A DNA stretch of 64,000 nucleotides from Rhodanobacter sp. T12-5 (GTDB taxonomy: Bacteria > Pseudomonadota > Gammaproteobacteria > Xanthomonadales > Rhodanobacteraceae): the NCBI RefSeq assembly GCF_008329435.1, contig NZ_NPKN01000003.1:1-64000 (forward strand), read 5' to 3'. The position numbers were made by a program, and so were the translations under genes. Positions within the stretch are counted from its first letter, which is position 1; each line of letters opens with the position of its first letter. Shown one piece after another: positions 1 through 64,000 of this stretch. Under the pieces are notes generated by a model. That model made no database searches. It saw only the letters and a list, made by a program, of their open reading frames with translations, and had not been told where the DNA came from.

Positions 1-1
1 G

Positions 2-196
2 TTCTACTTCCGCACGACCGACGTGACCGGCGCTTGCCAGTTGCCGGACGGTGTGGAGATGGTGATGCCGGGCGACAACGTGAAGATGGTGGTGAGCCTG
101 ATCCACCCGATCGCGATGGACGAAGGCTTGCGTTTCGCCATCCGCGAAGGCGGCCGCACCGTCGGCGCCGGCGTGGTGGCCAAGGTCATCAAGTAA
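2..196 (+). CDS. tuf: Elongation factor Tu, C-terminal fragment (cut by window edge)
   Basis: EF-Tu is the GTPase that delivers aminoacyl-tRNA to the ribosome. Only the last 64 codons lie in the window. They encode the end of beta-barrel domain 3, recognised by [29 protein letters not shown] and the terminal [11 protein letters not shown], which match EF-Tu nearly residue for residue. The gene lies upstream of rpsJ, the classical end of the str operon running into the S10 operon. The first codon in frame begins at base 2; the start and the GTPase domain are outside the window. Whether this is tufA or tufB cannot be told from here. Confidence 0.97.
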
Positions 197-202
197 GAAC
201 CG

Positions 203-230
203 TTATCCCGGCAGCGAGCTGCCGGGATAA
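203..230 (+). terminator. Hairpin after tuf
   Basis: A perfect 12-bp inverted repeat (TTATCCCGGCAG and its complement) with a CGAG loop begins 6 bases after the tuf stop codon. There is no T-run after it (CTTCCGCC follows), so it may be a weak terminator or an RNA 3'-end stabiliser rather than a strong intrinsic terminator. It separates tuf from the S10 leader region. Confidence 0.6.
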
Positions 231-302
231 CTTCCGCCGTTGATCCGACCTGATGCTCGGATAACGCCGGAGGGGTGGCACGTGGTTTTGCCACCGAACC
301 AC

Positions 303-331
303 TTCCCTGTCGGGAAATTAGCAGATATACT
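303..331 (+). promoter_or_regulatory. Possible S10 operon promoter
   Basis: TATACT at 326-331 is a good -10 match. The -35 hexamer at the right distance (TTCCCT, 303-308, 17-base spacer) is poor. If used, transcription would start near 338 and give a leader of about 300 nt before rpsJ. The rest of 231-636 shows no convincing gene; small open frames there have no recognisable protein. Low-confidence call by eye. Confidence 0.35.
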
Positions 332-491
332 TTGCAGCTCACTTGTCGATCAAAGCTTCGCTTTGACCGATCTACCGCGAAATGAGGCGCAGGACGTGCT
401 TCGAGTTCGCGGGCCGGGATGGCCCATCGCAATGGAACATTTCGCAGGTCCTGCCTGCCGACAATGTCTCGTTGCGCGATGCAGATTCTGT

Positions 492-525
492 CCAGGCGAG
501 CCGAATAGTGCTCGCCTGGTCTTTT
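492..525 (+). terminator. Intrinsic terminator or attenuator inside the S10 leader
   Basis: CCAGGCGAGC (492-501) pairs perfectly with GCTCGCCTGG (510-519) around an 8-base loop and is followed by TCTTTT (520-525), the form of a Rho-independent terminator. It sits 111 bases before rpsJ, so it would stop transcription inside the untranslated leader of the ribosomal protein operon. In E. coli the S10 leader is the site of L4-dependent attenuation; a similar role here is inference. Confidence 0.6.
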
Positions 526-636
526 CGAATTGGGGTCGGGAATTTTCACGGCTGCCGATGTGGTGCAAAGGGTTGTGCGAGGCGGTGAGAAGCCGTTTCG
601 TTTCACATTACGTTCTTTAGACAACAGGACACGGTT

Positions 637-948
637 ATGGCGAACCAGAAGATTCGGATTCGGCTGAAGGCGTACGATCATCGATTGATCGACCGCTCGG
701 CCAGCGAGATCGTCGAAACGGCAAAGCGCACGGGTGCCACGGTACTCGGCCCGATTCCGCTTCCGACCAAGATCGAGCGTTACACCATCCTGACGTCGCC
801 GCACGTCGACAAGGATGCACGCGACCAGTACGAGACCCGTACGCACAAGCGTGTGCTCGACATCATCGACCCGAACGACAAGACCGTGGACGCGCTCATG
901 AAGCTTGATCTCGCCGCTGGCGTCGATGTTCAGATCAAGCTCGGTTGA
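637..948 (+). CDS. rpsJ: 30S ribosomal protein S10
   Basis: S10 is a 30S head protein that also acts as the NusE transcription antitermination factor. The 103-residue product equals the E. coli length. Hallmarks are [20 protein letters not shown] near the N-terminus, the GPIPLPTK loop and the C-terminal [13 protein letters not shown]. It is the first gene of the S10 operon and is followed 20 bases later by rplC. The leader upstream carries a terminator-like hairpin at 492-525. Confidence 0.99.
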
Positions 949-968
949 GCGACAGACAGGATACGAAA

Positions 969-1610
969 ATGAGTATCGGATTGGTTGGCCGCAAATGCGG
1001 CATGAGCCGACTCTTCACTGAAGATGGCCGCTCGATTCCGGTGACGCTGATTGAAGCGACGCCGAATCGCGTGACCCAGTTGAAGACGGACGACAACGAT
1101 GGCTACAGCGCCGTCCAGGTTTCCGCGGGCAGCAAGCGCGCCAACCTGCTGACGCAGCCGCTGAAAGGCCACTACGCGAAGGCCAAGGTCGAGCCGGGTC
1201 GCGGCTTGTGGGAATTCCGCGTGGCTGCCGAGGATCTCGGCAAATACGAAGTGGGCAGCGAGATCAAGGCGGACGACGTGTTCACCGTCGGTCAGATCGT
1301 CGATGTCGCCGGCGTGTCGAAGGGCAAGGGCTTCCAGGGCACGATCAAGCGCTGGAATTTCAAGATGGGTGATGCCACCCACGGCAACTCGCTGTCGCAT
1401 CGTGCGCCGGGCTCCATCGGCCAGCGCCAGACTCCGGGTCGCGTGTTCCCCGGCAAGAAGATGTCCGGCCACATGGGTGCGGTCAACCGCACGCAGCAGG
1501 GTCTGGAAGTGGTCAAGGTCGACGCCGAGCGTCATCTGATCGCGGTGAAGGGTGCGGTGCCGGGTGCTACCGGTGGCGACGTCATCATCCGCCCGACGAC
1601 GAAGAGCTGA
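969..1610 (+). CDS. rplC: 50S ribosomal protein L3
   Basis: L3 is an early-assembly 50S protein that reaches towards the peptidyl transferase centre. The product is 213 residues from ATG 969, starting [16 protein letters not shown] as in the family; AGGA lies about 7 bases upstream. The frame is open further upstream (to 945), but that would overlap rpsJ and add a non-conserved extension. The [13 protein letters not shown] stretch around residue 150 contains the conserved glutamine that PrmB methylates in E. coli. Second gene of the S10 operon. Confidence 0.98.
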
Positions 1611-1621
1611 GGAGAGACGCC

Positions 1622-2224
1622 ATGGAACTCAATGTTATTGGCGCCAAGTCACTCAACGTGTCGGACGAAGTGTTCGGCGGTGAGTACAAGAAGGCCCTGG
1701 TTCACCAGATCGTGGTTGCCTACCAGGCGGCCGGTCGCGCCGGCACCCAGTCGCAGCTGACGCGCGGCGAGATGTCCGGTACCACCAAGAAATTCAAGAA
1801 GCAGAAGGGCGGCGGCGCTCGTCACGGTGACTACCGTGCACCGATCTTTGTCGGTGGTGGTCGCGCCTTTGCGGCCAAGCCGCGCAACTACGAACAGAAG
1901 GTCAACCGCAAGGCTTACCGTGTCGCGATCCGTTCGATCTTCTCCGAACTGGTTCGCCAGGATCGCCTGAAGATCGTCGAGAGCTTCGGCATCGAGACGC
2001 CGAAGACTTCCGCGATGGTCGCCAAGCTGGCCGAGCTGGAAGTGTCCGGTCGCGTGCTGCTGGTGTCGGAAGATGCTTCGGAGTCGGTATTCCTGGCCGC
2101 CCGCAACATCCCGTACATCCATGTGCTGGACGTGATGGGCCTGAACCCGGTCAGCCTGGTCGGTTCCGATCATGTGGTGATGACGGTTGACGCCGTGAAG
2201 AAAGTCGAGGAGTGGCTGGCATGA
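1622..2224 (+). CDS. rplD: 50S ribosomal protein L4
   Basis: L4 lines the nascent-peptide exit tunnel through its long internal loop. In E. coli it also represses its own S10 operon at the levels of transcription and translation. The product is 200 residues (E. coli 201). The basic tunnel loop is visible as [20 protein letters not shown] around residues 60-80. The TGA stop overlaps the ATG of rplW (ATGA), so the two are probably translationally coupled. If L4 autoregulates here, the terminator at 492-525 is the obvious target (inference). Confidence 0.98.
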
Positions 2225-2514
2225 ACAACGAACGCATTCTCGACACGCTGCGCGCGCCGCACATCTCCGAGAAGTCCGCCCGTCTGGCCGAGCACAACCA
2301 GTACGTATTCGTGGTCGCCCCCGCGGCGACCAAGGCCGATGTCCGTGCTGCCGTGGAGAAGCTGTTCGACGTGAAAGTCGAGCAGGTGAACCTCGTCAAC
2401 ACCAAGGGCAAGGTCAAGTCCTTCCGTTTCCGCGCTGGCAGTCGCCAGGGCAAGCGCAAGGCCTATGTGCGTCTTGCCGATGGCCAGACCATCGACGTGT
2501 CCGCCAAGGCCTGA
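2221..2514 (+). CDS. rplW: 50S ribosomal protein L23
   Basis: L23 sits at the tunnel exit and is the docking site for trigger factor and SRP. The 97-residue product contains the family's RAPHISEKS near the N-terminus and the NTKGKVK loop region. ATG 2221 overlaps the rplD stop by 4 bases. An in-frame alternative start 9 bases upstream (2212) would add only MAG and is less likely. Fourth gene of the S10 operon. Confidence 0.97.
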
Positions 2515-2531
2515 GCCAGGAGTTTTGTGAA

Positions 2532-3356
2532 ATGGCATTAATCAACCACAAGCCGACCTCGCCGGGCCGTCGCGACGCCGTCAGCGTTCGCACGGAGGGC
2601 CTGCACAAGGGCGCTCCGTACGCGCCGCTGACCGAGTCGCAGTCCCGCACTGGCGGTCGCAATCATCATGGCCGCATCACCGTGCGTCATCGCGGCGGCG
2701 GTCACAAGCAGCAGTACCGCATCATCGATTTCAAGCGCGACAAGGAAGGCATCGCCGCCCGTGTCGAGCGCATCGAATACGATCCGAACCGCACCGCCCA
2801 TATCGCATTGCTGTGCTATGCCGATGGCGAGCGCCGCTACATCATCGCGCCGAAGGGCGTGCAGGTGGACGATCGCCTGCTGTCCGGCCGTGACGCGCCG
2901 ATCAAGGCCGGCAACTGCCTGCAGCTGCGCAACATCCCGATGGGCAGCACGATCCACTGCATCGAGCTGCGTCCGGGCAAGGGTGCGCAGATCGCCCGCA
3001 GCGCAGGCGCTTCGGTGCAGCTGGTGGCGCGCGAGTCCGGCTACGCCACGTTGCGTCTTCGCTCCGGCGAGATGCGCCGCGTCTCGGTTGATTGCCGCGC
3101 CACCATCGGCGAAGTCGGCAACGGCGAGCACAGCCTGAAGAAGCTCGGCAAGGCCGGCGCCAAGCGCTGGCTGGGTATTCGCCCGACCGTTCGCGGTGTG
3201 GTGATGAACCCGGTCGACCATCCGCACGGCGGTGGTGAAGGCAAGACCTCTGGCGGTCGTCATCCGGTCAGCCCGTGGGGCACGCCGGCGAAGGGTTACA
3301 AGACCCGTAACAACAAGCGCACGCAGCAGTTCATCGTGCGTCGTCGTACCAAGTAA
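2532..3356 (+). CDS. rplB: 50S ribosomal protein L2
   Basis: L2 is a primary 23S rRNA-binding protein needed for subunit association and peptidyl transferase activity. The 274-residue product (E. coli 273) has the diagnostic C-terminal [20 protein letters not shown] with the conserved histidine near the active site. The N-terminal half is the OB-fold domain and the middle the SH3-like domain. The ATG is preceded by AGGAG (2518-2522). Part of the S10 operon. Confidence 0.99.
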
Positions 3357-3368
3357 CAGGAAGCCGAC

Positions 3369-3641
3369 ATGCCTCGCTCTTTGAAGAAAGGTCCGTTCGT
3401 CGACCTTCACCTCGTAAAGAAGGTGGAAGCTGCGGTTTCCGCCAACAACAAGCGCCCGATCAAGACCTGGTCGCGCCGCTCGATGATCCTGCCGGAAATG
3501 GTCGGCTTGACCATCGCCATTCACAACGGCCGTCAGCACGTACCCGTACTGATCAACGAGAACATGGTCGGGCACAAGCTCGGCGAGTTCGCGGTGACTC
3601 GTACGTTCAAGGGCCATGTCGGCGACAAGAAGGGCAAGTGA
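3369..3641 (+). CDS. rpsS: 30S ribosomal protein S19
   Basis: S19 is in the 30S head next to S13 and contacts the A-site region. The 90-residue product opens with [14 protein letters not shown] and ends in the typical basic tail. Its TGA stop overlaps the rplV ATG by one base (TGATG), suggesting re-initiation coupling. S10 operon gene. Confidence 0.98.
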
Positions 3642-3976
3642 TGAGCACTGAAGCCAAAGCGATCCTGCGCGGCGCCCGCATCTCGGCGCAAAAGGCACGC
3701 CTGGTGGCTGACCTCGTTCGCGGACTTCCCGTGGGCCGGGCCAGCGACGTGCTCACCTATACCAACAAGAAGGCTGCGCACCTTGTCCGCAAGGTGCTGC
3801 TGTCGGCCGTCGCCAACGCCGAGAACAATCTCGGTGCCGATGTCGACGAACTGAAAGTGGCCAGCATCTTCGTCGACGAAGGTCCGGCGATGAAGCGCAT
3901 GCATGCCCGCGCCAAAGGCCGCGGTTCGCGCATCCTGAAACGCACCAGCCACATCACTGTGGTTGTCGGCAACTGA
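3641..3976 (+). CDS. rplV: 50S ribosomal protein L22
   Basis: L22 forms, with L4, the narrow part of the exit tunnel and is a known site of macrolide-resistance mutations. The 111-residue product (E. coli 110) shows the beta-hairpin region near [21 protein letters not shown] 3641 overlaps the rpsS stop; a GTG one codon earlier is in frame but unnecessary. S10 operon gene. Confidence 0.98.
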
Positions 3977-3991
3977 CTGGGGACGTAGACG

Positions 3992-4744
3992 ATGGGTCAT
4001 AAAGTTCATCCCACCGGTATCCGCCTCGGCATTGCCAAGGACTGGAACTCGAAGTGGTTCGCCAACAAGGGCGATTACGCGAAGTATCTCGTGGCCGACA
4101 TCAAGGTCCGCGACATGCTGAAGAAGAAGCTCGCTGCAGCCGGCATCTCGAAGATCCAGATCGAGCGTCCGGCCAAGACCGCACGCGTGACGATCCACAC
4201 CGCCCGTCCGGGCGTGGTGATCGGCAAGAAGGGCGAGGATATCGAGAAGCTGCGCAAGGAAGTCAGCGACATGATGGGCGTTCCGACGCACATCAACGTC
4301 AGTGAAGTGCGCAAGCCGGAGCTCGACGCGCAGCTGGTAGCTGAATCGATCGCGCAGCAGCTGGAGCGCCGCATCATGTTCCGCCGCGCGATGAAGCGCT
4401 CGGTCGGCAACGCGATGCGCCTGGGCGCGCTGGGCATCAAGATCAACGTGTCCGGTCGTCTGAACGGTGCGGAGATCGCCCGCTCCGAGTGGAGCCGCGA
4501 AGGTCGCGTGCCGCTGCATACGCTGCGTGCCGACATCGACTACGGCTTCGCCGAAGCGAGTACCACCTACGGCATCATCGGCATCAAGGTGTGGATCTAC
4601 AAGGGCGAGATCTTCGATTTGGCTGCAGCCAGCCAGGAGTCGAAGGACGAGCCGTCGCAGCCGCGCCGCGAAGGTGGCGAAGGTCGTCGTAATGATTCGC
4701 GTCGCGAGGCCGGTGACGGCCGCCGCGAGCGGACTGCGAAGTAA
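3992..4744 (+). CDS. rpsC: 30S ribosomal protein S3
   Basis: S3 lines the mRNA entry tunnel of the 30S subunit and contributes to helicase activity there. The product starts [14 protein letters not shown] and carries the KH-domain GxxG signature in [14 protein letters not shown] around residues 72-85. At 250 residues it exceeds the E. coli protein (233); the extra length is a charged C-terminal tail rich in Arg, Glu, Gly and Asp. Similar tails occur in relatives, so this is lineage-specific rather than an error. Confidence 0.98.
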
Positions 4745-4755
4745 GGAGAGTTGCC

Positions 4756-5169
4756 ATGTTGCAACCCAAGCGAACCAAATACCGCAAGCAGTTCAAGGGC
4801 CGTAACGACGGTCTGGCGCAGTGCTCCAACCTCGTCAGCTTTGGCGAGTATGGCCTGAAGGCGACGACACACGGTGCGCTCACCGCGCGTCAGATCGAAG
4901 CCGCACGTCGTTGCATTACCCGCTTCGTCAAGCGTGGCGGCAAGTTGTGGATCCGCGTGTTCCCGGACAAGCCGATCACCAAGAAGCCGATCGAAGTCCG
5001 CATGGGCGCGGGCAAGGGCAGTGTCGAGTTCTGGGTCGCTCCGATCCAGCCTGGTCGCATGCTCTATGAAATCGAGGGCGTCGACGAGACGACGGCACGC
5101 GAGGCGTTTCGCCTGGCTGCCGCCAAGCTCTCGGTGCAGACCCAGTTTGTTACCCGGGCGGTGATGTGA
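4756..5169 (+). CDS. rplP: 50S ribosomal protein L16
   Basis: L16 is a late-assembly 50S protein near the A-site tRNA. The product is 137 residues (E. coli 136), starting [17 protein letters not shown]. The conserved arginine hydroxylated by RoxA/YcfD in E. coli lies in VRMGAGKG. The stop overlaps the rpmC ATG by one base. S10 operon gene. Confidence 0.98.
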
Positions 5170-5354
5170 TGGCCAGCAAAGATATCAACAACCAGTCGGC
5201 CGATGAGCTGAACCAGCATCTGCTGGATCTGCGCAAGGAGCAGTTCAATCTGCGCATGCAGAAGGGCTCCAGCCAGCTCACCCAGCCGCACCAGCTTCGC
5301 CGCGTTCGGCGTGACATCGCCCGCACGAAGTTCGTGCTCGGCAGCAAGAAGTAA
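5169..5354 (+). CDS. rpmC: 50S ribosomal protein L29
   Basis: L29 is a small helical protein at the tunnel exit beside L23. The 61-residue product (E. coli 63) has the two-helix hairpin pattern with LRKEQFNLRMQKGSSQL in helix 1. ATG 5169 overlaps the rplP stop; the preceding in-frame GTG (5166) is less likely. S10 operon gene. Confidence 0.96.
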   Translation: MASKDINNQSADELNQHLLDLRKEQFNLRMQKGSSQLTQPHQLRRVRRDIARTKFVLGSKK

Positions 5355-5366
5355 GGGACGGCCGAC

Positions 5367-5639
5367 ATGAGCGACACTCAGATTCAAGAACAGAAGCAGG
5401 CGCGTACCCTCGAGGGCCGCGTCACCAGCAACAAGATGGACAAGACGGTCACCGTGCTGGTCGAGCGCCAGGTCCAGCATTGGCTGCTCGGCAAGATCAT
5501 CCGCCGTTCGACCAAGCTGCATGCGCAGGACGACCTGGGTGCGAACGAGGGCGACCTCGTGCGTATCGCCGAATGCCGTCCGTTGTCCAAGACCAAACAT
5601 CACCGCGTGGTTGAAATCATCACGCGCGCCAACGTCTAA
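5367..5639 (+). CDS. rpsQ: 30S ribosomal protein S17
   Basis: S17 is a primary 16S rRNA-binding OB-fold protein. The 90-residue product contains [20 protein letters not shown] and the typical C-terminal [15 protein letters not shown]. It is slightly longer than the E. coli protein (84) through an N-terminal extension ([10 protein letters not shown]). It is the last gene of the S10 operon; the spc operon gene rplN follows after only 14 bases, so the operons may be read through. Confidence 0.98.
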
Positions 5640-5653
5640 GGGAGGGTGCAGCC

Positions 5654-6022
5654 ATGATCCAGATGCAAAGCACGCTTTCCGCAGCGGACAACAGCGGCGC
5701 GAAGGAACTGATGTGCATCAAGGTGCTCGGCGGCTCCAAGCGCCGTTACGCCGCGATCGGTGACGTCATCAAGGTCACCGTGAAGGATGCGATTCCCCGC
5801 GGCAAGGTCAAGAAGGGCGAGGTGTACAACGCCGTGGTGGTTCGTACCGCCAAGGGTGTGCGCCGTCCCGATGGTTCGCTGATCCGTTTCGACGGCAATG
5901 CAGCGGTCCTCCTCAACAACAAGCTCGAGCCGATCGGTACCCGTATTTTCGGGCCGGTTACCCGCGAGCTGCGCAGCGAGAAGTTCATGAAGATCGTCTC
6001 GCTCGCACCCGAAGTGCTCTGA
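5654..6022 (+). CDS. rplN: 50S ribosomal protein L14
   Basis: L14 forms an inter-subunit bridge with 16S rRNA and is the binding site of the silencing factor RsfS. The 122-residue product begins [19 protein letters not shown], the family signature. First gene of the spc operon. No separate promoter is evident in the 14-base gap from rpsQ. Confidence 0.99.
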
Positions 6023-6036
6023 GCGGAGATCACAAA

Positions 6037-6351
6037 ATGAACCGTATCCGTAAGGGTGATCAGGTGCTCGTGATCACCGGCAAGAACAAGGGTCAACGCG
6101 GCGACGTGCTGCGTGTTGCAGGCGAGCGCGTGTTCGTCTCCAACGTGAATCTGGTGAAGCGTCACACCAAGCCGAACCCGCAGGCCAACCAGGCTGGCGG
6201 TATCGTCGAGCGTGAAGCCTCGATCCATCTCTCCAATGTGCAGCTGTTCAACCCCGCCACGAACAAGGGTGAACGCGTCGGCACCAAAACGCTCGAAGAT
6301 GGGCGCAAGGTCCGCGTGTTCCGTTCGACTGGCGAGGTCGTGGACGCGTAA
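6037..6351 (+). CDS. rplX: 50S ribosomal protein L24
   Basis: L24 is an assembly-initiator protein of the 50S subunit. The 104-residue product has a KOW motif at its N-terminus ([19 protein letters not shown]). Length equals E. coli. spc operon, 14 bases after rplN. Confidence 0.98.
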
Positions 6352-6362
6352 GGAACACGATC

Positions 6363-6902
6363 ATGACGCGCCTTGAAAATTTTTATAAAGAGCAGGTAGT
6401 CGCCAAGCTCACCGAGCAATTCGGCTACCAGAACGTGATGCAGGTTCCCCGCATCACCAAGATCACGCTAAACATGGGCGTGGGCGAAGCTGCGGGCAAC
6501 AAGAAAGTGCTCGAGAACGCCGTGGCCGACATGGCCAAGATCGCGGGCCAGAAGCCGATCACGACCAAGGCGCGCGTTTCCGTGGCCTCGTTCAAGATCC
6601 GCGACGGTTGGCCGATCGGCTGCAAGGTCACCTTGCGCCGTGCCCAGATGTGGGAGTTCATGGACCGCCTGATCAACATCTCGCTGCCGCGCGTGCGCGA
6701 CTTCCGCGGTGTGTCCGGCAAGGCGTTCGATGGCCGCGGCAACTACAACTTCGGTATCAAGGAACAGATCATCTTCCCTGAAATCGACTTCGACCAGGTT
6801 GATGCGCTGCGTGGCATGGATATCTCCATCACCACGACCGCCAAGACCGACGAAGAGGCGAAAGCCTTGCTGGCAGCATTCAGCTTCCCGTTCCGTAACT
6901 GA
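6363..6902 (+). CDS. rplE: 50S ribosomal protein L5
   Basis: L5 binds 5S rRNA and contacts the P-site tRNA and the 30S head. The 179-residue product (equal to E. coli) has [16 protein letters not shown] near the N-terminus and [20 protein letters not shown] near residue 125. spc operon, 11 bases after rplX. Confidence 0.99.
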
Positions 6903-6914
6903 TAGGCGTTATCC

Positions 6915-7220
6915 ATGGCCAAGACATCAATGGTGAACCGCGATATCAAGCGGACCAAACTCGTCAAGAAGTACGCCGCCAAGCGTGCCGAACTGAAGGC
7001 GATCGTGCTGAGCTCCACTGCTTCCTACGAGGAGAAGATGGGCGCGCAGACCAAGCTGCAGAAGCTTCCGCGTGATGCGAGCCCGTCGCGTCAGCGCACG
7101 CGTTGTGCGTTGACCGGTCGCCCGCGTGCGGTCTATGCCAAATTCGGTCTGGGCCGCAACAAGCTGCGTGAAGCCACCATGCGCGGCGACGTGCCGGGTC
7201 TGCGCAAGGCCAGCTGGTAA
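6915..7220 (+). CDS. rpsN: 30S ribosomal protein S14, zinc-independent form
   Basis: S14 binds 16S rRNA in the 30S head. The 101-residue product is the long form without zinc ligands: the C-terminal region reads [19 protein letters not shown] and has none of the paired CxxC motifs of the short zinc form. In the spc operon; an unusually long 224-base gap follows before rpsH. Confidence 0.98.
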
Positions 7221-7231
7221 TACAAGAACCG

Positions 7232-7268
7232 GAGTCGTTCCGCGGGGCGCAAGCGCCACGGACGATTC
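7232..7268 (+). other. Stem-loop after rpsN
   Basis: Imperfect stem-loop shortly after the rpsN stop: an inner GGCG/CGCC stem around CAAG, extended by an outer CGTTCCG/CGGACG pairing. No T-run follows. It could be a processing or regulatory structure in the rpsN-rpsH gap. In E. coli the S8 repressor binds mRNA in this general part of the spc operon, but I cannot recognise an S8 site here. Confidence 0.4.
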
Positions 7269-7316
7269 ACCAGGTGGCTCCCACGAGCTGCCGTTGATGC
7301 GACTACCGCGTCGACA

Positions 7317-7346
7317 TTCGCTAAAACCTGAAAAGGCTGATATAGT
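7317..7346 (+). promoter_or_regulatory. Possible internal promoter before rpsH
   Basis: TATAGT at 7341-7346 resembles a -10 box, with a weak TTCGCT at 7317-7322 (18-base spacer) as -35. The surrounding 7221-7444 gap is more AT-rich than its neighbours and contains no gene. A start here would drive rpsH to secY independently of the upstream operon. Judged by eye. Confidence 0.35.
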
Positions 7347-7444
7347 CAGCGGTCTGCGCAAGGCAGGCCGATGTTTCTTGTCGGCTCACAATCTGATTGA
7401 TTTCCGGTTTTATCGGATATCGGTGCACTCTGAAGGATGTTTTC

Positions 7445-7840
7445 ATGAGCATGACTGATCCCATCGCCGATCTGTTCACGCGCGTCCGCAATGCCCAAGC
7501 CATGGGCAAGCCGACCGTGCGTATGCCGTCGTCGAAACTGAAGGTGGCGATCGCCGACCTTCTCAAGAACGAGGGCTACATCCTCGACGCCAAGACTTCC
7601 GCCGAGGAAGGCAAGCCGGTGCTCGAGATCAAGCTCAAGTATTTCGAGGGCCAGCCGGCCATCGAGCGTATCTCCCGTGTCAGCCGTTCCGGCCTGCGCG
7701 TCTATCGCGGCAAGGACGAGTTGCCGAAGGTCCTTGGTGGCCTGGGTATCTCGATCATCTCGACTTCCGCTGGTCTGTTGACCGATGCGCAGGCCCGTGC
7801 CAAGGGTCTGGGCGGCGAAGTCATCGGCCAAGTGGCATAA
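7445..7840 (+). CDS. rpsH: 30S ribosomal protein S8
   Basis: S8 is a primary binder of the 16S rRNA central domain and, in E. coli, the repressor of the spc operon. The 131-residue product starts [18 protein letters not shown], which fixes the start at 7445. The frame is open upstream to 7397, but that segment is not conserved. The C-terminal half has [20 protein letters not shown] possible own promoter lies in the 224-base gap upstream. Confidence 0.98.
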
Positions 7841-7851
7841 GGAGTCTTTCG

Positions 7852-8379
7852 ATGTCACGTGTAGCCAAACAACCCATTTCCCTGCCGAAGGGCGTCGAGC
7901 TGACCGTCAATGACGACCGGATCTCGGTGAAAGGCCCCAAGGGCACCTTGTCCGTGCATCACCTGCCGGGCGTCACCGTTGCGGTCGAGAACGGTGTGGC
8001 GAACATCACGCTGGAAGAGGGGTCCGACGACAAGTTCGGCGGCACCGCCCGCGCGCTGCTGGCCAACATGGTCACCGGCGTTTCCACGGGTTACGAGCGC
8101 AAGCTCGAGCTGGTCGGCGTCGGTTACCGCGTTTCCATGCAGGGCAAGTCGCTGAACCTGAGCCTGGGCTTCTCGCATCCCGTGGTGTTCGAGGCGCCGG
8201 AAGGCATCAGCATCGAAACCCCGACGCAGACCGAGGTCCTTATCAAGGGCGCGGACAAGCAGGCGGTAGGTCAGGTGGCGGCCAAGATTCGCGGTTTCCG
8301 TCCGCCGGAACCCTACAAGGGCAAAGGCGTGCGCTATGCCGGCGAGAAGATCACGATGAAGGAAGCCAAGAAGGCTTAA
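7852..8379 (+). CDS. rplF: 50S ribosomal protein L6
   Basis: L6 lies at the base of the L7/L12 stalk near the factor-binding centre. The 175-residue product starts [17 protein letters not shown] and ends with [15 protein letters not shown], the family signature, plus a basic tail. spc operon, 11 bases after rpsH. Confidence 0.99.
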
Positions 8380-8399
8380 TGCGGGTCCCTCCGCGAAGA

Positions 8400-8417
8400 C
8401 CGGCCATCCATGGCCGG
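8400..8417 (+). other. Palindrome in the rplF-rplR gap
   Basis: CCGGCCAT and its exact complement, separated by CC, form an 8-bp hairpin in the 88-base gap. It has no T-run, so it is not a typical terminator; it could be a processing or regulatory hairpin within the spc mRNA. Confidence 0.5.
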
Positions 8418-8467
8418 ACTTCGAAAGAGCCCCAGACACAAGTCGATCCGCTTTCAAGGAACTAACG

Positions 8468-8821
8468 ATGAACAAGAACGAAAATCGCCTGCGCCGCGCC
8501 AAGTCCACCCGCTCGCATATCCGCAAGCTGGCCGTGGCCCGCCTGTCGGTGCATCGCACCGGTCAGCACATCTACGCGCAGGTGTTCGATGCCTCCGGCG
8601 TGAACGTGGTGGCTGCGGCTTCCACCGTGCAGAAGTCGGTCGCCGAAGGCCTCAAGGGCACCAAGAACCTGGCGGCTGCTGCGGCAGTCGGCAAGGCGGT
8701 CGCCGAGCGTGCGAAGGCTGCGGGTATCGAGTCGGTGGCATTTGACCGCTCGGGTTTCCGCTACCACGGCCGCATCAAGGCACTGGCCGATGCAGCGCGT
8801 GAGGCTGGTCTGAAATTCTGA
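8468..8821 (+). CDS. rplR: 50S ribosomal protein L18
   Basis: L18 brings 5S rRNA into the 50S subunit together with L5. The product is 117 residues, equal to E. coli. It has [17 protein letters not shown] and the terminal [20 protein letters not shown] typical of the family. AAGGA lies just upstream of the ATG. spc operon. Confidence 0.98.
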
Positions 8822-8876
8822 GCATTACCCGGGTCGGGGCGTTGTCCTGATTCCACAGCGTCACCTACAACTCCAA

Positions 8877-8912
8877 GCGGCTCAGCCGCAAGCAAAGTCC
8901 CGGTTTGCCGGG
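8877..8912 (+). other. Two small hairpins before rpsE
   Basis: GCGGC/GCCGC around TCA (8877-8889) and CCCGG/CCGGG around TTTG (8899-8912) lie directly in front of rpsE. The second ends 3 bases before an in-frame ATG at 8916. It would hide a ribosome site for that codon but not the one for ATG 8928. Confidence 0.4.
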
Positions 8913-8927
8913 CACATGGAAAAGAAC

Positions 8928-9437
8928 ATGTCTTCTACCGATCGCGAAAATTCCGACGGCCTGCTGGAAAAGTTGATTGCCGTCAACCGTGTGGCCAAGA
9001 CCGTCAAGGGCGGCCGCCAGATGAGCTTCACTGCACTGACTGTCGTCGGTGATGGCGAGGGCAAGGTCGGCTTTGGTTATGGCAAGGCGCGTGAAGTGCC
9101 GGTGGCCATCTCCAAGGCGATGGAGCGTGCCCGCCGCCAGATGGTGAACATCGAACTGAACAACGGCACCCTGTGGTACGCCATCAAGGCGAACCACGGT
9201 GCAGCCCGCGTCTACATGCAGCCCGCTTCCGAGGGTACCGGCGTGATTGCCGGCGGTGCCATGCGTGCCGTGCTGGAAGTGGTCGGCGTCAAGAACGTGC
9301 TGGCCAAGGCGGTCGGCTCGCGCAACCCGATCAACCTGGTGCGCGCCACCATCAAGGGCCTGCAGGCGGTTGCCTCGCCCAAGAAGATCGCCGCCAAGCG
9401 TGGCAAGTCCCTGGAAGAGGTGCTCGGCAATGGCTAA
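8928..9437 (+). CDS. rpsE: 30S ribosomal protein S5
   Basis: S5 helps decoding fidelity and lines the mRNA entry tunnel. The core [18 protein letters not shown] and the [12 protein letters not shown] double-stranded RNA-binding motif are clear. I choose ATG 8928 (169 residues, MSSTDREN) because GGAAAAG lies 3-9 bases upstream. ATG 8916 (four residues longer, MEKN) has a hairpin where its ribosome site should be. The last 8 bases overlap rpmD. Confidence 0.95.
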
Positions 9438-9630
9438 GTCCCAACAAACCGCCGACAAGACCGTGCGCGTGCGCCTGGTCAAGGGCCTGCGCGGCGTGCA
9501 GGCGCGTCATCGCCTCAGCGTCAAGGCGCTGGGTCTGGGCAAGATCAACGACGTCCGTGAATTGAAGGACAGCCCGCAGGTTCGTGGCCTGATCAACACG
9601 GTCTATTACCTGGTCCGGGTCGAGGAGTAA
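9430..9630 (+). CDS. rpmD: 50S ribosomal protein L30
   Basis: L30 is a small globular 50S protein. The 66-residue product (E. coli 59) contains [17 protein letters not shown] and the helix [22 protein letters not shown] 9430 overlaps the end of rpsE by 8 bases, suggesting coupled translation. The frame is open upstream but only within rpsE. spc operon. Confidence 0.96.
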
Positions 9631-9635
9631 GCATC

Positions 9636-10067
9636 ATGCGTTTGAATACACTTAAGCCGAACGACGGCTCGCACAAGACGCGTCTGCGCGTCGGCCGCGG
9701 TATCGGTTCGGGCATGGGCAAGACGGCGGGCCGCGGACACAAGGGTCAGCATGCTCGCGCCGGTGGTACCCACAAGTTCGGTTTCGAAGGCGGCCAGATG
9801 CCGCTGAATCGCCGGATGCCGAAGGTCGGTTTCCGCTCGAAGCTGAAGGTCGGCAGCCAGGAAGTGTTCCTCTACCAGCTGGCCAACCTCAAGGCTGACG
9901 TGATCGACGTCGTCGTGCTGCATCAGGCTGGCCTGATCGACAGCCGTGCGAAGAAGGTCAAGGTGGTTCTCAAGGGTGAAATCGGTCGCGCGGTGAAGTT
10001 GTCGGGTCTGCTGGCTACCGCCGGCGCCAAGGCAGCCATCGAGGCTGCCGGCGGCAGCGTGGAGTAA
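9636..10067 (+). CDS. rplO: 50S ribosomal protein L15
   Basis: L15 is an internal 50S assembly protein. The 143-residue product opens [20 protein letters not shown] and has the Gly-rich [17 protein letters not shown] and [18 protein letters not shown] segments. It starts 5 bases after rpmD and is followed after 4 bases by secY. Confidence 0.98.
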
Positions 10068-10071
10068 TCAG

Positions 10072-11394
10072 GTGGCAGCAGCCAAGGGCAATGCACTCGG
10101 CAAGCTCGGCAAGCTGACGGAGCTCCGGCAGCGCATCTTCTTCGTGATCGGTGCGCTGGTGGTGTTCCGGCTTGGTTCGTTCATTCCGGTACCTGGCGTC
10201 AATCCGGAGGCGATGACCAGCCTGGTCAACGGCAATGGCCTGATGGACATGTTCAACATGTTCTCGGGTGGCGCGCTGGCACGGTTCTCGGTGTTCGCGC
10301 TTGGCGTGATCCCGTACATCTCGGCGTCGATCGTGTTCCAGATGATGGGCTCGGTGGTGCCGAGCCTGCAGGGCCTGCGCAAGGAAGGCGAGGCCGGCAA
10401 GCGCAAGATGACGATGTATACGCGCTATGCCACGGTGGCCTTGGCAGCGTTCCAGTCGTTCGGTATTGCGGTGGCGCTGCAGAACCAGGTCGCCGCGGGT
10501 GGCGCGCCGGTGGTCTACACGCCGGGCTTCGGTTTCATCATGTCATCCGTGGTCGGGCTTACCGCCGGCACGATGTTCCTGATGTGGCTGGGCGAGCAGA
10601 TGACCGAGCGTGGCATCGGCAACGGTATTTCGCTGCTGATCTTCGCCGGTATCGTCGCCGGTCTGCCGGGCGCGGTGGTTCACACGCTGGGCATGGCCAA
10701 CAATGGCGAGTTGACGCTGATCATGTTGCTGATGGTGTTTGGTCTGACACTGGCAGTGACCGCGTTTGTGGTGTTCATGGAACGCGCCCAGCGGCGCATC
10801 ACGGTGAACTACGCGAGGCGGTCGGGTGGGCAGAAGGCCTACATGAACCAGAGTTCGAACCTGCCGCTGAAGATCAACATGTCGGGCGTGATCCCGCCGA
10901 TTTTCGCGTCCAGCCTGCTGATGTTCCCGGCAACGGCGATCAGCTGGTTCAGTACCGGTCAGCAGTCGCGCTGGTTGCAGGACTTGACGCAGTCGCTGAG
11001 TCCGGGCAATCCGCTTTACGAGATCGTGTTTTCGGTGTTGGTGATCGGTTTTGCATTCTTCTATACGGCGATCGTGTTCAACGCCGACGAAACCGCCGAC
11101 AACCTCAAGCGGTCGGGTGCGCTGATTCCGGGCATTCGTCCGGGCAAGGCGACGGCCAGCTACATCGATGCGGTGATGACACGTCTGACCGGTGTCGGTG
11201 CGTTGTATCTGGTGCTGGTGTGTCTGGTGCCATCGTTCATGCAGCAGGCCTGGCACGTGCCGTTCTATTTCGGTGGCACGTCGCTGCTGATCGTGGTGGT
11301 GGTGGTGATGGATTTCACGGCTCAGGTGCAGGCGCATCTGGTCAGTCACCAGTACGAAAGTCTGCTCAAGAAGGCCAATCTCCGTCGCAGCTGA
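10072..11394 (+). CDS. secY: Preprotein translocase channel subunit SecY
   Basis: SecY is the ten-helix inner-membrane channel of the SecYEG translocon. The product is 440 residues from a GTG start 4 bases after rplO (E. coli 443). The N-terminal cytoplasmic segment [19 protein letters not shown] leads into TM1; TMs recur to residue 420. The conserved cytosolic [19 protein letters not shown] region and the periplasmic ENQ-type helices are present. Last gene of the spc operon. rpmJ (L36), which often follows secY, is absent here. Confidence 0.98.
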
Positions 11395-11428
11395 GGCTGT
11401 GGTCGATAGGTCACAAGTCGGGGAGTGG

Positions 11429-11444
11429 CGACACCGCGGTGTCG
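11429..11444. other. Perfect 16-bp palindrome before rpsM promoter
   Basis: CGACACCGCGGTGTCG is an uninterrupted palindrome 35 bases after secY, just upstream of the putative rpsM -35 box. It could be the 3' hairpin of the spc transcript (no T-run follows) or a protein-binding site. No assignment is possible from sequence alone. Confidence 0.5.
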
Positions 11445-11450
11445 CAGGGC

Positions 11451-11479
11451 TTTCCAGTTCGGGTAATTCAGGTTAAAAT
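11451..11479 (+). promoter_or_regulatory. Alpha operon promoter
   Basis: TTTCCA (11451-11456) and TAAAAT (11474-11479) with a 17-base spacer give a reasonable sigma-70 promoter. The expected start is near 11486 and the leader to rpsM only about 36 nt. That is short for an S4-binding pseudoknot of the E. coli type. Confidence 0.55.
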
Positions 11480-11521
11480 TGCGCGTTTACCGCGCACGAA
11501 ACGCATCGGAGAAAGTACATC

Positions 11522-11878
11522 ATGGCGCGCATCGCGGGTGTCAATTTGCCGGTCCAGAAACATGTCTGGGTCGGTCTGCAGAGCATTTACGGTATCGGCC
11601 GCAGCCGTGCCAGGAAAGTCTGCGTGGATGCTGGCGTGGTTCCGACCACCCAGATCAAGTCCCTCAGTGAAGGCGAGGTGGAGAAGATCCGCCACGAAAT
11701 CGGCAAGTACATCGTCGAGGGTGATCTTCGCCGTGAGGTGGGCATGGCCATCAAGCGTTTGATGGACCTGGGTTGCTACCGTGGCTTGCGCCATCGTCGT
11801 GGCCTGCCGGTGCGCGGCCAGCGCACGCGTACCAACGCACGTACCCGCAAGGGTCCCCGTCGCGCGATCAAGAAGTAA
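11522..11878 (+). CDS. rpsM: 30S ribosomal protein S13
   Basis: S13 is in the 30S head and forms bridges to the 50S subunit. The 118-residue product (equal to E. coli) starts [19 protein letters not shown]. It has the helix-two-turn-helix YGIGRSRA segment and the basic tail [17 protein letters not shown] that reaches the P-site tRNA. First gene of the alpha operon, with its own likely promoter at 11451-11479. Confidence 0.99.
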
Positions 11879-11890
11879 CGGATTCCGAAT

Positions 11891-12277
11891 ATGGCTAAGC
11901 CGGTTAAAGCAAAGAAGAAGATCAAGCGCGTTGTCACGGATGCCGTGGCCCACGTGCAGGCCTCCTTCAACAACACCATCGTCACCATCACCGATCGTCA
12001 GGGCAATGCCTTGTCGTGGGCTACCGCCGGCGGCGCCGGTTTCCGTGGCTCACGCAAGTCGACCCCGTTCGCCGCCCAGGTCGCCGCCGAAAAGGCTGGC
12101 CGCGCCGCAGGCGACTACGGCGTGAAGACGGTCGAAGTGCGTATCAAGGGCCCCGGCCCGGGTCGCGAATCGGCCGTGCGCTCGCTGAATGCGCTGGGCT
12201 ACAAGGTGCTCAACATCATCGACGTCACGCCGATTCCGCACAACGGTTGCCGTCCCCCCAAGAAGCGTCGAGTCTAA
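11891..12277 (+). CDS. rpsK: 30S ribosomal protein S11
   Basis: S11 is in the 30S platform next to the mRNA exit. The 128-residue product has [33 protein letters not shown] and the terminal [14 protein letters not shown]. The Asn-Gly in HNG is the site of isoaspartate formation in E. coli. Alpha operon, 12 bases after rpsM. Confidence 0.99.
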
Positions 12278-12288
12278 GGAGCATACCC

Positions 12289-12915
12289 ATGGCCCGTTAT
12301 CGTGGAGCTACCTGCAAACTCGCCCGCCGCGAGGGTGCAGATCTCAGCCTGAAGAGCCCGGCGCGCGCGCTGGATTCCAAGTGCAAGCTGGAAAACAAGC
12401 CCGGCCAGCATGGCGCGAACAAGCGCATGCGCATGTCCGACTACGCCGTGCAGTTGCGCGAGAAGCAGAAGGTCAAGCGCATCTATGGTGTGCTTGAGCG
12501 CCAGTTCAGCAACTACTACACCAAGGCGTCGACCCTCAAGGGCAACACCGGTGAAAACCTGTTGCGCCTGCTCGAGAGCCGCCTGGACAACGTCGTCTAT
12601 CGCATGGGCTTTGCGGTCACCCGCGCCCAGGCTCGCCAGCTGGTTGCCCACAAGGCGATCCTGGTGAACGGCAAGAAGGTGAACATTCCTTCGTATCAGG
12701 TTCGCCCAGGCGACGCGATCGCGCTGACCGAAAAGGCCCGCGCCCAGTTGCGCGTGCAGGAAGCGGCGACCGTGTTCGACACCATGGACCTGCGTCCGAT
12801 CTGGGTCGAAGTGGATTCCAAGAAGTTCGAAGGTACGTTCAAGTCGGTGCCGGATCGCGGTGATCTGCCGTCCGACATCAATGAAGCATTGATCATCGAG
12901 CTTTACTCGAAGTAA
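12289..12915 (+). CDS. rpsD: 30S ribosomal protein S4
   Basis: S4 initiates 30S assembly and, in E. coli, represses the alpha operon by binding its mRNA. The product is 208 residues from ATG 12289, preceded by AAGGAG (12278-12283), starting [19 protein letters not shown]. The S4 RNA-binding domain spans about residues 97-160 ([20 protein letters not shown]). The open frame extends upstream but inside rpsK. A cysteine remains at residue 9, without a zinc-binding set. Confidence 0.98.
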
Positions 12916-12930
12916 TTACCGGAGCTCTGC

Positions 12931-13929
12931 ATGGCAGTTTCGTCAACTAGTGTGCTGCGGCCTCGGGGCCTCAGCGTCGAACAGCTCGGAGCCAACCGCG
13001 CCAAGGTGGTGGTCGAGCCGCTCGAGCGTGGCTTCGGCCATACCCTGGGCAACGCGCTGCGTCGCGTGCTGCTCTCCTCGATCCCTGGCAGTGCCATCGT
13101 CGAGGTTGAAATCGATGGCGTGTTGCATGAATACACCACCCTGGAAGGCCTGCAGGAGGACGTCATCGAAGTCCTGCTCAACCTCAAGGACGTGGCGATT
13201 CGTCAGCACACCGGCGATGAAGTCACCCTGACCTTGTCCAAGAAGGGCAAGGGCGTGGTCACGGCCGGCGACATCGTGGTCGACCACTCGGTGGAAATCA
13301 TCAACCCCGAGCACGTGATCTGCCACCTTACCAAGGACATCGCGCTCAACATGCGCCTGAAGGTGCGTCGTGGCGTCGGCTACCAGCCGGCCAGCACGCG
13401 GCAGCATCCGGATGACGAGGCACGTCCGATTGGCCGCTTGCAGCTGGACGCGTCGTTCGCGCCGGTGCTGCGCGTGGCCTACGAAGTGGACGCCGCTCGT
13501 GTCGAGCAGCGCACCAACCTCGACAAGCTGGTGCTGGACATCGAGACCAACGGCACCATCGGCGCCGAGGACGCGGTCCGCAAGGCGGCCGAGATCATCA
13601 ACGACCAGTTGTCGGTGTTCGGTGACTTCTCGCGTCGCGAGAGTGCCACCGACAAGGCGGAGAAGAGCGGTTTCGACCCGTTGCTGCTGCGTCCGATCGA
13701 CGATCTGGAGCTCACCGTGCGTTCGGCGAACTGCCTGAAGGCCGAGAGCATCTACTACATCGGCGATCTGGTGCAGAAGACCGAAGTCGAGCTGCTGAAG
13801 ACGCCGAACCTCGGCAAGAAGTCGCTGACGGAAATCAAGGACGTGCTGGGCGGGCGTGGTCTCGCGCTGGGCATGAAGCTTGAGAACTGGCCGCCGCCGG
13901 GTCTGTCGCACGGCATGCAGCTGGGTTGA
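12931..13929 (+). CDS. rpoA: DNA-directed RNA polymerase alpha subunit
   Basis: Alpha dimerises to nucleate RNA polymerase assembly and contacts UP elements and activators. The product is 332 residues (E. coli 329). The N-terminal domain has [19 protein letters not shown] around residue 35. The C-terminal domain has [20 protein letters not shown], containing the arginine and asparagine equivalent to E. coli R265 and N268 used for DNA contact, followed by [14 protein letters not shown]. Alpha operon, 15 bases after rpsD. Confidence 0.99.
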
Positions 13930-13937
13930 TTGCGGTT

Positions 13938-13959
13938 TCGCGATCACCCGTGATCGCGA
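13938..13959 (+). other. Hairpin just after rpoA
   Basis: TCGCGATCAC and its exact complement separated by CC lie 8 bases after the rpoA stop. There is no T-run. The 13930-14242 gap holds no recognisable gene. It also contains a T8 run near 14034 and a small ACGGTCG/CGACCGT hairpin at 14115-14132. It is much longer than the E. coli rpoA-rplQ gap. Confidence 0.45.
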
Positions 13960-14242
13960 GTGGTACCGGTGCACTGGCGAGGTTGAGTTTCGGCTCTCTC
14001 GCCAGGCGCCACCAGCGGCCATCATGGTCGCGTTGTTTTTTTTGCGGTCCCTTTTGATCGCTGTGACATTCGGTTGGGCGAGTACGGGTCTGCCTGCTGC
14101 GCCAGCCGCCAAAGACGGTCGTCAACGACCGTACTTTCAAACAAGAGTCCGATACAAAAGGCTCCTCATAGCGGGTAACCGCGGGAATCCGGACATACGC
14201 GCCGGCTTTTCATAACAACAGACATCCAAAGAGTATCCAGTC

Positions 14243-14626
14243 ATGCGCCATCAAAAATCCGGACGCAAACTCAATCGCACCAGCTCGCATCGCGAAGCCA
14301 TGTTCAAGAACATGGCCTCGTCGTTGATCAAGCACGAGCTGATCCGTACCACCCTGCCCAAGGCGAAGGAACTTCGTCGTGTGGCGGAGCCGCTGATCAC
14401 GCTGGGCAAGGTCGATGGCGTTGCCAATCGTCGCCTCGCTTTTGCGCGCCTGCGCGACAGCGAAGCGGTAGGCAAGCTGTTCGTCGAACTGGGGCCCCGT
14501 TACAAGGAGCGCCCTGGTGGTTACCTGCGCATCCTCAAGTGCGGCTTCCGCCCGGGCGACAACGCGCCGATGGCGTACGTCGAGCTGGTGGGGCGCCCGC
14601 AGGTCGAGGCGGTCGACGCCGAGTAG
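14243..14626 (+). CDS. rplQ: 50S ribosomal protein L17
   Basis: L17 is a 50S protein at the tunnel exit. The product is 127 residues (equal to E. coli), starting [20 protein letters not shown] with the basic [12 protein letters not shown] helix. Last gene of the alpha operon, separated from rpoA by 313 bases, and closed by the terminator at 14687-14723. Confidence 0.99.
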
Positions 14627-14686
14627 GGTCGCAACCGGTCTGGTTTTCCATCGCCTCGAAACAGGCGTCCAGACGCCCAGACACAG

Positions 14687-14723
14687 AAACCCGGCCGGGC
14701 AACCTGCCGGGTTTCTGCTTTTT
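14687..14723 (+). terminator. Rho-independent terminator after rplQ
   Basis: AAACCCGGC pairs with GCCGGGTTT around a 10-base loop and is followed by CTGCTTTTT. It lies 60 bases after rplQ and closes the ribosomal protein superoperon. Confidence 0.85.
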
Positions 14724-14769
14724 GGCACGGCTCGGGCGGAATGATTTCGCATGGAATGCGATGCGCCTG

Positions 14770-14798
14770 CTGACAGCGCGCCAGCGAGCAGGTAAGGT
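14770..14798 (+). promoter_or_regulatory. Possible dsbB promoter
   Basis: CTGACA (14770-14775) is a near-consensus -35 box; TAAGGT (14793-14798) is a weak -10 at 17-base spacing. It lies between the rplQ terminator and dsbB, which therefore needs its own promoter. Confidence 0.35.
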
Positions 14799-14825
14799 CA
14801 TTGTTCCGCAACGCAGCAATTCGCC

Positions 14826-15329
14826 ATGAATCCATTCCGCTGGTCGTATCGTGTCGGTTTTTTCGTCGGTTTCCTCGTCTGTATCGGCCTGCTCGGGTTT
14901 GCCCTGTATGCCGAGTACGAGCTCGGCATGACGCCGTGCCCGTTGTGCATTTTTCAGCGCATCGCATTCCTGGTCATGGGCCTGTTCTTTCTGCTGGGCG
15001 CTTTGCATGCACCGCGCTGGCAAGGGCGCTGGGTGTACACGGGCCTGGTTCTGGCCGGCGCCGCAGGTGGGATAGTCACTGCCACGCGCCACTTGTGGCT
15101 GCAGACGTTGCCTCCCGACCAGGTGCCGTCGTGCGGCCCGGGGCTTGGCTACATGCTGGACGCGTTTCCGTTCGCGAAGATGCTGAAACTGGTCTTCACC
15201 GGCTCCGGCGAATGCGCCAAGGTCGAGCCGATCCTCGGTCTGCCGATGCCGGCCTGGAGCCTGCTCTGGTTTGTCCTGCTGGCCGGATTGGCGATCGTGG
15301 TGACGCGCCGCAACGCCCGCACGAATTGA
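14826..15329 (+). CDS. dsbB: Disulfide bond formation protein DsbB
   Basis: DsbB is an inner-membrane quinone reductase that reoxidises periplasmic DsbA and so drives disulfide formation. The product is 167 residues with four predicted membrane helices. The first periplasmic loop carries the CPLC pair (C38, C41). The second carries C103 and C130, matching E. coli C41/C44 and C104/C130. The start MNPFRWSYRVGFF is the first ATG of the frame that gives a normal-length protein. Single gene between the ribosomal block and the DAHP synthase gene, which begins 29 bases later. Confidence 0.95.
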   Translation: MNPFRWSYRVGFFVGFLVCIGLLGFALYAEYELGMTPCPLCIFQRIAFLVMGLFFLLGALHAPRWQGRWVYTGLVLAGAAGGIVTATRHLWLQTLPPDQVPSCGPGLGYMLDAFPFAKMLKLVFTGSGECAKVEPILGLPMPAWSLLWFVLLAGLAIVVTRRNARTN

Positions 15330-15357
15330 ACGCAATCACTGCCATCAAGGCTGCACG

Positions 15358-16725
15358 ATGAACCCCGCTTTGTCCAAGCTTCCCGTTTCCGATTCCTGGG
15401 CTCCCGATTCCTGGCAGCAGCGCGTGGCGCTGCAGCAGCCGCGGTACGACGATGCGAGCGAACTGGCCGAGGCCGGCGCGCACCTCGCCCAGCTGCCGCC
15501 GCTGGTGACCTCGTGGGAAGTCCTGGCATTGAAGCAGTCCCTGGCCGATGCGCAGGAGGGGCGACGCTTCCTGTTGCAGGGTGGCGATTGCGCGGAGAGT
15601 TTTGCCGACTGCACCAGTCCGGTGATCTCCAATCGACTGAAAGTGCTGTTGCAGATGAGCCTGGTGCTGGTGCACGGCATGAAGAAGCCGGTGCTGCGGG
15701 TCGGTCGTTTTGCCGGGCAGTACGCGAAGCCGCGTTCTGCCGACAACGAGACGCGCAACGGCGTCAGCCTGCCGAGTTTTCGCGGCGACCTGGTCAACAG
15801 CCCGGAATTTACGCCCGCCGCGCGCCGGCCAGATCCACAGCGGATGATCCAGGCGCACGCCCATTCGGCGCTGACGATGAACTTCGTGCGCGCGCTGATC
15901 GATGGCGGCTTCGCCGACCTGCATCATCCGGAATACTGGGATCTGGCCTGGGTCGAGCATTCACCGCTGGCAGCGGAATATCGGCAGATGGTTGCCGGCA
16001 TCGGCGATTCGCTGCGCTTCATGGAAACGCTGGCCGGCCCGATCGCCGGGTTCTCGAAGGTGGATTTCTTCACTTCGCACGAAGCGCTGCTGCTGCACTA
16101 CGAGCAGGCGCTGACCCGCCAGGTGCCGCGCCATCCCGGCTGGTTCAACCTGTCCACCCACTTCCCCTGGATCGGCATGCGCACGGCGGCGCTGGACGGT
16201 GCGCATGTGGAATATTTCCGCGGCATCCGCAACCCGATCGCGGTGAAGGTGGGGCCGACGGTGAACCCGGACCAATTGCTGCCGTTGATCGATGCGCTGA
16301 ACCCTGACGACGAGCCGGGCCGGCTGACCCTGATCCATCGCATGGGCAACGCCAAGATTGCCGCGGCCTTGCCGCCGTTGCTGGAGGCGGTGAAACGCGA
16401 GGGTCGGCGCGTCCTGTGGGTCGCCGATCCGATGCATGGCAACACCGAGAGCACCTCCAACGGCTACAAGACCCGTCGCTTCGACAACATCAGCGGCGAG
16501 CTCGACCAGGCGTTCGATATCCACGCCTCGGTCGGTACCCGGCTTGGTGGCGTGCACCTGGAATTGACCGGCGAGGACGTCACCGAATGCATGGGCGGTG
16601 CGCGAGACCTGTCCGAGACCGATCTCGATCGGGCCTACAAGTCGATGGTCGATCCGCGACTCAACTATGAGCAGTCGCTGGAATTGGCCATGCTCATCGT
16701 GCGCAAGTCCGGTGGCATGGCTTGA
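15358..16725 (+). CDS. Class II 3-deoxy-7-phosphoheptulonate (DAHP) synthase
   Basis: This enzyme condenses phosphoenolpyruvate and erythrose 4-phosphate, the first step of the shikimate pathway to aromatic amino acids. The 455-residue length is typical of the plant-like class II family, not the 350-residue AroFGH type. Landmarks are the N-terminal SW-P-SW pattern, LLQGGDCAESF with the metal-binding cysteine, KVDFFTSHEALLL, VKVGPTVNP, VWVADPMHGNT and LTGEDVTECMGG with the metal-binding glutamate and aspartate region. The N-terminus carries a short internal DSW repeat (SDSWAPDSW). Cytosolic. Confidence 0.96.
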   Translation: MNPALSKLPVSDSWAPDSWQQRVALQQPRYDDASELAEAGAHLAQLPPLVTSWEVLALKQSLADAQEGRRFLLQGGDCAESFADCTSPVISNRLKVLLQMSLVLVHGMKKPVLRVGRFAGQYAKPRSADNETRNGVSLPSFRGDLVNSPEFTPAARRPDPQRMIQAHAHSALTMNFVRALIDGGFADLHHPEYWDLAWVEHSPLAAEYRQMVAGIGDSLRFMETLAGPIAGFSKVDFFTSHEALLLHYEQALTRQVPRHPGWFNLSTHFPWIGMRTAALDGAHVEYFRGIRNPIAVKVGPTVNPDQLLPLIDALNPDDEPGRLTLIHRMGNAKIAAALPPLLEAVKREGRRVLWVADPMHGNTESTSNGYKTRRFDNISGELDQAFDIHASVGTRLGGVHLELTGEDVTECMGGARDLSETDLDRAYKSMVDPRLNYEQSLELAMLIVRKSGGMA

Positions 16726-16826
16726 ACTTGCGCGCGCAGATGTGAGATCGCCCCGATGCCGTGCGGCAGGTTGTCGCGCCGGCATCCAGGGCCGCATCGC
16801 GGCGGGACGAAAGGCAGTGGCGGTTC

Positions 16827-16832
16827 TATAAT
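16827..16832 (+). promoter_or_regulatory. Consensus -10 box directly before the diheme cytochrome gene
   Basis: TATAAT at 16827-16832 is a perfect -10 element. No good -35 is visible at 16-18 bases upstream. The expected transcription start falls on or next to ATG 16839, so the mRNA may be leaderless, or have a 15-nt leader if translation starts at ATG 16854. Confidence 0.55.
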
Positions 16833-16838
16833 CGGCGG

Positions 16839-17615
16839 ATGATCACGTCAGCCATGCGGAACCGGCGTTCGCGCCTGCGTGCGGTGCGGTGCCTGGGTTC
16901 GTTGCTCGCGCTAAGTCTGGTTGGCTTCGTCGCGATGGCCGCCGACCAGCCATCGACACCCGCCCATCCAGCCATTCCCGACACCTTGCAGCAGCGCATC
17001 ATCGCCTGCACCACCTGCCACGGCGTACATGGTGAAGGCACGCCGGGCAGCGGTTATTTTCCGCGTCTGGCCGGCAAACCGGCGGCTTATCTGGCGCGCC
17101 AGATGCAGGATTTCCAGAATGGCCTGCGCAAGTACGCGCCGATGGAATACACCGTGCGCCAACTCAGTCCCGCCTACATGCAGGAAATCGCCGAGTACTT
17201 CGCGACACAACAAGTGCCCTACAGTCGCTCGCCATTGCCGCCGGTTCCCGCGACGGCGTTGCAACGCGGCGAACAGCTGATCAGCAAGGGCGATCCCGCG
17301 CGCAGGATCCCCGCCTGCGCCAGTTGCCACGGCAACCAGCTCACCGGCGTGGAGCCATCCACGCCGGGCCTCGTCGGCTTGCCGTATGACTACATCAGCG
17401 CGCAACTGGGCTCGTGGCGGACGCATACCCGTGCGACGCTGGCACCCGACTGCATGGCTGTCGTCGCCAATCGGTTGACCGATTCGGACATCACGGCAGT
17501 GGCCGCGGCGCTGGCCAGTCGCCAGTTGCCGGCCGACACGCACGCGCAGGCCGCAGGATCGGTGACGCCACCGTTGCCTTGCGGCGTACTGGGTGCGACG
17601 GGAGATACACCATGA
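16839..17615 (+). CDS. Diheme cytochrome c, c4-like
   Basis: A periplasmic electron carrier with two class I cytochrome domains. From ATG 16839 the product is 258 residues. A basic n-region (RNRRSRLRAVR) and a hydrophobic stretch end in AMA near residue 34, a Sec signal peptide. Heme sites are CTTCH (57-61) and CASCH (160-164); M102 and M206 are plausible axial ligands. The repeat spacing matches cytochrome c4. ATG 16854 is an alternative start. The stop overlaps the start of the triheme gene (ATGA), so the two are one operon. No catalytic dehydrogenase or oxidase lies beside them, so the electron partner is unknown. Confidence 0.9.
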   Translation: MITSAMRNRRSRLRAVRCLGSLLALSLVGFVAMAADQPSTPAHPAIPDTLQQRIIACTTCHGVHGEGTPGSGYFPRLAGKPAAYLARQMQDFQNGLRKYAPMEYTVRQLSPAYMQEIAEYFATQQVPYSRSPLPPVPATALQRGEQLISKGDPARRIPACASCHGNQLTGVEPSTPGLVGLPYDYISAQLGSWRTHTRATLAPDCMAVVANRLTDSDITAVAAALASRQLPADTHAQAAGSVTPPLPCGVLGATGDTP

Positions 17616-18904
17616 AATGGTTGCGTCGGCTGTCGCTGCTGATCGTGGTGCTGATCGTGCTGGTGCTGGGCTGGGTGCTGTTCGGTCGCAGCGGCCGTGA
17701 ACCCACCCCTCCCGGCACGAGCAAGGTCACCGCCACCACCCTGCACGATCCGGCACTGATCGCCAAGGGTGAATACCTGGCGACGGTCGGCGACTGCGCC
17801 GGCTGCCACACCGCGCAAGGTGGCGCGCGTTACGCCGGCGGTCGTTCGCTGGCTACGCCATTCGGCGACATTCCCGTACCCAACATCACGCCCGATCGCG
17901 AAACCGGCCTGGGCGACTGGAGCTTCGAGAACTTCTGGCAGGCGCTGCATGCCGGCAAGGGCCGTCACGGCGAGTTGCTGTATCCGGCGTTCTCGTACAC
18001 CTCGTATACCAAGGTCGACCACGACGATGCGCTGGCGATTTTCGCCTTCCTGCAATCGTTGCCGCCGGTGCACCAGCCGGCCAAGCCCACCTTGTTGAAA
18101 TTTCCTTACAGCGTGCGCAAGAGCCTGGTGGCATGGCGCGCGCTGTATTTCACGGAAGGCGAATTCCAGCCGGACCCGGCACAGTCGCCGCAATGGAATC
18201 GCGGTGCCTACCTGGTACAGGGGCTGGGCCATTGCAATGAGTGTCACGCTGCACGCGATTCGCTCGGCGGAACCCCGCCGGATGTGCACCTGACCGGTGG
18301 TCAGATCCCGATGCAGAACTGGTACGCGCCGGACCTGAGTACCCGCCAGAACGGCGGTCTGCAGGGCTGGCGCGAACAGGACATCGTCGATCTTCTGAAA
18401 ACCGGTCAGTCGGCCAGGGGTGTGGCGTTCGGCCCGATGGCCGGGGTGGTGGCCAACAGCACCCAGCACATGACCGATGACGACCTGCGGGCGATCGCGA
18501 CCTACCTGGGCTCGCTGCCGCCGCGCGCATTGCCGGTGGCAGAAACCCAGCTGTTCAATGCCGACGCGATCGTCCGCGGCGGCGGGAAGATCTACGCGCA
18601 GCATTGCGAGCAATGCCATGGCAAGGACGGCAACGGCGTCGCCGGCGTGTATCCACCGCTCAACGGCAACAGCTCGGTGACCGAACCGACCGGCATCAAT
18701 GCGACCCGGATGATCCTGCTGGGCGGATTTGCCCCGCTTACCGCCAGCCATCCGCGCCCGTACTCGATGCCGCCGTTCGCGCAGCAGCTGAGCGACGTCG
18801 AGGTGTCGGCCGTGGCCAGCTACATCCGGCGGTCGTGGGCGAACCAGGCTTCCGTCGTGCGCCCGGACGACGTCAGCAAGTACAGGCATACGCCGATCGA
18901 TTGA
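17612..18904 (+). CDS. Membrane-anchored triheme cytochrome c
   Basis: The 430-residue product begins with a basic n-region and one long hydrophobic helix (residues 8-24) without an obvious cleavage site, so it is likely membrane-anchored in the periplasm. Three heme sites are CAGCH (62-66), CNECH (208-212) and CEQCH (332-336). The three-domain layout resembles the cytochrome subunit of membrane alcohol, gluconate and sorbitol dehydrogenases. Those act with a PQQ or FAD subunit that is not encoded nearby. It overlaps the upstream diheme gene by 4 bases. It may pass electrons from the quinone pool to the diheme partner (inference). Confidence 0.88.
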   Translation: MKWLRRLSLLIVVLIVLVLGWVLFGRSGREPTPPGTSKVTATTLHDPALIAKGEYLATVGDCAGCHTAQGGARYAGGRSLATPFGDIPVPNITPDRETGLGDWSFENFWQALHAGKGRHGELLYPAFSYTSYTKVDHDDALAIFAFLQSLPPVHQPAKPTLLKFPYSVRKSLVAWRALYFTEGEFQPDPAQSPQWNRGAYLVQGLGHCNECHAARDSLGGTPPDVHLTGGQIPMQNWYAPDLSTRQNGGLQGWREQDIVDLLKTGQSARGVAFGPMAGVVANSTQHMTDDDLRAIATYLGSLPPRALPVAETQLFNADAIVRGGGKIYAQHCEQCHGKDGNGVAGVYPPLNGNSSVTEPTGINATRMILLGGFAPLTASHPRPYSMPPFAQQLSDVEVSAVASYIRRSWANQASVVRPDDVSKYRHTPID

Positions 18905-18905
18905 T

Positions 18906-18926
18906 CGGGATTCGGGATTCGGGATT
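18906..18926. repeat. Three tandem copies of CGGGATT
   Basis: CGGGATT occurs three times without interruption immediately after the triheme cytochrome stop, in the 51-base gap before the convergent glycosylase gene. Short GGGATTC-type runs like this resemble intergenic tandem repeats seen in xanthomonad genomes (from memory, not searched). Confidence 0.7.
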
Positions 18927-18955
18927 CGCGGCGGTGTCGCCCGCCGGTGCGGTAC

Positions 18956-19477
18956 CTACCTGTCGCGGGTAGCGATGCGATACAGCTCGGCCAGTGCCAG
19001 CCACGGCGCGAGGTTCCAGTGCCCGCGGGCCTGCCCCGATGGCGACGGCAGCACGAACAGCTGCGTGTCGCCAATGGCGCTGTCCTGCAGGCCGTAATTC
19101 ACCGGGTGGCCGATCGCGATGCGCGCTGCGTTCTTGCTGGTAAAGGCGAGCAGGCGCGGACCATGCCGTTCGATCCTCGCGATCAGGGCGGCTGCGTCGA
19201 AGGCTTGGCGCGGCAGCTCGCGGTCGTTGCCGCTGTGATGCTTGGCCAGGTCGGTGAGGCCGATCCCGTAGCTGGGCAGTTGCGGAAATTCCGCCGGCGT
19301 CAGCTGGCGCGGAGTCAGGCCGGCCTCGAACAGCGCACGCCAGAACAGGTTGCCGGGATGGGCGTAGTAGGCGCGCTCGGCGGCCGAACGCTTGCCCGCG
19401 GCGGTGCCGCAGAACACCAGGGCGAGGCCGGGTTGCAGCACGTCGGGCAGGATGTGGGCCTCAGTGTGAGGCGGCAT
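18956..19477 (-). CDS. mug: Mismatch-specific DNA glycosylase, Mug/TDG family
   Basis: Excises uracil or damaged pyrimidines from G-mismatches in DNA for base excision repair. The 173-residue product fits the family length. Motif I is FCGTAAGKRSAA (residues 22-33) where E. coli Mug has GINPG. The HPGNLFWRALFEAGLTPRQL region and the late VLPSPSGQAR loop (E. coli NPSGLSR) are typical. The changed motif I may alter substrate choice. It starts inside the last 17 bases of the upstream DUF71 gene (stop at 19461), so the two are cotranscribed and translationally coupled. It converges with the cytochrome operon. Confidence 0.85.
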   Translation of the reverse strand: MPPHTEAHILPDVLQPGLALVFCGTAAGKRSAAERAYYAHPGNLFWRALFEAGLTPRQLTPAEFPQLPSYGIGLTDLAKHHSGNDRELPRQAFDAAALIARIERHGPRLLAFTSKNAARIAIGHPVNYGLQDSAIGDTQLFVLPSPSGQARGHWNLAPWLALAELYRIATRDR

Positions 19478-20153
19478 GGTCGTCCAGCAGGAAATCGGTG
19501 AACTGGAAACGTCCTTCGCGCAAGACCGATTCGCCGCGCCGCAGTTTCAACGGCTGGCGGAACAACGGGCCGGCATGGCTCAGGGTGTGGAACTCGCCGC
19601 GTTCGCCGCAGGGGTCGACGCCCGCCGGCAGCGCGTCGAGCAGGGCGGCGTCATAGTCGCGGCCGCAATAGTCGGCGTCGAGTTGCTGGGTGTCGACGCA
19701 GCAAAGCACGGCGCGATGGCCTTCGCTGACAAAGCGGCGTGAAAGTGCCGCGGTGTCCTCGCCCCACAGCGGGAACACCGCGCGCCAGTTTTCGCGGCCA
19801 AGCTGGCGCACGCGGTAATCGCGCACGTCCTCCAGGAACAGGTCGCCGAACGCGCAGTGGCGAATCCCCGGCCAACGCATCCGTGCCTCGACCAGCGCCT
19901 GCGCGTGGGCCGCCTCATAGGCCTCGTTGCTGCCGGGCCAGTCCAGCATCACCTCGACCAGCGGCAGCTCCAGCGCGGCGGCCTGCGCCAGCAGCACGTC
20001 GCGCGGCGTGCCGTGCATGGCTACGCGCTGGTAGTTGCGGTTGACCGTGGTGAGCAGGCCGACGACCTGCCATTGCGGGTCGGCGAGCAGGCGCTGCAGT
20101 GCCAGCAGGCAATCCTTGCCGCCGCTCCAGGCCAGCAAAATCGGGTTGGTCAT
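19461..20153 (-). CDS. ATP-binding protein of the diphthine-ammonia ligase (DUF71) family
   Basis: The 230-residue product starts MTNPILLAWSGGKDCLLAL. The SGGKD motif (residues 10-14) is the PP-loop of N-type ATP pyrophosphatases. The family includes eukaryotic diphthamide synthetase, but bacteria have no diphthamide. The bacterial role is therefore not known from sequence; amidation or thiolation of another substrate is possible. The middle HCAFGDLFLEDVRDYR is a conserved family block. First gene of a two-gene unit with the Mug-like glycosylase, overlapping it by 17 bases. Confidence 0.85.
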   Translation of the reverse strand: MTNPILLAWSGGKDCLLALQRLLADPQWQVVGLLTTVNRNYQRVAMHGTPRDVLLAQAAALELPLVEVMLDWPGSNEAYEAAHAQALVEARMRWPGIRHCAFGDLFLEDVRDYRVRQLGRENWRAVFPLWGEDTAALSRRFVSEGHRAVLCCVDTQQLDADYCGRDYDAALLDALPAGVDPCGERGEFHTLSHAGPLFRQPLKLRRGESVLREGRFQFTDFLLDDHAASH

Positions 20154-20328
20154 TCAGGTACCTGTGGTGTCATTCGATCCGTTCACGATAACGCGGCCGC
20201 TGGCCGTGGCCCGCAGCTTGCCGGTTTGGGCGTCGCCAGTCACCTGTGGCGGCCGGTGAAATCCATGTGCGCCGCCCGGCGACCTTCGCGCCGACGCAGC
20301 CAGGGATGTGATCCCGCGAAATGCTTCA

Positions 20329-20358
20329 TCGACAGGTCGCGCCTGCAGCCGCTATAAA
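20329..20358 (+). promoter_or_regulatory. Promoter of rng
   Basis: TCGACA (20329-20334, 5 of 6) and TATAAA (20353-20358, 5 of 6) with an 18-base spacer. The expected start is near 20365, downstream of ATG 20360, which supports the GTG at 20384 as the rng start. The rest of the 20154-20328 gap shows nothing specific. Confidence 0.6.
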
Positions 20359-20383
20359 GATGGTTAATTTCGGGGGGCAGGCA

Positions 20384-21883
20384 GTGAGCGAAGAAATCCT
20401 GATCAACGTAACCCCGCGCGAGACGCGGGTGGGCGTGGTCGAGAACGGCATGTTGCAAGAGGTGCATGTCGAGCGGGCCTCCCGGCGTGGCTATGTGGGC
20501 AACGTCTACAAGGGCCGGGTGCAGCGCGTGATGCCCGGCATGCAGGCAGTGTTCGTGGAGATCGGGCTGGAGCGCGCGGCTTTCCTGCATGCCTCGGACA
20601 TCGTGCGGCCACCATCGGCGGAGGCCGCCGAATCGAATGGCAACGGCCACGGCAACGGGCATGTTCCCTCGATCAGCGAACTGGTCCACGAAGGCCAGGA
20701 AATCGTGGTGCAGGTGGTCAAGGACCCGATCAGCACCAAGGGTGCGCGGCTGTCGGCGCACCTGTCGATTCCCTCGCGCTACCTGGTGCTGTTGCCGTAC
20801 GCGCGCACCCTGGGCATTTCCGCGCGGATCGAGGACGAGGTCGAGCGCCAGCGGCTGAAAGACGTGCTGACCCCGCTGATCGGCGATGACGTACCTGGCA
20901 GCAGCCGGCTCGGCTACATCGTGCGCACCAACGCCGAAGGCCAGAGCGCCGAGGCGCTGGCGTTCGACGTCGCCTATCTGACCAAGGTGTGGCGCGTGGT
21001 GCAGGAAAACATCGCCAAATCGAAAGTGGGCGAGCGCGTCTACGAGGAATTGTCGCTGCCGTTGCGCAGCCTGCGCGACATGCTCAACGACGACATCGAG
21101 AAGGTGCGGGTGGATTCACGCGAGACTTTCGAGCAAGTCACGAAATTCGTGCACAAGTTCATGCCGCAGCTGGACGATCGCATCGAGCACTACGATGGCG
21201 AGCGGCCGATCTTCGATCTGTACGGGGTCGAGGACGAGATGCAGCGCGCGCTCAGGAAAGAGGTGCCGCTGAAATCCGGTGGCTACCTGATCGTCGACCA
21301 GACCGAGGCAATGACCACGATCGACGTCAACACCGGCGCCTACCTCGGCACCCGCAACCTGGAGGAAACGGTCTACCGCACCAACCTGGAGGCGGCCCAG
21401 GCGGCGGCGCGCCAGCTGCGCCTGCGCAACCTCGGCGGCATCATCATCATCGACTTCATCGACATGAACGATGAGGAGCACAAGCGCCAGGTCTTGCGCA
21501 TGCTGAACAAGGGCCTGGCGCGCGATCACGCCAAGACCACGGTGTACCCGTTGTCGGCGCTGGGGCTGGTCGAGATGACCCGCAAGCGCACCACCGAAAG
21601 CCTCGCGCGCCAGTTGTGCGAACCGTGCGCGACCTGCAACGGTCGTGGCGTGCTGAAGACCGCGGAAACGGTGACCTACGAGATCTTCCGCGAGATCACC
21701 CGCGCGGTACGCCAGTTCAACGCCGAGAAGTTGCTGGTGATGGCGAACCCGCTGGTGGTCAACCGCATCCTGGAAGAGGAATCCGGTGCGGTCGCCGAAC
21801 TGGAAGAGTTCATCTCCAAAAGCATACGCTTCCAAGCTGAAGAGCATTATTCGCAGGAACAGTTCGATGTCGTCTTGCTGTAA
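20384..21883 (+). CDS. rng: Ribonuclease G
   Basis: RNase G is an endoribonuclease of the RNase E/G family that matures the 16S rRNA 5' end and decays some mRNAs. From GTG 20384, preceded by a GGGGGG run (20372-20377), the product is 499 residues (E. coli 489), starting MSEEILINVTPRETRVG. The S1 RNA-binding domain follows (GNVYKGRVQRVMPGMQAVF). The catalytic site has TIDVNTGAYLG and IIIDFIDMND with the metal-binding aspartates. CEPCATCNG matches the position of the zinc-link cysteines. It lacks the long C-terminal scaffold of RNase E. Confidence 0.96.
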   Translation: MSEEILINVTPRETRVGVVENGMLQEVHVERASRRGYVGNVYKGRVQRVMPGMQAVFVEIGLERAAFLHASDIVRPPSAEAAESNGNGHGNGHVPSISELVHEGQEIVVQVVKDPISTKGARLSAHLSIPSRYLVLLPYARTLGISARIEDEVERQRLKDVLTPLIGDDVPGSSRLGYIVRTNAEGQSAEALAFDVAYLTKVWRVVQENIAKSKVGERVYEELSLPLRSLRDMLNDDIEKVRVDSRETFEQVTKFVHKFMPQLDDRIEHYDGERPIFDLYGVEDEMQRALRKEVPLKSGGYLIVDQTEAMTTIDVNTGAYLGTRNLEETVYRTNLEAAQAAARQLRLRNLGGIIIIDFIDMNDEEHKRQVLRMLNKGLARDHAKTTVYPLSALGLVEMTRKRTTESLARQLCEPCATCNGRGVLKTAETVTYEIFREITRAVRQFNAEKLLVMANPLVVNRILEEESGAVAELEEFISKSIRFQAEEHYSQEQFDVVLL

Positions 21884-21904
21884 GCCCGGCCTGGATCGCC
21901 GCGC

Positions 21905-24900
21905 GTGAACATGGTGTGGCAGCGCAGGTTGCATCGTTGCGCCCGCGCATCGGGCTGGACGGCCGGCGTACTGGTGATCCTGCTCGCCGTGATGGCGGCA
22001 CTGGCCCAGTTGCTGCTGCCGTTGCTGGCGCGCCATCCGGCCTGGATCGCCGCGCAGCTCAGCCAGCGTTTGCAGCGACCGGTCAGCTTCGACTCGATGG
22101 AGGGGCGCTGGACCACCTCCGGGCCGTTGTTCGTGATGCACGGGGTGGCCATCGGCGCGGCGGCCGGGGAAAGCGGCACCGTGCTGCAGTTGCCCGAGTC
22201 CGAGCTGAAGCTCGACTTCGGCGGCTGGCTGCTGCCGTCGCGGCACCTGCTCAACCTGCACGTGCGCGGCCTGCAGCTGGATCTGCTGCACGACGCCGGT
22301 GGCTGGCACGTCAACGGCATCGGCACGGCCGGCGGCAACGCGCGGCAACCGTTGTCGCTGGGCCGGCTGTCGGCCGATCTGTGGCTGGAAGACCTGCGTG
22401 TGGTGGTTACCGACGCCACCTTGGGCAAGCGTTACGCGCTGCTGTCCAGACAGTTGCGGCTGAGCCACCAGAGTGGCCGGATCCGTTTCGGCGGCATGCT
22501 GCAGCGCGAAGGCGCAAGCGCTGCCGTGCGCATGGCCGGCCGCTTCCGCGATGACGGCAGCGCGGGCCAGGTATGGGTCAGCGTCGATGGCGCCGAACTG
22601 AAGCCGCTGCTCGACGGCATCGATATGGGCGGCTATACGGTCGGCAACGGCAGTGGCCAGCTGAGCGCCTGGCTGGACTGGCGCAAAGGTCGGCTGACCC
22701 GCAGCCTGGTCCATGTCGACCTGGACACGCTTTCGGTGAGCGCACCCGCTGGCGGTACAGCTACGGTGGCGGCGCTGCACGGGCTGGCCGGGGTGCGGCA
22801 GATTCCCGACGGCTACGACGTGCGCTGGGCCGGCGACGATGGCAGCGCACTGGCGCTGAGCCTGCATCGCCCGGGCACACCCCGGGCAAGCGTGGGCGTC
22901 GCTGCACGCGAGTTGCAACTGGCACCGCTGCTGCCATGGCTGGCGCTGAAGCCGGATCTGTCGCCAGCGCTGGCGCAATGGCTGGGCAGCGGACATCCGC
23001 GCGGCGACCTGAGCCGGGTCGCGCTGCGGTGGAGCCGTGCCGAAGGCCTCCAGTCCGTCGATGTGGCTTTCGATGGTCTGGCAATCGACCCGATCGGCAA
23101 GCTGCCCGGCGTGAACAGCCTGCATGGCGAGTTGCGCGGCGATGCCGAAGCGCTGTCGCTGGAGCTGCCGGCGCAAGCCGCCACGCTGCAATTCCCGCGC
23201 GCGTTCCGGCAGCCGTTCGTGCTGTCGAAACTGGCCGGCATGCTGGCGTTCTGGCCGCAAGACGGCGACTGGCACATCGGCGTGGACACGCTGGACTTTG
23301 CCGGTGCCGGCTATGCCGGCCAGACCCGCGGTGAGGTGGTACTGCCCGCCCAGGGCGGACATCCGTTCGTGGACATGTACGCCTCGCTCGACCATGCCGA
23401 CGTGGTCGCCGCCAAGCTGTTCTGGCCGATCGGTTCGATGTCGCCGGCCACCATCGCCTGGCTGGACCGCAGTTTGGTGGCCGGCCAGCTCGACCAGGCG
23501 CAAGTGCTGGTGCGTGGCGACCTCGGCGACTGGCCGTTCCGGCACAACGAAGGCCGCTTCGAGGCGCGCGCGGCGATCAGCGGCCTCACCCTGGACTACG
23601 GCAAGGACTGGCCGCAAGCCACGGGGATCGACGCGGTGGCCAGCTTCGTCGACAACGGCATGCTGGTCGAGGCCAGCGGTGGCCAGTCGCTGGGCGTGAA
23701 GGTGGACAAGGCGGTGGCGCTGATCCCGGATTTCCACGACAGCCTGCTCGACATCAACGTGCAAGGCGCCGGCAGTGGCGCGAGCCTGCTGGAGTTTGCG
23801 CGCAACAGCCCGGTCGCCAGCCACGTGGCCGACACACTGGCCAAGCTGAAGCTTGGCGGCAACGGCACGTTCGAGTTCCATCTGGCGCTGCCGCTGAAGG
23901 ACGCCCGCGACGCGCAGCTGAGTGGCAGCGCCACGCTGAAAGACGCCGACCTCAGCGCGCCGGCCTGGAACCTCCAGCTCGACAAGCTCAACGGCCCGCT
24001 GCAGTTCGACCTGCACGGCCTGCGGGCGGGCCCGCTCGATGCGGGCTTCCGCGGCCAGCCGTCGAAGCTGCAACTGGCGATCGCCGGCGCCACCGGCGAC
24101 CCGGCCATGATCCTCTCGGCCAAATTGCAGGGCAGCTACCGCATGGCCGAACTGACGCAGGGCTACCCGTCGCTGGACTGGATCGGCAAGCTCGCCGACG
24201 GGCGCAGCGCGTTCGACATCGGCTTCACCATCGCGCACGTGGCCGGCAGCGATGCGCTGGCGCAGACCCTCAGCGTCGATTCGTCGCTGGAAGGCATCGC
24301 ACTGGACTTGCCGGCACCGCTGCACAAGCCGGCGCCAACCAGCCTGCCGCTGCACCTGACGATGAGCCTGCCGGTCGGCGGCAGCGATCTGCAGCTCGGG
24401 CTGGGCGACGTCATGCGCGGCCACCTGCGCCTGTCCGACGGGCCGCAGCATCCGCTGGCCGGTACGCTGGCGTTCGGCAATCAGATGCCCGAGGCATTGC
24501 CGCCGCGCGACCTGCGCATCCGCGGCCACGCCAGCCAGCTCGACGTCACCGGCTGGGTGCAGCGTACGGTGGCCGCCGGTGGCGGCAACGGCCCGGGACT
24601 GGAAAGCCTCGACGCCAGCACCGATCAGGCCGAATGGTTCGGCCGCCCGCTCGGCGCGCTCAAGCTGCGCGCTGCGCCACAGACGGACGTGCTCAGCGTG
24701 GACGTGGATGGCGCCGCCATGGCCGGCAACTTCAGCGTGCCGACCAGCGAGCTGAACAAGCGCGGCGTCACCGCGCGGTTGCAGCGGCTGTACTGGCCGA
24801 AAGCCCCCGCGGCGCCAGCCGGCGATCATCCCGCCAAGCCGTCCGTCGGCGCCGCGGCCGCGGCTGCCGTGCCGCTGCACGATCCGGCCAACACCGGCAT

Positions 24901-25855
24901 CAATCCGGCAGCGTTGCCGCCGTTCCACCTGTGGGTGGGCGACCTGCGCCTGGGTGACGCGAAACTTGGCGAAGCCCGCCTGGAAACCTGGCCGACCGCC
25001 GATGGCCTGCACATCGAGCAGTTGCGTGCACTGTCCAGCCGTGTGCAGATCAACGCCAGCGGCGACTGGAACGGCAGCGCCAGCAACAGCCGCACGCACA
25101 TGAAGATCAGCTTCGCCGCCGAGGATCTGGGCACGATGCTGGGCGCATTCGGTTTCGACGGACTGGTCAATGGCGGCAAGACGCGCGACCAGCTCGACGC
25201 CAGCTGGCCCGGCGCGCCCAGCGACCTGTCGCTGGCCACCATGGACGGCACCTTGGGCATTCACGTCAGCGACGGCCGTATCCCCGAAGCGACCTCGCCC
25301 GGCATGGGTCGCCTGCTTGGCCTGGTCTCGCTGGCCGAGTTGCCGCGCCGACTCACCCTCGACTTCGGCGACGTGTTCGGCAAGGGCCTGGCGTTCGATT
25401 CGATCGCCGGCGACTTTCACCTCGCCGACGGCAACGCCACCACCGACAACCTGGTGATCGCCGGCCCGGCGGCAAACATCGGCATCAGCGGCCGCACCGG
25501 CCTGCGCGCGCGCGACTACGACCAGCAGATGGTGGTGGTGCCGCATGTCGGCAACAGCCTGCCGCTGGTCGGCGCGGTGGTCGGCGGCCCGATCGGCGCG
25601 GCGGCCGGCTTTGCCGTGCAGGGCCTGCTCGGCAAGGGATTGAACCAGGCCGCCAGCGCGCGCTACCGGATCACCGGCAGCTGGGACGATCCGGTGATCA
25701 CCCTGGTCGAAAAGCGCGGCAGCGCCCTGGCGCCGGCGACGCCATTGCTCAACCCTGCGTCCGCGTCGTCGTCTGCCAACCTGCCGGCCCTGTCCATGCC
25801 GGCGACGGCCGGCAGTACCCGGGCGCCGGCCGCGGCCAGTTCGACCCGGCCATGA
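21905..25855 (+). CDS. yhdP: YhdP family AsmA-like phospholipid transport protein
   Basis: YhdP is a very long inner-membrane-anchored periplasmic protein of the AsmA/bridge-like lipid transfer family that moves phospholipids to the outer membrane. The product is about 1316 residues (E. coli about 1266): one N-terminal membrane helix (residues 20-43), then a repetitive beta-rich body. The C-terminal AsmA_2-type region has MGRLLGLVSLAELPRRLTLD and GPIGAAAGFAVQGLLGKGL. It follows rng by 21 bases; the rng-yhdP pairing is conserved in gammaproteobacteria. GTG 21905 is used; ATG 21911 is an alternative. The Ala/Pro-rich tail is low in complexity. Confidence 0.92.
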   Translation: MNMVWQRRLHRCARASGWTAGVLVILLAVMAALAQLLLPLLARHPAWIAAQLSQRLQRPVSFDSMEGRWTTSGPLFVMHGVAIGAAAGESGTVLQLPESELKLDFGGWLLPSRHLLNLHVRGLQLDLLHDAGGWHVNGIGTAGGNARQPLSLGRLSADLWLEDLRVVVTDATLGKRYALLSRQLRLSHQSGRIRFGGMLQREGASAAVRMAGRFRDDGSAGQVWVSVDGAELKPLLDGIDMGGYTVGNGSGQLSAWLDWRKGRLTRSLVHVDLDTLSVSAPAGGTATVAALHGLAGVRQIPDGYDVRWAGDDGSALALSLHRPGTPRASVGVAARELQLAPLLPWLALKPDLSPALAQWLGSGHPRGDLSRVALRWSRAEGLQSVDVAFDGLAIDPIGKLPGVNSLHGELRGDAEALSLELPAQAATLQFPRAFRQPFVLSKLAGMLAFWPQDGDWHIGVDTLDFAGAGYAGQTRGEVVLPAQGGHPFVDMYASLDHADVVAAKLFWPIGSMSPATIAWLDRSLVAGQLDQAQVLVRGDLGDWPFRHNEGRFEARAAISGLTLDYGKDWPQATGIDAVASFVDNGMLVEASGGQSLGVKVDKAVALIPDFHDSLLDINVQGAGSGASLLEFARNSPVASHVADTLAKLKLGGNGTFEFHLALPLKDARDAQLSGSATLKDADLSAPAWNLQLDKLNGPLQFDLHGLRAGPLDAGFRGQPSKLQLAIAGATGDPAMILSAKLQGSYRMAELTQGYPSLDWIGKLADGRSAFDIGFTIAHVAGSDALAQTLSVDSSLEGIALDLPAPLHKPAPTSLPLHLTMSLPVGGSDLQLGLGDVMRGHLRLSDGPQHPLAGTLAFGNQMPEALPPRDLRIRGHASQLDVTGWVQRTVAAGGGNGPGLESLDASTDQAEWFGRPLGALKLRAAPQTDVLSVDVDGAAMAGNFSVPTSELNKRGVTARLQRLYWPKAPAAPAGDHPAKPSVGAAAAAAVPLHDPANTGINPAALPPFHLWVGDLRLGDAKLGEARLETWPTADGLHIEQLRALSSRVQINASGDWNGSASNSRTHMKISFAAEDLGTMLGAFGFDGLVNGGKTRDQLDASWPGAPSDLSLATMDGTLGIHVSDGRIPEATSPGMGRLLGLVSLAELPRRLTLDFGDVFGKGLAFDSIAGDFHLADGNATTDNLVIAGPAANIGISGRTGLRARDYDQQMVVVPHVGNSLPLVGAVVGGPIGAAAGFAVQGLLGKGLNQAASARYRITGSWDDPVITLVEKRGSALAPATPLLNPASASSSANLPALSMPATAGSTRAPAAASSTRP

Positions 25856-25868
25856 CCGGTACCGGTCA
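25853..25868. other. Perfect 16-bp palindrome joining two stop codons
   Basis: TGACCGGTACCGGTCA spans the convergent junction. Its first three bases are the yhdP stop codon and its last three, read on the - strand, are the stop codon of the sterol desaturase gene. The 10-base intergenic space is entirely inside the palindrome, which could fold at the 3' end of both transcripts. Confidence 0.75.
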
Positions 25869-27095
25869 GTAGCGCTCCGGCCCCTTCGGCGCTGGCGCTG
25901 CTTCCGCCGACTTGGTGCGGCCGCGGAACGGAAACAATTGCTGCTTCACGAAACCGTCGGGCATGTAGTCGCCGACCACGCCGTAGAGCTCCGGAAACTT
26001 CTTCGTCGACTTCACCGCGGTGCCGAACAGGTAGTCGAGGAACGCATAGTGCGCGGCGTAGTTTTTGTCGATCGCCTCGTCGTCGGAGGCGTGGTGCCAG
26101 TGGTGGAAGTCCGGCGTCACCAGCACGTATTTCAACGGTCCCCACGGCAGGTGCACGTTGGCGTGGTTGAACACCGCCTGGAAACCCACGATCAGGATGT
26201 AACCGTTCATCGCTGCCTCGGAAAAGCCGAGGATGTACAGCGGCGCCAGCACGCACACGCGGGTGGCGATCAGCTCCAGCATGTGCTGGCGCGAGCCGGC
26301 CAGCCAGTCCATCGTCTTCACGCTGTGGTGCACCGCGTGGAAGCGCCACAGGAAGGGCACCTCGTGATACGCACGGTGCGTCCAGTATTGCGCCAGGTCG
26401 GCCACCAGCACGCACAGCAGCAGCTGCGGCAGGAACGGGATGTCGCGTACGGCCTGCTGGAAGTTGCTGCTGACCAGCCAGCCGAACAGATGGTGCAGCA
26501 GGAAGTTCACCGTGAGCAGCGCCAGCCCCACGATGAAATGGTTCACCGCAAAATGCTTCAGGTCGGTCTGCCATTCCTTGCGGAAGATCGCCTGGCCCCG
26601 GTACAGCGGAAACAGCTTCTCGATCACCACGAAGATCAGCGTCGAGCCGAGCAGGTCGAGGATGAACCAGTCCAGCCCGAGGTATGGCGTGTGGTCGGGA
26701 AACTCGCCCACCGGCACGCGCGAGCCGCCCAGCGCCACCGCGGCGATCACCAGCGCGAACGCCACGATGTTGAGGTTGCGCTGGCGGCCAAGGATCACGT
26801 TGCCCAGCGAGATGCCGCCGGCCACCAGCAGTCCGATCAGCAGCACCTGGCGCAGCACGTCCACCGAATATTTGTGGCGAAGATCCGGCGTGGTCAGGTA
26901 TTGCGGAAAGTGGAAGGCGAGCACCGCCAGCAGGCAGAGAAAGCCCAGCGACAGGGCGATCACGCCACTGAGCTTGCCCAGCCCCGGCTTCAACTCGCCG
27001 TCGCGATGCAGGAGCTCGCGGGTTTCCGCCACCGGCGCCTTCACGGCACGTTCGATGGCTTCGCGGGCAGCTCCGCGTTTCGACTGTTCGCTCAT
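25866..27095 (-). CDS. Sterol desaturase/fatty acid hydroxylase family membrane protein
   Basis: A 409-residue integral membrane protein with six or more hydrophobic helices (about 44-63, 82-98, 108-122, 141-160, 183-205, 222-236). It carries the diiron histidine boxes HRAYH (240-244), HAVHH (253-257) and HHWHH (331-335), plus HANVH (311-315). This set defines the superfamily that hydroxylates or desaturates lipids with O2. The substrate cannot be named; bacterial members act on fatty acids, hopanoid-like or ornithine lipids. It is encoded divergently from tldD and ends in the shared palindrome with yhdP. Confidence 0.88.
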   Translation of the reverse strand: MSEQSKRGAAREAIERAVKAPVAETRELLHRDGELKPGLGKLSGVIALSLGFLCLLAVLAFHFPQYLTTPDLRHKYSVDVLRQVLLIGLLVAGGISLGNVILGRQRNLNIVAFALVIAAVALGGSRVPVGEFPDHTPYLGLDWFILDLLGSTLIFVVIEKLFPLYRGQAIFRKEWQTDLKHFAVNHFIVGLALLTVNFLLHHLFGWLVSSNFQQAVRDIPFLPQLLLCVLVADLAQYWTHRAYHEVPFLWRFHAVHHSVKTMDWLAGSRQHMLELIATRVCVLAPLYILGFSEAAMNGYILIVGFQAVFNHANVHLPWGPLKYVLVTPDFHHWHHASDDEAIDKNYAAHYAFLDYLFGTAVKSTKKFPELYGVVGDYMPDGFVKQQLFPFRGRTKSAEAAPAPKGPERY

Positions 27096-27220
27096 GGGTG
27101 ATCCTTCACGTCAGGCGCCGGCTGGCACTGCCCGCATGGTACCGCGCCCGGACTTTAAAGCTGTCGGCGCCAGCCCCATGTGGGATAGTTCCGGATCGAC
27201 CGCAGACAAGCTGATACCCC

Positions 27221-28660
27221 ATGGATTCATTGATCGCCCTCGCCGAAAGCAAGCTGTTGTCCCCCGGCGGCATCGCCACCGGCGACCTCGACCGTGTGTT
27301 CACCCAGCTGATGGGCCCGTCGATCGACGCCGCCGACCTGTACTTCCAGCATTCGCGCAGCGAGTCGTGGACGCTGGAGGAAGGCATCGTCAAGGACGGC
27401 AGCCACTCGATCGAGCAGGGCGTTGGCGTGCGCGCCATGTCCGGCGAAAAGACTGGCTTTGCCTATTCCGACGAGATCGTGCTGCCGCAATTGCTGGAGG
27501 CATCGAAAGCCGCGCGCGCCATCGCCCACGACGGCAATGGCGCCGGTCGGCCGCTGGCGCTGCACAACGCCCGCGCGCTGTATCCGGCGATCGATCCGGT
27601 CGAAAGCCTGCCCAACCCCGACAAGATCGCCCTGCTGCGCGAGGTCGACGCGTACGCGCGCTCACGCGACCCGCGCATCAAGCAGGTCATCGTCAGCCTC
27701 GCCGCGACCATGGACACCATCCTGATCGCCGCCTCCGACGGCACCCTGGCCGCCGACGTGCGCCCGCTGGTGCGCATCAACATCCAGGTGATCGCCGAGC
27801 AGAACGGCCGGCGCGAGCAGGGTTACTCCGGCGGCGGCGGCCGCTACGGCTATCGCGAGCTGATCGAGAACGGCCGCGCGCTGGCGTTCGCCGACGAAGC
27901 GGTACGCCAGGCGCTGGTCAACCTGGATTCGGTCGACGCGCCGGCCGGCCAGATGACCGTGGTGCTCGGCCCCGGCTGGCCAGGCGTGCTGCTGCACGAG
28001 GCGATCGGCCACGGCCTGGAAGGCGACTTCAACCGCAAGGGCAGCTCCGCGTTCTCCGGCCGCATCGGCCAGCGCGTGGCGGCGAAGGGCGTCACCATCG
28101 TCGACGACGGCACCCTGGTTGGCCGCCGCGGTTCGCTCAGCATCGACGACGAAGGCACGCCGACCGAATGCACCACCCTGATCGAGGATGGCATTCTAAA
28201 AGGCTATATGCAGGACAAGCTCAACGCCCGCCTGATGGGCATGGCGCCGACCGGCAACGGCCGCCGCGAGTCGTTCACTGCGCTGCCGATGCCGCGCATG
28301 ACCAATACCTACATGCGGGCCGGCCAGCACGACCCGGCCGAGATCATCCGCTCGGTGAAGAAGGGCCTGTACGCGCCGAACTTCGGCGGCGGCCAGGTCG
28401 ACATCACCAACGGCAAGTTCACCTTCTCCGCCAGCGAGGCGTACCTGATCGAGGACGGCAAGATCACGCGTCCGGTGAAGGGAGCCACGTTGATTGGCTC
28501 AGGTCCGGATGTGCTCAACCGCGTCTCGATGATCGGCAACGACCTGGCGCTGGACGAAGGCGTGGGCGTGTGCGGCAAGGACGGGCAGAGCGTGCCCGTC
28601 GGCGTGGGCCAGCCGACGCTGAAGATCGACTCGATGACGGTGGGCGGCACCGCGTCGTAG
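27221..28660 (+). CDS. tldD: Metalloprotease TldD
   Basis: TldD is the catalytic zinc subunit of the cytosolic TldD/TldE protease, which degrades unfolded peptides and in E. coli matures microcin B17 and degrades the CcdA antitoxin. The product is 479 residues (E. coli 481). The HExxxH zinc site is HEAIGH (259-264), followed by [16 protein letters not shown]. The partner pmbA/tldE is in the same window about 6 kb downstream rather than adjacent. The start [13 protein letters not shown] is at the first sensible ATG. Confidence 0.97.
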
Positions 28661-28907
28661 CCGCGCGGGTCTGTTCGTTCGCCGGCGGCATGATTCCGCG
28701 GGTTCGAAAGTATTTGCGCGTCGGCGCATGGCGACCGTGGTGGCGACCTGCCGCGGCGAAACGGCGCCGCGCCGTTCATCGGATTACTTGATCGAAGTCA
28801 ACACGTCGTGCATCCATCAGCTCAGGCTGGCGACATTCTTCCCGGCGACGGAGTGGATGCGCATGAACGGTCATTGCAAGGGCCACGCTGGTGGCCGGTT
28901 CGTGTCC

Positions 28908-30251
28908 ATGCGCCTGCTGCGGCGCTGGGCGTTGCTGGCGGTGCTGGCGTGGCTGGCGGTCGTGCCCACCCTGGCGCTGGCATTGCCCTCGTACGCACGG
29001 CAAACCCAACTCGCCTGCGTGGCGTGTCACGTCGGTGCCTTCGGGCCGGAGCTCACCGCGTTCGGGCGACAGTTCAAGCTGATGGGCTACACCATGAAGG
29101 TCGGCGACGCGAAGGAGTTGCCGCTGTCGGCGATGCTGGTGGAGTCGTTCACGCATACGCAGAAGGCTCAGACCGATGCTCCCGCCAAGGGCTTCGGCAG
29201 CAACGACAACACCGAGCTGCAGCAGGCCTCGGTGTTCCTCGCCGGGCGGCTGAGCGAGCACATCGGCGTCTTCGCCCAGGCCACCTATTCCGAAAACGGC
29301 CGGCTGCTTGGCTGGGACAACGTGGACCTGCGTTACGCGCGCATGTTCAGCCGCGGCCGCCACACCGGTATCTGGGGTGTCACGATCAACAACAACCCCA
29401 CCGTCAGCGATGTGTTCAACACCGCGCCGGCGTGGATGTACCCATACATGTCGGCGGACCTGGCGCCAGGCGCTCCGGCCCAGCCGATGCTGTTCGGCGG
29501 CTTGGGTGGTCAGGTGATCGGCGCCAGTGCCTACGTGCAACTGGACGGCGCCTGGCACCTGGAGGCCGGCGGCTATCGCTCGCTGTCGCCGGCGTTCCTG
29601 CGCCACGTCAATGCGGACTACGACGGCCGCCTGAGCGGGATCACGCCATACGCGCGGGCGGCCTACACCTGGAGCCTGCCCAAGGGCGACCTCACCGTCG
29701 GTGGCTTCTTGCTGAGCATGCGCCGCGGCCTGGCCGGCACCAACCTCGCCGGCGACGCGGTACCCGTGGCCGGGCCAACGGACCGCTTTCGCGATGTCGG
29801 GCTGGACTCCAGCTACCGATACGTCAATGCCGACCACAGCTTCACCGCGGGCGCACTGTACGTGCACGAGCAGCAACGCCTGGACGCCACCTACGCCGAC
29901 GGCGGCGCCGATCATCTGCACAACAGCCTGCAGGCGTTCAACCTCAAGGTCAGTTACTGGTACCGGCAGACCTATGGTGTGACCCTGGCATCGTTCATCG
30001 ATAACGGCAGCAACGACATCACCCTGTACGGCAACAACGGCTCGCCGGATACCCGCGGTGAATCCATCGAGCTCAACTACGCGCCGTTCGGCCAGCCCAC
30101 TTCGTGGCGACAGCCCTGGGTCAACGTGCGGTTGGGCCTGCAGTACACCTACTTCACGCGCTTCAGCGGACTGGTGCACAACATCGACGGGGCAGGGCGC
30201 AACGCCAGTGCCAACAACACGCTCTACTTTTACGTGTGGCTGGCGATCTGA
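28908..30251 (+). CDS. Cyc2-like fused monoheme cytochrome-porin, outer membrane
   Basis: From ATG 28908 the product is 447 residues. The signal peptide is MRLLRRWALLAVLAW... ending ALA near residue 25. The mature start is LPSYARQTQLACVACHVG with one heme site CVACH (37-41), then ELTAFGRQFKLMGYT. The remaining 380 residues alternate hydrophobic and aromatic strands with Gly and Asn turns, as in a beta-barrel, ending LYFYVWLAI. This layout (PS-ARQT, CxxCH, LT-FGR-FKL-GY, barrel) is that of Cyc2, the outer-membrane iron oxidase of Fe(II) oxidisers. Many relatives have unproven roles. ATG 28863, with GGAG 9 bases upstream, is an alternative start. The 28661-28907 gap has no other gene. Confidence 0.78.
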   Translation: MRLLRRWALLAVLAWLAVVPTLALALPSYARQTQLACVACHVGAFGPELTAFGRQFKLMGYTMKVGDAKELPLSAMLVESFTHTQKAQTDAPAKGFGSNDNTELQQASVFLAGRLSEHIGVFAQATYSENGRLLGWDNVDLRYARMFSRGRHTGIWGVTINNNPTVSDVFNTAPAWMYPYMSADLAPGAPAQPMLFGGLGGQVIGASAYVQLDGAWHLEAGGYRSLSPAFLRHVNADYDGRLSGITPYARAAYTWSLPKGDLTVGGFLLSMRRGLAGTNLAGDAVPVAGPTDRFRDVGLDSSYRYVNADHSFTAGALYVHEQQRLDATYADGGADHLHNSLQAFNLKVSYWYRQTYGVTLASFIDNGSNDITLYGNNGSPDTRGESIELNYAPFGQPTSWRQPWVNVRLGLQYTYFTRFSGLVHNIDGAGRNASANNTLYFYVWLAI

Positions 30252-30506
30252 ACCGCGGCGTCGCGCCCGTGCACCGAAGCGCAGCAAACTCGCCGCCGGC
30301 AGGAAGATCCATTCGCCCCGGGTGAAGTCGCAGGCGTTTGCTGCGACACGACCTTGTGCGCGGCAGCCTCGGCTGCATCCGGAGCGAAGGGTTGGAGACA
30401 GGCCAGGGGGCGCCGCCCGTGGACAGGTCTGGCGTACGCGCAGCAAGTCGGGTTCGGATGTGGCGGCGGATTAGTCGCCAGTTCCTGCGATTACGTAATG
30501 TATTGC

Positions 30507-30533
30507 GAATCAATTATTTGATTCCATTTTTTT
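30507..30533 (+). terminator. AT-rich intrinsic terminator
   Basis: GAATCAA (30507-30513) pairs with TTGATTC (30518-30524) around TTAT, then CA and seven T. It lies 256 bases after the Cyc2-like gene in a 437-base gap (30252-30688) with no recognisable protein. It may end a long 3' UTR or a small RNA. It is strikingly AT-rich for this genome. Confidence 0.65.
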
Positions 30534-30688
30534 GACGGGCGCACGGATCATTGGAAGCCGCGGCGTGTTAGCGTCGAACGCTGGCGCGGTCGGGAATTTG
30601 TCCGGGGGGACCCACGGCCGCGTCATGGGATTCCGGCCCGTTGGCGACCGGGATTTTTCTGTTCGCACCATCAATTCGGGGATGAACC

Positions 30689-32320
30689 ATGCAGATGAAG
30701 AAGACTTCGCTGTGCTTGGCGATGGGGGCAATCTGGGCGCTGGCGTCCACGGTCGCAACGGCGGCCGGCGTCGATGCAACCTGGAGAACGACGTCCACAC
30801 ACGCCCACGTGCCGGCCGCGTCGGTGAACATGGGTGACCTGGTGGCATTCGACATGCCGCTGCACGTGCAGGTGGCGTTGAAGATCCAGAACAAGGGCGC
30901 GCTCGACGATTTCATCGCCGCTGCGCACAACCCGGCCAGCCCGCTGTTCCGCGCCAAGCTGCAGGCGGGCGATGTGGCCGCGAATTTCCTGCCGAGCCAG
31001 GCGCAGGCGCAGGCCGTGGCCGATTACCTGAGTCGGTCCGGCTTCACCAACGTCAGCGTCTCCGCCAACCGCCTGCTGGTTTCGGCGGACGGTACCGCCA
31101 CCAACGCGAAGGCGGCGTTCGGTACGCGTTTCGTCAAGACTACCGATGAACACGGTCGCGCCGCGTACGCCAACATCGACGATGCCAAGGTGCCGGCCGC
31201 GCTGGCGGATGTCGTGCTGTCGGTGAGTGGTCTGCAAACCGTATCGCATCCGCACACCATGATCGTTGCGGCCTCCTCCCAGGGGCGCGTGGAGAAGGGC
31301 AAGCCGGGCGGTGGCGGCGGTGCTACCTTGGTGGGTCACAACCCGACCACCTTCGCGAGCATCTACGGCGCTGGTGGCACACCCACGGCTTCCACCATCA
31401 CCGTGGGCATCATCAGCGACGGCGACATGACGCAGCCGCTGAAGGATCTCAACCAGTTCACCACCACCAACGGCCTGCCTGCGGTGAACACCCAGGTGGT
31501 GACCGTGGGTACGCCGGGTACGGATACCAGCGGTACGCCCGAATGGGATCTGGACAGCCAGGATATCGTCGGTATGTCCGGCGGCGTCGGCAAGCTGATC
31601 TTCTACGCCGCCAATTCGCTGACCAACAGCGCGCTCACCGCAGCGTTCAACAAGGTGGTCAGCGACAACCAGGCTCAGGTCATCAACGTGTCGCTCGGCG
31701 AGTGCGAGACCAGCGCCTATCAGGACGGCTCGATGGCGGCGGACGACCAGATCTTCGCTCTGGGTGTGGCGCAGGGGCAGACGTTCTCCATCTCCACCGG
31801 CGACTCCGGCTCGAACGAGTGCACCAAGAAGCCGACCGGCACCACGCCGAGCTATCCGGCCAGTTCGCCGTATGTGGTGGCGGTGAGCGGCACCTCCCTG
31901 AGCACCGGCACGTCGAACAGCTGGGTGAGCGAGACGCTGTGGAGCGGTGCAGGCGGCAGTCCCAGCACGGTGGAGGCGAAACCGAGCTGGCAGACACAGG
32001 GCGGCGGCACTACCCGCGACGTGGCCGACGTGGCTTTCGATGCCGACCCGAATTCGGGCGCCATCATCATCGTCAACGGCAGCAACGCACAGTACGGCGG
32101 CACTAGCCTGGCGGCGCCGCTGTTCGCCGCCACCTGGGCCCGCATGCTGGCGGCCCATCCGGGTCTGGGCTTCGCGGCACCGCACCTGTACACCGTGTCC
32201 ACCGCCAGCTATCACGACATCACCTCCGGCAGCAATGGCGGCGAGACCGCGACGGTCGGCTGGGACTACGCCAGCGGATTCGGCAGCAGCATCGTTAGTG
32301 CGTTGAACGCGGGGCTGTAG
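30689..32320 (+). CDS. Secreted S53 family serine-carboxyl peptidase (sedolisin/pseudomonalisin type)
   Basis: A secreted protease active at acidic pH in characterised relatives. The 543-residue precursor has a signal peptide ending ATAA near residue 26 and a pro-domain (about 35-190; pro-kumamolisin activation type with the YLSRSGF and LLVSADGT region). The catalytic domain carries E285 and D289 (PEWDLDSQD), the oxyanion aspartate D372 (TGDSGSNE) and nucleophile S473 (GGTSLAAP). The calcium site is at D510 and D526 (GWDYASGFG). ATG 30689 has GGGGA 8 bases upstream. It stands alone, followed by a hairpin at 32337-32368. Confidence 0.93.
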   Translation: MQMKKTSLCLAMGAIWALASTVATAAGVDATWRTTSTHAHVPAASVNMGDLVAFDMPLHVQVALKIQNKGALDDFIAAAHNPASPLFRAKLQAGDVAANFLPSQAQAQAVADYLSRSGFTNVSVSANRLLVSADGTATNAKAAFGTRFVKTTDEHGRAAYANIDDAKVPAALADVVLSVSGLQTVSHPHTMIVAASSQGRVEKGKPGGGGGATLVGHNPTTFASIYGAGGTPTASTITVGIISDGDMTQPLKDLNQFTTTNGLPAVNTQVVTVGTPGTDTSGTPEWDLDSQDIVGMSGGVGKLIFYAANSLTNSALTAAFNKVVSDNQAQVINVSLGECETSAYQDGSMAADDQIFALGVAQGQTFSISTGDSGSNECTKKPTGTTPSYPASSPYVVAVSGTSLSTGTSNSWVSETLWSGAGGSPSTVEAKPSWQTQGGGTTRDVADVAFDADPNSGAIIIVNGSNAQYGGTSLAAPLFAATWARMLAAHPGLGFAAPHLYTVSTASYHDITSGSNGGETATVGWDYASGFGSSIVSALNAGL

Positions 32321-32336
32321 CTCCCGCGATGCGTCG

Positions 32337-32368
32337 CGCGGGCGTCCGCCGAGAGGAGGGCGCCCGCG
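32337..32368 (+). terminator. Hairpin after the S53 protease gene
   Basis: CGCGGGCG (32337-32344) pairs with CGCCCGCG (32361-32368) around a 16-base loop, followed by TTGTATTT. Probable terminator 16 bases after the stop. A further GCGGGCC/GGCCCGC hairpin is at 32447-32465. The rest of 32369-32644 shows nothing recognisable. Confidence 0.6.
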
Positions 32369-32644
32369 TTGTATTTGGCCCATGTGCAATTGCTGTGCGG
32401 CCGGTCGACCCCGCCTCACCGCAGCACAGCGGCCCTGGCTGGAGCAGCGGGCCATCCCGGCCCGCACCCGGTACTCAACCGCTGCGCGGTTGCGAGAGCT
32501 GGAGGGCTCTTGGCGTTGGATGGAAAATCCGCCTAGGGGTGAGTGCCTGCTTTCGGTCAGACATTGCCGCGATGACTCACGAAGCCGTAAAGATGTTTGT
32601 GGAGAAAGGAGCCCAAAGCATTTTTGATGCGGGCGCCCAAGCCA

Positions 32645-33016
32645 TCATTGGGCCAGGTAGAAATCCATGGGGATAAGCTCGATGGCCCATCCGCATTCTT
32701 CGCCCAGCGTGGCGGCCGGGTGCATGGATGCGATGCGCAGCGCCTCGTCGCGGCTGTCCGCCTCGATGATGAACAGTCCGCCCACCACTTCCTTCGACTC
32801 GGCGTAAGGCCCATCGGTGACCTGCGTCTTGCCGTTGCGCGGGCGAAGCGTCCTCCAGCTGTCCAGGTCGCCAAGCGACGCGGAAACCAGAACCTTGCCG
32901 GTAGCGCGCATCTTCTCGTCCAATGCCGGGCATTGGCTCACCAAATCCTTGACATCGCCTGGCTCCATCGCGGCGAATTTTTCGGGGGTGAAGTAGGCCA
33001 GGCCGAGGTATTTCAT
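32645..33016 (-). CDS. YciI-like (DGPF domain) protein
   Basis: A 123-residue cytosolic protein of the YciI/YCII-related superfamily. It starts MKYLGLAYFTPEKFAAM, contains TDGPYAESKEVVGGLFIIEA (the DGPF-type motif) and a late IELIPMDFYLA. Family members are ferredoxin-like dimers; many are encoded next to ECF sigma factors, but none is here. The function is unknown. AGGAT lies about 6 bases upstream of the ATG. Confidence 0.8.
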   Translation of the reverse strand: MKYLGLAYFTPEKFAAMEPGDVKDLVSQCPALDEKMRATGKVLVSASLGDLDSWRTLRPRNGKTQVTDGPYAESKEVVGGLFIIEADSRDEALRIASMHPAATLGEECGWAIELIPMDFYLAQ

Positions 33017-33394
33017 GGGAGATCCTTTGGGTGGGAATGCACTGACGACGAAGCTGATGATCGGAAATCGACAATACTCCGGGAGAGTTTGCAGCGGGTC
33101 TCGGCCATTCTGTCCGTTTGGGGTCGATAGCCGTCAGCATCCGCAGGCGCTGCACCAAGACCATGGGGCATCGCGGAAGTAGTGGTTCCGGACAACTGGC
33201 TGATGGGTGAAAAACGAACTGGCACGAAGAGGTGTTTGCGCCGCTCGTCACGACGACAACAGCCCTGCGGAGTCGACCGAAATGTCTCCCCGGACTTGGT
33301 GGGCATGGCGAGGGCATGGCTGCCCGGGTTGAGACAACGCAGGAGCGGTTGCCCGATGCCCGGCAAGCGCCAGGCGGGGTGTCGTTTTCTCTTG

Positions 33395-33430
33395 GGTACT
33401 TCTCTGTTGGAAAAGCCAAAGAGAAGTGCC
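33395..33430. repeat. Imperfect inverted repeat, possible repeated intergenic element
   Basis: GGTACTTCTCT (33395-33405) is nearly complementary to AGAGAAGTGCC (33420-33430), with TTGG/CCAA nested inside. It lies in the gene-free stretch 33017-33523. Open frames across it have no recognisable protein. From memory, similar TACTTCTCT...AGAGAAGT elements recur in xanthomonad intergenic DNA; a genome search would be needed. Confidence 0.5.
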
Positions 33431-33479
33431 TCGGCTGCCGAAGGCAGACCAAAGCTCTTGCTTTCAACCTCACAACTCC

Positions 33480-33503
33480 CAGGAGCCCGCGAGCGGGCTC
33501 CTG
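33480..33503. repeat. REP-like palindrome
   Basis: CAGGAGCCCGC and its exact complement separated by GA, 20 bases before the end of darP. It shares the GGAGC-palindrome core with the elements at 36875 and 58740. Confidence 0.7.
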
Positions 33504-33523
33504 CGGATATCGGGTTGCGGGCG

Positions 33524-34078
33524 TCAGCCCTCGGCCGAATCGTCCGACTGCGCCAGATCCTTCAACAACTGGAAAATTTCCCGATAGGCCTTTGGCGGCT
33601 TGTTCGGCGTGTCCTTCTCCACGCGCGCCTGCCGTACCAGCGACCGCAAATGCTGGCGATCGACCTGCGGATGCTCGGCGATCAGTTCGGACAATGCCGC
33701 TTCATCCTCGGCAATCAACCGGTCACGCATTGCTTCGAGGCGATGCATCGCGGCGGTTTCCTGGCGCTGCTTGTCGCGGTTCTCGCCGAGTTCGGCGCGC
33801 ACCGCGGCGAAGTCCTCGTCGCCGTAGCGGCGCATGACCTTGGCGAGGAAGGCCAGCTGGCGCTTCTTCGCGCCGTGGGAAGGGGTGCGGCGGGTGACGT
33901 CGATCTCGTGGCGCACGTCGTCCGGAAGCGCCAGCTTGGCCAGCCGGCTCGGTTGCAGGTCGACCAGTTGTTGCGCCAGTGTCAGGACGGCCAGGGCTTC
34001 GCGGCGCTTCTGGGTGCGGCTGGGGCCGTAGTCTTCTTCGTCGAGTTCGGTCTGGTTGCGGCTGCGGCTCGGGCTCAC
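33524..34078 (-). CDS. darP: Ribosome-associated protein DarP (YjgA, DUF615)
   Basis: DarP assists late 50S subunit assembly. From GTG 34078 the product is 184 residues (E. coli 183), starting MSPSRSRNQTELDEEDYGPS. The family block GPSRTQKRREALAVLTLAQQ and the two helical repeats (QRQETAAMHRLEAMRDRLI) are clear. The frame is open far upstream, but that part overlaps the DUF1653 gene and is not conserved. It lies 29 bases downstream of the DUF1653 gene, and the pair is divergent from pmbA, the same yjgA/pmbA arrangement as in E. coli. Confidence 0.93.
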   Translation of the reverse strand: MSPSRSRNQTELDEEDYGPSRTQKRREALAVLTLAQQLVDLQPSRLAKLALPDDVRHEIDVTRRTPSHGAKKRQLAFLAKVMRRYGDEDFAAVRAELGENRDKQRQETAAMHRLEAMRDRLIAEDEAALSELIAEHPQVDRQHLRSLVRQARVEKDTPNKPPKAYREIFQLLKDLAQSDDSAEG

Positions 34079-34107
34079 GGTATTCAATTCCAGGAATGGG
34101 GCGGTGA

Positions 34108-34347
34108 TCAGCTGTGTCGATCGTCGTTGGCGGGATCGGCCTGCTCCAGTGCGAAGCGGGCGATCGGTTCGCCGTCCAGTTCGATGGTCTCGCTGAACAT
34201 CGCGGCGGGGCGTACCCACAGGCCGTGATCGCCGTAGAGCGCCTGGTAGACCACCAGCGGTTCCATCGTTTCGCTGTGGTGTGCAGTGCCCAGCACGCGG
34301 TAGCGCTGACCCTTGTAGTGGCGATAGATGCCGGCGGTGGGTTGCAT
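34108..34347 (-). CDS. DUF1653 domain protein
   Basis: A 79-residue protein made almost entirely of a DUF1653 domain: GIYRHYKGQRYRVLGTAHHS, then ETMEPLVVYQALYGDHGLWV and RPAAMFSE. It is a small beta-rich fold of unknown function. ATG 34347 is chosen because GGAG lies 8 bases upstream; an in-frame ATG at 34371 would add eight residues. It is probably cotranscribed with darP. Confidence 0.85.
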   Translation of the reverse strand: MQPTAGIYRHYKGQRYRVLGTAHHSETMEPLVVYQALYGDHGLWVRPAAMFSETIELDGEPIARFALEQADPANDDRHS

Positions 34348-34453
34348 GGCGTTCTCCGCAGCTCTTTTCATTTCGCCGCCGCGCCCCCACGTTTTGGGGT
34401 CGGCGGTCGCGAACCGCTTATTCTACCCGTCTATTTCCCAGGAAACCCCAACC

Positions 34454-35836
34454 GTGAGCGAAGTTGCCATCAGCCAGGACCGCAACCTGCCGGATCGTAG
34501 TCAGGATGAACTCGATCGACTGGCGGAGCTGGCCGAGGACGTGATCCGCCGCGCCCGCGCCGCCGGTGCCAGCCAGGCCGAGGTGGCGGCGAGCATCGAC
34601 ACGGGCTTGAGCGTGAACGTGCGCCTGGGCGAGGTGGAGACGGTGGAGCACACCCGCGACCGCGGTTTCGGGCTTACCGTGTACTTCGGCCAACGCAAGG
34701 GCTCGGCCAGCACCGCCGACCTGCACCCGGACTCGATCCAGGCCACGCTGGAGCAGGCCTGCGCGATCGCGCGCTTCACCGAGGCTGATCCAGCCGCGGG
34801 ACTGGCCGATGCGGCGCGCATGGCAGTGTCATTCCCCGACCTGGACCTGTGGCATCCGTGGGACATCGACACCACACGCGCGATCGAGCTGGGCATCGCC
34901 ATCGAGGCGGCCGGCCGCGCGCATGCGGGCATCAGCAATTCCGACGGCGCAAGCGTGCAGGCCGGGCAGGGGCTGTCGGTGTACGCGAACTCGCATGGCT
35001 TCGTCGGACGCGAGCGCGGCACGCGGCATTCGCTGTCGCTGGCGCTGATCGCCGGCGACGAGGACGGCATGCAGCGCGACTACTGGTACGACAGCGTGCG
35101 CGCCGCCGGCGATTTCATCAGCGCGCAGGCGCTCGGCGACAAGGCAGCCGAACGCACGCTGGCGCGCATGGGCGCGCGCGGCCTGTCGACGCGGCAGTGC
35201 CCGGTGCTGTTCGCGCCGGAGCTGGCGCGCGGGTTGATCGGTCACCTGCTCGGCGCGGTCAGCGGCGGCGCGCTGTATCGCCAGGCCAGCTTCCTGCTCG
35301 ACCATGTCGGCAAGCCGGTGATGCCGGCTTGGCTCAACATCAATGAAAAGCCGCGGCTGCCGCGTGGCCAGGGTTCGGGCAATTTCGATGCGGAGGGCGT
35401 GGCCACGCGCGACAGTGCGTTGATCGAAGGCGGTGTGCTTGCGCGTTACGTGCTGGGCAGCTATTCGGCGCGCAAGCTCGGGCTGGAGTCGACCGGCAAC
35501 GCCGGTGGCATCCACAACCTGGTCGTGGAGCCGGGCGCGGCCGACGGCGAGCGCACCGATTTCGAAGGCATGCTGCAACGCCTGGGCAGCGGCCTGCTGG
35601 TGACCGAGGTGATGGGACAGGGCGTGTCCACCGTCACCGGCGATTATTCGCGCGGTGCGGCCGGCTTCTGGGTCGAGAACGGCCAGGTCGCTTATCCGGT
35701 GGAAGGGATCACCATCGCGGCGAACCTGCGCGAGATGTTCGCCGGCATCGTCGCGGTGGGCACGGATATCGACCCACGCTCGCACATCCTCACCGGTTCG
35801 ATCCTTCTGGAGCGGATGACGGTGGCCGGCGAATAG
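34454..35836 (+). CDS. pmbA: Metalloprotease accessory subunit PmbA/TldE
   Basis: PmbA (TldE) is the non-catalytic partner of TldD. The product is 460 residues from GTG 34454 (E. coli 450), starting MSEVAISQDRNLPD. Family blocks include VNVRLGEVETVEHTRDRGFG, HSLSLALIAGDEDGMQRDYW and NINEKPRLPRGQGSGNFD. The TldD-type HExxxH is absent, as expected for this subunit. GTG is favoured over an earlier in-frame ATG at 34328 because the latter extension is in the divergent promoter region. TATTCT at 34419-34424 could be its -10 box. Confidence 0.95.
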   Translation: MSEVAISQDRNLPDRSQDELDRLAELAEDVIRRARAAGASQAEVAASIDTGLSVNVRLGEVETVEHTRDRGFGLTVYFGQRKGSASTADLHPDSIQATLEQACAIARFTEADPAAGLADAARMAVSFPDLDLWHPWDIDTTRAIELGIAIEAAGRAHAGISNSDGASVQAGQGLSVYANSHGFVGRERGTRHSLSLALIAGDEDGMQRDYWYDSVRAAGDFISAQALGDKAAERTLARMGARGLSTRQCPVLFAPELARGLIGHLLGAVSGGALYRQASFLLDHVGKPVMPAWLNINEKPRLPRGQGSGNFDAEGVATRDSALIEGGVLARYVLGSYSARKLGLESTGNAGGIHNLVVEPGAADGERTDFEGMLQRLGSGLLVTEVMGQGVSTVTGDYSRGAAGFWVENGQVAYPVEGITIAANLREMFAGIVAVGTDIDPRSHILTGSILLERMTVAGE

Positions 35837-35973
35837 CTGCGTTTTTTTGCGAATGCGGAAGCGCACACCGCATCGGGTTTTGGAGGCTCTGCGTGCGATG
35901 CCGTCGCTTGTGCCTTCGCAGGGTGGGCAGTCCCTGCCCTGCGAAAAGCAGGGGCATCCTCACGCATCAGGCA

Positions 35974-36325
35974 TCAATAGCCCGCCGCTTTCCCGGCCGG
36001 GCGGCGAGGATCGTTGGCGCCTTCCAGCAAGCCGGTCTTCGGATCGATCATGATGGCCTCGTCGGCGCCAATCGCCCCGACCGCCTTGAAGGTGTGGCCC
36101 ATCGCTTCGAGCGTTTTCTGTGACTGCGGCGCAAGCAGTCCCGCCTCGGCGTAAACGACTTCCGGGTACCACTGGTGGTGCATGCGTGGCGCGTCGATCG
36201 ACTGCTGCGGGTTCATGCCGAAGTCGATCACGTTGACGATGCTTTCCATGGTGGTCGAGATGATGGTGGCGCTGCCTGGGCTGCCGGTCAGCATGAGGCG
36301 ACCGGGCGAATCGACGACGCCGGCG
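35974..36325 (-). pseudogene. ggt: 3' remnant of gamma-glutamyltransferase
   Basis: The - strand frame encodes about 110 residues matching only the C-terminus of the 560-600-residue gamma-glutamyltransferase small subunit: LMLTGSPGSATIISTTMESI, VNVIDFGMNPQQSIDAPRMH and ANDPRRPAGKAAGY. The GSPG loop that forms the oxyanion hole is present. The catalytic Thr, the large subunit and the signal peptide are missing. Homology breaks off near VVDSPG, upstream of which the frame reads unrelated MARFSAVICAG. The protein cannot be active. It sits between pmbA and the DUF4870 gene. Confidence 0.8.
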
Positions 36326-36423
36326 CAAATTACTGCGGAAAAGCGGGCCAAGGCTTGCTAGCATCATCCCGACCGGCAATGGGCCGGTGCTTGTCGCCGC
36401 ACTTTCGACTTAAGGAGATACGC

Positions 36424-36861
36424 ATGAGCGTTCCACCCGAGTCTGTCATCCCGCCCCCGCCGGACGATTCGTCGCTGCACGGGGCTCCCCCGGCCGATCA
36501 GCGGCAGTGGGCGATGTTCGCGCATCTGTCCGCGCTGCTCGGCGCCATCCTGACCGGCGCTTTCGGTGGCGGCTGGGGTTGCTTCATCGGCCCGCTGATC
36601 ATCTGGCTGGTAAAGAAAGACACCATGCCGTTCGTCGACGATCAGGGCAAGGAAGCGCTGAACTTCAACATCACCGTGGCCATCGCGTTCGTGATCCTGT
36701 TGCTGCTGACGGTGATGACGCTCGGCATCGGCCTGGTCATCGCGATACCGCTGTGGATCATCATCGGCATCGCCTGGCTGGTGTTCACGATCATCGCGGC
36801 GATCAAGGCGAACGAAGGCGTGCGTTACCGCTATCCGTTCACGTTGCGTCTGATCAAGTAG
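36424..36861 (+). CDS. DUF4870 domain membrane protein
   Basis: A 145-residue small membrane protein. A Pro-rich N-terminus (residues 1-25) precedes WAMFAHLSALLGAI, a short GGGWGCFIGPLIIWLVKKD helix, the family signature FVDDQGKEALNFNIT (about 75-90), and two hydrophobic helices (about 90-135). AAGGAG (36412-36417) precedes the ATG. Function unknown; relatives are sometimes compared with Tic20-like channels. Single gene, followed by a large REP-like inverted repeat. Confidence 0.88.
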   Translation: MSVPPESVIPPPPDDSSLHGAPPADQRQWAMFAHLSALLGAILTGAFGGGWGCFIGPLIIWLVKKDTMPFVDDQGKEALNFNITVAIAFVILLLLTVMTLGIGLVIAIPLWIIIGIAWLVFTIIAAIKANEGVRYRYPFTLRLIK

Positions 36862-36874
36862 CACGCTGCAATCG

Positions 36875-36946
36875 GTAGGAGCCCACTCGTGGGCGATGCT
36901 TCTTGCGTTTGCTCATGAAGAGCATCGCCCACGAGTGGGCTCCTAC
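36875..36946. repeat. Perfect 26-bp inverted repeat, head-to-head REP-like pair
   Basis: Bases 36875-36900 and 36921-36946 are exact reverse complements with a 20-base spacer. Each arm begins GTAGGAGCCCAC, contains its own small GCCCAC/GTGGGC palindrome and ends GATGCT towards the centre. It lies between the convergent DUF4870 and ispA genes and could also act as a two-way terminator. Confidence 0.85.
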
Positions 36947-36976
36947 ATTCTTGTGTGCGGGAACGGCGCGGCGAGG

Positions 36977-37900
36977 TTAGTGCTTCCGGCTGGCCGAGTA
37001 GTGCGCCAGTTCCTGCAGCAGGGCGGCTGGCCGGCCCAGCGGCGCGATCGCGGCGAGTGCGTCGTCGGTCAGCTCGGCCAGCCGCGCGCGCGAGGCGTCG
37101 AGGCCGATGATCGAGGGGAAGGTGGGCTTGTCGGCAGCGGCGTCCTTGCCGGCGGTCTTGCCGATCACCGCCGATTCGCCTTCCACGTCGAGGAGGTCGT
37201 CGCGCACCTGGAAGGCCAGCCCGACCGCATTGGCATAGCGATCGAGCGCTTGCAGCGTATCGGCATCGGCACCGCTGATGAGCGCCCCCAGTTGCACCGA
37301 GGCGCGGATCAGGGCGCCGGTCTTGCAGGCGTGCATGTGCTCGAGTTCGGCCAGTGTCAGTTTGCGGCCGACGGCCGCGAGGTCGAGCGCCTGTCCGCCG
37401 GCCATGCCTTCGGCGCCGCAGGCGCGACCCAGTGCGCGCAGCATCGCCATGCCGGTGGCGGCGTCGATCCGCTGCGTCGCGTCGTCTGCCAGCAACTCGA
37501 ACGCCAGCGCCTGCAGTGCATCGCCGGCCAGGATCGCCATCGCCTCGCCGAACACGATGTGGCAGGTCGGACGGCCGCGGCGCAGCGCATCGTCGTCCAT
37601 CGCGGGCAGGTCGTCGTGCACCAGCGAGTAGGCATGGATCAGCTCCACGGCGCAGGCCGCCGGATCGAGTTGGGGACCATCCTGGCCGAGCGCCTGCGCT
37701 GTTGCGTAGACCAGCAGCGGGCGCAACCGCTTGCCGCCGCCAAGCACGGCGTAGCGCATGGCACGGTGGAGCTCGGGGGGAGAGTGCTCGGCTTGCGGCA
37801 GGCTGGTGCTCAATGCCTGTTCGGCACGAGCCACCAATGCCTGCAGCGCCGGACCCAGTTCAGAGTTCGGGTTCAAACGGTTGGGCGTTGTCGGGGGCAT
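36977..37900 (-). CDS. ispA: Farnesyl diphosphate synthase (polyprenyl synthetase family)
   Basis: Condenses isopentenyl with dimethylallyl and geranyl diphosphate to farnesyl diphosphate, the precursor of undecaprenyl phosphate and quinone side chains. The product is 307 residues (E. coli 299). First Asp-rich motif: [11 protein letters not shown]; second: [25 protein letters not shown] is the substrate-binding lysine/arginine segment. The start overlaps xseB by 41 bases; the order xseB-ispA is conserved, but dxs, which often follows, is absent. Downstream lies the 26-bp inverted repeat. Confidence 0.95.
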
Positions 37901-38117
37901 CGGGATCCAGCAGCAGGCGCACGCGCAGTTCGGCTTGTTGCAGCGACTGCTGGCAGTGGCGGAACAGCCCGATGCCGCGCTCGAACGAAGCCAGTGATTC
38001 GTCGAGGCTCAGCTCACCACCTTCCATCTTCGCGACCAGTTGCTCCAGCTCGTCGAGCGAGTGTTCGAAGTCGACGACGGGCGGGGTTTTGCCGGGTGCG
38101 GGAACGGTCTTGGCCAT
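37860..38117 (-). CDS. xseB: Exodeoxyribonuclease VII small subunit
   Basis: XseB binds the XseA catalytic subunit of the single-strand-specific exonuclease VII. The product is 85 residues from ATG 38117 (E. coli 80). It has [34 protein letters not shown] and the helical tail [15 protein letters not shown], the whole conserved domain. xseA is not in this window. It overlaps ispA by 41 bases. Confidence 0.95.
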
Positions 38118-38182
38118 GACCCGCAACGCTAACGCAGCGACCGTCCGGAATCAATCTGCGCGTGGGGTTTGCGCGATGTGGA

Positions 38183-39484
38183 TCAGCGTCCCGGACGCCA
38201 CCGCGGTCGTGCGCCGGCCTGCCGGAAAATGGCGGCGCCACGCGCGCTGATCCAGCGTTCGGCCACCGCCACCAGCTCATCGTCGGCATACAGCAGCGGA
38301 CAGACGGCGCGCTGCCACGGCGGCATCGATGCCTGCTGGAACAGGTCGCGCAGTTCGCGCGTGTGTGCATTGCCGTCGGGCTTGATGCGTTCGCCGCCGC
38401 GACGCAGGCGCAAGTTCAATGGCTCGGCCAGCCGGGCGCCATCCGGTGCCAGCGACAATATGCCGCCGTCGGGCAAGGCGATGGGCTCGCCGCGCCAGGG
38501 TACTTGCCAGTCAGCATCCACGTCTTGCCCGGGCGGCAGTGCCCACAACCGGCCTTTCCAGACATGCAGCTCGGCACCGGTCCAGCGGATGCATGGCAGC
38601 CGCCCGGCGCGGGCCTTGCATTGACGTTCGATCTGCCGGCGCTGGGCGGTGGTGGGCGCGGGCAGGCCGCGCGCATGCAGCCAGTGGTCGAGCATCGGTT
38701 CGCGCAGCGCCCTGGCCAGCGCCAGCCAGCCATCGGCGTCCAGGCTGCCGCTGGCGGGATCGTGCAGGACATCGAACGCAGCCAGCCATTGCGTACGCAG
38801 GCTGTCGGCGGCGGCGCGGCAGAGCATGGCGCTGTGCAGGATCGAATCCACCGCCTGCGGCCAATGTTGTTTCAGCCGGGGCAAGATTTCATGGCGCAGC
38901 TGGTTGCGCGCCAGTCGCGTATCGGCGTTGGAGGGATCGTCGATGCAATCGAGCCGGTGCGTTTCCACGTAGTCACGCAGCTGCTGGCGCGACAGGGTCA
39001 GCAACGGACGCCAGAGCTGACCACGGCCGAACGGACGCAGCAGGTGCATGCCGCCCAGGGCATCGGGCCCGGCGCCGCGCAGCAGTTTCAGCAATACGGT
39101 CTCGGCCTGGTCGTCGCGATGATGGCCGAGCAGCAGCCACTCGTCATCGTGCAGTGCCTCGGCGAGTGCACCGTAGCGCGCATTGCGGGCGGCTGCCTCC
39201 AGCCCGATTCCGTCGCGCCTGTCGACCTGCACACGAAGCACGTCGCACGGTACCGCCAGAGTGAAGCAGAAGCGTCGACAATGTTCTGCCCACTGCCCGC
39301 TGTCGGCCTGCAGGCCGTGATCGACGTGCAGCGCGCGCAGGCCGCGCGCACGCGCGTCGGGCAGTTGCGCGAGCGCGTGCAACAGCGCGCTGGAATCGGG
39401 TCCGCCGCTGAGTGACACGCACAACGCCGCGGGCGGTGCTGCCATCAGTGCGGCGAGCAGGTGCTGGTGCAGCGGGTCGCTCAC
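38183..39484 (-). CDS. tilS: tRNA(Ile)-lysidine synthetase
   Basis: TilS modifies C34 of the CAU-anticodon tRNA-Ile to lysidine so that it reads AUA. The product is 433 residues (E. coli 432). The PP-loop ATP site is SLSGGPDSSAL (about 24-34). VDHGLQADS, GLEAAARNARY and LGHHRDDQAETVLLKLLRG are family signatures. The C-terminal half contains the TilS substrate-binding domains (LRRGGERIKP). Lies downstream of the NYN gene; the 10-base gap suggests cotranscription. Confidence 0.96.
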   Translation of the reverse strand: MSDPLHQHLLAALMAAPPAALCVSLSGGPDSSALLHALAQLPDARARGLRALHVDHGLQADSGQWAEHCRRFCFTLAVPCDVLRVQVDRRDGIGLEAAARNARYGALAEALHDDEWLLLGHHRDDQAETVLLKLLRGAGPDALGGMHLLRPFGRGQLWRPLLTLSRQQLRDYVETHRLDCIDDPSNADTRLARNQLRHEILPRLKQHWPQAVDSILHSAMLCRAAADSLRTQWLAAFDVLHDPASGSLDADGWLALARALREPMLDHWLHARGLPAPTTAQRRQIERQCKARAGRLPCIRWTGAELHVWKGRLWALPPGQDVDADWQVPWRGEPIALPDGGILSLAPDGARLAEPLNLRLRRGGERIKPDGNAHTRELRDLFQQASMPPWQRAVCPLLYADDELVAVAERWISARGAAIFRQAGARPRWRPGR

Positions 39485-39494
39485 TTCGAAGCGC

Positions 39495-40235
39495 TCATTT
39501 CTTCGGGGCGCGAGGTCGCACGTAAATGTGTTTGCCGTTGCCGATGTGGCGCTCCTCGGTATCGAACAGGCCGATGCCCTTGATCAGTCCGCTGAGCTTG
39601 GCGTAGCCGTAGTTGCGCGAATCGAAATCGGGCGACTGCTTGTTGATGATGCTGCCGATCGGACCCAGCCCGGCCCAGCCGGTATCGTCCGAAGCCGCTT
39701 CGATGGCGCCGCGCAGCAGGTTCATCAGGTGCGTATCGCCACGCAATTCTTTCGCTGAGCGCTGCTTGGGTGCGGCCTCGGTCTCGGCCTCGGTGGTGCC
39801 GGCCAGTACCTCGGTATAGATGAACTTGTCGCAGGCGGTGCGAAACGGTTCGGGCGTCTTGCGCTCGCCGAAACCGTAAACGGTCAACCCCGATTCGCGG
39901 ATGCGCGAGGCTAGCCGGGTGAAATCGCTGTCGCTGGAGACGATGCAGAAACCGTCGAAGCGCCCGACGTACAACAGGTCCATCGCATCGATGATCATCG
40001 CCGAGTCGGTGGCGTTCTTGCCCACGGTGTAGCGGAATTGCTGGATCGGCTGGATCGAGAGGCGCAGCAGCACGTCCTTCCAGCCGTTGAGGTCGGGCTT
40101 GGTCCAGTCGCCATAGATGCGCTTGACGTGCGCGGTGCCGTACTTGGCGATCTCGGCCAGCAGCCCTTCGACGATCGCCGGGCGGGCGTTGTCGGCATCG
40201 ATCAGGACGGCGAGCTTGGTGGTGTCGTGGGCCAT
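39495..40235 (-). CDS. NYN domain / OST-HTH (LOTUS) domain protein
   Basis: The 246-residue product has an N-terminal NYN (PIN-like) putative RNase domain: LAVLIDADNARP with D13 and D15, TDSAMIIDAMDLLY and CIVSSDSDFTRLA provide the conserved acidic residues. After a linker rich in Glu and Ala, the C-terminal 75 residues (ELRGDTHLMNLLRGAI, then DFDSRNYGYAKLSGLIKGIG) look like an OST-HTH/LOTUS RNA-binding domain. This NYN-LOTUS fusion (LabA/YaeQ-neighbour type) is widespread in proteobacteria, with unknown RNA targets. It sits 10 bases before tilS and 150 bases after accA. Confidence 0.87.
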   Translation of the reverse strand: MAHDTTKLAVLIDADNARPAIVEGLLAEIAKYGTAHVKRIYGDWTKPDLNGWKDVLLRLSIQPIQQFRYTVGKNATDSAMIIDAMDLLYVGRFDGFCIVSSDSDFTRLASRIRESGLTVYGFGERKTPEPFRTACDKFIYTEVLAGTTEAETEAAPKQRSAKELRGDTHLMNLLRGAIEAASDDTGWAGLGPIGSIINKQSPDFDSRNYGYAKLSGLIKGIGLFDTEERHIGNGKHIYVRPRAPKK

Positions 40236-40299
40236 GGCGAAATCCGACGGAGAGGATGGACCGATGGTAGCGCTGGGCGCAGGCTGATTGGGGCACCCA

Positions 40300-40365
40300 T
40301 GGGAACGGCTTCAGCCGCGACGCTTTTCGGTTGCCTGAAAAGCATCGCAGCTGAAGCCGCTCCCA
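40300..40365. repeat. REP-like head-to-head inverted repeat
   Basis: Bases 40300-40328 and 40337-40365 are complementary at 26 of 29 positions. Each arm reads TGGGA-CGGCTTCAGC-GCGA-GCTTTTC and carries its own CGGCT/AGCCG palindrome. It occupies most of the 150-base gap between accA and the NYN gene. The CGA(C/T)GCTTTT end resembles the GATGCT end of the 36875 element. Confidence 0.8.
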
Positions 40366-40385
40366 CAGGAAGAATCGGAGTCGCG

Positions 40386-41342
40386 TTACTCCTGATACGC
40401 CCCGTAGCTGCGCAGACGCTTGTAGCGCTGCTCCAGCAGGTCGGCGATCGGCATGGCTTCCAGCTCGTCGAGCTGCTTCAGCAGCACGGCTTTCAATCGG
40501 ATCGCCATCGAGCGTGGATTGCGGTGGGCGCCGCCGAGCGGTTCGCGCACCAGCTTGTCGACCAGGCCCAGTTCGAGCAGGCGCGGCGCGGTCATGCCGA
40601 GCGCTTCGGCGGCGTCCTTGACCTTGTCCGGGCTCTTCCACAGGATCGAGGCACAGCCTTCGGGCGAGATCACCGAATAGGTCGAGTACTGCAGCATGTT
40701 GGTGCGGTCGCCCACGCCGATCGCCAGTGCCCCGCCGGAACCGCCTTCGCCGATCACGGTGCACACGATCGGCACCTTCAGCTCGGCCATCTCCAGCAGG
40801 TTGCGCGCGATCGCCTCGCTCTGGCCGCGTTCCTCGGCGCCGACGCCGGGGTAGGCACCGGGGGTGTCGATCAGGGTCAGCAGGGGCAGGCCGAAACGCT
40901 CGGCCATCTTCATCAGGCGCAGCGCCTTGCGGTAGCCTTCGGGGCGCGGCATGCCGAAGTTGCGACGCACCTTGTCCTTGGTGTTGCGGCCTTTCTGGTG
41001 GCCGATGATCACCACCGGCCGGCCGTTGATGCGGCCGAGACCGCCGACGATGGCGGCGTCTTCCGCGTACATGCGGTCGCCGGCCAGTTCGTGGAATTCC
41101 TCGCAGATCACGCCGATGTAGTCGAGCGTGTACGGGCGCGCCGGGTGGCGCGACAGCTGGGTGGTCTGCCACGAGTTGAGGTTGCGGAAGATCTCGGCGG
41201 TCTTGACCTTCAGCTTCTCGCGCAGGCGACCGACTTCCTCGTCGATGTTGAACGCCTGGCCGCTGCTGGCGTGGCGAAGCTCTTCGATCTTCGCGTCCAG
41301 TTCGGCAATGGGTTGTTCGAAATCGAGGAAGTTTGGGTTCAT
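40386..41342 (-). CDS. accA: Acetyl-CoA carboxylase carboxyltransferase subunit alpha
   Basis: AccA with AccD transfers the carboxyl group from biotin to acetyl-CoA, the committed step of fatty acid synthesis. The product is 318 residues from ATG 41342 (E. coli 319), starting [60 protein letters not shown] and [15 protein letters not shown] are the carboxyltransferase signatures. An ATG three codons upstream (41351) is possible. In many relatives accA directly follows dnaE; here yajD is inserted between them on the other strand. Confidence 0.97.
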
Positions 41343-41498
41343 TCGTGGCATATCGGAGCACAGAAGCGGCTCAGTATACCGTTACGCAAGAAAAGACGAG
41401 AACGCTGCCGTATGGCTGCGGAGGGCGCCGAAAGCCTGCCGTGAGCCGGGTGATTGCGCTATCGTCCGCCCCATCAAGCTGCCTGACGGAATCCGACC

Positions 41499-41879
41499 AT
41501 GCCGAACCCGCCGTCCATCGACAACGCCAAACTCGACCGCATCGTGGCCGAGGCACGGCGCAACGCCGAGCAACGCGAGCTGGGCTATCGCGAGCGGGCG
41601 TTGAAGATGTATCCGTGGATCTGCGGCCGCTGCGCGCGCGAGTTCACCCGCGCGAACCTGCAGGAACTGACCGTGCACCACCGCAACCACGACCACGACT
41701 ACAACCCGCCCGACGGCAGCAACTGGGAGCTGCTGTGCGTGTATTGCCACGACAACGAGCACTCGCGGCATATCGACCATGTGCGCGGCGGGGTGATGGC
41801 GGTGGATGACGCGCCTGCGGCCACCGGGAATCCGTTTGCCGACCTGAAGGCGATGATGGAGCGTGGCAAAAAAGCGTAG
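41499..41879 (+). CDS. yajD: YajD family HNH nuclease
   Basis: A 126-residue protein with a zinc-stabilised HNH nuclease fold: ICGRC (first Cys pair, about 42-46), LTVHHRNHDHDYNPPDGSNW (the HH catalytic pair and Asn) and LLCVYCHDNEHSRH (second Cys pair and His). Length and layout match E. coli YajD, whose substrate is unknown. It is encoded on the + strand between the - strand genes accA and dnaE. A REP-like hairpin follows its stop. Confidence 0.9.
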   Translation: MPNPPSIDNAKLDRIVAEARRNAEQRELGYRERALKMYPWICGRCAREFTRANLQELTVHHRNHDHDYNPPDGSNWELLCVYCHDNEHSRHIDHVRGGVMAVDDAPAATGNPFADLKAMMERGKKA

Positions 41880-41894
41880 GGGCACGAATGCGTC

Positions 41895-41920
41895 GTGGGA
41901 GCGGTTGAAGCCGCTCCCAC
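41895..41920. repeat. Single REP-like hairpin between yajD and dnaE
   Basis: GTGGGAGCGG (41895-41904) pairs exactly with CCGCTCCCAC (41911-41920) around TTGAAG. It lies between the convergent yajD and dnaE stop codons, where it may serve both as terminator. Its sequence belongs to the same subtype as the 40300 element. Confidence 0.75.
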
Positions 41921-41932
41921 GGATGCGCAAGT

Positions 41933-44900
41933 TCAATCCTGCTGCTTGACGATGCGCAGCCTTGCGGCCTGTACGCCCGGCAGGGCGCGGACGCTGCGCA
42001 GCAGGTCGGGGATGGCGTCGACGCGCCAGGCTTCGCCGAGTTCGAGGTCGGCCTGGGCGTTGCGGTTGCGGTAGCCGTGCAGGGTCACGCTGGCACGGCC
42101 GCCGCGGTAGCCGGCCAGTGCGTGTTGCAGCTGGCCGACGAAGTCGGGGCCGATGCCGTTCAATTTCAGTTGCAGCAGGCGTGCGTGTTTGCGGCAGGCG
42201 TCGGCCAGTGACATAGCGCTGCGTGCGCGCAGCTGGAAACCGCCGCCGGAGAAGTCGTCGATGCGCAGGCCGCCATCGACGATCAGCATCTGGTCGCGGG
42301 TGAGCAGCGGTGCGATCTGCTGGTACAGCTCGCCGAAGAAGCTCACCTCGATGATGCCGCTGCCGTCTTCCAGCCGCACGAAGGCGTCGCTGTCGCCGCG
42401 CTTGCGCACGGCGGTGACCATGCCGGCGACGGTCCATGGCGTGTCGGGGCCGCGGCGGAAACGGTTGTTGTCGCCGTCGTCGTTCTTGCGCGGCTTCGGC
42501 GGCTGGTAACGGTCGACGATCTCGCCGAGCGGGCAAGTCGACAACTGTGCCAGCTCGTCCTTCCACGGATCGGTGGGATGGCCGGACAGATAGTGACCGA
42601 GGGTGTCGCGCTCGCCCTGCAGCTTCTGCTCCAGCGGCCATTCCGGCACGGTCGGCAGGTCGATCTTCAGTACCGGCGTGGTGCTGCCCATGGCGGCGCC
42701 GAACATGTCGTTCTGGCCGGACTGCTTGTCGCGCAGATGTTGTTCGGCGGCCTTGATCGCATCGGGCAACTGCAGCATCAGGCTGGCGCGGTTTGCCGCC
42801 AGCGCGTCCAGCGCGCCGGCCATGATCAACGCTTCCAGCACGCGGCGGTTGAGCTTGGTGGGATCGACGCGGCGGCAGAAGTCGGCCAGGTCGGTGTACT
42901 TGCCGTGGGCGCGTTCGGCCACGATCGCTTCGCAGGCACCCTGGCCGACACCCTTGATCGCGCCGAGGCCGTACTGGATCGTGCGAGCGCCCTGGCGCGA
43001 CGCGGCAGACAACGTGTCCGGTTCGACCGCGACGAACATGTACTCGGACGCGTTGACGTCCGGCGGCTGCACGGTGATGCCGATGGCGCGCGATTCGTCG
43101 AGGAAGGTCACCACCTTGTCGGTGTTGTCCATGTCCGAGGAGATCGTCGCGGCCATGAATTCGGCCGGGTAATGCGCCTTCAGCCAGGCGGTCTGGTAGG
43201 AGACCAGCGCATAAGCGGCGGCGTGCGACTTGTTGAAGCCGTAGCCGGCGAATTTCTCCATCAGGTCGAAGATCGAGTCGGCCTTCTCGCCAGTCAGGCC
43301 ATCCTTCGCCGCACCCTCGCGGAACTTGGCGCGCTCCTTCGCCATCTCCTCGAGCTTCTTCTTGCCCATCGCGCGGCGCAGCAGGTCGGCGCCGCCGAGC
43401 GAGTAGCCGCCCACGATCTGCGCCATCTGCATCACCTGCTCCTGGTAGACCATGATGCCGTAGGTCTCTTTCAGGATCGGCTCGACGCGCGGGTCGGGAT
43501 ACTCCACTTCCTCGCGGCCGTGCTTGCGCGCCACGAAGCTGGGGATCAGGTCCATCGGGCCGGGGCGGTACAGCGCGACCAGCGCGATGATGTCCTCGAA
43601 GCGGTCGGGTTTCGCGTCCTTCAGCATGCGCTGCATGCCGGAGGATTCGAGCTGGAATACGGCGACGGTCTGCGCCTTCTTCAGCAGCTCGTACGGCGCC
43701 GGGTCGTCCAGCGGCAACGCCGAGATGTCCAGCGCTGCCTCGCCGGTCTTCGCGCGGCGCGCGTTGATCGCCTTCACTGCCCAGTCGATGATGGTCAGTG
43801 TGCGCAGGCCGAGGAAGTCGAACTTCACCAGGCCGACGGCCTCGACGTCGTCCTTGTCGTACTGGGTCACCACGCCGCCGCCGCCGGCTTCGCAGTACAG
43901 CGGCGCGAAATCGGTCAGCGGGCTCGGCGCGATCACCACGCCGCCGGCATGCTTGCCGGCGTTGCGGGTGAGGTTTTCCAGGCTCAGCGCCAGGTCGATC
44001 AGCGCGCGCGCTTCTTCGTCCTGTTCGTAGGTTTCGCAGAATTCCTTGACGACGCGGTCGGTCTCTTTCTTCGATTTTTCCGAACGACCCAGCGCGTCGG
44101 AAAGCGTCAGGTCGAGCGGTCGCGGCGGCACCATCTTGGCCAGCCGGTCGACCTGGCCGTACGGCATGCTGAGCACGCGGCCGGAGTCGCGCAGCACCGC
44201 CTTGGCCGCCATCGAGCCGTAGGTGATGATCTGGCTGACGCGGTCGCGGCCGTACTTGCGCGCCACGTAGTCGATCACCTCGTCGCGGCGGTCCATGCAG
44301 AAGTCGATGTCGAAGTCGGGCATCGACACGCGTTCGGGGTTGAGGAAGCGCTCGAACAGCAGGTTGAATTGCAGCGGATCGAGGTCGGTGATCTTCAGCG
44401 CCCAGGCGACCAGCGAACCGGCACCGGAACCGCGGCCTGGACCGACCGGGATGCCGTTCTGTTTGCCCCAGTTGATGAAGTCCGCCACGATCAGGAAGTA
44501 GCCGGGGAAGCCCATCTCGATGATGACGTCGAGCTCGCGTTCCAGCCGTGCCTCGTAGTCGGCCAGGGTGTGGTCGGCGGCCAGCGGCGCACTGGCCAGT
44601 CGTTCGCGCAGGCCCTGCCGCGAGAGTTCGCGGATGTGGCTGTTGAGGTCGTGCCCGTCGGGCACCGGGAAGTCGGGCAGGTAGTAAGTGCCGAACTTCA
44701 GCTCCAGCGTGCAGCGCTTGGCCAGCTCGACGGTGTTTTCCAGCGCCTCGGGAAGATCCGCGAACAGCGCGGCCATTTCCTCGGGCGTCTTCAGGTATTG
44801 CTGGTCGCTGTATTCGCGCGGGCGTTTCGGATCGGCCAGCACGCGGCCCTGGTTGATGCACACGCGTGCCTCGTGTGCACCGAAGTCGTCCTGCTTGAGA

Positions 44901-45505
44901 AAGCGCACGTCGTTGCTGGCCAGTACCGGCAAACCGAGTTCGGCGGCCAGCGCCAGCGCGGCGGTGTTCCAGTTTTCCTCACCATCGCGGCCGCAGCGGG
45001 TCAACTCCAGGTACAGCCGATCCGGGAACAATCGCGTCAACGGGCGCAGCTTCGTCAGTGCCGCATCGATGCCCTGGTTCGTCGCGATGCGCCCGACTTC
45101 GCTGTCGCGGCCGAGGAGGGCGATCAGGCCACTGGTGGCGTCGGGCGTCAGCCACGACGCATCGACCAGTGCGTGGCCGCCGTGCTGGCCCTCCTGCCAC
45201 GCGCGCGAGACCAGGCGCGAGAGATTCAGGTAGCCGTCGCGGTCCTGGCACAGCAGGGCAAGTCGCCATGGACGCGGGTCGTCCAGCGCGGAGATCCGCA
45301 AGTCGCAGCCGCCGATCGGCTTGATCCCGGCCGCGTTGCAGGCTTTGTAGAACTTCACCAGCGCGAACATGTTGCTGTCGTCGGTCAGCGCCACGGCCGG
45401 GATGCCGTCGCGCACGCAGGCGGCGACCAGCGCCTTGATGCGGATGGTCGAATCGACCAGCGAATATTCGCTGTGCAGGTGCAGGTGGGTGTAACGGACG
45501 GTCAT
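41933..45505 (-). CDS. dnaE: DNA polymerase III alpha subunit
   Basis: DnaE is the replicative polymerase catalytic subunit. The product is 1190 residues (E. coli 1160). The N-terminal PHP domain has YTHLHLHSEYSLVDST. The polymerase active site has PDFDIDFCMDRRDEVI with two catalytic aspartates, and FDFLGLRTLTIID with the third. SLGGADLLRRAMGKKK and GYGFNKSHAAAYALVSYQTA are DnaE1 signatures. The C-terminal OB fold is at TVAGMVTAVRKRGDSDAFVR. It follows the lpx-rnhB cluster, as is usual, but with a 656-base gap before its start. Confidence 0.98.
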   Translation of the reverse strand: MTVRYTHLHLHSEYSLVDSTIRIKALVAACVRDGIPAVALTDDSNMFALVKFYKACNAAGIKPIGGCDLRISALDDPRPWRLALLCQDRDGYLNLSRLVSRAWQEGQHGGHALVDASWLTPDATSGLIALLGRDSEVGRIATNQGIDAALTKLRPLTRLFPDRLYLELTRCGRDGEENWNTAALALAAELGLPVLASNDVRFLKQDDFGAHEARVCINQGRVLADPKRPREYSDQQYLKTPEEMAALFADLPEALENTVELAKRCTLELKFGTYYLPDFPVPDGHDLNSHIRELSRQGLRERLASAPLAADHTLADYEARLERELDVIIEMGFPGYFLIVADFINWGKQNGIPVGPGRGSGAGSLVAWALKITDLDPLQFNLLFERFLNPERVSMPDFDIDFCMDRRDEVIDYVARKYGRDRVSQIITYGSMAAKAVLRDSGRVLSMPYGQVDRLAKMVPPRPLDLTLSDALGRSEKSKKETDRVVKEFCETYEQDEEARALIDLALSLENLTRNAGKHAGGVVIAPSPLTDFAPLYCEAGGGGVVTQYDKDDVEAVGLVKFDFLGLRTLTIIDWAVKAINARRAKTGEAALDISALPLDDPAPYELLKKAQTVAVFQLESSGMQRMLKDAKPDRFEDIIALVALYRPGPMDLIPSFVARKHGREEVEYPDPRVEPILKETYGIMVYQEQVMQMAQIVGGYSLGGADLLRRAMGKKKLEEMAKERAKFREGAAKDGLTGEKADSIFDLMEKFAGYGFNKSHAAAYALVSYQTAWLKAHYPAEFMAATISSDMDNTDKVVTFLDESRAIGITVQPPDVNASEYMFVAVEPDTLSAASRQGARTIQYGLGAIKGVGQGACEAIVAERAHGKYTDLADFCRRVDPTKLNRRVLEALIMAGALDALAANRASLMLQLPDAIKAAEQHLRDKQSGQNDMFGAAMGSTTPVLKIDLPTVPEWPLEQKLQGERDTLGHYLSGHPTDPWKDELAQLSTCPLGEIVDRYQPPKPRKNDDGDNNRFRRGPDTPWTVAGMVTAVRKRGDSDAFVRLEDGSGIIEVSFFGELYQQIAPLLTRDQMLIVDGGLRIDDFSGGGFQLRARSAMSLADACRKHARLLQLKLNGIGPDFVGQLQHALAGYRGGRASVTLHGYRNRNAQADLELGEAWRVDAIPDLLRSVRALPGVQAARLRIVKQQD

Positions 45506-45589
45506 GCAGGTTTACACGGTGAGTCCGTGCAGGCTAACCGGCGTCCGGCACAGCGGCAAGATTGACTTCGGCGGTCATTGCGCGAACCG

Positions 45590-45607
45590 TTGCACGTCAA
45601 CGTGCAA
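45590..45607. promoter_or_regulatory. Palindrome upstream of dnaE
   Basis: TTGCACGT (45590-45597) and its exact complement (45600-45607) flank CA, giving an 18-base near-perfect palindrome about 85 bases upstream of the dnaE ATG. On the - strand it contains a TTGACG -35-like core. It could be an operator. No other gene is visible in 45506-45767. Confidence 0.4.
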
Positions 45608-45767
45608 GCCCTGGTTTGCCGGGTCATCGACTCCGCTGGCGTTGCGCACGCGGATATCGCGCATGACTCCTGCGTTTCGTTCGGCAAGTCTCCGATTGCC
45701 TGGCGACGAGCGCTGCGGATGCCCGTCGCCGGACCGATGCCATCAGGCCGTGATGGCTGCCCCGCTG

Positions 45768-45965
45768 TCAGCGAATGTGGAAACGTTCGCCTTCGTCCTC
45801 GCGGGCCACGTAGTGGTCGAGGCTGCGTACCGCGAGCGGGAGCAGGTTGTAGTCGGAGTGCGTCAAGCCGTCTTCATCGACCACAGCCGATTCAGCAACT
45901 GGCGGGGTGTTGTTGGCTGCCGGCATCACGGGCTCGGCGAGTGGCTGTTTGTTGGGGATCATCAT
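45768..45965 (-). CDS. Small hypothetical protein
   Basis: A 65-residue frame starting MMIPNKQPLAEPVMPAANNT and ending DHYVAREDEGERFHIR, acidic and soluble, without a recognisable domain. It is supported by AGGGAG 8 bases before the ATG pair. It lies alone in the 45506-46161 gap between dnaE and rnhB. Overlapping + strand frames look like shadows. The flanking 45966-46161 shows no gene. Possibly a lineage-specific small protein; function unknown. Confidence 0.5.
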   Translation of the reverse strand: MMIPNKQPLAEPVMPAANNTPPVAESAVVDEDGLTHSDYNLLPLAVRSLDHYVAREDEGERFHIR

Positions 45966-46161
45966 GGCACGACTCCCTGGGTTCTCTGTGAGGCGCCGGC
46001 CGGGTCAGGGTGAGGACTGGCCGGTATTTCTGGCGCGTCCCTGCTGACGTTGTTCCTGTAGCGAATGATGCGCCTGCGCGAGGAAAAGTTGCATAGACGA
46101 ATGGGCTAGATGGCAAATCTCATCTGCCTTGCGATGGCGGCGGCGCGGATGCGGGGTGCGA

Positions 46162-46818
46162 TCAGAAAAGGGTCATCTGATCGAGCATGAGCCGCACCGG
46201 CGCGAAGCTGCGCCGATGTTGTGCACACGGGCCCAGGTGCTGCAGTGCGTCCAGGTGCATTGGCGTGGCATAGCCCTTGTGGGAGGCGAAGCCATAGCCG
46301 GGATACATCGCATCCATGCTCACCATCAGGCGGTCGCGGCTGACCTTGGCCAGGATCGAGGCGGCGCTGATGGCGGGCTCCAGCGCGTCGCCGCCGATGA
46401 TTGCGCGGCCCCGGCAGGGGAGATCCTTCGGCAACTGGTTGCCGTCGATCCATGCTTCGTGGGCCGCCATGGGCAACCCGCGCAAGGCGCGGCTCATGCC
46501 GGCCATGGTGGCCTGGAAAATATTGATGCGATCGATCTCCTCCACGTCGATCAGCACCACGCAATAAGCCAGCGCGCATTCGATGATCTGCGGATACAAC
46601 GCCTCGCGTTTGGCCTCGCTGAGTTTCTTGGAATCGTCGAGTCCGGCGATCGGCCGCGCCGGATCGAGGATCACCGCGGCCACCGCCAGTGGCCCGGCCA
46701 GCGGACCGCGCCCGGCTTCGTCCACCCCGGCCATGAGCACGCTGCTTGCGTTGGCCTCCTCTCCCCCCCGGAGAGAGGATCGATGTGAGTGACGTTTGCC
46801 CGCGAGAAGCTCAGTCAT
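46162..46818 (-). CDS. rnhB: Ribonuclease HII
   Basis: RNase HII removes ribonucleotides from DNA. The product is 218 residues (E. coli 198). [20 protein letters not shown] contains D33 and E34 of the DEDD active site. [32 protein letters not shown] and [11 protein letters not shown] complete the signatures. The start at 46818 overlaps the end of lpxB by 8 bases (ATGACTGA); it gives about 28 residues before the first strand, longer than usual. Confidence 0.94.
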
Positions 46819-48028
46819 CGGCCTGCTCGCGAGCGTCGATCAACTCCGCTATCGCTGCCGCGGCAAGATCGCCGGCATGACCTTCGAGTCCGCCGCGCAG
46901 GGCGTGATGCAATTGCTCGAACGCGGCGACGATGTGGCCGCGGCGTTCGCTGTCGCGGAACAGCGCCAGGGTGGCGGCGGCCAGGTTCTCGGCGGTGCAT
47001 TGGTCCTGCATCAGCTCGGGCACCAGCAGGTCGTCGCCGAGGCCGCTGGCGCGTGCCAGGATGTTGGGCAGCGCGTAGACATCGGTTTTCAGCATCTTCA
47101 GCGCACGGGCGATGTGATAGCTGAGCGGGGCAACCCGATAGCCAACCACCATCGGGCGCTTGGCCAGCATCGCCTCCAGCGTGGCGGTGCCGGAGGCAAG
47201 CATCACGATGTCGGCGGCCAGCATCGCCTCGTGGGCATGGCCGTCCAGCAGCAGCGGCGCGCTCTCGTTGCGTGGGACGTTTGCCAGCAGCTGCCGCAGC
47301 CTGGCGAGCACCCGCGGGTTGGCGGCCGGGATCACGATGCGCAGGCCAGGCACGGCCGCGGCCACGCGTATCGCAGCATCGATGAAGACCTGCCCGAGCA
47401 GGGCCAGCTCGGACAGGCGGCTGCCGGGCAGTACGGCCAGCACCGGTGCCTGCTGCGGCAACTGCAGTGCATCGCGTGCGCCGACGCGATCGGACACCAG
47501 GGCGAAGCGGTCGGCCAGCGGATGGCCGACGAAACGGGCGTCGATGCCATGCTTCGCGTAGATCGCCGGCTCCATCGGGAACAAGCACAGTATGCGATGG
47601 GCGCTGCGGCCGATCTTTTCAGCGCGTTTTTCGCGCCAGGCCCAGACCGACGGACTGACGTAGTGCACGGTGAGCAGGCCAGCCTGTTTCAGGCGCTGTT
47701 CCACGCCGAGGTTGAAGTCGGGTGCGTCGATGCCGATCACGACGGCGGGCTTCGCCTCACGCAGCCGGGTGACCAGCGCCTTGCGCAGGCGCAGCAGCCG
47801 CGGCAGATGGCTGATCACTTCGCTGAAGCCGAACAGCGAGAGCTCGCGGATGTCGTACCAGGACTCGAAGCCTTCGCCTTGCATGCGGGCGCCGCCGATG
47901 CCGACGAAACGCGCCTGCGGGTAGCGCTGGCGCAGCGCGATGACCAGGTCGGCGCCGAGCTGGTCGCCGGAGTCTTCGCCGGCGAGGATGGCGATCAGGG
48001 GACTGCCGGAGGCGTCGGTGTTTTGCAT
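46811..48028 (-). CDS. lpxB: Lipid-A-disaccharide synthase
   Basis: LpxB joins UDP-2,3-diacylglucosamine to lipid X to make the lipid A disaccharide, at the cytoplasmic face of the inner membrane. From ATG 48028, with GGGAGGCG just upstream, the product is 405 residues (E. coli 382). It has [49 protein letters not shown] and [20 protein letters not shown]. The frame continues 11 codons upstream without a ribosome site. In the lpxD-fabZ-lpxA-lpxB-rnhB cluster, 61 bases after lpxA. Confidence 0.97.
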
Positions 48029-48089
48029 GTCGCCTCCCGTGGAAACCAGAGCAGAGCTCAAGGTCGATTTCGCGATAAGCGCGATGCGC

Positions 48090-48878
48090 TTATCGCGCCA
48101 GCGAGCGTTCGCTGTGATCGAGGAAGTCCAGCATCGCGCGCACGTCAGAGCTTTCGCGTGCCTGCTCGGCGAGTTTTTCGCGCGCTTCGGGCAGCGACAG
48201 ACCGGCCATGTACAGGGTGCGGTAGGCGCGCTTGATCGCGGCGATGCGCACGGCGTCGAAGCCGCGGCGCTTCAACCCTTCGCTGTTGATGCCGCGGGGG
48301 CGACCCCGTTGTTCGTTGGCCATCGTCACGAACGGTGGCACGTCGTGGCCGACCAGACAGCCCATGCCGATGAACGCGTGGGCGCCTACCTTGCAGAACT
48401 GGTGCACGCCGGAATAGCCGGAAAGGATGGTCCAGTCGCCGATTTCCACGTGTCCGGCCAGTGCCGAGTAATTGGAGAACACGACGTTGTTGCCGATCTG
48501 GCAGTCGTGTGCGACGTGCACGTAGGCCAGCACCCAGTTGTCGTTGCCGATGCGGGTAATGCCACCGCCGTCGCCGGTGCCGCGGTTGATGGTGGCGAAT
48601 TCGCGGATCAGGTTGCGGTCGCCGATCACCAGCTCGGTGCGTTCGCCTGCGAACTTCTTGTCCTGCGGCGCACCGCCAAGCGAGGCGAATTGGGTGATGC
48701 GGTTGTCGCGGCCGATCCGGGTGGGTCCTTCGATCACCACATGCGGGCCGATCACCGTGCCGTCGCCGATTTCCACCTCTGCACCGATCACGCTGTAGGC
48801 GCCGATGCTGACGTTGTTGCCGATGACGGCGGAAGGATCGATCTGTGCCGTGGGGTGGATCGAAGCGGGCTGGATCAT
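48090..48878 (-). CDS. lpxA: UDP-N-acetylglucosamine acyltransferase
   Basis: LpxA adds the 3-O acyl chain to UDP-GlcNAc, the first step of lipid A synthesis. The 262-residue product (equal to E. coli) is a left-handed beta-helix of hexapeptide repeats from [14 protein letters not shown] onward. The catalytic histidine is in [12 protein letters not shown]. The helical C-terminus has [22 protein letters not shown] 48878 overlaps the fabZ stop (ATGA). Confidence 0.97.
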
Positions 48879-49348
48879 TTGTCGGCCCTCGCGGCGCACA
48901 TCAGCTCGCAACTGGCCACTTCCTTGCCATCGACCAGAGTGCGCGCGATGAACAGGCCCATGCCGCGGACCAGTCGCTTCTGGGTCACCTCGAGGCGCAA
49001 CTGGTCACCGGGAACCACCGGTGCACTGAAGCGTGCATTGTCCACCTTGACCAGATAGAACAGCGGGTTGCCCTTGTCGCCGTTGATGCGGCGGCTGATC
49101 TGGGTCAGCAGGCCTGCGCTTTGCGCCATCGCCTCGACGATCAGCACGCCGGGCATCACCGGGTGGCCGGGAAAGTGCCCGTTGAAGAACGGCTCGTTGA
49201 TGGTCACGTTCTTCAATGCGACCACGCTGACATTCGGTACGATCTCGATCACCCGGTCGACCAGCAGGAACGGGTAGCGGTGCGGCAGCAGGTCCTGGAT
49301 CTGCTCCACATTGATCGGCAATGGCATGACGCCTTTTTTCTCACTCAT
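48875..49348 (-). CDS. fabZ: 3-hydroxyacyl-[acyl-carrier-protein] dehydratase FabZ
   Basis: FabZ dehydrates 3-hydroxyacyl-ACP in fatty acid elongation and competes with LpxA and LpxD for the same substrates. The product is 157 residues from ATG 49348 (E. coli 151). The hot-dog active site is [20 protein letters not shown] with the catalytic His and Glu. [14 protein letters not shown] is the N-terminal signature. ATG 49348 overlaps the end of lpxD by 8 bases; upstream frame extension lies inside lpxD. Confidence 0.97.
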
Positions 49349-50369
49349 TGTTGCTGCCCTTCTCCAGCGCCGACAACCGGCGCGCGTACTCGTCCAGATG
49401 CTTGAAGCGCGCCGCATTCTTCCGCCACTGACGGTTCTCCTGCAGTGGCACGCCGGATGAATATTCGCCAGGCTCGCGGATCGAATGCGTAACCAGGCTC
49501 TTGGCGGTAATGGTAACCCGGTCAGCCAGTTCGAGATGGCCGAGCACGCCGGCGTTGCCGCCGATCATGCAGTAGCGGCCGATCTTCGCGCTGCCGGCCA
49601 CCGCGGCGCAGCCTGCCATCGCGGTATGCGCGCCGACGTGCACGTTGTGGGCGATCTGGATCTGGTTGTCCAGGCGCACGTCTTCTTCCAGCACGGTATC
49701 GTCCAGCGCGCCGCGGTCGATCGTGGTGTTGGCGCCGATCTCGCAGTCGTCGCCGATGCGCACGCCGCCGAGTTGCGGCAGCTTGATCCAGTGGTCCTTG
49801 TCGAAGGCGAGGCCGAAACCGTCCGAGCCGATCACCGCGCCCGGGTGCACCAGTACCCGCTTGCCGAGAGTGACGCGGGTGACCAGGGTGACCCTGCCAA
49901 CCAGGCGGGATTGCGCACCGACGGTGCAGTCGTCACCGATGATGCAGTGCGGGCCCAGTACGGCATCGTCCTCCACCACCGCACGATCGCCGATCACACA
50001 GCACGCGCCGATGCTGGCGCGGACGCTGATGCGCGCACTGGCGGCGACCACCGCACTGGGGTGGATGCCGGCTGGCGCCGCGGGCAGGCGTTCGAACAGG
50101 GCGGCGATGAGCGCATAGCTGACGTACGGGTCGGCGGCAATCAGCGCAGGGACCGGGCAACTGGCGAGATCGCCCTCGCGCAGTACCACAGCGCCGGCGC
50201 GCGTGTCGGCCAGTTGGGCGGTGTACTTGCTGTTGGAGAGGAAGCTCAGCTGACCGGGGCCGGCGCCGGCCAGGGTGCCGACACCGTCGATGACACGCGC
50301 CCCGTCACCCTTGAAGGTCAGACCGAATCGCTCGGCCAGCTCGGCCACGGTGTAGTTGACTGTGCTCAT
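49341..50369 (-). CDS. lpxD: UDP-3-O-(3-hydroxyacyl)glucosamine N-acyltransferase
   Basis: LpxD adds the N-linked acyl chain, the third lipid A step. The product is 342 residues (E. coli 341): an N-terminal uridine-binding domain (LSFLSNSKYTAQL), a long hexapeptide beta-helix, the catalytic His in NQIQIAHNVHVGAHTAMAG, and a C-terminal helix. First gene of the lpx cluster. Upstream lies bamA, with a terminator and no skp between, so a promoter for lpxD should be in 50370-50440. Confidence 0.97.
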   Translation of the reverse strand: MSTVNYTVAELAERFGLTFKGDGARVIDGVGTLAGAGPGQLSFLSNSKYTAQLADTRAGAVVLREGDLASCPVPALIAADPYVSYALIAALFERLPAAPAGIHPSAVVAASARISVRASIGACCVIGDRAVVEDDAVLGPHCIIGDDCTVGAQSRLVGRVTLVTRVTLGKRVLVHPGAVIGSDGFGLAFDKDHWIKLPQLGGVRIGDDCEIGANTTIDRGALDDTVLEEDVRLDNQIQIAHNVHVGAHTAMAGCAAVAGSAKIGRYCMIGGNAGVLGHLELADRVTITAKSLVTHSIREPGEYSSGVPLQENRQWRKNAARFKHLDEYARRLSALEKGSNNE

Positions 50370-50435
50370 GCTTGCTCCCGGGTCTGCCAGTCATTGTAGA
50401 GGGTGGCGGCGCACGGCGCAGCGCGCCAGCGCAGC

Positions 50436-50464
50436 AAAAGAAAGCGCGGCATGGCCGCGCTTTC
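50436..50464 (-). terminator. Rho-independent terminator after bamA
   Basis: On the - strand GAAAGCGCGGC pairs with GCCGCGCTTTC around a 3-base loop and continues CTTTTGC, with four T (complement of 50436-50439). It lies 66 bases after bamA and separates it from lpxD. Confidence 0.75.
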
Positions 50465-50530
50465 CGGTGCTTTCCCGGCTTCTGGGTGATCGCGCCGGCT
50501 GACCAGTGCGCGCGGATCAGTCCACCCTGA

Positions 50531-52948
50531 TCAGAACTGGCTGCCGAAGGTGAACTGGATGCGTTCCTCGTAGTGACTGTCGCCCGGCTGCGAGCGGAAC
50601 GGCGTGGCCAGGCTGATGATCAGCGGCCCGATCGGCGCCTGCCAATGCAGCGAGATGCCGGCCGACGCACGCAGCGTGCTGGCATTGAAGCTCTGGTAGT
50701 CCTTGTAGACGTTGCCGGCATCCACGAACAGCGACACGCGTGCGGTATTGGTATTTTTCAGGAACGGCAGCGGCAGGTACAACTCGGCCGTACCGAGCAC
50801 CTTGAACGCGCCGCCGATCGGCTGCGCGTAATAACCGCCGAGGCACGACCCGTTGGCTGCCGGCGCGCTGCCGTCAATGCAGACACGCGGCCCCAGCGTG
50901 TCGTCCTGGAAGCCGCGCACGTCACGTACGCCGCCAGAGCGGAAGTTCTGCCAGAACGGGAAATCCTGGCGCATGTCGGTGAGGACATGCGTGGGGTCCT
51001 GCGCCAGGGCGGCGACTTTCAGGGCGTCGAAATCCGCGTCGCTGATGCCGTTCTTGCCAAAGGTCTTGCCGTAGCCGAGCTGGCCGTCCAGGTACAGCAC
51101 GAAACCCTTGCCGATCGGCCAGTAGTGATTCGCTTCCGCGGTCAGTTTCCAGTACTGCACGGTGGAGCCGGGCAGGGCGACGTCGGCCGAGGCGGAGATC
51201 AATCCACCACGGGTCGGAGCCCAGTAACCGTTGCGGGTATCGTGGTTCCAGCCCAGCGTGCCGGTCCATGAGTGGATGGTCTTGTTGCCGATCTGGTTCT
51301 GGTAATCCATCAGCGATCGCGGACTGTAGCCGGGGACCAGGTTGACCTTGTTGCTGCTGACGCCCAGGCCCACGCGTACGCCGTCGGTCTCGGTGATCGG
51401 GATGCCGAGGTAGCTGGCGAAGCTTTTCGTGCTGGTGGCGTAGTTGGCGTAATCGGTATTGCCGAAATCGGCCTTCGAGTAGCTGGCGTTGTAGCCGATG
51501 CCGATGCCGCTGTCGGTCAGGTACGGGTTGTAGTAGTTGGTCGAGAAGCGGGTGTAGTAGCTGCTGCGTTCGCCACTGATCGAGAAGCTGTCGCCGCTGC
51601 CGAACAGGTTGTTCTGCGACACCGAGGCATTCAGGATCATGCCGGAGTACTGCGAATAACCCACACCGAACTGCAGGCTGCCGGCGGACTGCTCGACGAC
51701 CTTGACGGTGACGTCGACCTTGTCCTGCGTTCCGGGCACCAGCTTCTTGTCGATATCCACGGTCTTGAAATAACCCAGCCGTTGCAGGCGGATCTTCGAG
51801 CGGTCGATCGCCGCCTGCGAATACCAGGACCCCTCCAGCTGCCGCATCTCGCGGCGCAACACGCCGTCTTCGGTGCGGGTATTGCCCTGGAACACCACCC
51901 TGCGCACGTAAACGCGCTGACCCGGCTCGATGAACAGGGTCAGGTCGACGGTGCGCTTGTCCTTGTCCAGCTTCGGGATCGGCGTGACCTTGGCGTAGGC
52001 ATAGCCGATGTTCGCCAGGATCGCCTTTATCGACTTCGTGCTTGCCTCGATCGCGGCACGGTTGAAGGTGTCGCCGTCCTTGACGAACACCAGCTGGCGC
52101 AGCGTGGACTCAGGCAGGATCAGCGTGCCGAGCAGCTTGACGTCGGCGATCTTGTAGATTTCGCCTTCCTTGATGCTGGCGTCGATGTACATCGCGCGCT
52201 TGTCGGGGGCGATCGACACCTGGGTGGAATCGACACCGAAATCGGCATAGCCGCGATCCATGTAGTAGGACTGCAGTTTCTCCAGGTCGCCGGAGAGCTT
52301 TTCGCGCGAATACTGGTCGTCCTTCGAATACCACGACATCAGGTTGCTGGTGTCCGACTCGAAATCCTTGCGGATCTGCTTGTCGCTGAACGCATGGTTG
52401 CCAAGGATGTTCAGCTCCTTGATCTTGGCTGCCTTGCCTTCGCGGATCTCGATCTCGACCGCGACGCGGTTGCGATCGAGCTTGGTCACGTGCGGGTCGA
52501 CCGACACGTTGTACTTGCCGCGGTTGTAGTACTGCCGGATCAGTTCCTGCTGCACGTTGTCCAGCGCCAGCCGGTCGAAAGTCTCGCCCTCGGACAGGCC
52601 GATGTCTTTCAGGCCCTTCTTCAGGTCGTCCGTCTTGATGTCCTTGTTGCCGCGCAGGGTCAGTTTCGCGATCGACGGGCGCTCGACCACCTTGATCACC
52701 AGGATGTCGCCTTCGCGATCGAACTCCACGTCGCTGAAGAACTTGGTCTGGTAAAGCGCGCGAATGGCCCGCTGGGCTTCCTCGTTGGTCAACCGCTCGC
52801 CCTTGTTGACGGGCAGGTAGTTGTAAACGGTACCGGCGGAAATGCGGCTGAGACCGTCGATGCGGATGTCCGACACCACGAACGGGTCGAATGCAAACGC
52901 ATTGGCGGAGAGGGAGGCAAGCAGGATCAGCGCGGCGATACGCTTCAT
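50531..52948 (-). CDS. bamA: Outer membrane protein assembly factor BamA
   Basis: BamA inserts beta-barrel proteins in the outer membrane. The product is 805 residues (E. coli 810). The signal peptide ends ANAFA near residue 19. Five POTRA domains run to about residue 420 (first: FVVSDIRIDGLSRI). The 16-strand barrel includes the VRGF-type loop 6 motif GVRDVRGFQDDTLGPR. The terminal residue is Phe (FGSQF), the sorting signal. It lies in the rseP-bamA-lpxD order; no skp follows. Confidence 0.98.
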   Translation of the reverse strand: MKRIAALILLASLSANAFAFDPFVVSDIRIDGLSRISAGTVYNYLPVNKGERLTNEEAQRAIRALYQTKFFSDVEFDREGDILVIKVVERPSIAKLTLRGNKDIKTDDLKKGLKDIGLSEGETFDRLALDNVQQELIRQYYNRGKYNVSVDPHVTKLDRNRVAVEIEIREGKAAKIKELNILGNHAFSDKQIRKDFESDTSNLMSWYSKDDQYSREKLSGDLEKLQSYYMDRGYADFGVDSTQVSIAPDKRAMYIDASIKEGEIYKIADVKLLGTLILPESTLRQLVFVKDGDTFNRAAIEASTKSIKAILANIGYAYAKVTPIPKLDKDKRTVDLTLFIEPGQRVYVRRVVFQGNTRTEDGVLRREMRQLEGSWYSQAAIDRSKIRLQRLGYFKTVDIDKKLVPGTQDKVDVTVKVVEQSAGSLQFGVGYSQYSGMILNASVSQNNLFGSGDSFSISGERSSYYTRFSTNYYNPYLTDSGIGIGYNASYSKADFGNTDYANYATSTKSFASYLGIPITETDGVRVGLGVSSNKVNLVPGYSPRSLMDYQNQIGNKTIHSWTGTLGWNHDTRNGYWAPTRGGLISASADVALPGSTVQYWKLTAEANHYWPIGKGFVLYLDGQLGYGKTFGKNGISDADFDALKVAALAQDPTHVLTDMRQDFPFWQNFRSGGVRDVRGFQDDTLGPRVCIDGSAPAANGSCLGGYYAQPIGGAFKVLGTAELYLPLPFLKNTNTARVSLFVDAGNVYKDYQSFNASTLRASAGISLHWQAPIGPLIISLATPFRSQPGDSHYEERIQFTFGSQF

Positions 52949-53009
52949 CGTCGATTCCGTAGGGTTATTTCGATGGGGCGACCAGTGCGGCCGCCCCGAT
53001 CAACATATG

Positions 53010-53030
53010 AGGCAGGGACAGGCCCTGCCT
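53010..53030 (-). other. Hairpin in the rseP-bamA gap
   Basis: AGGCAGGG and CCCTGCCT flank a 5-base loop in the 195-base stretch (52949-53143) between rseP and bamA. No T-run. It may lie in the bamA leader; the rest of the gap shows nothing recognisable. Confidence 0.4.
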
Positions 53031-53143
53031 CGAAAGAAAATCCGTACTCCGCAGGAGCACTTCGTGTGACACATCAGGGCGCCGGGCCGCAAATGGCGCT
53101 GACTGAAGTGTCATTGGCATGCTGCCGGCGCCGGTCATCCGTG

Positions 53144-54490
53144 TCACGACAGCAGCATGCGGTGGATGTCGTTGTAGAACGCCAGCCCCATCAAGCCGAA
53201 CAGCAACGCCATGCCGATGTACTGGCCGACGACCATCGTCTGTTCGCTGACCGGGCTGCCTTTGATCAATTCGACAAGATAATACAGCAGGTGCCCGCCA
53301 TCCAGAATCGGGATCGGCAAAAGGTTGAGTATGCCCAGACTCAACGACACCAGCGCCAGGAACTGCAGGAACCACGGCAGCCCCATGTTGGCCGACGCAT
53401 TGGCCACTTCGGCAATGCCGATGACGCCGGACAGGTTTCTGGTCGAGGCTTCGCCGGTGAGCATCTTGCCGAGCATGCCGAACGTCTGCGTGGTGTTGCG
53501 CCAGGTGGTGCCGAGCGAAGCCTGCAGCGCCCTCAGCGGACCGTAGTGGATGGTGGCCGGCTCGGCCGGTGGGGCAGCGACGCCCATCACCCATTTCGGT
53601 GGCTGGCCTTCCAGCGACTCCCACCTTGCGGTGACATGAAGTTGCAGCGGCTGGCCTGCGCGTTCGACGACGATGGCCAGCTGCGGCGACTTGATCGCGG
53701 CGGCCTGTACCTTCTTGCCGAAGGCGATGAAATCGCTGACTGGCTGGCCATTGACGCTGACGATCCGATCGCCACCCTGCATGCCGGCCAATGCTGCCGG
53801 TTGCCCGGCCATGACCGTGGCGGCGACGGCCGGTGGCGGTGCCAGTTGCAGCCCCAGTATGCCCAGATACTGGCCTACGTCCTGGCCGGGCGGCAGCTCG
53901 TTCAGCGGCAGCACCAGTTGCCGCTGAACGCCATCGCTGCCGCGTACGGTCAGCGGCAGCGGCTTGCGTCCGAGCAAGGCATTGGCCACCGCATCCATCG
54001 AATCGGTAAAGGTCGGGATCGCTCGGCCATCGATGCTGAGGATGCGATCGCCCGGCTGGATGCCGGCCTTGGCTGCAAGGCTGTGCGGCGTGGCGGTAAC
54101 CACCGGGGCCACGTCAGGGCGTCCCAACATGAACATCAGCCAGAACGCGACCACGGTGAAGATCAGGTTGAAGCCCGGCCCGGCAGCCACGATGGCGATG
54201 CGTTTCCACACCGACTTGCCGGTGAACTCCTGATCGCGCAGGGCCGGGTCGACTTCGCCCTCGCGTGCATCGAGCATCTTGACGTAACCGCCCAGCGGGA
54301 TGGCGGCGATCCAGTATTCGGTGCCGTCGCGGCCCACGCGCTTCCAGATCGCCTTGCCGAAGCCGACCGAAAAGCGCAGCACCTTGACCCCGCAACGACG
54401 CGCGACCCAGTAGTGGCCGAATTCATGAAAGGTCACCAGCACGCCCAGCGTGACCAGCAACCAGAACACCGGGCCGAAGAAGGAAGTCAT
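53144..54490 (-). CDS. rseP: RIP metalloprotease RseP
   Basis: RseP is a site-2 intramembrane zinc protease that cleaves anti-sigma factor RseA and remnant signal peptides. The product is 448 residues from ATG 54490 (E. coli 450). The HExxH site is HEFGH (22-26) in TM1. LLPIPILDGGH near the C-terminus supplies the third zinc ligand. Two PDZ domains lie between (GIQPGDRILSIDGR; GMQGGDRIVSVNGQ). In the uppS-cdsA-dxr-rseP-bamA cluster, linking envelope stress sensing to BamA supply. Confidence 0.97.
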   Translation of the reverse strand: MTSFFGPVFWLLVTLGVLVTFHEFGHYWVARRCGVKVLRFSVGFGKAIWKRVGRDGTEYWIAAIPLGGYVKMLDAREGEVDPALRDQEFTGKSVWKRIAIVAAGPGFNLIFTVVAFWLMFMLGRPDVAPVVTATPHSLAAKAGIQPGDRILSIDGRAIPTFTDSMDAVANALLGRKPLPLTVRGSDGVQRQLVLPLNELPPGQDVGQYLGILGLQLAPPPAVAATVMAGQPAALAGMQGGDRIVSVNGQPVSDFIAFGKKVQAAAIKSPQLAIVVERAGQPLQLHVTARWESLEGQPPKWVMGVAAPPAEPATIHYGPLRALQASLGTTWRNTTQTFGMLGKMLTGEASTRNLSGVIGIAEVANASANMGLPWFLQFLALVSLSLGILNLLPIPILDGGHLLYYLVELIKGSPVSEQTMVVGQYIGMALLFGLMGLAFYNDIHRMLLS

Positions 54491-54526
54491 CAAGTGTCGT
54501 AAGTCGAAGTCATCAGGGCAAGAATA

Positions 54527-55702
54527 TCAGCAAGCATTGCGCAGCACGCGGCGGGCCGCCTCCCGGGCAATACGGTCGCGTTCACAAAGAGACCCAACAT
54601 CGACCACGGCTTGGGCCGGCAGTTCCGCAAGCACCGCTTCCACGACATCGGCGATCGACAGGAACGGCAGCGCGCCGGCCAGGAAGGCCTCTACCGCCAC
54701 CTCGTTGGCGGCATTCAGCACGGCCGGCGCATCACCACCGGCGCGCAATGCCTGAAACGCGAGCGCCAGGCAGCGGAACGTGGCCAGGTCCGGTTGTTCG
54801 AACTGCAGTGGCGCGCAGGCGGACAGATCCAGCGACGGCACGCCCGAGTCGACCCGTTCCGGCCAGGCCAGCGCATGTGCGATCGCGGTGCGCATGTCCG
54901 GATTGCCCAACTGGGCCAGCACCGAGCCGTCAACGTACTCGACCATCGAATGCACCAGGCTCTGCGGGTGCACCACCACGTCGATGGCATCGGCCGGCGC
55001 GCCGAACAGGTGGTGCGCCTCGATGACTTCCAGGCCCTTGTTCATCAACGTGGCCGAGTCCACCGAGATCTTGCGCCCCATCACCCAGTTCGGATGCTTG
55101 CACGCCTGCTCCGGCGTGATGCCGGCCAGTTCGGCGCGCGTGCGGCCGCGAAACGGGCCGCCAGAGGCGGTCAGGATCAGCCGACGCACGCCGCTGCGGT
55201 GCAGGTCGGGGCGACCGCCCGGCAAACACTGGAAGATCGCGTTGTGTTCGGAATCGACCGGAATGAGTGCGCCGCCGCCGAGGGCCACCGCTTCGAGCAG
55301 CAGCGAGCCCGCCATCACGATGGATTCCTTGTTGGCCAGCAGCAGGCGCTTGCCCGTGCGTGCGGCGGCAAGCGTGGAGTCCAGTCCGGCAGCGCCGACG
55401 ATAGCGGCGACCACGGTGTCGCACAGGTTGCCCGATGCCGCGGCGGTCAGTGCGGCATGGCCGCTGGCTACCTCGCAACGGACGCCGGCGGCCGCCAGGC
55501 GGCGTGCCAGCTCGGCTTCCAGCGACGGGTCGGCGATCACCGCCAGCTCCGGATGGTGCCTGGCACAAAGGTCGACGAGTGCCTCCACTTGCCGATGGGC
55601 AGTCAGCACCGTGGCGCGAAAGCGCTGCGGATGGCGCGCGATCACGTCGAGCGTACTGCCACCGATGGAGCCGGTGGCGCCGAGAACGGCAACCTTGTGC
55701 AT
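54527..55702 (-). CDS. dxr: 1-deoxy-D-xylulose 5-phosphate reductoisomerase
   Basis: Dxr converts DXP to MEP, the committed step of the non-mevalonate isoprenoid pathway. The product is 391 residues from ATG 55702 (E. coli 398). NADPH-binding [13 protein letters not shown] is at the N-terminus. [24 protein letters not shown] and [20 protein letters not shown] are the catalytic signatures. It starts 2 bases after cdsA. The frame extends upstream only within cdsA. Confidence 0.97.
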
Positions 55703-55704
55703 CT

Positions 55705-56523
55705 TCAGATATCCAGCAACAGCAGGCCGGCGGCGAACACCGGCAGCGCTGCAAACACGCTGTCCAGTCGATCCATCAGGCCGCCATGGCCGGGAAAGAT
55801 GGTGCCCGAATCCTTCACCTGGGCATGCCGCTTCATCAGGCTTTCGAGCAGGTCGCCGACGATCGAGATCGCCACCGTGACCGCTGCCAGCAACGCCAAC
55901 GCCAACAGTTGGGCGCCACGCACGCCGAGCAGCCAGCCGCCGAGTTCGGCGATCAGCACGCCGACGAGCATCGCGCCATAGGCGCCGGCCCAGGTCTTGC
56001 CGGGGCTGATCTGCGGTGCCAGTTTGCGCTTGCCGAACGCGCGGCCGCTGAAATACGCACCAATGTCGGAGCCCCACACGATCACTACGGCCAGCAGTGT
56101 CCACCAGTGGCCGTGGGGTTCCCTGGCGTGGATGCTCGCCAGCGCGACCCAGGCCGGGAAGATCACGAACGCACCGGCAAGCAGCTTCAGCGCCAGATTT
56201 TCACGGGTGGGCGCGGCGGCGTAGGCGAAATGGCGCAGCCACAGGCAGGCCAGCGCCCACCACGCAACGCCGGCGGCCAGCAGCCATGGGGTGAACGCGG
56301 TGGCGTGGACGGACCACAGCAAGGCGAACACGCCGGCTGCCACGACCAGCAGGCCGGCGCGCCACGCGCGGCTCTTCAAGCCGCTCAATTCGGTCCATTC
56401 CCACAGCGCGGCAAGAAAGGCCAGCGCGACGATGGCCGCGAAGATCGCGGTCGGCGGCAGCAGGATGAGCAGGATCGCCAGTGGCGCGAGTACCATGGCG
56501 GTGAGAACGCGCTGAAGCAGCAT
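55705..56523 (-). CDS. cdsA: Phosphatidate cytidylyltransferase
   Basis: CdsA makes CDP-diacylglycerol, the precursor of all phospholipids, in the inner membrane. The product is 272 residues from ATG 56523 (E. coli 285) with about eight hydrophobic helices. The signature [20 protein letters not shown], followed by GLMDRLDS, is near the C-terminus. It starts 8 bases after uppS and ends 2 bases before dxr. Confidence 0.96.
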
Positions 56524-56531
56524 GGGAATCC

Positions 56532-57272
56532 TCAGGAAAGGGCAGTGACCTGCTCGCCGGTGCGACCGTAACGGCGCTCGCGGCGGGCATAGTCTTCGAT
56601 GGCCCGGCGCAGGCAAGCCTGGTCGAAATCGGGCCACAAGGTATCGGTAAAGTACAGTTCGGCGTAGGCGACCTGCCACAGCAGGAAGTTGCTGACCCGG
56701 CATTCGCCGCCGGTGCGGATGAACAGGTCCAGCGGAGGCAACTCGGCCAGGCTCATCCACTGGCCCAGCCGGGCCTCGTCGATCTCGTCAGCGCGCAGCT
56801 CGCCACGCGCCACGGCGGCAGCGGCCTGGCGGCTGGCCTGCACGATGTCCCAGCGGCCGCCGTAGCTCACGGCGATGTTCACCTGCAGCTTGTCGTTGCC
56901 CGCGGTACGGGTCATCGCGGCCTGCATGCGTTGGCGCAAGGCGTTGTCGAACGCGCCCAGGTCGCCGATGAAACGCAGGCGCACCCCATGGCCGTGCAAT
57001 TCGTCCACTTCCTTGTCCAGCGCGCGCACGAACAGGCTCATCAGCGCGCCGACTTCCTCTTGCGGGCGCTGCCAGTTCTCACTGGAAAAAGCGAACAAGG
57101 TCAGGGCCTGCACGCCTTCGCGCAGGCATGCCTCGATCACTTCGCGCACTGCCTTGCGGCCGGCGTTGTGACCAAAACTGCGCGGGCGATGACGCGCCTT
57201 GGCCCAGCGGCCATTGCCGTCCATGACGATGGCGATGTGGCGCGGAACCCTGGCGGCTTCGGCGCCGGTCAT
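56532..57272 (-). CDS. uppS: Undecaprenyl diphosphate synthase (cis-prenyltransferase)
   Basis: UppS extends farnesyl diphosphate to the C55 carrier lipid for peptidoglycan and O-antigen. The product is 246 residues (E. coli 253). Catalytic D18 is in IAIVMDGNGRWAK; FAFSSENWQRP, NIAVSYGGRWDIV and DLFIRTGGECRVSNFLLWQ complete the active site. E. coli has RTGGE-RISNFLLWQ, so a Cys replaces a small residue here. It follows frr by 17 bases. Confidence 0.97.
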   Translation of the reverse strand: MTGAEAARVPRHIAIVMDGNGRWAKARHRPRSFGHNAGRKAVREVIEACLREGVQALTLFAFSSENWQRPQEEVGALMSLFVRALDKEVDELHGHGVRLRFIGDLGAFDNALRQRMQAAMTRTAGNDKLQVNIAVSYGGRWDIVQASRQAAAAVARGELRADEIDEARLGQWMSLAELPPLDLFIRTGGECRVSNFLLWQVAYAELYFTDTLWPDFDQACLRRAIEDYARRERRYGRTGEQVTALS

Positions 57273-57289
57273 GCGAAAGACGATGGCGC

Positions 57290-57847
57290 TCAGAGCGCCA
57301 TCAGCTCCTCTTCCTTCGCCTTGACCACGACGTCGACATCCTTCACCGCACGGTCGGTGAGTTTCTGGATCTCGTCGTCGGTGCGGCGGTCGTCATCCTC
57401 GGTGATCAGCTTTTCCTTCAGCAACTCCTTGACCTGCTGAAGGGCATCGCGTCGCACGTTGCGGATAGCGATCTTGGCGTTCTCGCCTTCATGGGCCACG
57501 TGCTTGGCCAGCTCGCGGCGACGCTCCTCGGTGAGCGCGGGCATGTTCAGGCGGATCACGGTGCCGGCGGTCGTCGGCGTGATGCCCAGGTCCGACGCCA
57601 TCAGCGCCTTCTCGATCGGCGCCACCATGGTCTTTTCCCATGGCGTGATGATGATGGTGCGCGCGTCGGACAACGACACCGACGCAACCTGGGTCAGCGG
57701 CATGTCCGAGCCGTAGTACGACACCTTGATGCCGTCCACCAGCGCGGTGCTGGCGCGGCCGGTGCGGATGCGGGTGAGGTCGTGCTTGAGCGATTCGATG
57801 CTCTTGCCCATGCGGGTCTGGGCATCGTTCTTGATGTCATTGAGCAT
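57290..57847 (-). CDS. frr: Ribosome recycling factor
   Basis: RRF splits post-termination ribosomes together with EF-G. The 185-residue product (equal to E. coli) starts MLNDIKNDAQTRMGKSIESL and has LTRIRTGRASTALVDGI, with the arginines of the three-helix bundle, and LTEERRRELAKHV. It lies between pyrH and uppS, the conserved pyrH-frr-uppS order. Confidence 0.98.
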   Translation of the reverse strand: MLNDIKNDAQTRMGKSIESLKHDLTRIRTGRASTALVDGIKVSYYGSDMPLTQVASVSLSDARTIIITPWEKTMVAPIEKALMASDLGITPTTAGTVIRLNMPALTEERRRELAKHVAHEGENAKIAIRNVRRDALQQVKELLKEKLITEDDDRRTDDEIQKLTDRAVKDVDVVVKAKEEELMAL

Positions 57848-57919
57848 GTGGCGTTTCCTGGTGAATCCGGCAACATTTGATTATAGCAGTGGTGCGGCAG
57901 CAGGCCTGCCGCGAAGCGT

Positions 57920-58642
57920 TCAGCCGCCGTCGACCAGGGTGCCGATCGATTCACCCTGCATGATCCGCATCAGGTTGCCGGGCACCGTCATGTCGTAGAT
58001 GCGCAGCGGCATCTGCTGGTCGCGGCACAAGGCGATCGCGGCGGTGTCCATCACGGCCAGCTTGCGCTCGATCACGTCGTCATAGCCGAGCCGGTCGTAG
58101 CGGGTGGCGCTGGCATCCTTGGCCGGGTCGGCCGTGTAGACGCCATCGACCTTGGTCGCCTTCAGCAGCAGGTCCGCACCGATCTCGACTGCACGCAAGG
58201 CAGCCGCCGAATCGGTGGTGAAGAACGGGTTGCCGGTGCCGGCCGCGAACAGCACGATGCGGCCCTTCTCGATATGCCGTATCGCGCGGCGGCGGATGTA
58301 ATCCTCGGCCACGTCGTGGATCTGGATCGCGCTGGTGACGCGGGCGAAGCCGCCACGTTTTTCGATCGCATCCTGCATCGCCAGTGCGTTCATTACCGTG
58401 GCCAGCATGCCCATGTGGTCGCCGGTGACCCGGTCCATGCCGGCGGCAGCGAGTCCGGCGCCGCGGAAGATGTTGCCGCCGCCGATCACGATGCCGATCT
58501 GCACGCCGGTCTTCTGCACCTCGATGATCTCGTCAGCGAGCCGGCCGATCACTTTCGGATCGATGCCGTAATCGGCCTCGCCCATCAGGGCTTCACCGGA
58601 GAGCTTGAGCAGGATGCGCTGATACTTGGGCTGGTCGCTCAT
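57920..58642 (-). CDS. pyrH: UMP kinase
   Basis: PyrH phosphorylates UMP to UDP and is allosterically controlled by GTP and UTP. The product is 240 residues from ATG 58642 (E. coli 241), with GGAGAATCC before the start. [49 protein letters not shown] and [20 protein letters not shown] are the amino-acid-kinase-fold signatures. It begins a transcript separated from tsf by a REP pair and a terminator. Confidence 0.97.
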
Positions 58643-58739
58643 GGATTCTCCGGATTGTGTGGGGCAAACCGGTGCATTGTAGCGGCAGTGCTCGCTGTTG
58701 AGTGCGTTGCCTGCGCGGATGGTGGCGACCCTGTCATGT

Positions 58740-58811
58740 GCAGGAGCCTGCTGGCGGGCGATGCCCTTCTTCACATATCCGAAAAAAGCTCGCCCGCGAG
58801 CGGGCTCCTGC
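58740..58811. repeat. REP-like head-to-head inverted repeat
   Basis: Arms 58740-58763 and 58788-58811 are imperfectly complementary (about 21 of 24). The outer ends read GCAGGAGCC, the inner ends GGGCGA. Same family as the 36875 element. It lies between tsf and pyrH, next to the tsf terminator. Confidence 0.75.
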
Positions 58812-58824
58812 GGGTTTGAGGTAA

Positions 58825-58858
58825 CGAAAAGGGCCGCGGTTTCCCGCGGCCCTTTTCG
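58825..58858 (-). terminator. Terminator after tsf
   Basis: CGAAAAGGGCCGCGG and its perfect complement form a 15-bp stem with a 4-base loop. Read on the - strand it ends CGCGGCCCTTTTCG, a strong intrinsic terminator 62 bases after tsf. Its symmetry would allow activity in both directions. Confidence 0.85.
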
Positions 58859-58920
58859 AAGCGTTGCCCTTTCTGAATAGTCCGGCCACGGATGGCCGGT
58901 CTATCCGCCAGGGATGACGG

Positions 58921-59802
58921 TTACCTCAAGCCAGCCTGCTTCATCACTTCGGCGGCGAAATCCTCTTCCACCTTCTCGATGCCTTCGCCAACTGCCAGGC
59001 GCGCCACCGAGATGACGTCGGCACCTTCCTTCTTCAGCGCGTCGGCCACCGTCACGTTGGTGTCCAGCACATAGGGCTGGCCGAGCAGGGTGACTTCGGA
59101 AATGATCTTGTTGACCTTGCCGCCGACGATCTTCTCGAGGATATCGGCCGGCTTGGCTTTTTCCTTGTCGGACATCAGGCTCAGCGCGATCTCCTTTTCC
59201 TTGGCCAGGAATTCGGCCGGGACATCCTCGGCGCGGATGTGCGCCGGGTTCATCGCCGCCACGTGCATCGCGATGCCCTTGGCCAGCTCCTCGGAGCCGC
59301 CCTTGAGGGCCACCAGCACGCCGATGCGACCGCCGTGGATGTAGCTGCCGATCACGCCGTTGCTCTCGACCAGGGCCATGCGGCGCACGTCGATCTTTTC
59401 GCCGATGGTGGCGATCAGGGCCTTGGCGGCCTCTTCCACGCTGGCGGCGCCCGGGTAGGCGGCAGCCTTCAGCGCGTCGATGTCGGCGGCGCCGGAATTC
59501 AGCGCGACGTCGGCGACGGTGTCGCTGAACTTCAGGAAGCTGGCGTCCTTGGCGACGAAATCGGTCTCGCAGTTGATCTCGACCAGCACGGCCTTGCCGG
59601 CGGTCTGGGCGGCCACGATGCGGCCTTCGGCGGCGATGCGGCTGGCCTTCTTGTCAGCCTTGGCCAGGCCGGACTTGCGCAGCCATTCCATCGCGGTGTC
59701 GATGTCGCCGTTGTTCTCGACCAGCGCCTTCTTGCATTCCATCATGCCGGCGCCGGACCGCTCGCGCAGCTCCTTGACCAGTTGGGCGGAAATATTGCTC
59801 AT
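58921..59802 (-). CDS. tsf: Elongation factor Ts
   Basis: EF-Ts is the nucleotide exchange factor for EF-Tu. The product is 293 residues from ATG 59802 (E. coli 283), starting [40 protein letters not shown] is the N-terminal domain. [15 protein letters not shown] contains the TDF that inserts near the EF-Tu nucleotide site. It follows rpsB by 101 bases, the conserved rpsB-tsf operon. Confidence 0.98.
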
Positions 59803-59903
59803 CGTTAGTCCTCTAATGCTTGGATGGCGGAACGGCGGCAAACGCCATTTCGCATGAATCTTGAGCCGGGCAGACGGCGGCCTGATGACCGCCGTCGCGG
59901 CGA

Positions 59904-60764
59904 TTACTTGGCCGGTGCGCCGTCGTTGCGCGAACCACGGCCGCCGTCACGACCGCCGTCACGGCGTGGAGCGGACTTGCGCGGGGCAGCCTCGCGGCGC
60001 GGGCGATCGACCTTGGCGACCGGGTTGCCTTCCTCGTCCAGCTCGACGAAGTCGTTGCCGTCGCCCTGGGCTGCAGCCGGCGCAGCGGCCTTGCCTTCCA
60101 GGATCGAGTCGGCAGCGGCACGTGCGTACAGCTGGATCGCGCGGATCGCGTCGTCGTTGCCCGGGATGGCGTAGTCGACCAGTTCGGGGTTGTAGTTGGT
60201 GTCGACCACGGCGATCACCGGGATGCCGAGCTTCTTGGCTTCCTGCACGGCGATGTCTTCGTGGCCGATGTCGATCACGAACAGCGCGTCGGGCAGACGG
60301 TTCATGTCCTTGATGCCGCCCAGCGAGGCCTGCAGCTTGTCGCGCTCGCGGCGACGGGCCAGCACTTCGTGCTTGACCAGCTTCTCGAACGAGCCGTCGG
60401 TCTCGGCCGCTTCCAGCTCCTTCAGGCGCGACACGGACTGCTTCACGGTGCGGAAGTTGGTCAGCATGCCGCCGAGCCAGCGCGAGGTGACGAACGGCAT
60501 GCCGGCGCGTGCGGCCTCTTCGGCCAACGGCTCGCGGGCCGAACGCTTGGTGCCGACGAACAGGATGGTGCCGCGCTTCTGCGCCAGGCCCGACAGGAAA
60601 TTCATCGCGTCGGTGAACAGCGGCAGGGTCTTTTCGAGATTGATGATGTGGATCTTGCCGCGGGCGCCGAAGATGTACGGGGCCATCTTGGGATTCCAGT
60701 AACGGGTCTGGTGACCGAAATGGACGCCGGCTTCCAGCATCTGACGCATGGTGACTTGTGCCAT
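59904..60764 (-). CDS. rpsB: 30S ribosomal protein S2, with long C-terminal tail
   Basis: S2 is a late-binding 30S protein that recruits S1. The product is 286 residues from ATG 60764, starting [40 protein letters not shown] and [19 protein letters not shown] are typical. E. coli S2 is 241 residues; the extra 45 residues are a low-complexity tail rich in Arg, Gly, Asp, Pro and Ala. The frame is open upstream to 60968, but this is the leader region. First gene of rpsB-tsf. Confidence 0.97.
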
Positions 60765-60783
60765 GGGTGTAGCTCCGATTGTC

Positions 60784-60892
60784 GGTTCCCATGAGGGAAC
60801 CTGGGGGTTGGGACCTCCACGCATCCCCGGCTTCGACCGCGACTGGCCCGATTTTTTTGTGGGCGAGGCGCGGCACCCCGAAGGCGGTGCCG
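60784..60892 (-). promoter_or_regulatory. Possible structured S2 leader of rpsB
   Basis: On the - strand the rpsB 5' region folds into at least two hairpins: GGTTCCC/GGGAACC around TCAT (60784-60801), 20 bases before the ATG, and CGGCACC/GGTGCCG (60871-60892). Autoregulatory S2 leaders exist in many gammaproteobacteria; I see structure but cannot confirm the consensus. Confidence 0.4.
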
Positions 60893-60911
60893 ATGCGTGT
60901 GTGGCGTTGGT

Positions 60912-60940
60912 TTGGGTGTTGTACCGCACAGGGTTACAAT
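60912..60940 (+). promoter_or_regulatory. Possible map promoter
   Basis: TACAAT (60935-60940, 5 of 6) with TTGGGT (60912-60917) at 17-base spacing. It would give map a leader of about 130 nt. It lies in the 312-base divergent region between rpsB and map. Confidence 0.4.
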
Positions 60941-61076
60941 TCCCGTTCGCTTTGCGCTGGCCGACCATCGAACCCGATACGTCGGTCCTGCAAAACTCCG
61001 AAATTGTAGCCGGTACGCCGGTGGTGCGGCAAGTCGCTGGATTTTATGGGCTTTGTCGCCATATTGAGTGGAACCG

Positions 61077-61844
61077 ATGGCCATTACCCTGAAATCCCCG
61101 CAAGACCTCGAAGGCATGCGCGTCGCCGGCAAGCTGGCGGCCGAGGTGCTGGCCATGCTCAAGGAGTACGTCAAGCCCGGGGTCACCACCGAGGAACTGG
61201 ACCGGCGCGCCTACGAGCACATCGTCAACGTGCAGAAGGCGATTCCCGCCAACGTCGGCTACCACGGCTTCCCCAAGACCCTGTGCACCTCGGTCAACCA
61301 CGTGATCTGCCACGGCATCCCGAACGAGGGCAAGGTGCTCAAGGACGGCGACATCGTCAACCTCGACGTCACCGTGATCAAGGATGGCTGGCACGGCGAC
61401 ACGAGCCGCATGTACGTCGCCGGCACGCCGTCGGTGCTGGCCAGGCGGCTGGTCGATACCACCTTCGAGGCGATGATGCGCGGCATCCAGGCGGTACGCC
61501 CCGGCGCCACCCTGGGCGATATCGGCCATGCGATCCAGCAGCATGCCGAGGCGGCCGGCTTCAGCGTGGTCAAGGAGTATTGCGGCCACGGCATCGGCAA
61601 GGTCTACCACGACGAGCCGCAGGTACTGCACTACGGCAAGCCCGGCACCGGAGTCGAGTTGAAGAAGGGCATGACCTTCACCATCGAGCCGATGATCAAC
61701 GCCGGCAAGCCGCAGACCCGCCAATTGCCGGACGGCTGGACCGTGGTGACCAAGGACCATTCGCTATCGGCGCAATGGGAGCACACGCTGGCGGTGACCG
61801 ATGACGGCTTCGAGATCCTCACGCCCTGGCCGGATGCGGGGTAA
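61077..61844 (+). CDS. map: Type I methionine aminopeptidase
   Basis: Map removes the initiator methionine from nascent proteins. The product is 255 residues from ATG 61077 (E. coli 264), with GTGGA just upstream; an in-frame GTG at 61068 would add three residues. The five metal ligands lie in NLDVTVIKDGWHGDTSRMY (two Asp), EYCGHGIGKVYH (His), FTIEPMIN (Glu) and QWEHTLAVTD (Glu). Divergent from rpsB and followed by glnD, the E. coli arrangement. Confidence 0.97.
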   Translation: MAITLKSPQDLEGMRVAGKLAAEVLAMLKEYVKPGVTTEELDRRAYEHIVNVQKAIPANVGYHGFPKTLCTSVNHVICHGIPNEGKVLKDGDIVNLDVTVIKDGWHGDTSRMYVAGTPSVLARRLVDTTFEAMMRGIQAVRPGATLGDIGHAIQQHAEAAGFSVVKEYCGHGIGKVYHDEPQVLHYGKPGTGVELKKGMTFTIEPMINAGKPQTRQLPDGWTVVTKDHSLSAQWEHTLAVTDDGFEILTPWPDAG

Positions 61845-61940
61845 GTCGGTCCTTCGACTTCGGCCTTGCGCTCAGCGGAGTGGCAGGCAGGGATCGTTGG
61901 CCGTTTTGTGCAGGCTGCGGCTCCCGCACCAGGACGTATC

Positions 61941-64000
61941 GTGAACGCCGTGCATGCCATCACTCTCCCGCCATTGCCGCGTCTGCCTGTGGCGGTGCCT
62001 CGTTCGGGCGTTTCCGTCGAAGCCCGCCGCGCCTTGCGGCAGTTGCTGGGTGACGTCGACAGGGACCTGGCGGCCGCATTTCGCCAGGGCGCCGATGCCA
62101 GTGTGCTGGCGCAACGCCGTGGCAACCTGGTCGGGCAAGTGGTGGCGCATGTATGGACGGCTTGTCTCGGCGAGGCCGCCGAGACGACGCTGTTTGCAGT
62201 CGGCGGCTTCGGTCGGGGCCTGCTGTTTCCCTATTCCGACGTGGACCTGCTGGCGCTGGTGAATGCACCCGAACCGGCGCGCCTGCGCGCGCTTGAGCAA
62301 TTTTTCGCCACGTTGTGGGATGTCGGGTTGAAGGTCGGCCATGCAGTACGCGACCCGGCGCAATGCCGCGCGTTGGCGGCGCGGGATGCCAGCGTATTCA
62401 CCAGCCTGCTGGATGCGCGCCGGCTCGCTGGCGATCCGGCGTTTGCGCTGCGCTTGCGAAGCATCGTGGACGACCCCGCGTTGTGGCCGCCTGTGGCCTA
62501 TCTCGCCGCACGGCTGGCCGAGCGCGATGCGCGCCATGCGCGCTATGACGATACCGCCTACAACCTCGAGCCCAACCTCAAGGATGGCCCGGGCGGCCTG
62601 CGTACGCTCGATTCGCTGCGCTGGATGGCGCGGCGGCTGGCGCACGCGGACGACCTGTCCGACATGGTGGCGGAGGGGCTGCTCGACCCGGCCGAACAGG
62701 CCGCGCTGGAACAGTCCGAAGCGACCTTGCGCCGCTATCGCTACGCGCTGCACCTCGAGGCCGGCCGACCGGAGGAGCGGCTGCTGTTCGATTATCAGCG
62801 CGCGCTGGCCACGCGGCTTGGCTTCGAGGACGAGCACGAGAAGAACCTTGGCGTCGAGCAGTTCATGCAGGGCTATTACCGCGCCGCCAGCCAGGTCGAG
62901 CGGCTCGGCGTGCAGGTTGCCGAGCGTTTCGAGGAAATGCTGGAGCCGCCCGGCGAGGCAGTGGCCGTGGGGCGTGAATTCGTGCGCTACGGCCAGCGGC
63001 TGGCAGCGCGCGACCCCCAGCTTTTCATGCGGCGACCGGCCGCCTTGGTCGAGATTTTCATCGCACGGCTGGATCAGCCGGGTGTACTGGGTTTCAGTGC
63101 CGACACCATGCGCCGCATCCATCAGGCGACCGCTGCGCATGCCAGCGTGCTGGCCGACGATGGGGATGTTCTGGCGGCATTCCTGCAACTGCTGCGGCGC
63201 GGCGCGGTGGCGGTGGAGGCGTTATGGAGGATGAATCGGCATGGATTGCTGGCGGCGATCCTGCCCGCGTTCGGGAAAGTCTTCGGGCGCATGCAATACG
63301 ACTTGTTCCACGTCTATACGGTCGACGAACACACCTTGCGCGTACTGCGCAACATGGCGCGCTTTGCCGACCCGGCGGCACAGCGCGAATTTCCGCTCGG
63401 CTGCGAAATATGGGCGAGCCTGCCCAAGCCCGAGATACTGCTGCTGGCCGCGCTGTTCCACGACATCGCGAAGGGTCGTGGCGGTGATCATTCGATGCTG
63501 GGCGAGCAGGATGCGCGTGCATTCTGCGCCCGACTGCAACTGCCGCCGGGTGATGTCGAGCGGGTCGCCTGGCTGGTGCGGTGGCATTTGCTGATGAGCA
63601 CCACGGCGCAACGCCAGGACATCACCGACCCCGACGTCGTGCACCGGTTTGCGGACATCGTCGGCGATCGCGAACGACTTGGCCGGCTGTACCTGCTGAC
63701 CATTGCCGACATCATCGGCACCAGCCCGCGATTGTGGAACGGCTGGAAGGATCGGCTGCTGTCCGATCTGTGTGTGGCGACCCGGTATGCATTGCGCAGC
63801 GACGTGGAACTGCCGCGCGATATCGGTGTGCGCGTGCATGAATGTTCCGAATATGCGCTGGCGCTGTTGATGAACGAAGGACATGACGAAGCGGATGTCC
63901 TGCGGGTCTGGGCGGATTTTCCGCAGCTCAGTTTCCTGCGTCACCGACCCGAGCAGATCGCCTGGCAGACTGGCGCAATCATGCGCGCGCGGGGCGTGTT
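61941..64000 (+). CDS. glnD: Bifunctional uridylyltransferase/uridylyl-removing enzyme GlnD, 5' part (cut by window edge)
   Basis: GlnD uridylylates and deuridylylates the PII proteins according to glutamine level, the primary nitrogen sensor. GTG 61941 has AGGA about 7 bases upstream. The first 686 codons are present out of about 870-890. The nucleotidyltransferase domain has VGGFGRGLLFPYSDVDLL (about 89-106) with the catalytic Asp pair. EPNLKDGPGGLRTLDSLRWM is the GlnD signature. The HD hydrolase domain has LFHDIAKGRGGDHSMLGEQD. The two C-terminal ACT domains fall outside the window. Confidence 0.96.
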   Translation, partial: MNAVHAITLPPLPRLPVAVPRSGVSVEARRALRQLLGDVDRDLAAAFRQGADASVLAQRRGNLVGQVVAHVWTACLGEAAETTLFAVGGFGRGLLFPYSDVDLLALVNAPEPARLRALEQFFATLWDVGLKVGHAVRDPAQCRALAARDASVFTSLLDARRLAGDPAFALRLRSIVDDPALWPPVAYLAARLAERDARHARYDDTAYNLEPNLKDGPGGLRTLDSLRWMARRLAHADDLSDMVAEGLLDPAEQAALEQSEATLRRYRYALHLEAGRPEERLLFDYQRALATRLGFEDEHEKNLGVEQFMQGYYRAASQVERLGVQVAERFEEMLEPPGEAVAVGREFVRYGQRLAARDPQLFMRRPAALVEIFIARLDQPGVLGFSADTMRRIHQATAAHASVLADDGDVLAAFLQLLRRGAVAVEALWRMNRHGLLAAILPAFGKVFGRMQYDLFHVYTVDEHTLRVLRNMARFADPAAQREFPLGCEIWASLPKPEILLLAALFHDIAKGRGGDHSMLGEQDARAFCARLQLPPGDVERVAWLVRWHLLMSTTAQRQDITDPDVVHRFADIVGDRERLGRLYLLTIADIIGTSPRLWNGWKDRLLSDLCVATRYALRSDVELPRDIGVRVHECSEYALALLMNEGHDEADVLRVWADFPQLSFLRHRPEQIAWQTGAIMRARGV

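Follow-up and report, generated by a model that had tools for sequence, protein, structure and literature searches.

Locus and gene

The window, i.e. the whole analysed stretch of 64,000 nucleotides at the start of contig NZ_NPKN01000003.1 of Rhodanobacter sp. T12-5, contains on its forward strand an ORF reaching up to 30251. Its product begins with a hydrophobic leader, continues with ALPSYARQT, CVACH, PEL and TAFGRQFKLMGY, and has a long remaining part (Table 1). A first-pass annotation made from the letters had described a Cyc2-like fused outer-membrane cytochrome-porin here. The reading frame, hydrophobic leader, single CVACH and flanking residues it named are all present in the sequence, and the barrel-like domain of about 380 residues corresponds to the ~377 residues after residue 70. 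Position 28661 is not the start of the gene but the first base past the tldD stop codon.

Most tests were performed with the translation from ATG 28908 (P0001, 447 residues), the shortest of the starts considered. ATG 28857 and ATG 28863 are as likely or likelier, because the homologues L002-L004 have an N-terminus resembling the longer forms of the window protein and a GGAG is located 9 nt upstream of ATG 28863. Scans for promoters, terminators and repeats around the gene gave nothing of note. For the whole gene, dN between the window copy and four relatives (L002, L003, L004, L089) was 0.14-0.20 and dS 0.47-1.07. As dN is well below dS, the gene is under purifying selection. It is the sole match in its own genome at the thresholds used.

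Table 1. Features at the cytochrome-porin locus (window coordinates).
Feature	Position	Strand	Remarks
tldD (PmbA_TldD domains), upstream neighbour	27221-28660	+	no redox domain found
Presence/absence segment	28661-30251		absent in same-genus genome G126
Cyc2-family cytochrome-porin gene	28863-30251	+	stop codon TGA 30249-30251; start uncertain (ATG 28857, 28863 or 28908)
Hydrophobic signal-peptide stretch	28908-28979	+	residues 1-24 of P0001; sequence judged by eye, cleavage site inferred
ALPSYARQT, family N-terminal signature	28980-29006	+	published form AXPXFAR[Q/K][T/Y]; Y for F here
CVACH, c-type haem attachment site	29016-29030	+	residues 37-41
PEL (PXL motif)	29046-29054	+	five residues past CVACH
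Predicted 16-strand barrel	29124-30245	+	residues 73-446; AlphaFold2 model and porin matches
Met76	29133-29135	+	candidate second (distal) haem ligand; in 69/72 rows of alignment A2
Protein with pro-kumamolisin activation domain, downstream neighbour	30689-32320	+	likely S53-type peptidase; no redox domain found

The same-genus genome G126 shows the locus without the gene: the end of tldD is followed by sequence aligning, with gaps, to that past 30251, and the next gene is 93% identical. This junction identifies 28661-30251 as an accessory segment, for which either gain or loss may fit. Among 38 stretches checked, tldD was found in six; the cytochrome-porin gene follows it in five (L089, L091, L171, L172, L177) and lies on its opposite side, adjoining yhdP, in L173. 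The interval between tldD and pmbA (28661-34327 in the window) varies in content and in length, from 1.3 to 5.7 kb in the 12 stretches with both genes, and resembles a small variable site.

In the 147 sampled genomes of the bacterial family, a match at E 0.001 or better was found in 81 and one of at least 50% identity in 36. At the latter threshold, the window-clade Cyc2 is present in five of the 11 same-genus genomes (G000, G018, G039, G093, G116). In the phylum sample, 75/299 genomes have a match. A scan of named genomes gave 80 loci among the matches listed, of 581 confirmed, from Rhodanobacter, Dyella, Frateuria, Oleiagrimonas, Lysobacter, Thiomonas, Derxia, Azoarcus and others; no title among these 80 names Acidithiobacillus, Mariprofundus or Leptospirillum.

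Copies split into two pieces were seen in Acidiphilium multivorum (L209, NC_015179.1, beside a transposase) and at G008:C2:578231-579534, suggesting loss in some hosts. Two plasmid records, of Acidithiobacillus ferrooxidans (L204, CP084173.1) and Acidiphilium cryptum (L208, NC_009469.1), carry cytochrome-porin genes with the same score and share as neighbours a cytochrome, a transposase and U32 peptidases; their likeness reflects either recent transfer or a mixed assembly. The A. ferrooxidans plasmid match (H6) was rejected as the studied Cyc2, since its scores equal those of the Acidiphilium plasmid match and it is not chromosomal.

Family assignment and predicted structure

Three profiles were built from homologues outside the window's clade and run against the 315 window ORFs, three pieces of P0001 and 200 shuffles. 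The profile of four rusticyanin-type rows (L084, L087, L038, L040) matched the window ORF with an E value of 9.2e-88 and the barrel alone with 3.2e-73. The profile of seven alphaproteobacterial-type rows gave E 1.3e-130, and that of 16 zeta-type rows E 3.6e-21 (cytochrome part 1.3e-12, barrel 0.0026). With these clade-free profiles, the next best E value among the 315 window ORFs was 0.044 and no shuffle fell under 0.2. Thus, a match of 9.2e-88 is beyond chance, and in this search against Cyc2-type relatives, which had been proposed as a check, the ORF was the only clear match of 315. That the zeta-type profile matches mainly the cytochrome part agrees with the published contrast between a poorly conserved porin domain and a cytochrome domain which is the most conserved part of Cyc2 (Keffer 2021, PMC8406198). 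The zeta-type rows are those of group f32, which has many matching genomes in the phylum sample; judged by motif and match frequency, they are presumably Zetaproteobacteria.

No Pfam model exceeded its cut-off for the window protein (one chance match, E 0.24) and no NCBIfam match was obtained; hence, its identity rests on the home-made profiles, the tree and the structure model. A phmmer search against PDB chains gave six chance matches to superoxide dismutases (E 0.2-0.49), which were discarded.

The N-terminal signature was compared with the published form AXPXFAR[Q/K][T/Y]. According to Keffer 2021 (PMC8406198), sequences without PXFAR[Q/K][T/Y] were dropped before their tree of 1,593 sequences was computed. 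The window motif, PSYARQT, misses this strict form by one conservative residue, Y for F, so the screen would have excluded the window protein. Among 148 rows, the strict form occurs in 84 and the Y-for-F form in 35; the other 29, including the rusticyanin-linked L084, deviate in different ways. Since the strict form is found in only 84/148 rows and is missing in L084, it does not bound the family in this sample. With the strict motif missed, membership is claimed in the broad sense only.

Further properties used to delineate the family are present. The protein has a signal peptide (judged by eye) and one CXXCH. The PXL motif, expected about four residues past CXXCH, occurs as PEL after five residues, a spacing shared by 109/148 rows (3, 4 or 5 residues in 138/148). 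The length of 447 residues lies above the minimum of 365, and the model predicts a 16-strand barrel like that of OprO/OprP. With search patterns which flank the haem site and exclude CXXCH itself, a CXXCH-bearing ORF was recovered in 77 of the 80 named relatives; L112, L136 and L147 gave no ORF with a haem site and were left out of the 80 loci. The haem sites in 72/72 rows of alignment A2 carry no weight, because these rows were chosen by scripts seeking CXXCH.

A phylogeny, likewise proposed in the first-pass annotation, was computed with IQ-TREE from 85 rows and 417 columns; the tree is unrooted. The window protein pairs with L002 (99/98). Its clade of seven rows (97/98) includes Rhodanobacter and Oleiagrimonas, that of 19 rows (99/97) is made up of Rhodanobacteraceae/Lysobacter, and that of 30 rows (100/100) also includes Thiomonas, with Thiomonas sp. 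FB-6 (L124) inside it. L084, L087, L038 and L040 form a group (100/97) in another part of the window's side of the tree, and a 100/100 branch splits the zeta-type rows from that side. For these groups, an earlier quick tree of 88 rows agreed. The window protein thus belongs to a Rhodanobacteraceae/Lysobacter clade neighbouring Thiomonas, on the side of the rusticyanin-operon proteins, a position which suggests that it may belong to Cluster 2.

The genomes of the window's bacterial family contain at least three separate groups, namely that of the window, one with CHVSFPELTPYGR sites and a long-branch group with CHAGAYGPALTPYGMRFK-like sites; in the latter two, a haem-site ORF was found in 11 of the 12 stretches read. 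Five loci of this bacterial family (L183, L184, L191, L192, L194) have separate haem-porins with the CHVSFPELTPYGR site, whose genes are followed immediately by one for a dihaem c4-like protein.

AlphaFold2 was run on the 72-row alignment A2 and returned a model with pLDDT 92.4 and pTM 0.88, in which 16 strands lie between residues 73 and 446. Three short helices within residues 27-58 bear the haem site; the model itself is without haem. In the signal region, residues 2-18 form a helix, and pLDDT is low at residues 1-3 and 18-24. The top rows of a Foldseek search were porins (BpsOmp38, E 7.5e-10) and AlgE. AlgE and FadL, both in the Foldseek list, are porin-like barrels other than 16-stranded. 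VIA-align gave Z 21.8 for OmpC and Z 21.1 for OprP and OprO, with most aligned from about residue 27; Z values within 1 of each other count as ties. OprO/OprP are also named as the structural match of Cyc2 by Keffer 2021 (PMC8406198). Met76, a candidate distal haem ligand, is located at the start of the first strand in the model and is found in 15/16 rows of alignment A1, including two of its three zeta-type rows.

A prediction without a barrel had been named beforehand as speaking against a Cyc2-like protein; the model shows, at high confidence, a 16-strand barrel with an N-terminal haem segment. The first-pass description is borne out by profile, tree and predicted structure together, and membership in the Cyc2 family, in the broad sense, is well supported. 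As regards function, the protein is a candidate.

Electron-carrier genes and the multihaem operon

Of 77 named loci (among the matches listed), 34 have a homologue of a carrier or of b561 within 1.5 kb and 32 have a soluble carrier. According to the seed search, these 34 comprise HiPIP (7), cupredoxin (5), cytochrome c (20) and b561 alone (2; L130 and L142), b561 being a membrane protein. For the 39 loci with both flanks, 18 carrier and 8 b561 matches were found near the gene, and no carrier or b561 match in a distal control region 4.5-6 kb away at the same loci; this search is partly circular, as its seeds were drawn from the same loci. A seed-free count of CXXCH ORFs gave 16/39 loci near the gene and 1/39 far from it. 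This count and the plasmid records are less circular, with some of the CXXCH ORFs probably being non-carriers (e.g. at L114 and L124). In the plasmid collection, an annotated c-type cytochrome or HiPIP lies close by in all nine matching records, two pairs of which (H2/H3 and H6/H7) are near-duplicates; a c-type cytochrome is the next downstream gene in eight and lies ~2 kb upstream in the ninth. Pfam confirmed HiPIP, Copper-bind, Cytochrom_C and b561 domains in example neighbours. Naive clustering of neighbouring ORFs was abandoned, as it mixed in antisense ORFs of the G+C-rich DNA.

A divergent HiPIP was found in Dyella and in Rhodanobacter B04/B05, an azurin-type protein in two of three Lysobacter, and a dihaem c4-like protein in the CHVSFPEL group. 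On the tree, carrier type changes five times among linked rows, or 15 times with 'none' counted, based on hand labels for 57/85 rows and with short flanks in some of the 20 'none' rows. This hints that carrier type tends to follow clade. Among the matches listed in a literature search, covering titles and the openings of abstracts, no paper on carrier choice by clade in Cyc2 was found.

No carrier gene lies beside the window copy, where tldD and the pro-kumamolisin protein are the neighbours, and the seed search found none beside its nearest named relatives (L089-L092, L096, L106; some flanks short). Co-occurrence of HiPIP with Cyc2 is uninformative, as 140/147 family genomes have HiPIP. Seven loci of Dyella and Rhodanobacter (L093, L094, L097, L101-L104) contain Cyc2-like genes each with its own divergent HiPIP gene. 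Among the matches listed, a HiPIP lies ~0.4-0.5 kb from each of three close paralogues in G104, and G066 has two such pairs. Near the cytochrome-porin of L093, L094, L101 and L104 (Rhodanobacter, Dyella) lies what we take to be a phosphoketolase-like gene.

Upstream in the window, at 16845-18904, a two-gene cytochrome c pair encodes a dihaem c4-like and a trihaem protein. The first-pass annotation had considered a link between the cytochrome-porin and this multihaem operon 10 kb upstream, for which neither co-occurrence nor location gives support. A trihaem match (E 1e-100 or better) was present in 29/36 family genomes with the window-clade Cyc2 and in 66/111 without; the 2x2 test (p 0.027) ignores relatedness and was not counted as evidence. 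The set of 36 genomes was listed by hand at ≥ 50% identity and includes the split copy of G008. The trihaem gene is located on other contigs than Cyc2 in G093, G116 and G137 and ~9 kb away in G039. In one MAG (L111), a 43-44% relative of the trihaem protein lies directly downstream of the Cyc2 homologue, so a functional tie between the two may still exist. A 44% relative of the trihaem gene is present at another place in the same genome (G000:C17:219937-221070). A further in-frame CXXCH of the window, LCVYCHDNEH, lies in a small ORF at 41499-41879 and presumably belongs to a zinc site of the HNH type, not to a haem site.

Proposed function and known systems

The computation supports family membership, the predicted architecture, purifying selection and carrier adjacency in relatives. 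Outer-membrane location, haem loading, donor, acceptor and direction of electrons we infer as follows. The protein would be exported and haem attached covalently at CVACH. The C-terminal part would form a 16-strand outer-membrane barrel, whose periplasmic mouth would hold the small N-terminal cytochrome. Fe2+, or less likely another dissolved one-electron donor, could enter the pore and reduce the single haem, which would hand the electron to a soluble periplasmic carrier and thereby to respiration. As no carrier gene is adjacent, the likely acceptors would be encoded elsewhere in the genome (HiPIP, cupredoxin or cytochromes c). The host genome, 100% complete according to the tool's figure, has one HiPIP match and two cupredoxin matches. 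It has no match to the RuBisCO large chain, MtrB/PioB (PF11854) or rusticyanin at E 0.001, and any Fe(II) oxidation would, given the missing RuBisCO, probably be mixotrophic.

A Cyc2-family cytochrome-porin passing electrons inward, with Fe2+ as the most likely donor, is the reading we favour and consider fairly probable. Fe(II) oxidation by the window protein would be the best guess. Against this reading weigh the missing carrier beside the window copy and the missed strict motif, and Keffer 2021 (PMC8406198) states that for much of Clusters 2 and 3 the function is yet to be verified. A Rhodanobacter isolate from the KS culture is also reported to have been unable to oxidise Fe(II) alone (PMC11366258). 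The latter speaks for the same protein and the same inward route serving a donor other than Fe2+, e.g. Mn(II), a reduced molecule of phenolic, humic or phenazine-like type, or, via a shuttle, a mineral or electrode surface. Such a donor would also suit the lack of a RuBisCO match and the presence of the family in many genomes, including genera without an iron-oxidiser label in the literature surveyed, and He 2017 (PMC5566968) raises extracellular electron transfer besides Fe(II) oxidation. One characterised Fe(II)-oxidising member in each of three clusters (Keffer 2021, PMC8406198) speaks for iron, and a different donor is given a minor share of the probability. Since Thiomonas FB-6 also has MtoAB (PMC5566968), its Fe(II) oxidation need not stem from Cyc2.

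The sporadic presence as an accessory segment and the missing carrier gene would be compatible with protection instead of energy gain, i.e. removal of Fe(II) or another reductant at the surface, or a diffusion porin with a haem-plugged mouth. However, the recognisable redox neighbours of the relatives are a carrier or b561 (34/77 loci, 9/9 plasmid records), which makes a protective role improbable. A single haem in a pore could serve either direction, and the cell might use it to dispose of electrons, with extracellular Fe(III) or an oxidised shuttle as the sink. The usually high potential of HiPIP and azurin-type carriers counts against outward flow. So does the measured potential of Cyc2PV-1 (+208 mV; PMC8406198), a high value for reducing Fe(III) oxides near pH 7, and we regard outward flow as very improbable. 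An ordinary porin with a chance CXXCH, suggested by the resemblance of the barrel to general porins, is hardly credible given the CXXCH ORF in 77/80 named relatives and the match of the zeta-type profile to the cytochrome part alone (E 1.3e-12); a decaying gene is equally hard to reconcile with dN well below dS.

More tentatively, as a possibility falling somewhat short of probable, Cyc2-type proteins may constitute a general one-haem outer-membrane inlet, each clade with its own soluble acceptor, and the window copy a carrier-less accessory form feeding the HiPIP/cupredoxin pool. Dyella and some Rhodanobacter would use HiPIP as the acceptor, Lysobacter and a second clade azurin-type proteins, the Azoarcus and Derxia types cytochrome c together with b561, and another group of Rhodanobacteraceae a dihaem c4-like protein. 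If true, heterotrophs would gain an optional electron supplement from Fe(II).

Cyc2 has been put forward as a marker of iron oxidation, and its homologues occur in many bacteria not known for iron oxidation. Rhodanobacter is a proposed partner in nitrate-reducing Fe(II)-oxidising cultures. A single accessory gene in a culturable genus offers a direct route to asking whether a heterotroph's Cyc2 oxidises iron, and the carriers beside the relatives are candidate acceptors. As the Y-for-F motif illustrates, filtering strictly by motif can discard likely members.

Cyc2 homologues have been published for Rhodanobacter before, so the find is not new in kind. He 2017 (PMC5566968) reported them in the KS-culture Rhodanobacter and two Fe(II)-oxidising Thiomonas, Rhodanobacteraceae were placed in a cluster connected to Acidithiobacillus Cyc2 (PMC10654088), and Cyc2 was found in a MAG close to Dyella japonica (PMC7767972). 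The excerpts of these three reports contain no functional test of the Rhodanobacter protein. Much horizontal transfer has been inferred for Cyc2 (PMC12442345), and, according to PMC12622760, mixotrophic oxidation of Fe(II) by Rhodanobacter was proposed by Huang 2021. The published homologues belong to the same host family, or in the case of Thiomonas to a neighbouring clade, a likeness taken from the published descriptions. The window gene is ordinary in kind; what it adds is the carrier pattern seen across the family and a copy that is cleanly accessory.

The rusticyanin-operon Cyc2 of Acidithiobacillus, Acidiferrobacter and Acidihalobacter was compared via L084 and L087, two homologues in genome G692. 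Downstream of L084 and on its strand lie genes encoding COX2 and COX1 domains and one encoding a rusticyanin-like protein, which scored 137.2 bits with TIGR03095, below the cut-off of 146.7, and exceeded the cut-off for Pfam Copper-bind. This order agrees in outline with the Acidihalobacter rus operon (PMC10654088); no cyc1 was identified among the genes tested near L084. In L169, a homologue is part of a COX2-COX1-rusticyanin-like gene run. Like these proteins, the window protein combines an N-terminal haem segment with a barrel; identity to L084/L087 is 35-36% in A2 and the L084/L087/L038/L040 profile matches it over its full length. In contrast, it belongs to a separate clade and has no adjacent rusticyanin or cox genes, so the arrangement of cyc2 beside cyc1, cox and rus is not found at the window locus. 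With no PF11854 match at E 0.001, a porin-multihaem complex (MtrB/PioB/MtoB) is likewise not indicated.

Carriers lie beside Cyc2 in many of the loci described here and in Bradyrhizobium, where the published cluster contains HiPIP and three cytochromes c (PMC5566968), whereas the window copy is without such a neighbour. In barrel shape, OprP and OprO (2o4v, 4rjw) match at rmsd 3.6-3.7 with 11-13% identity; to our knowledge, neither has a cytochrome domain. Cyc2PV-1 of Mariprofundus ferrooxydans (Cluster 1), for which a 16-strand model is published (PMC8406198), has the same kind of N-terminal signature as the window protein and was compared via the f32 rows only. With these zeta-type rows the window protein shares ~18-23% identity and a likeness nearly confined to the cytochrome part, and the 100/100 branch lies between them.
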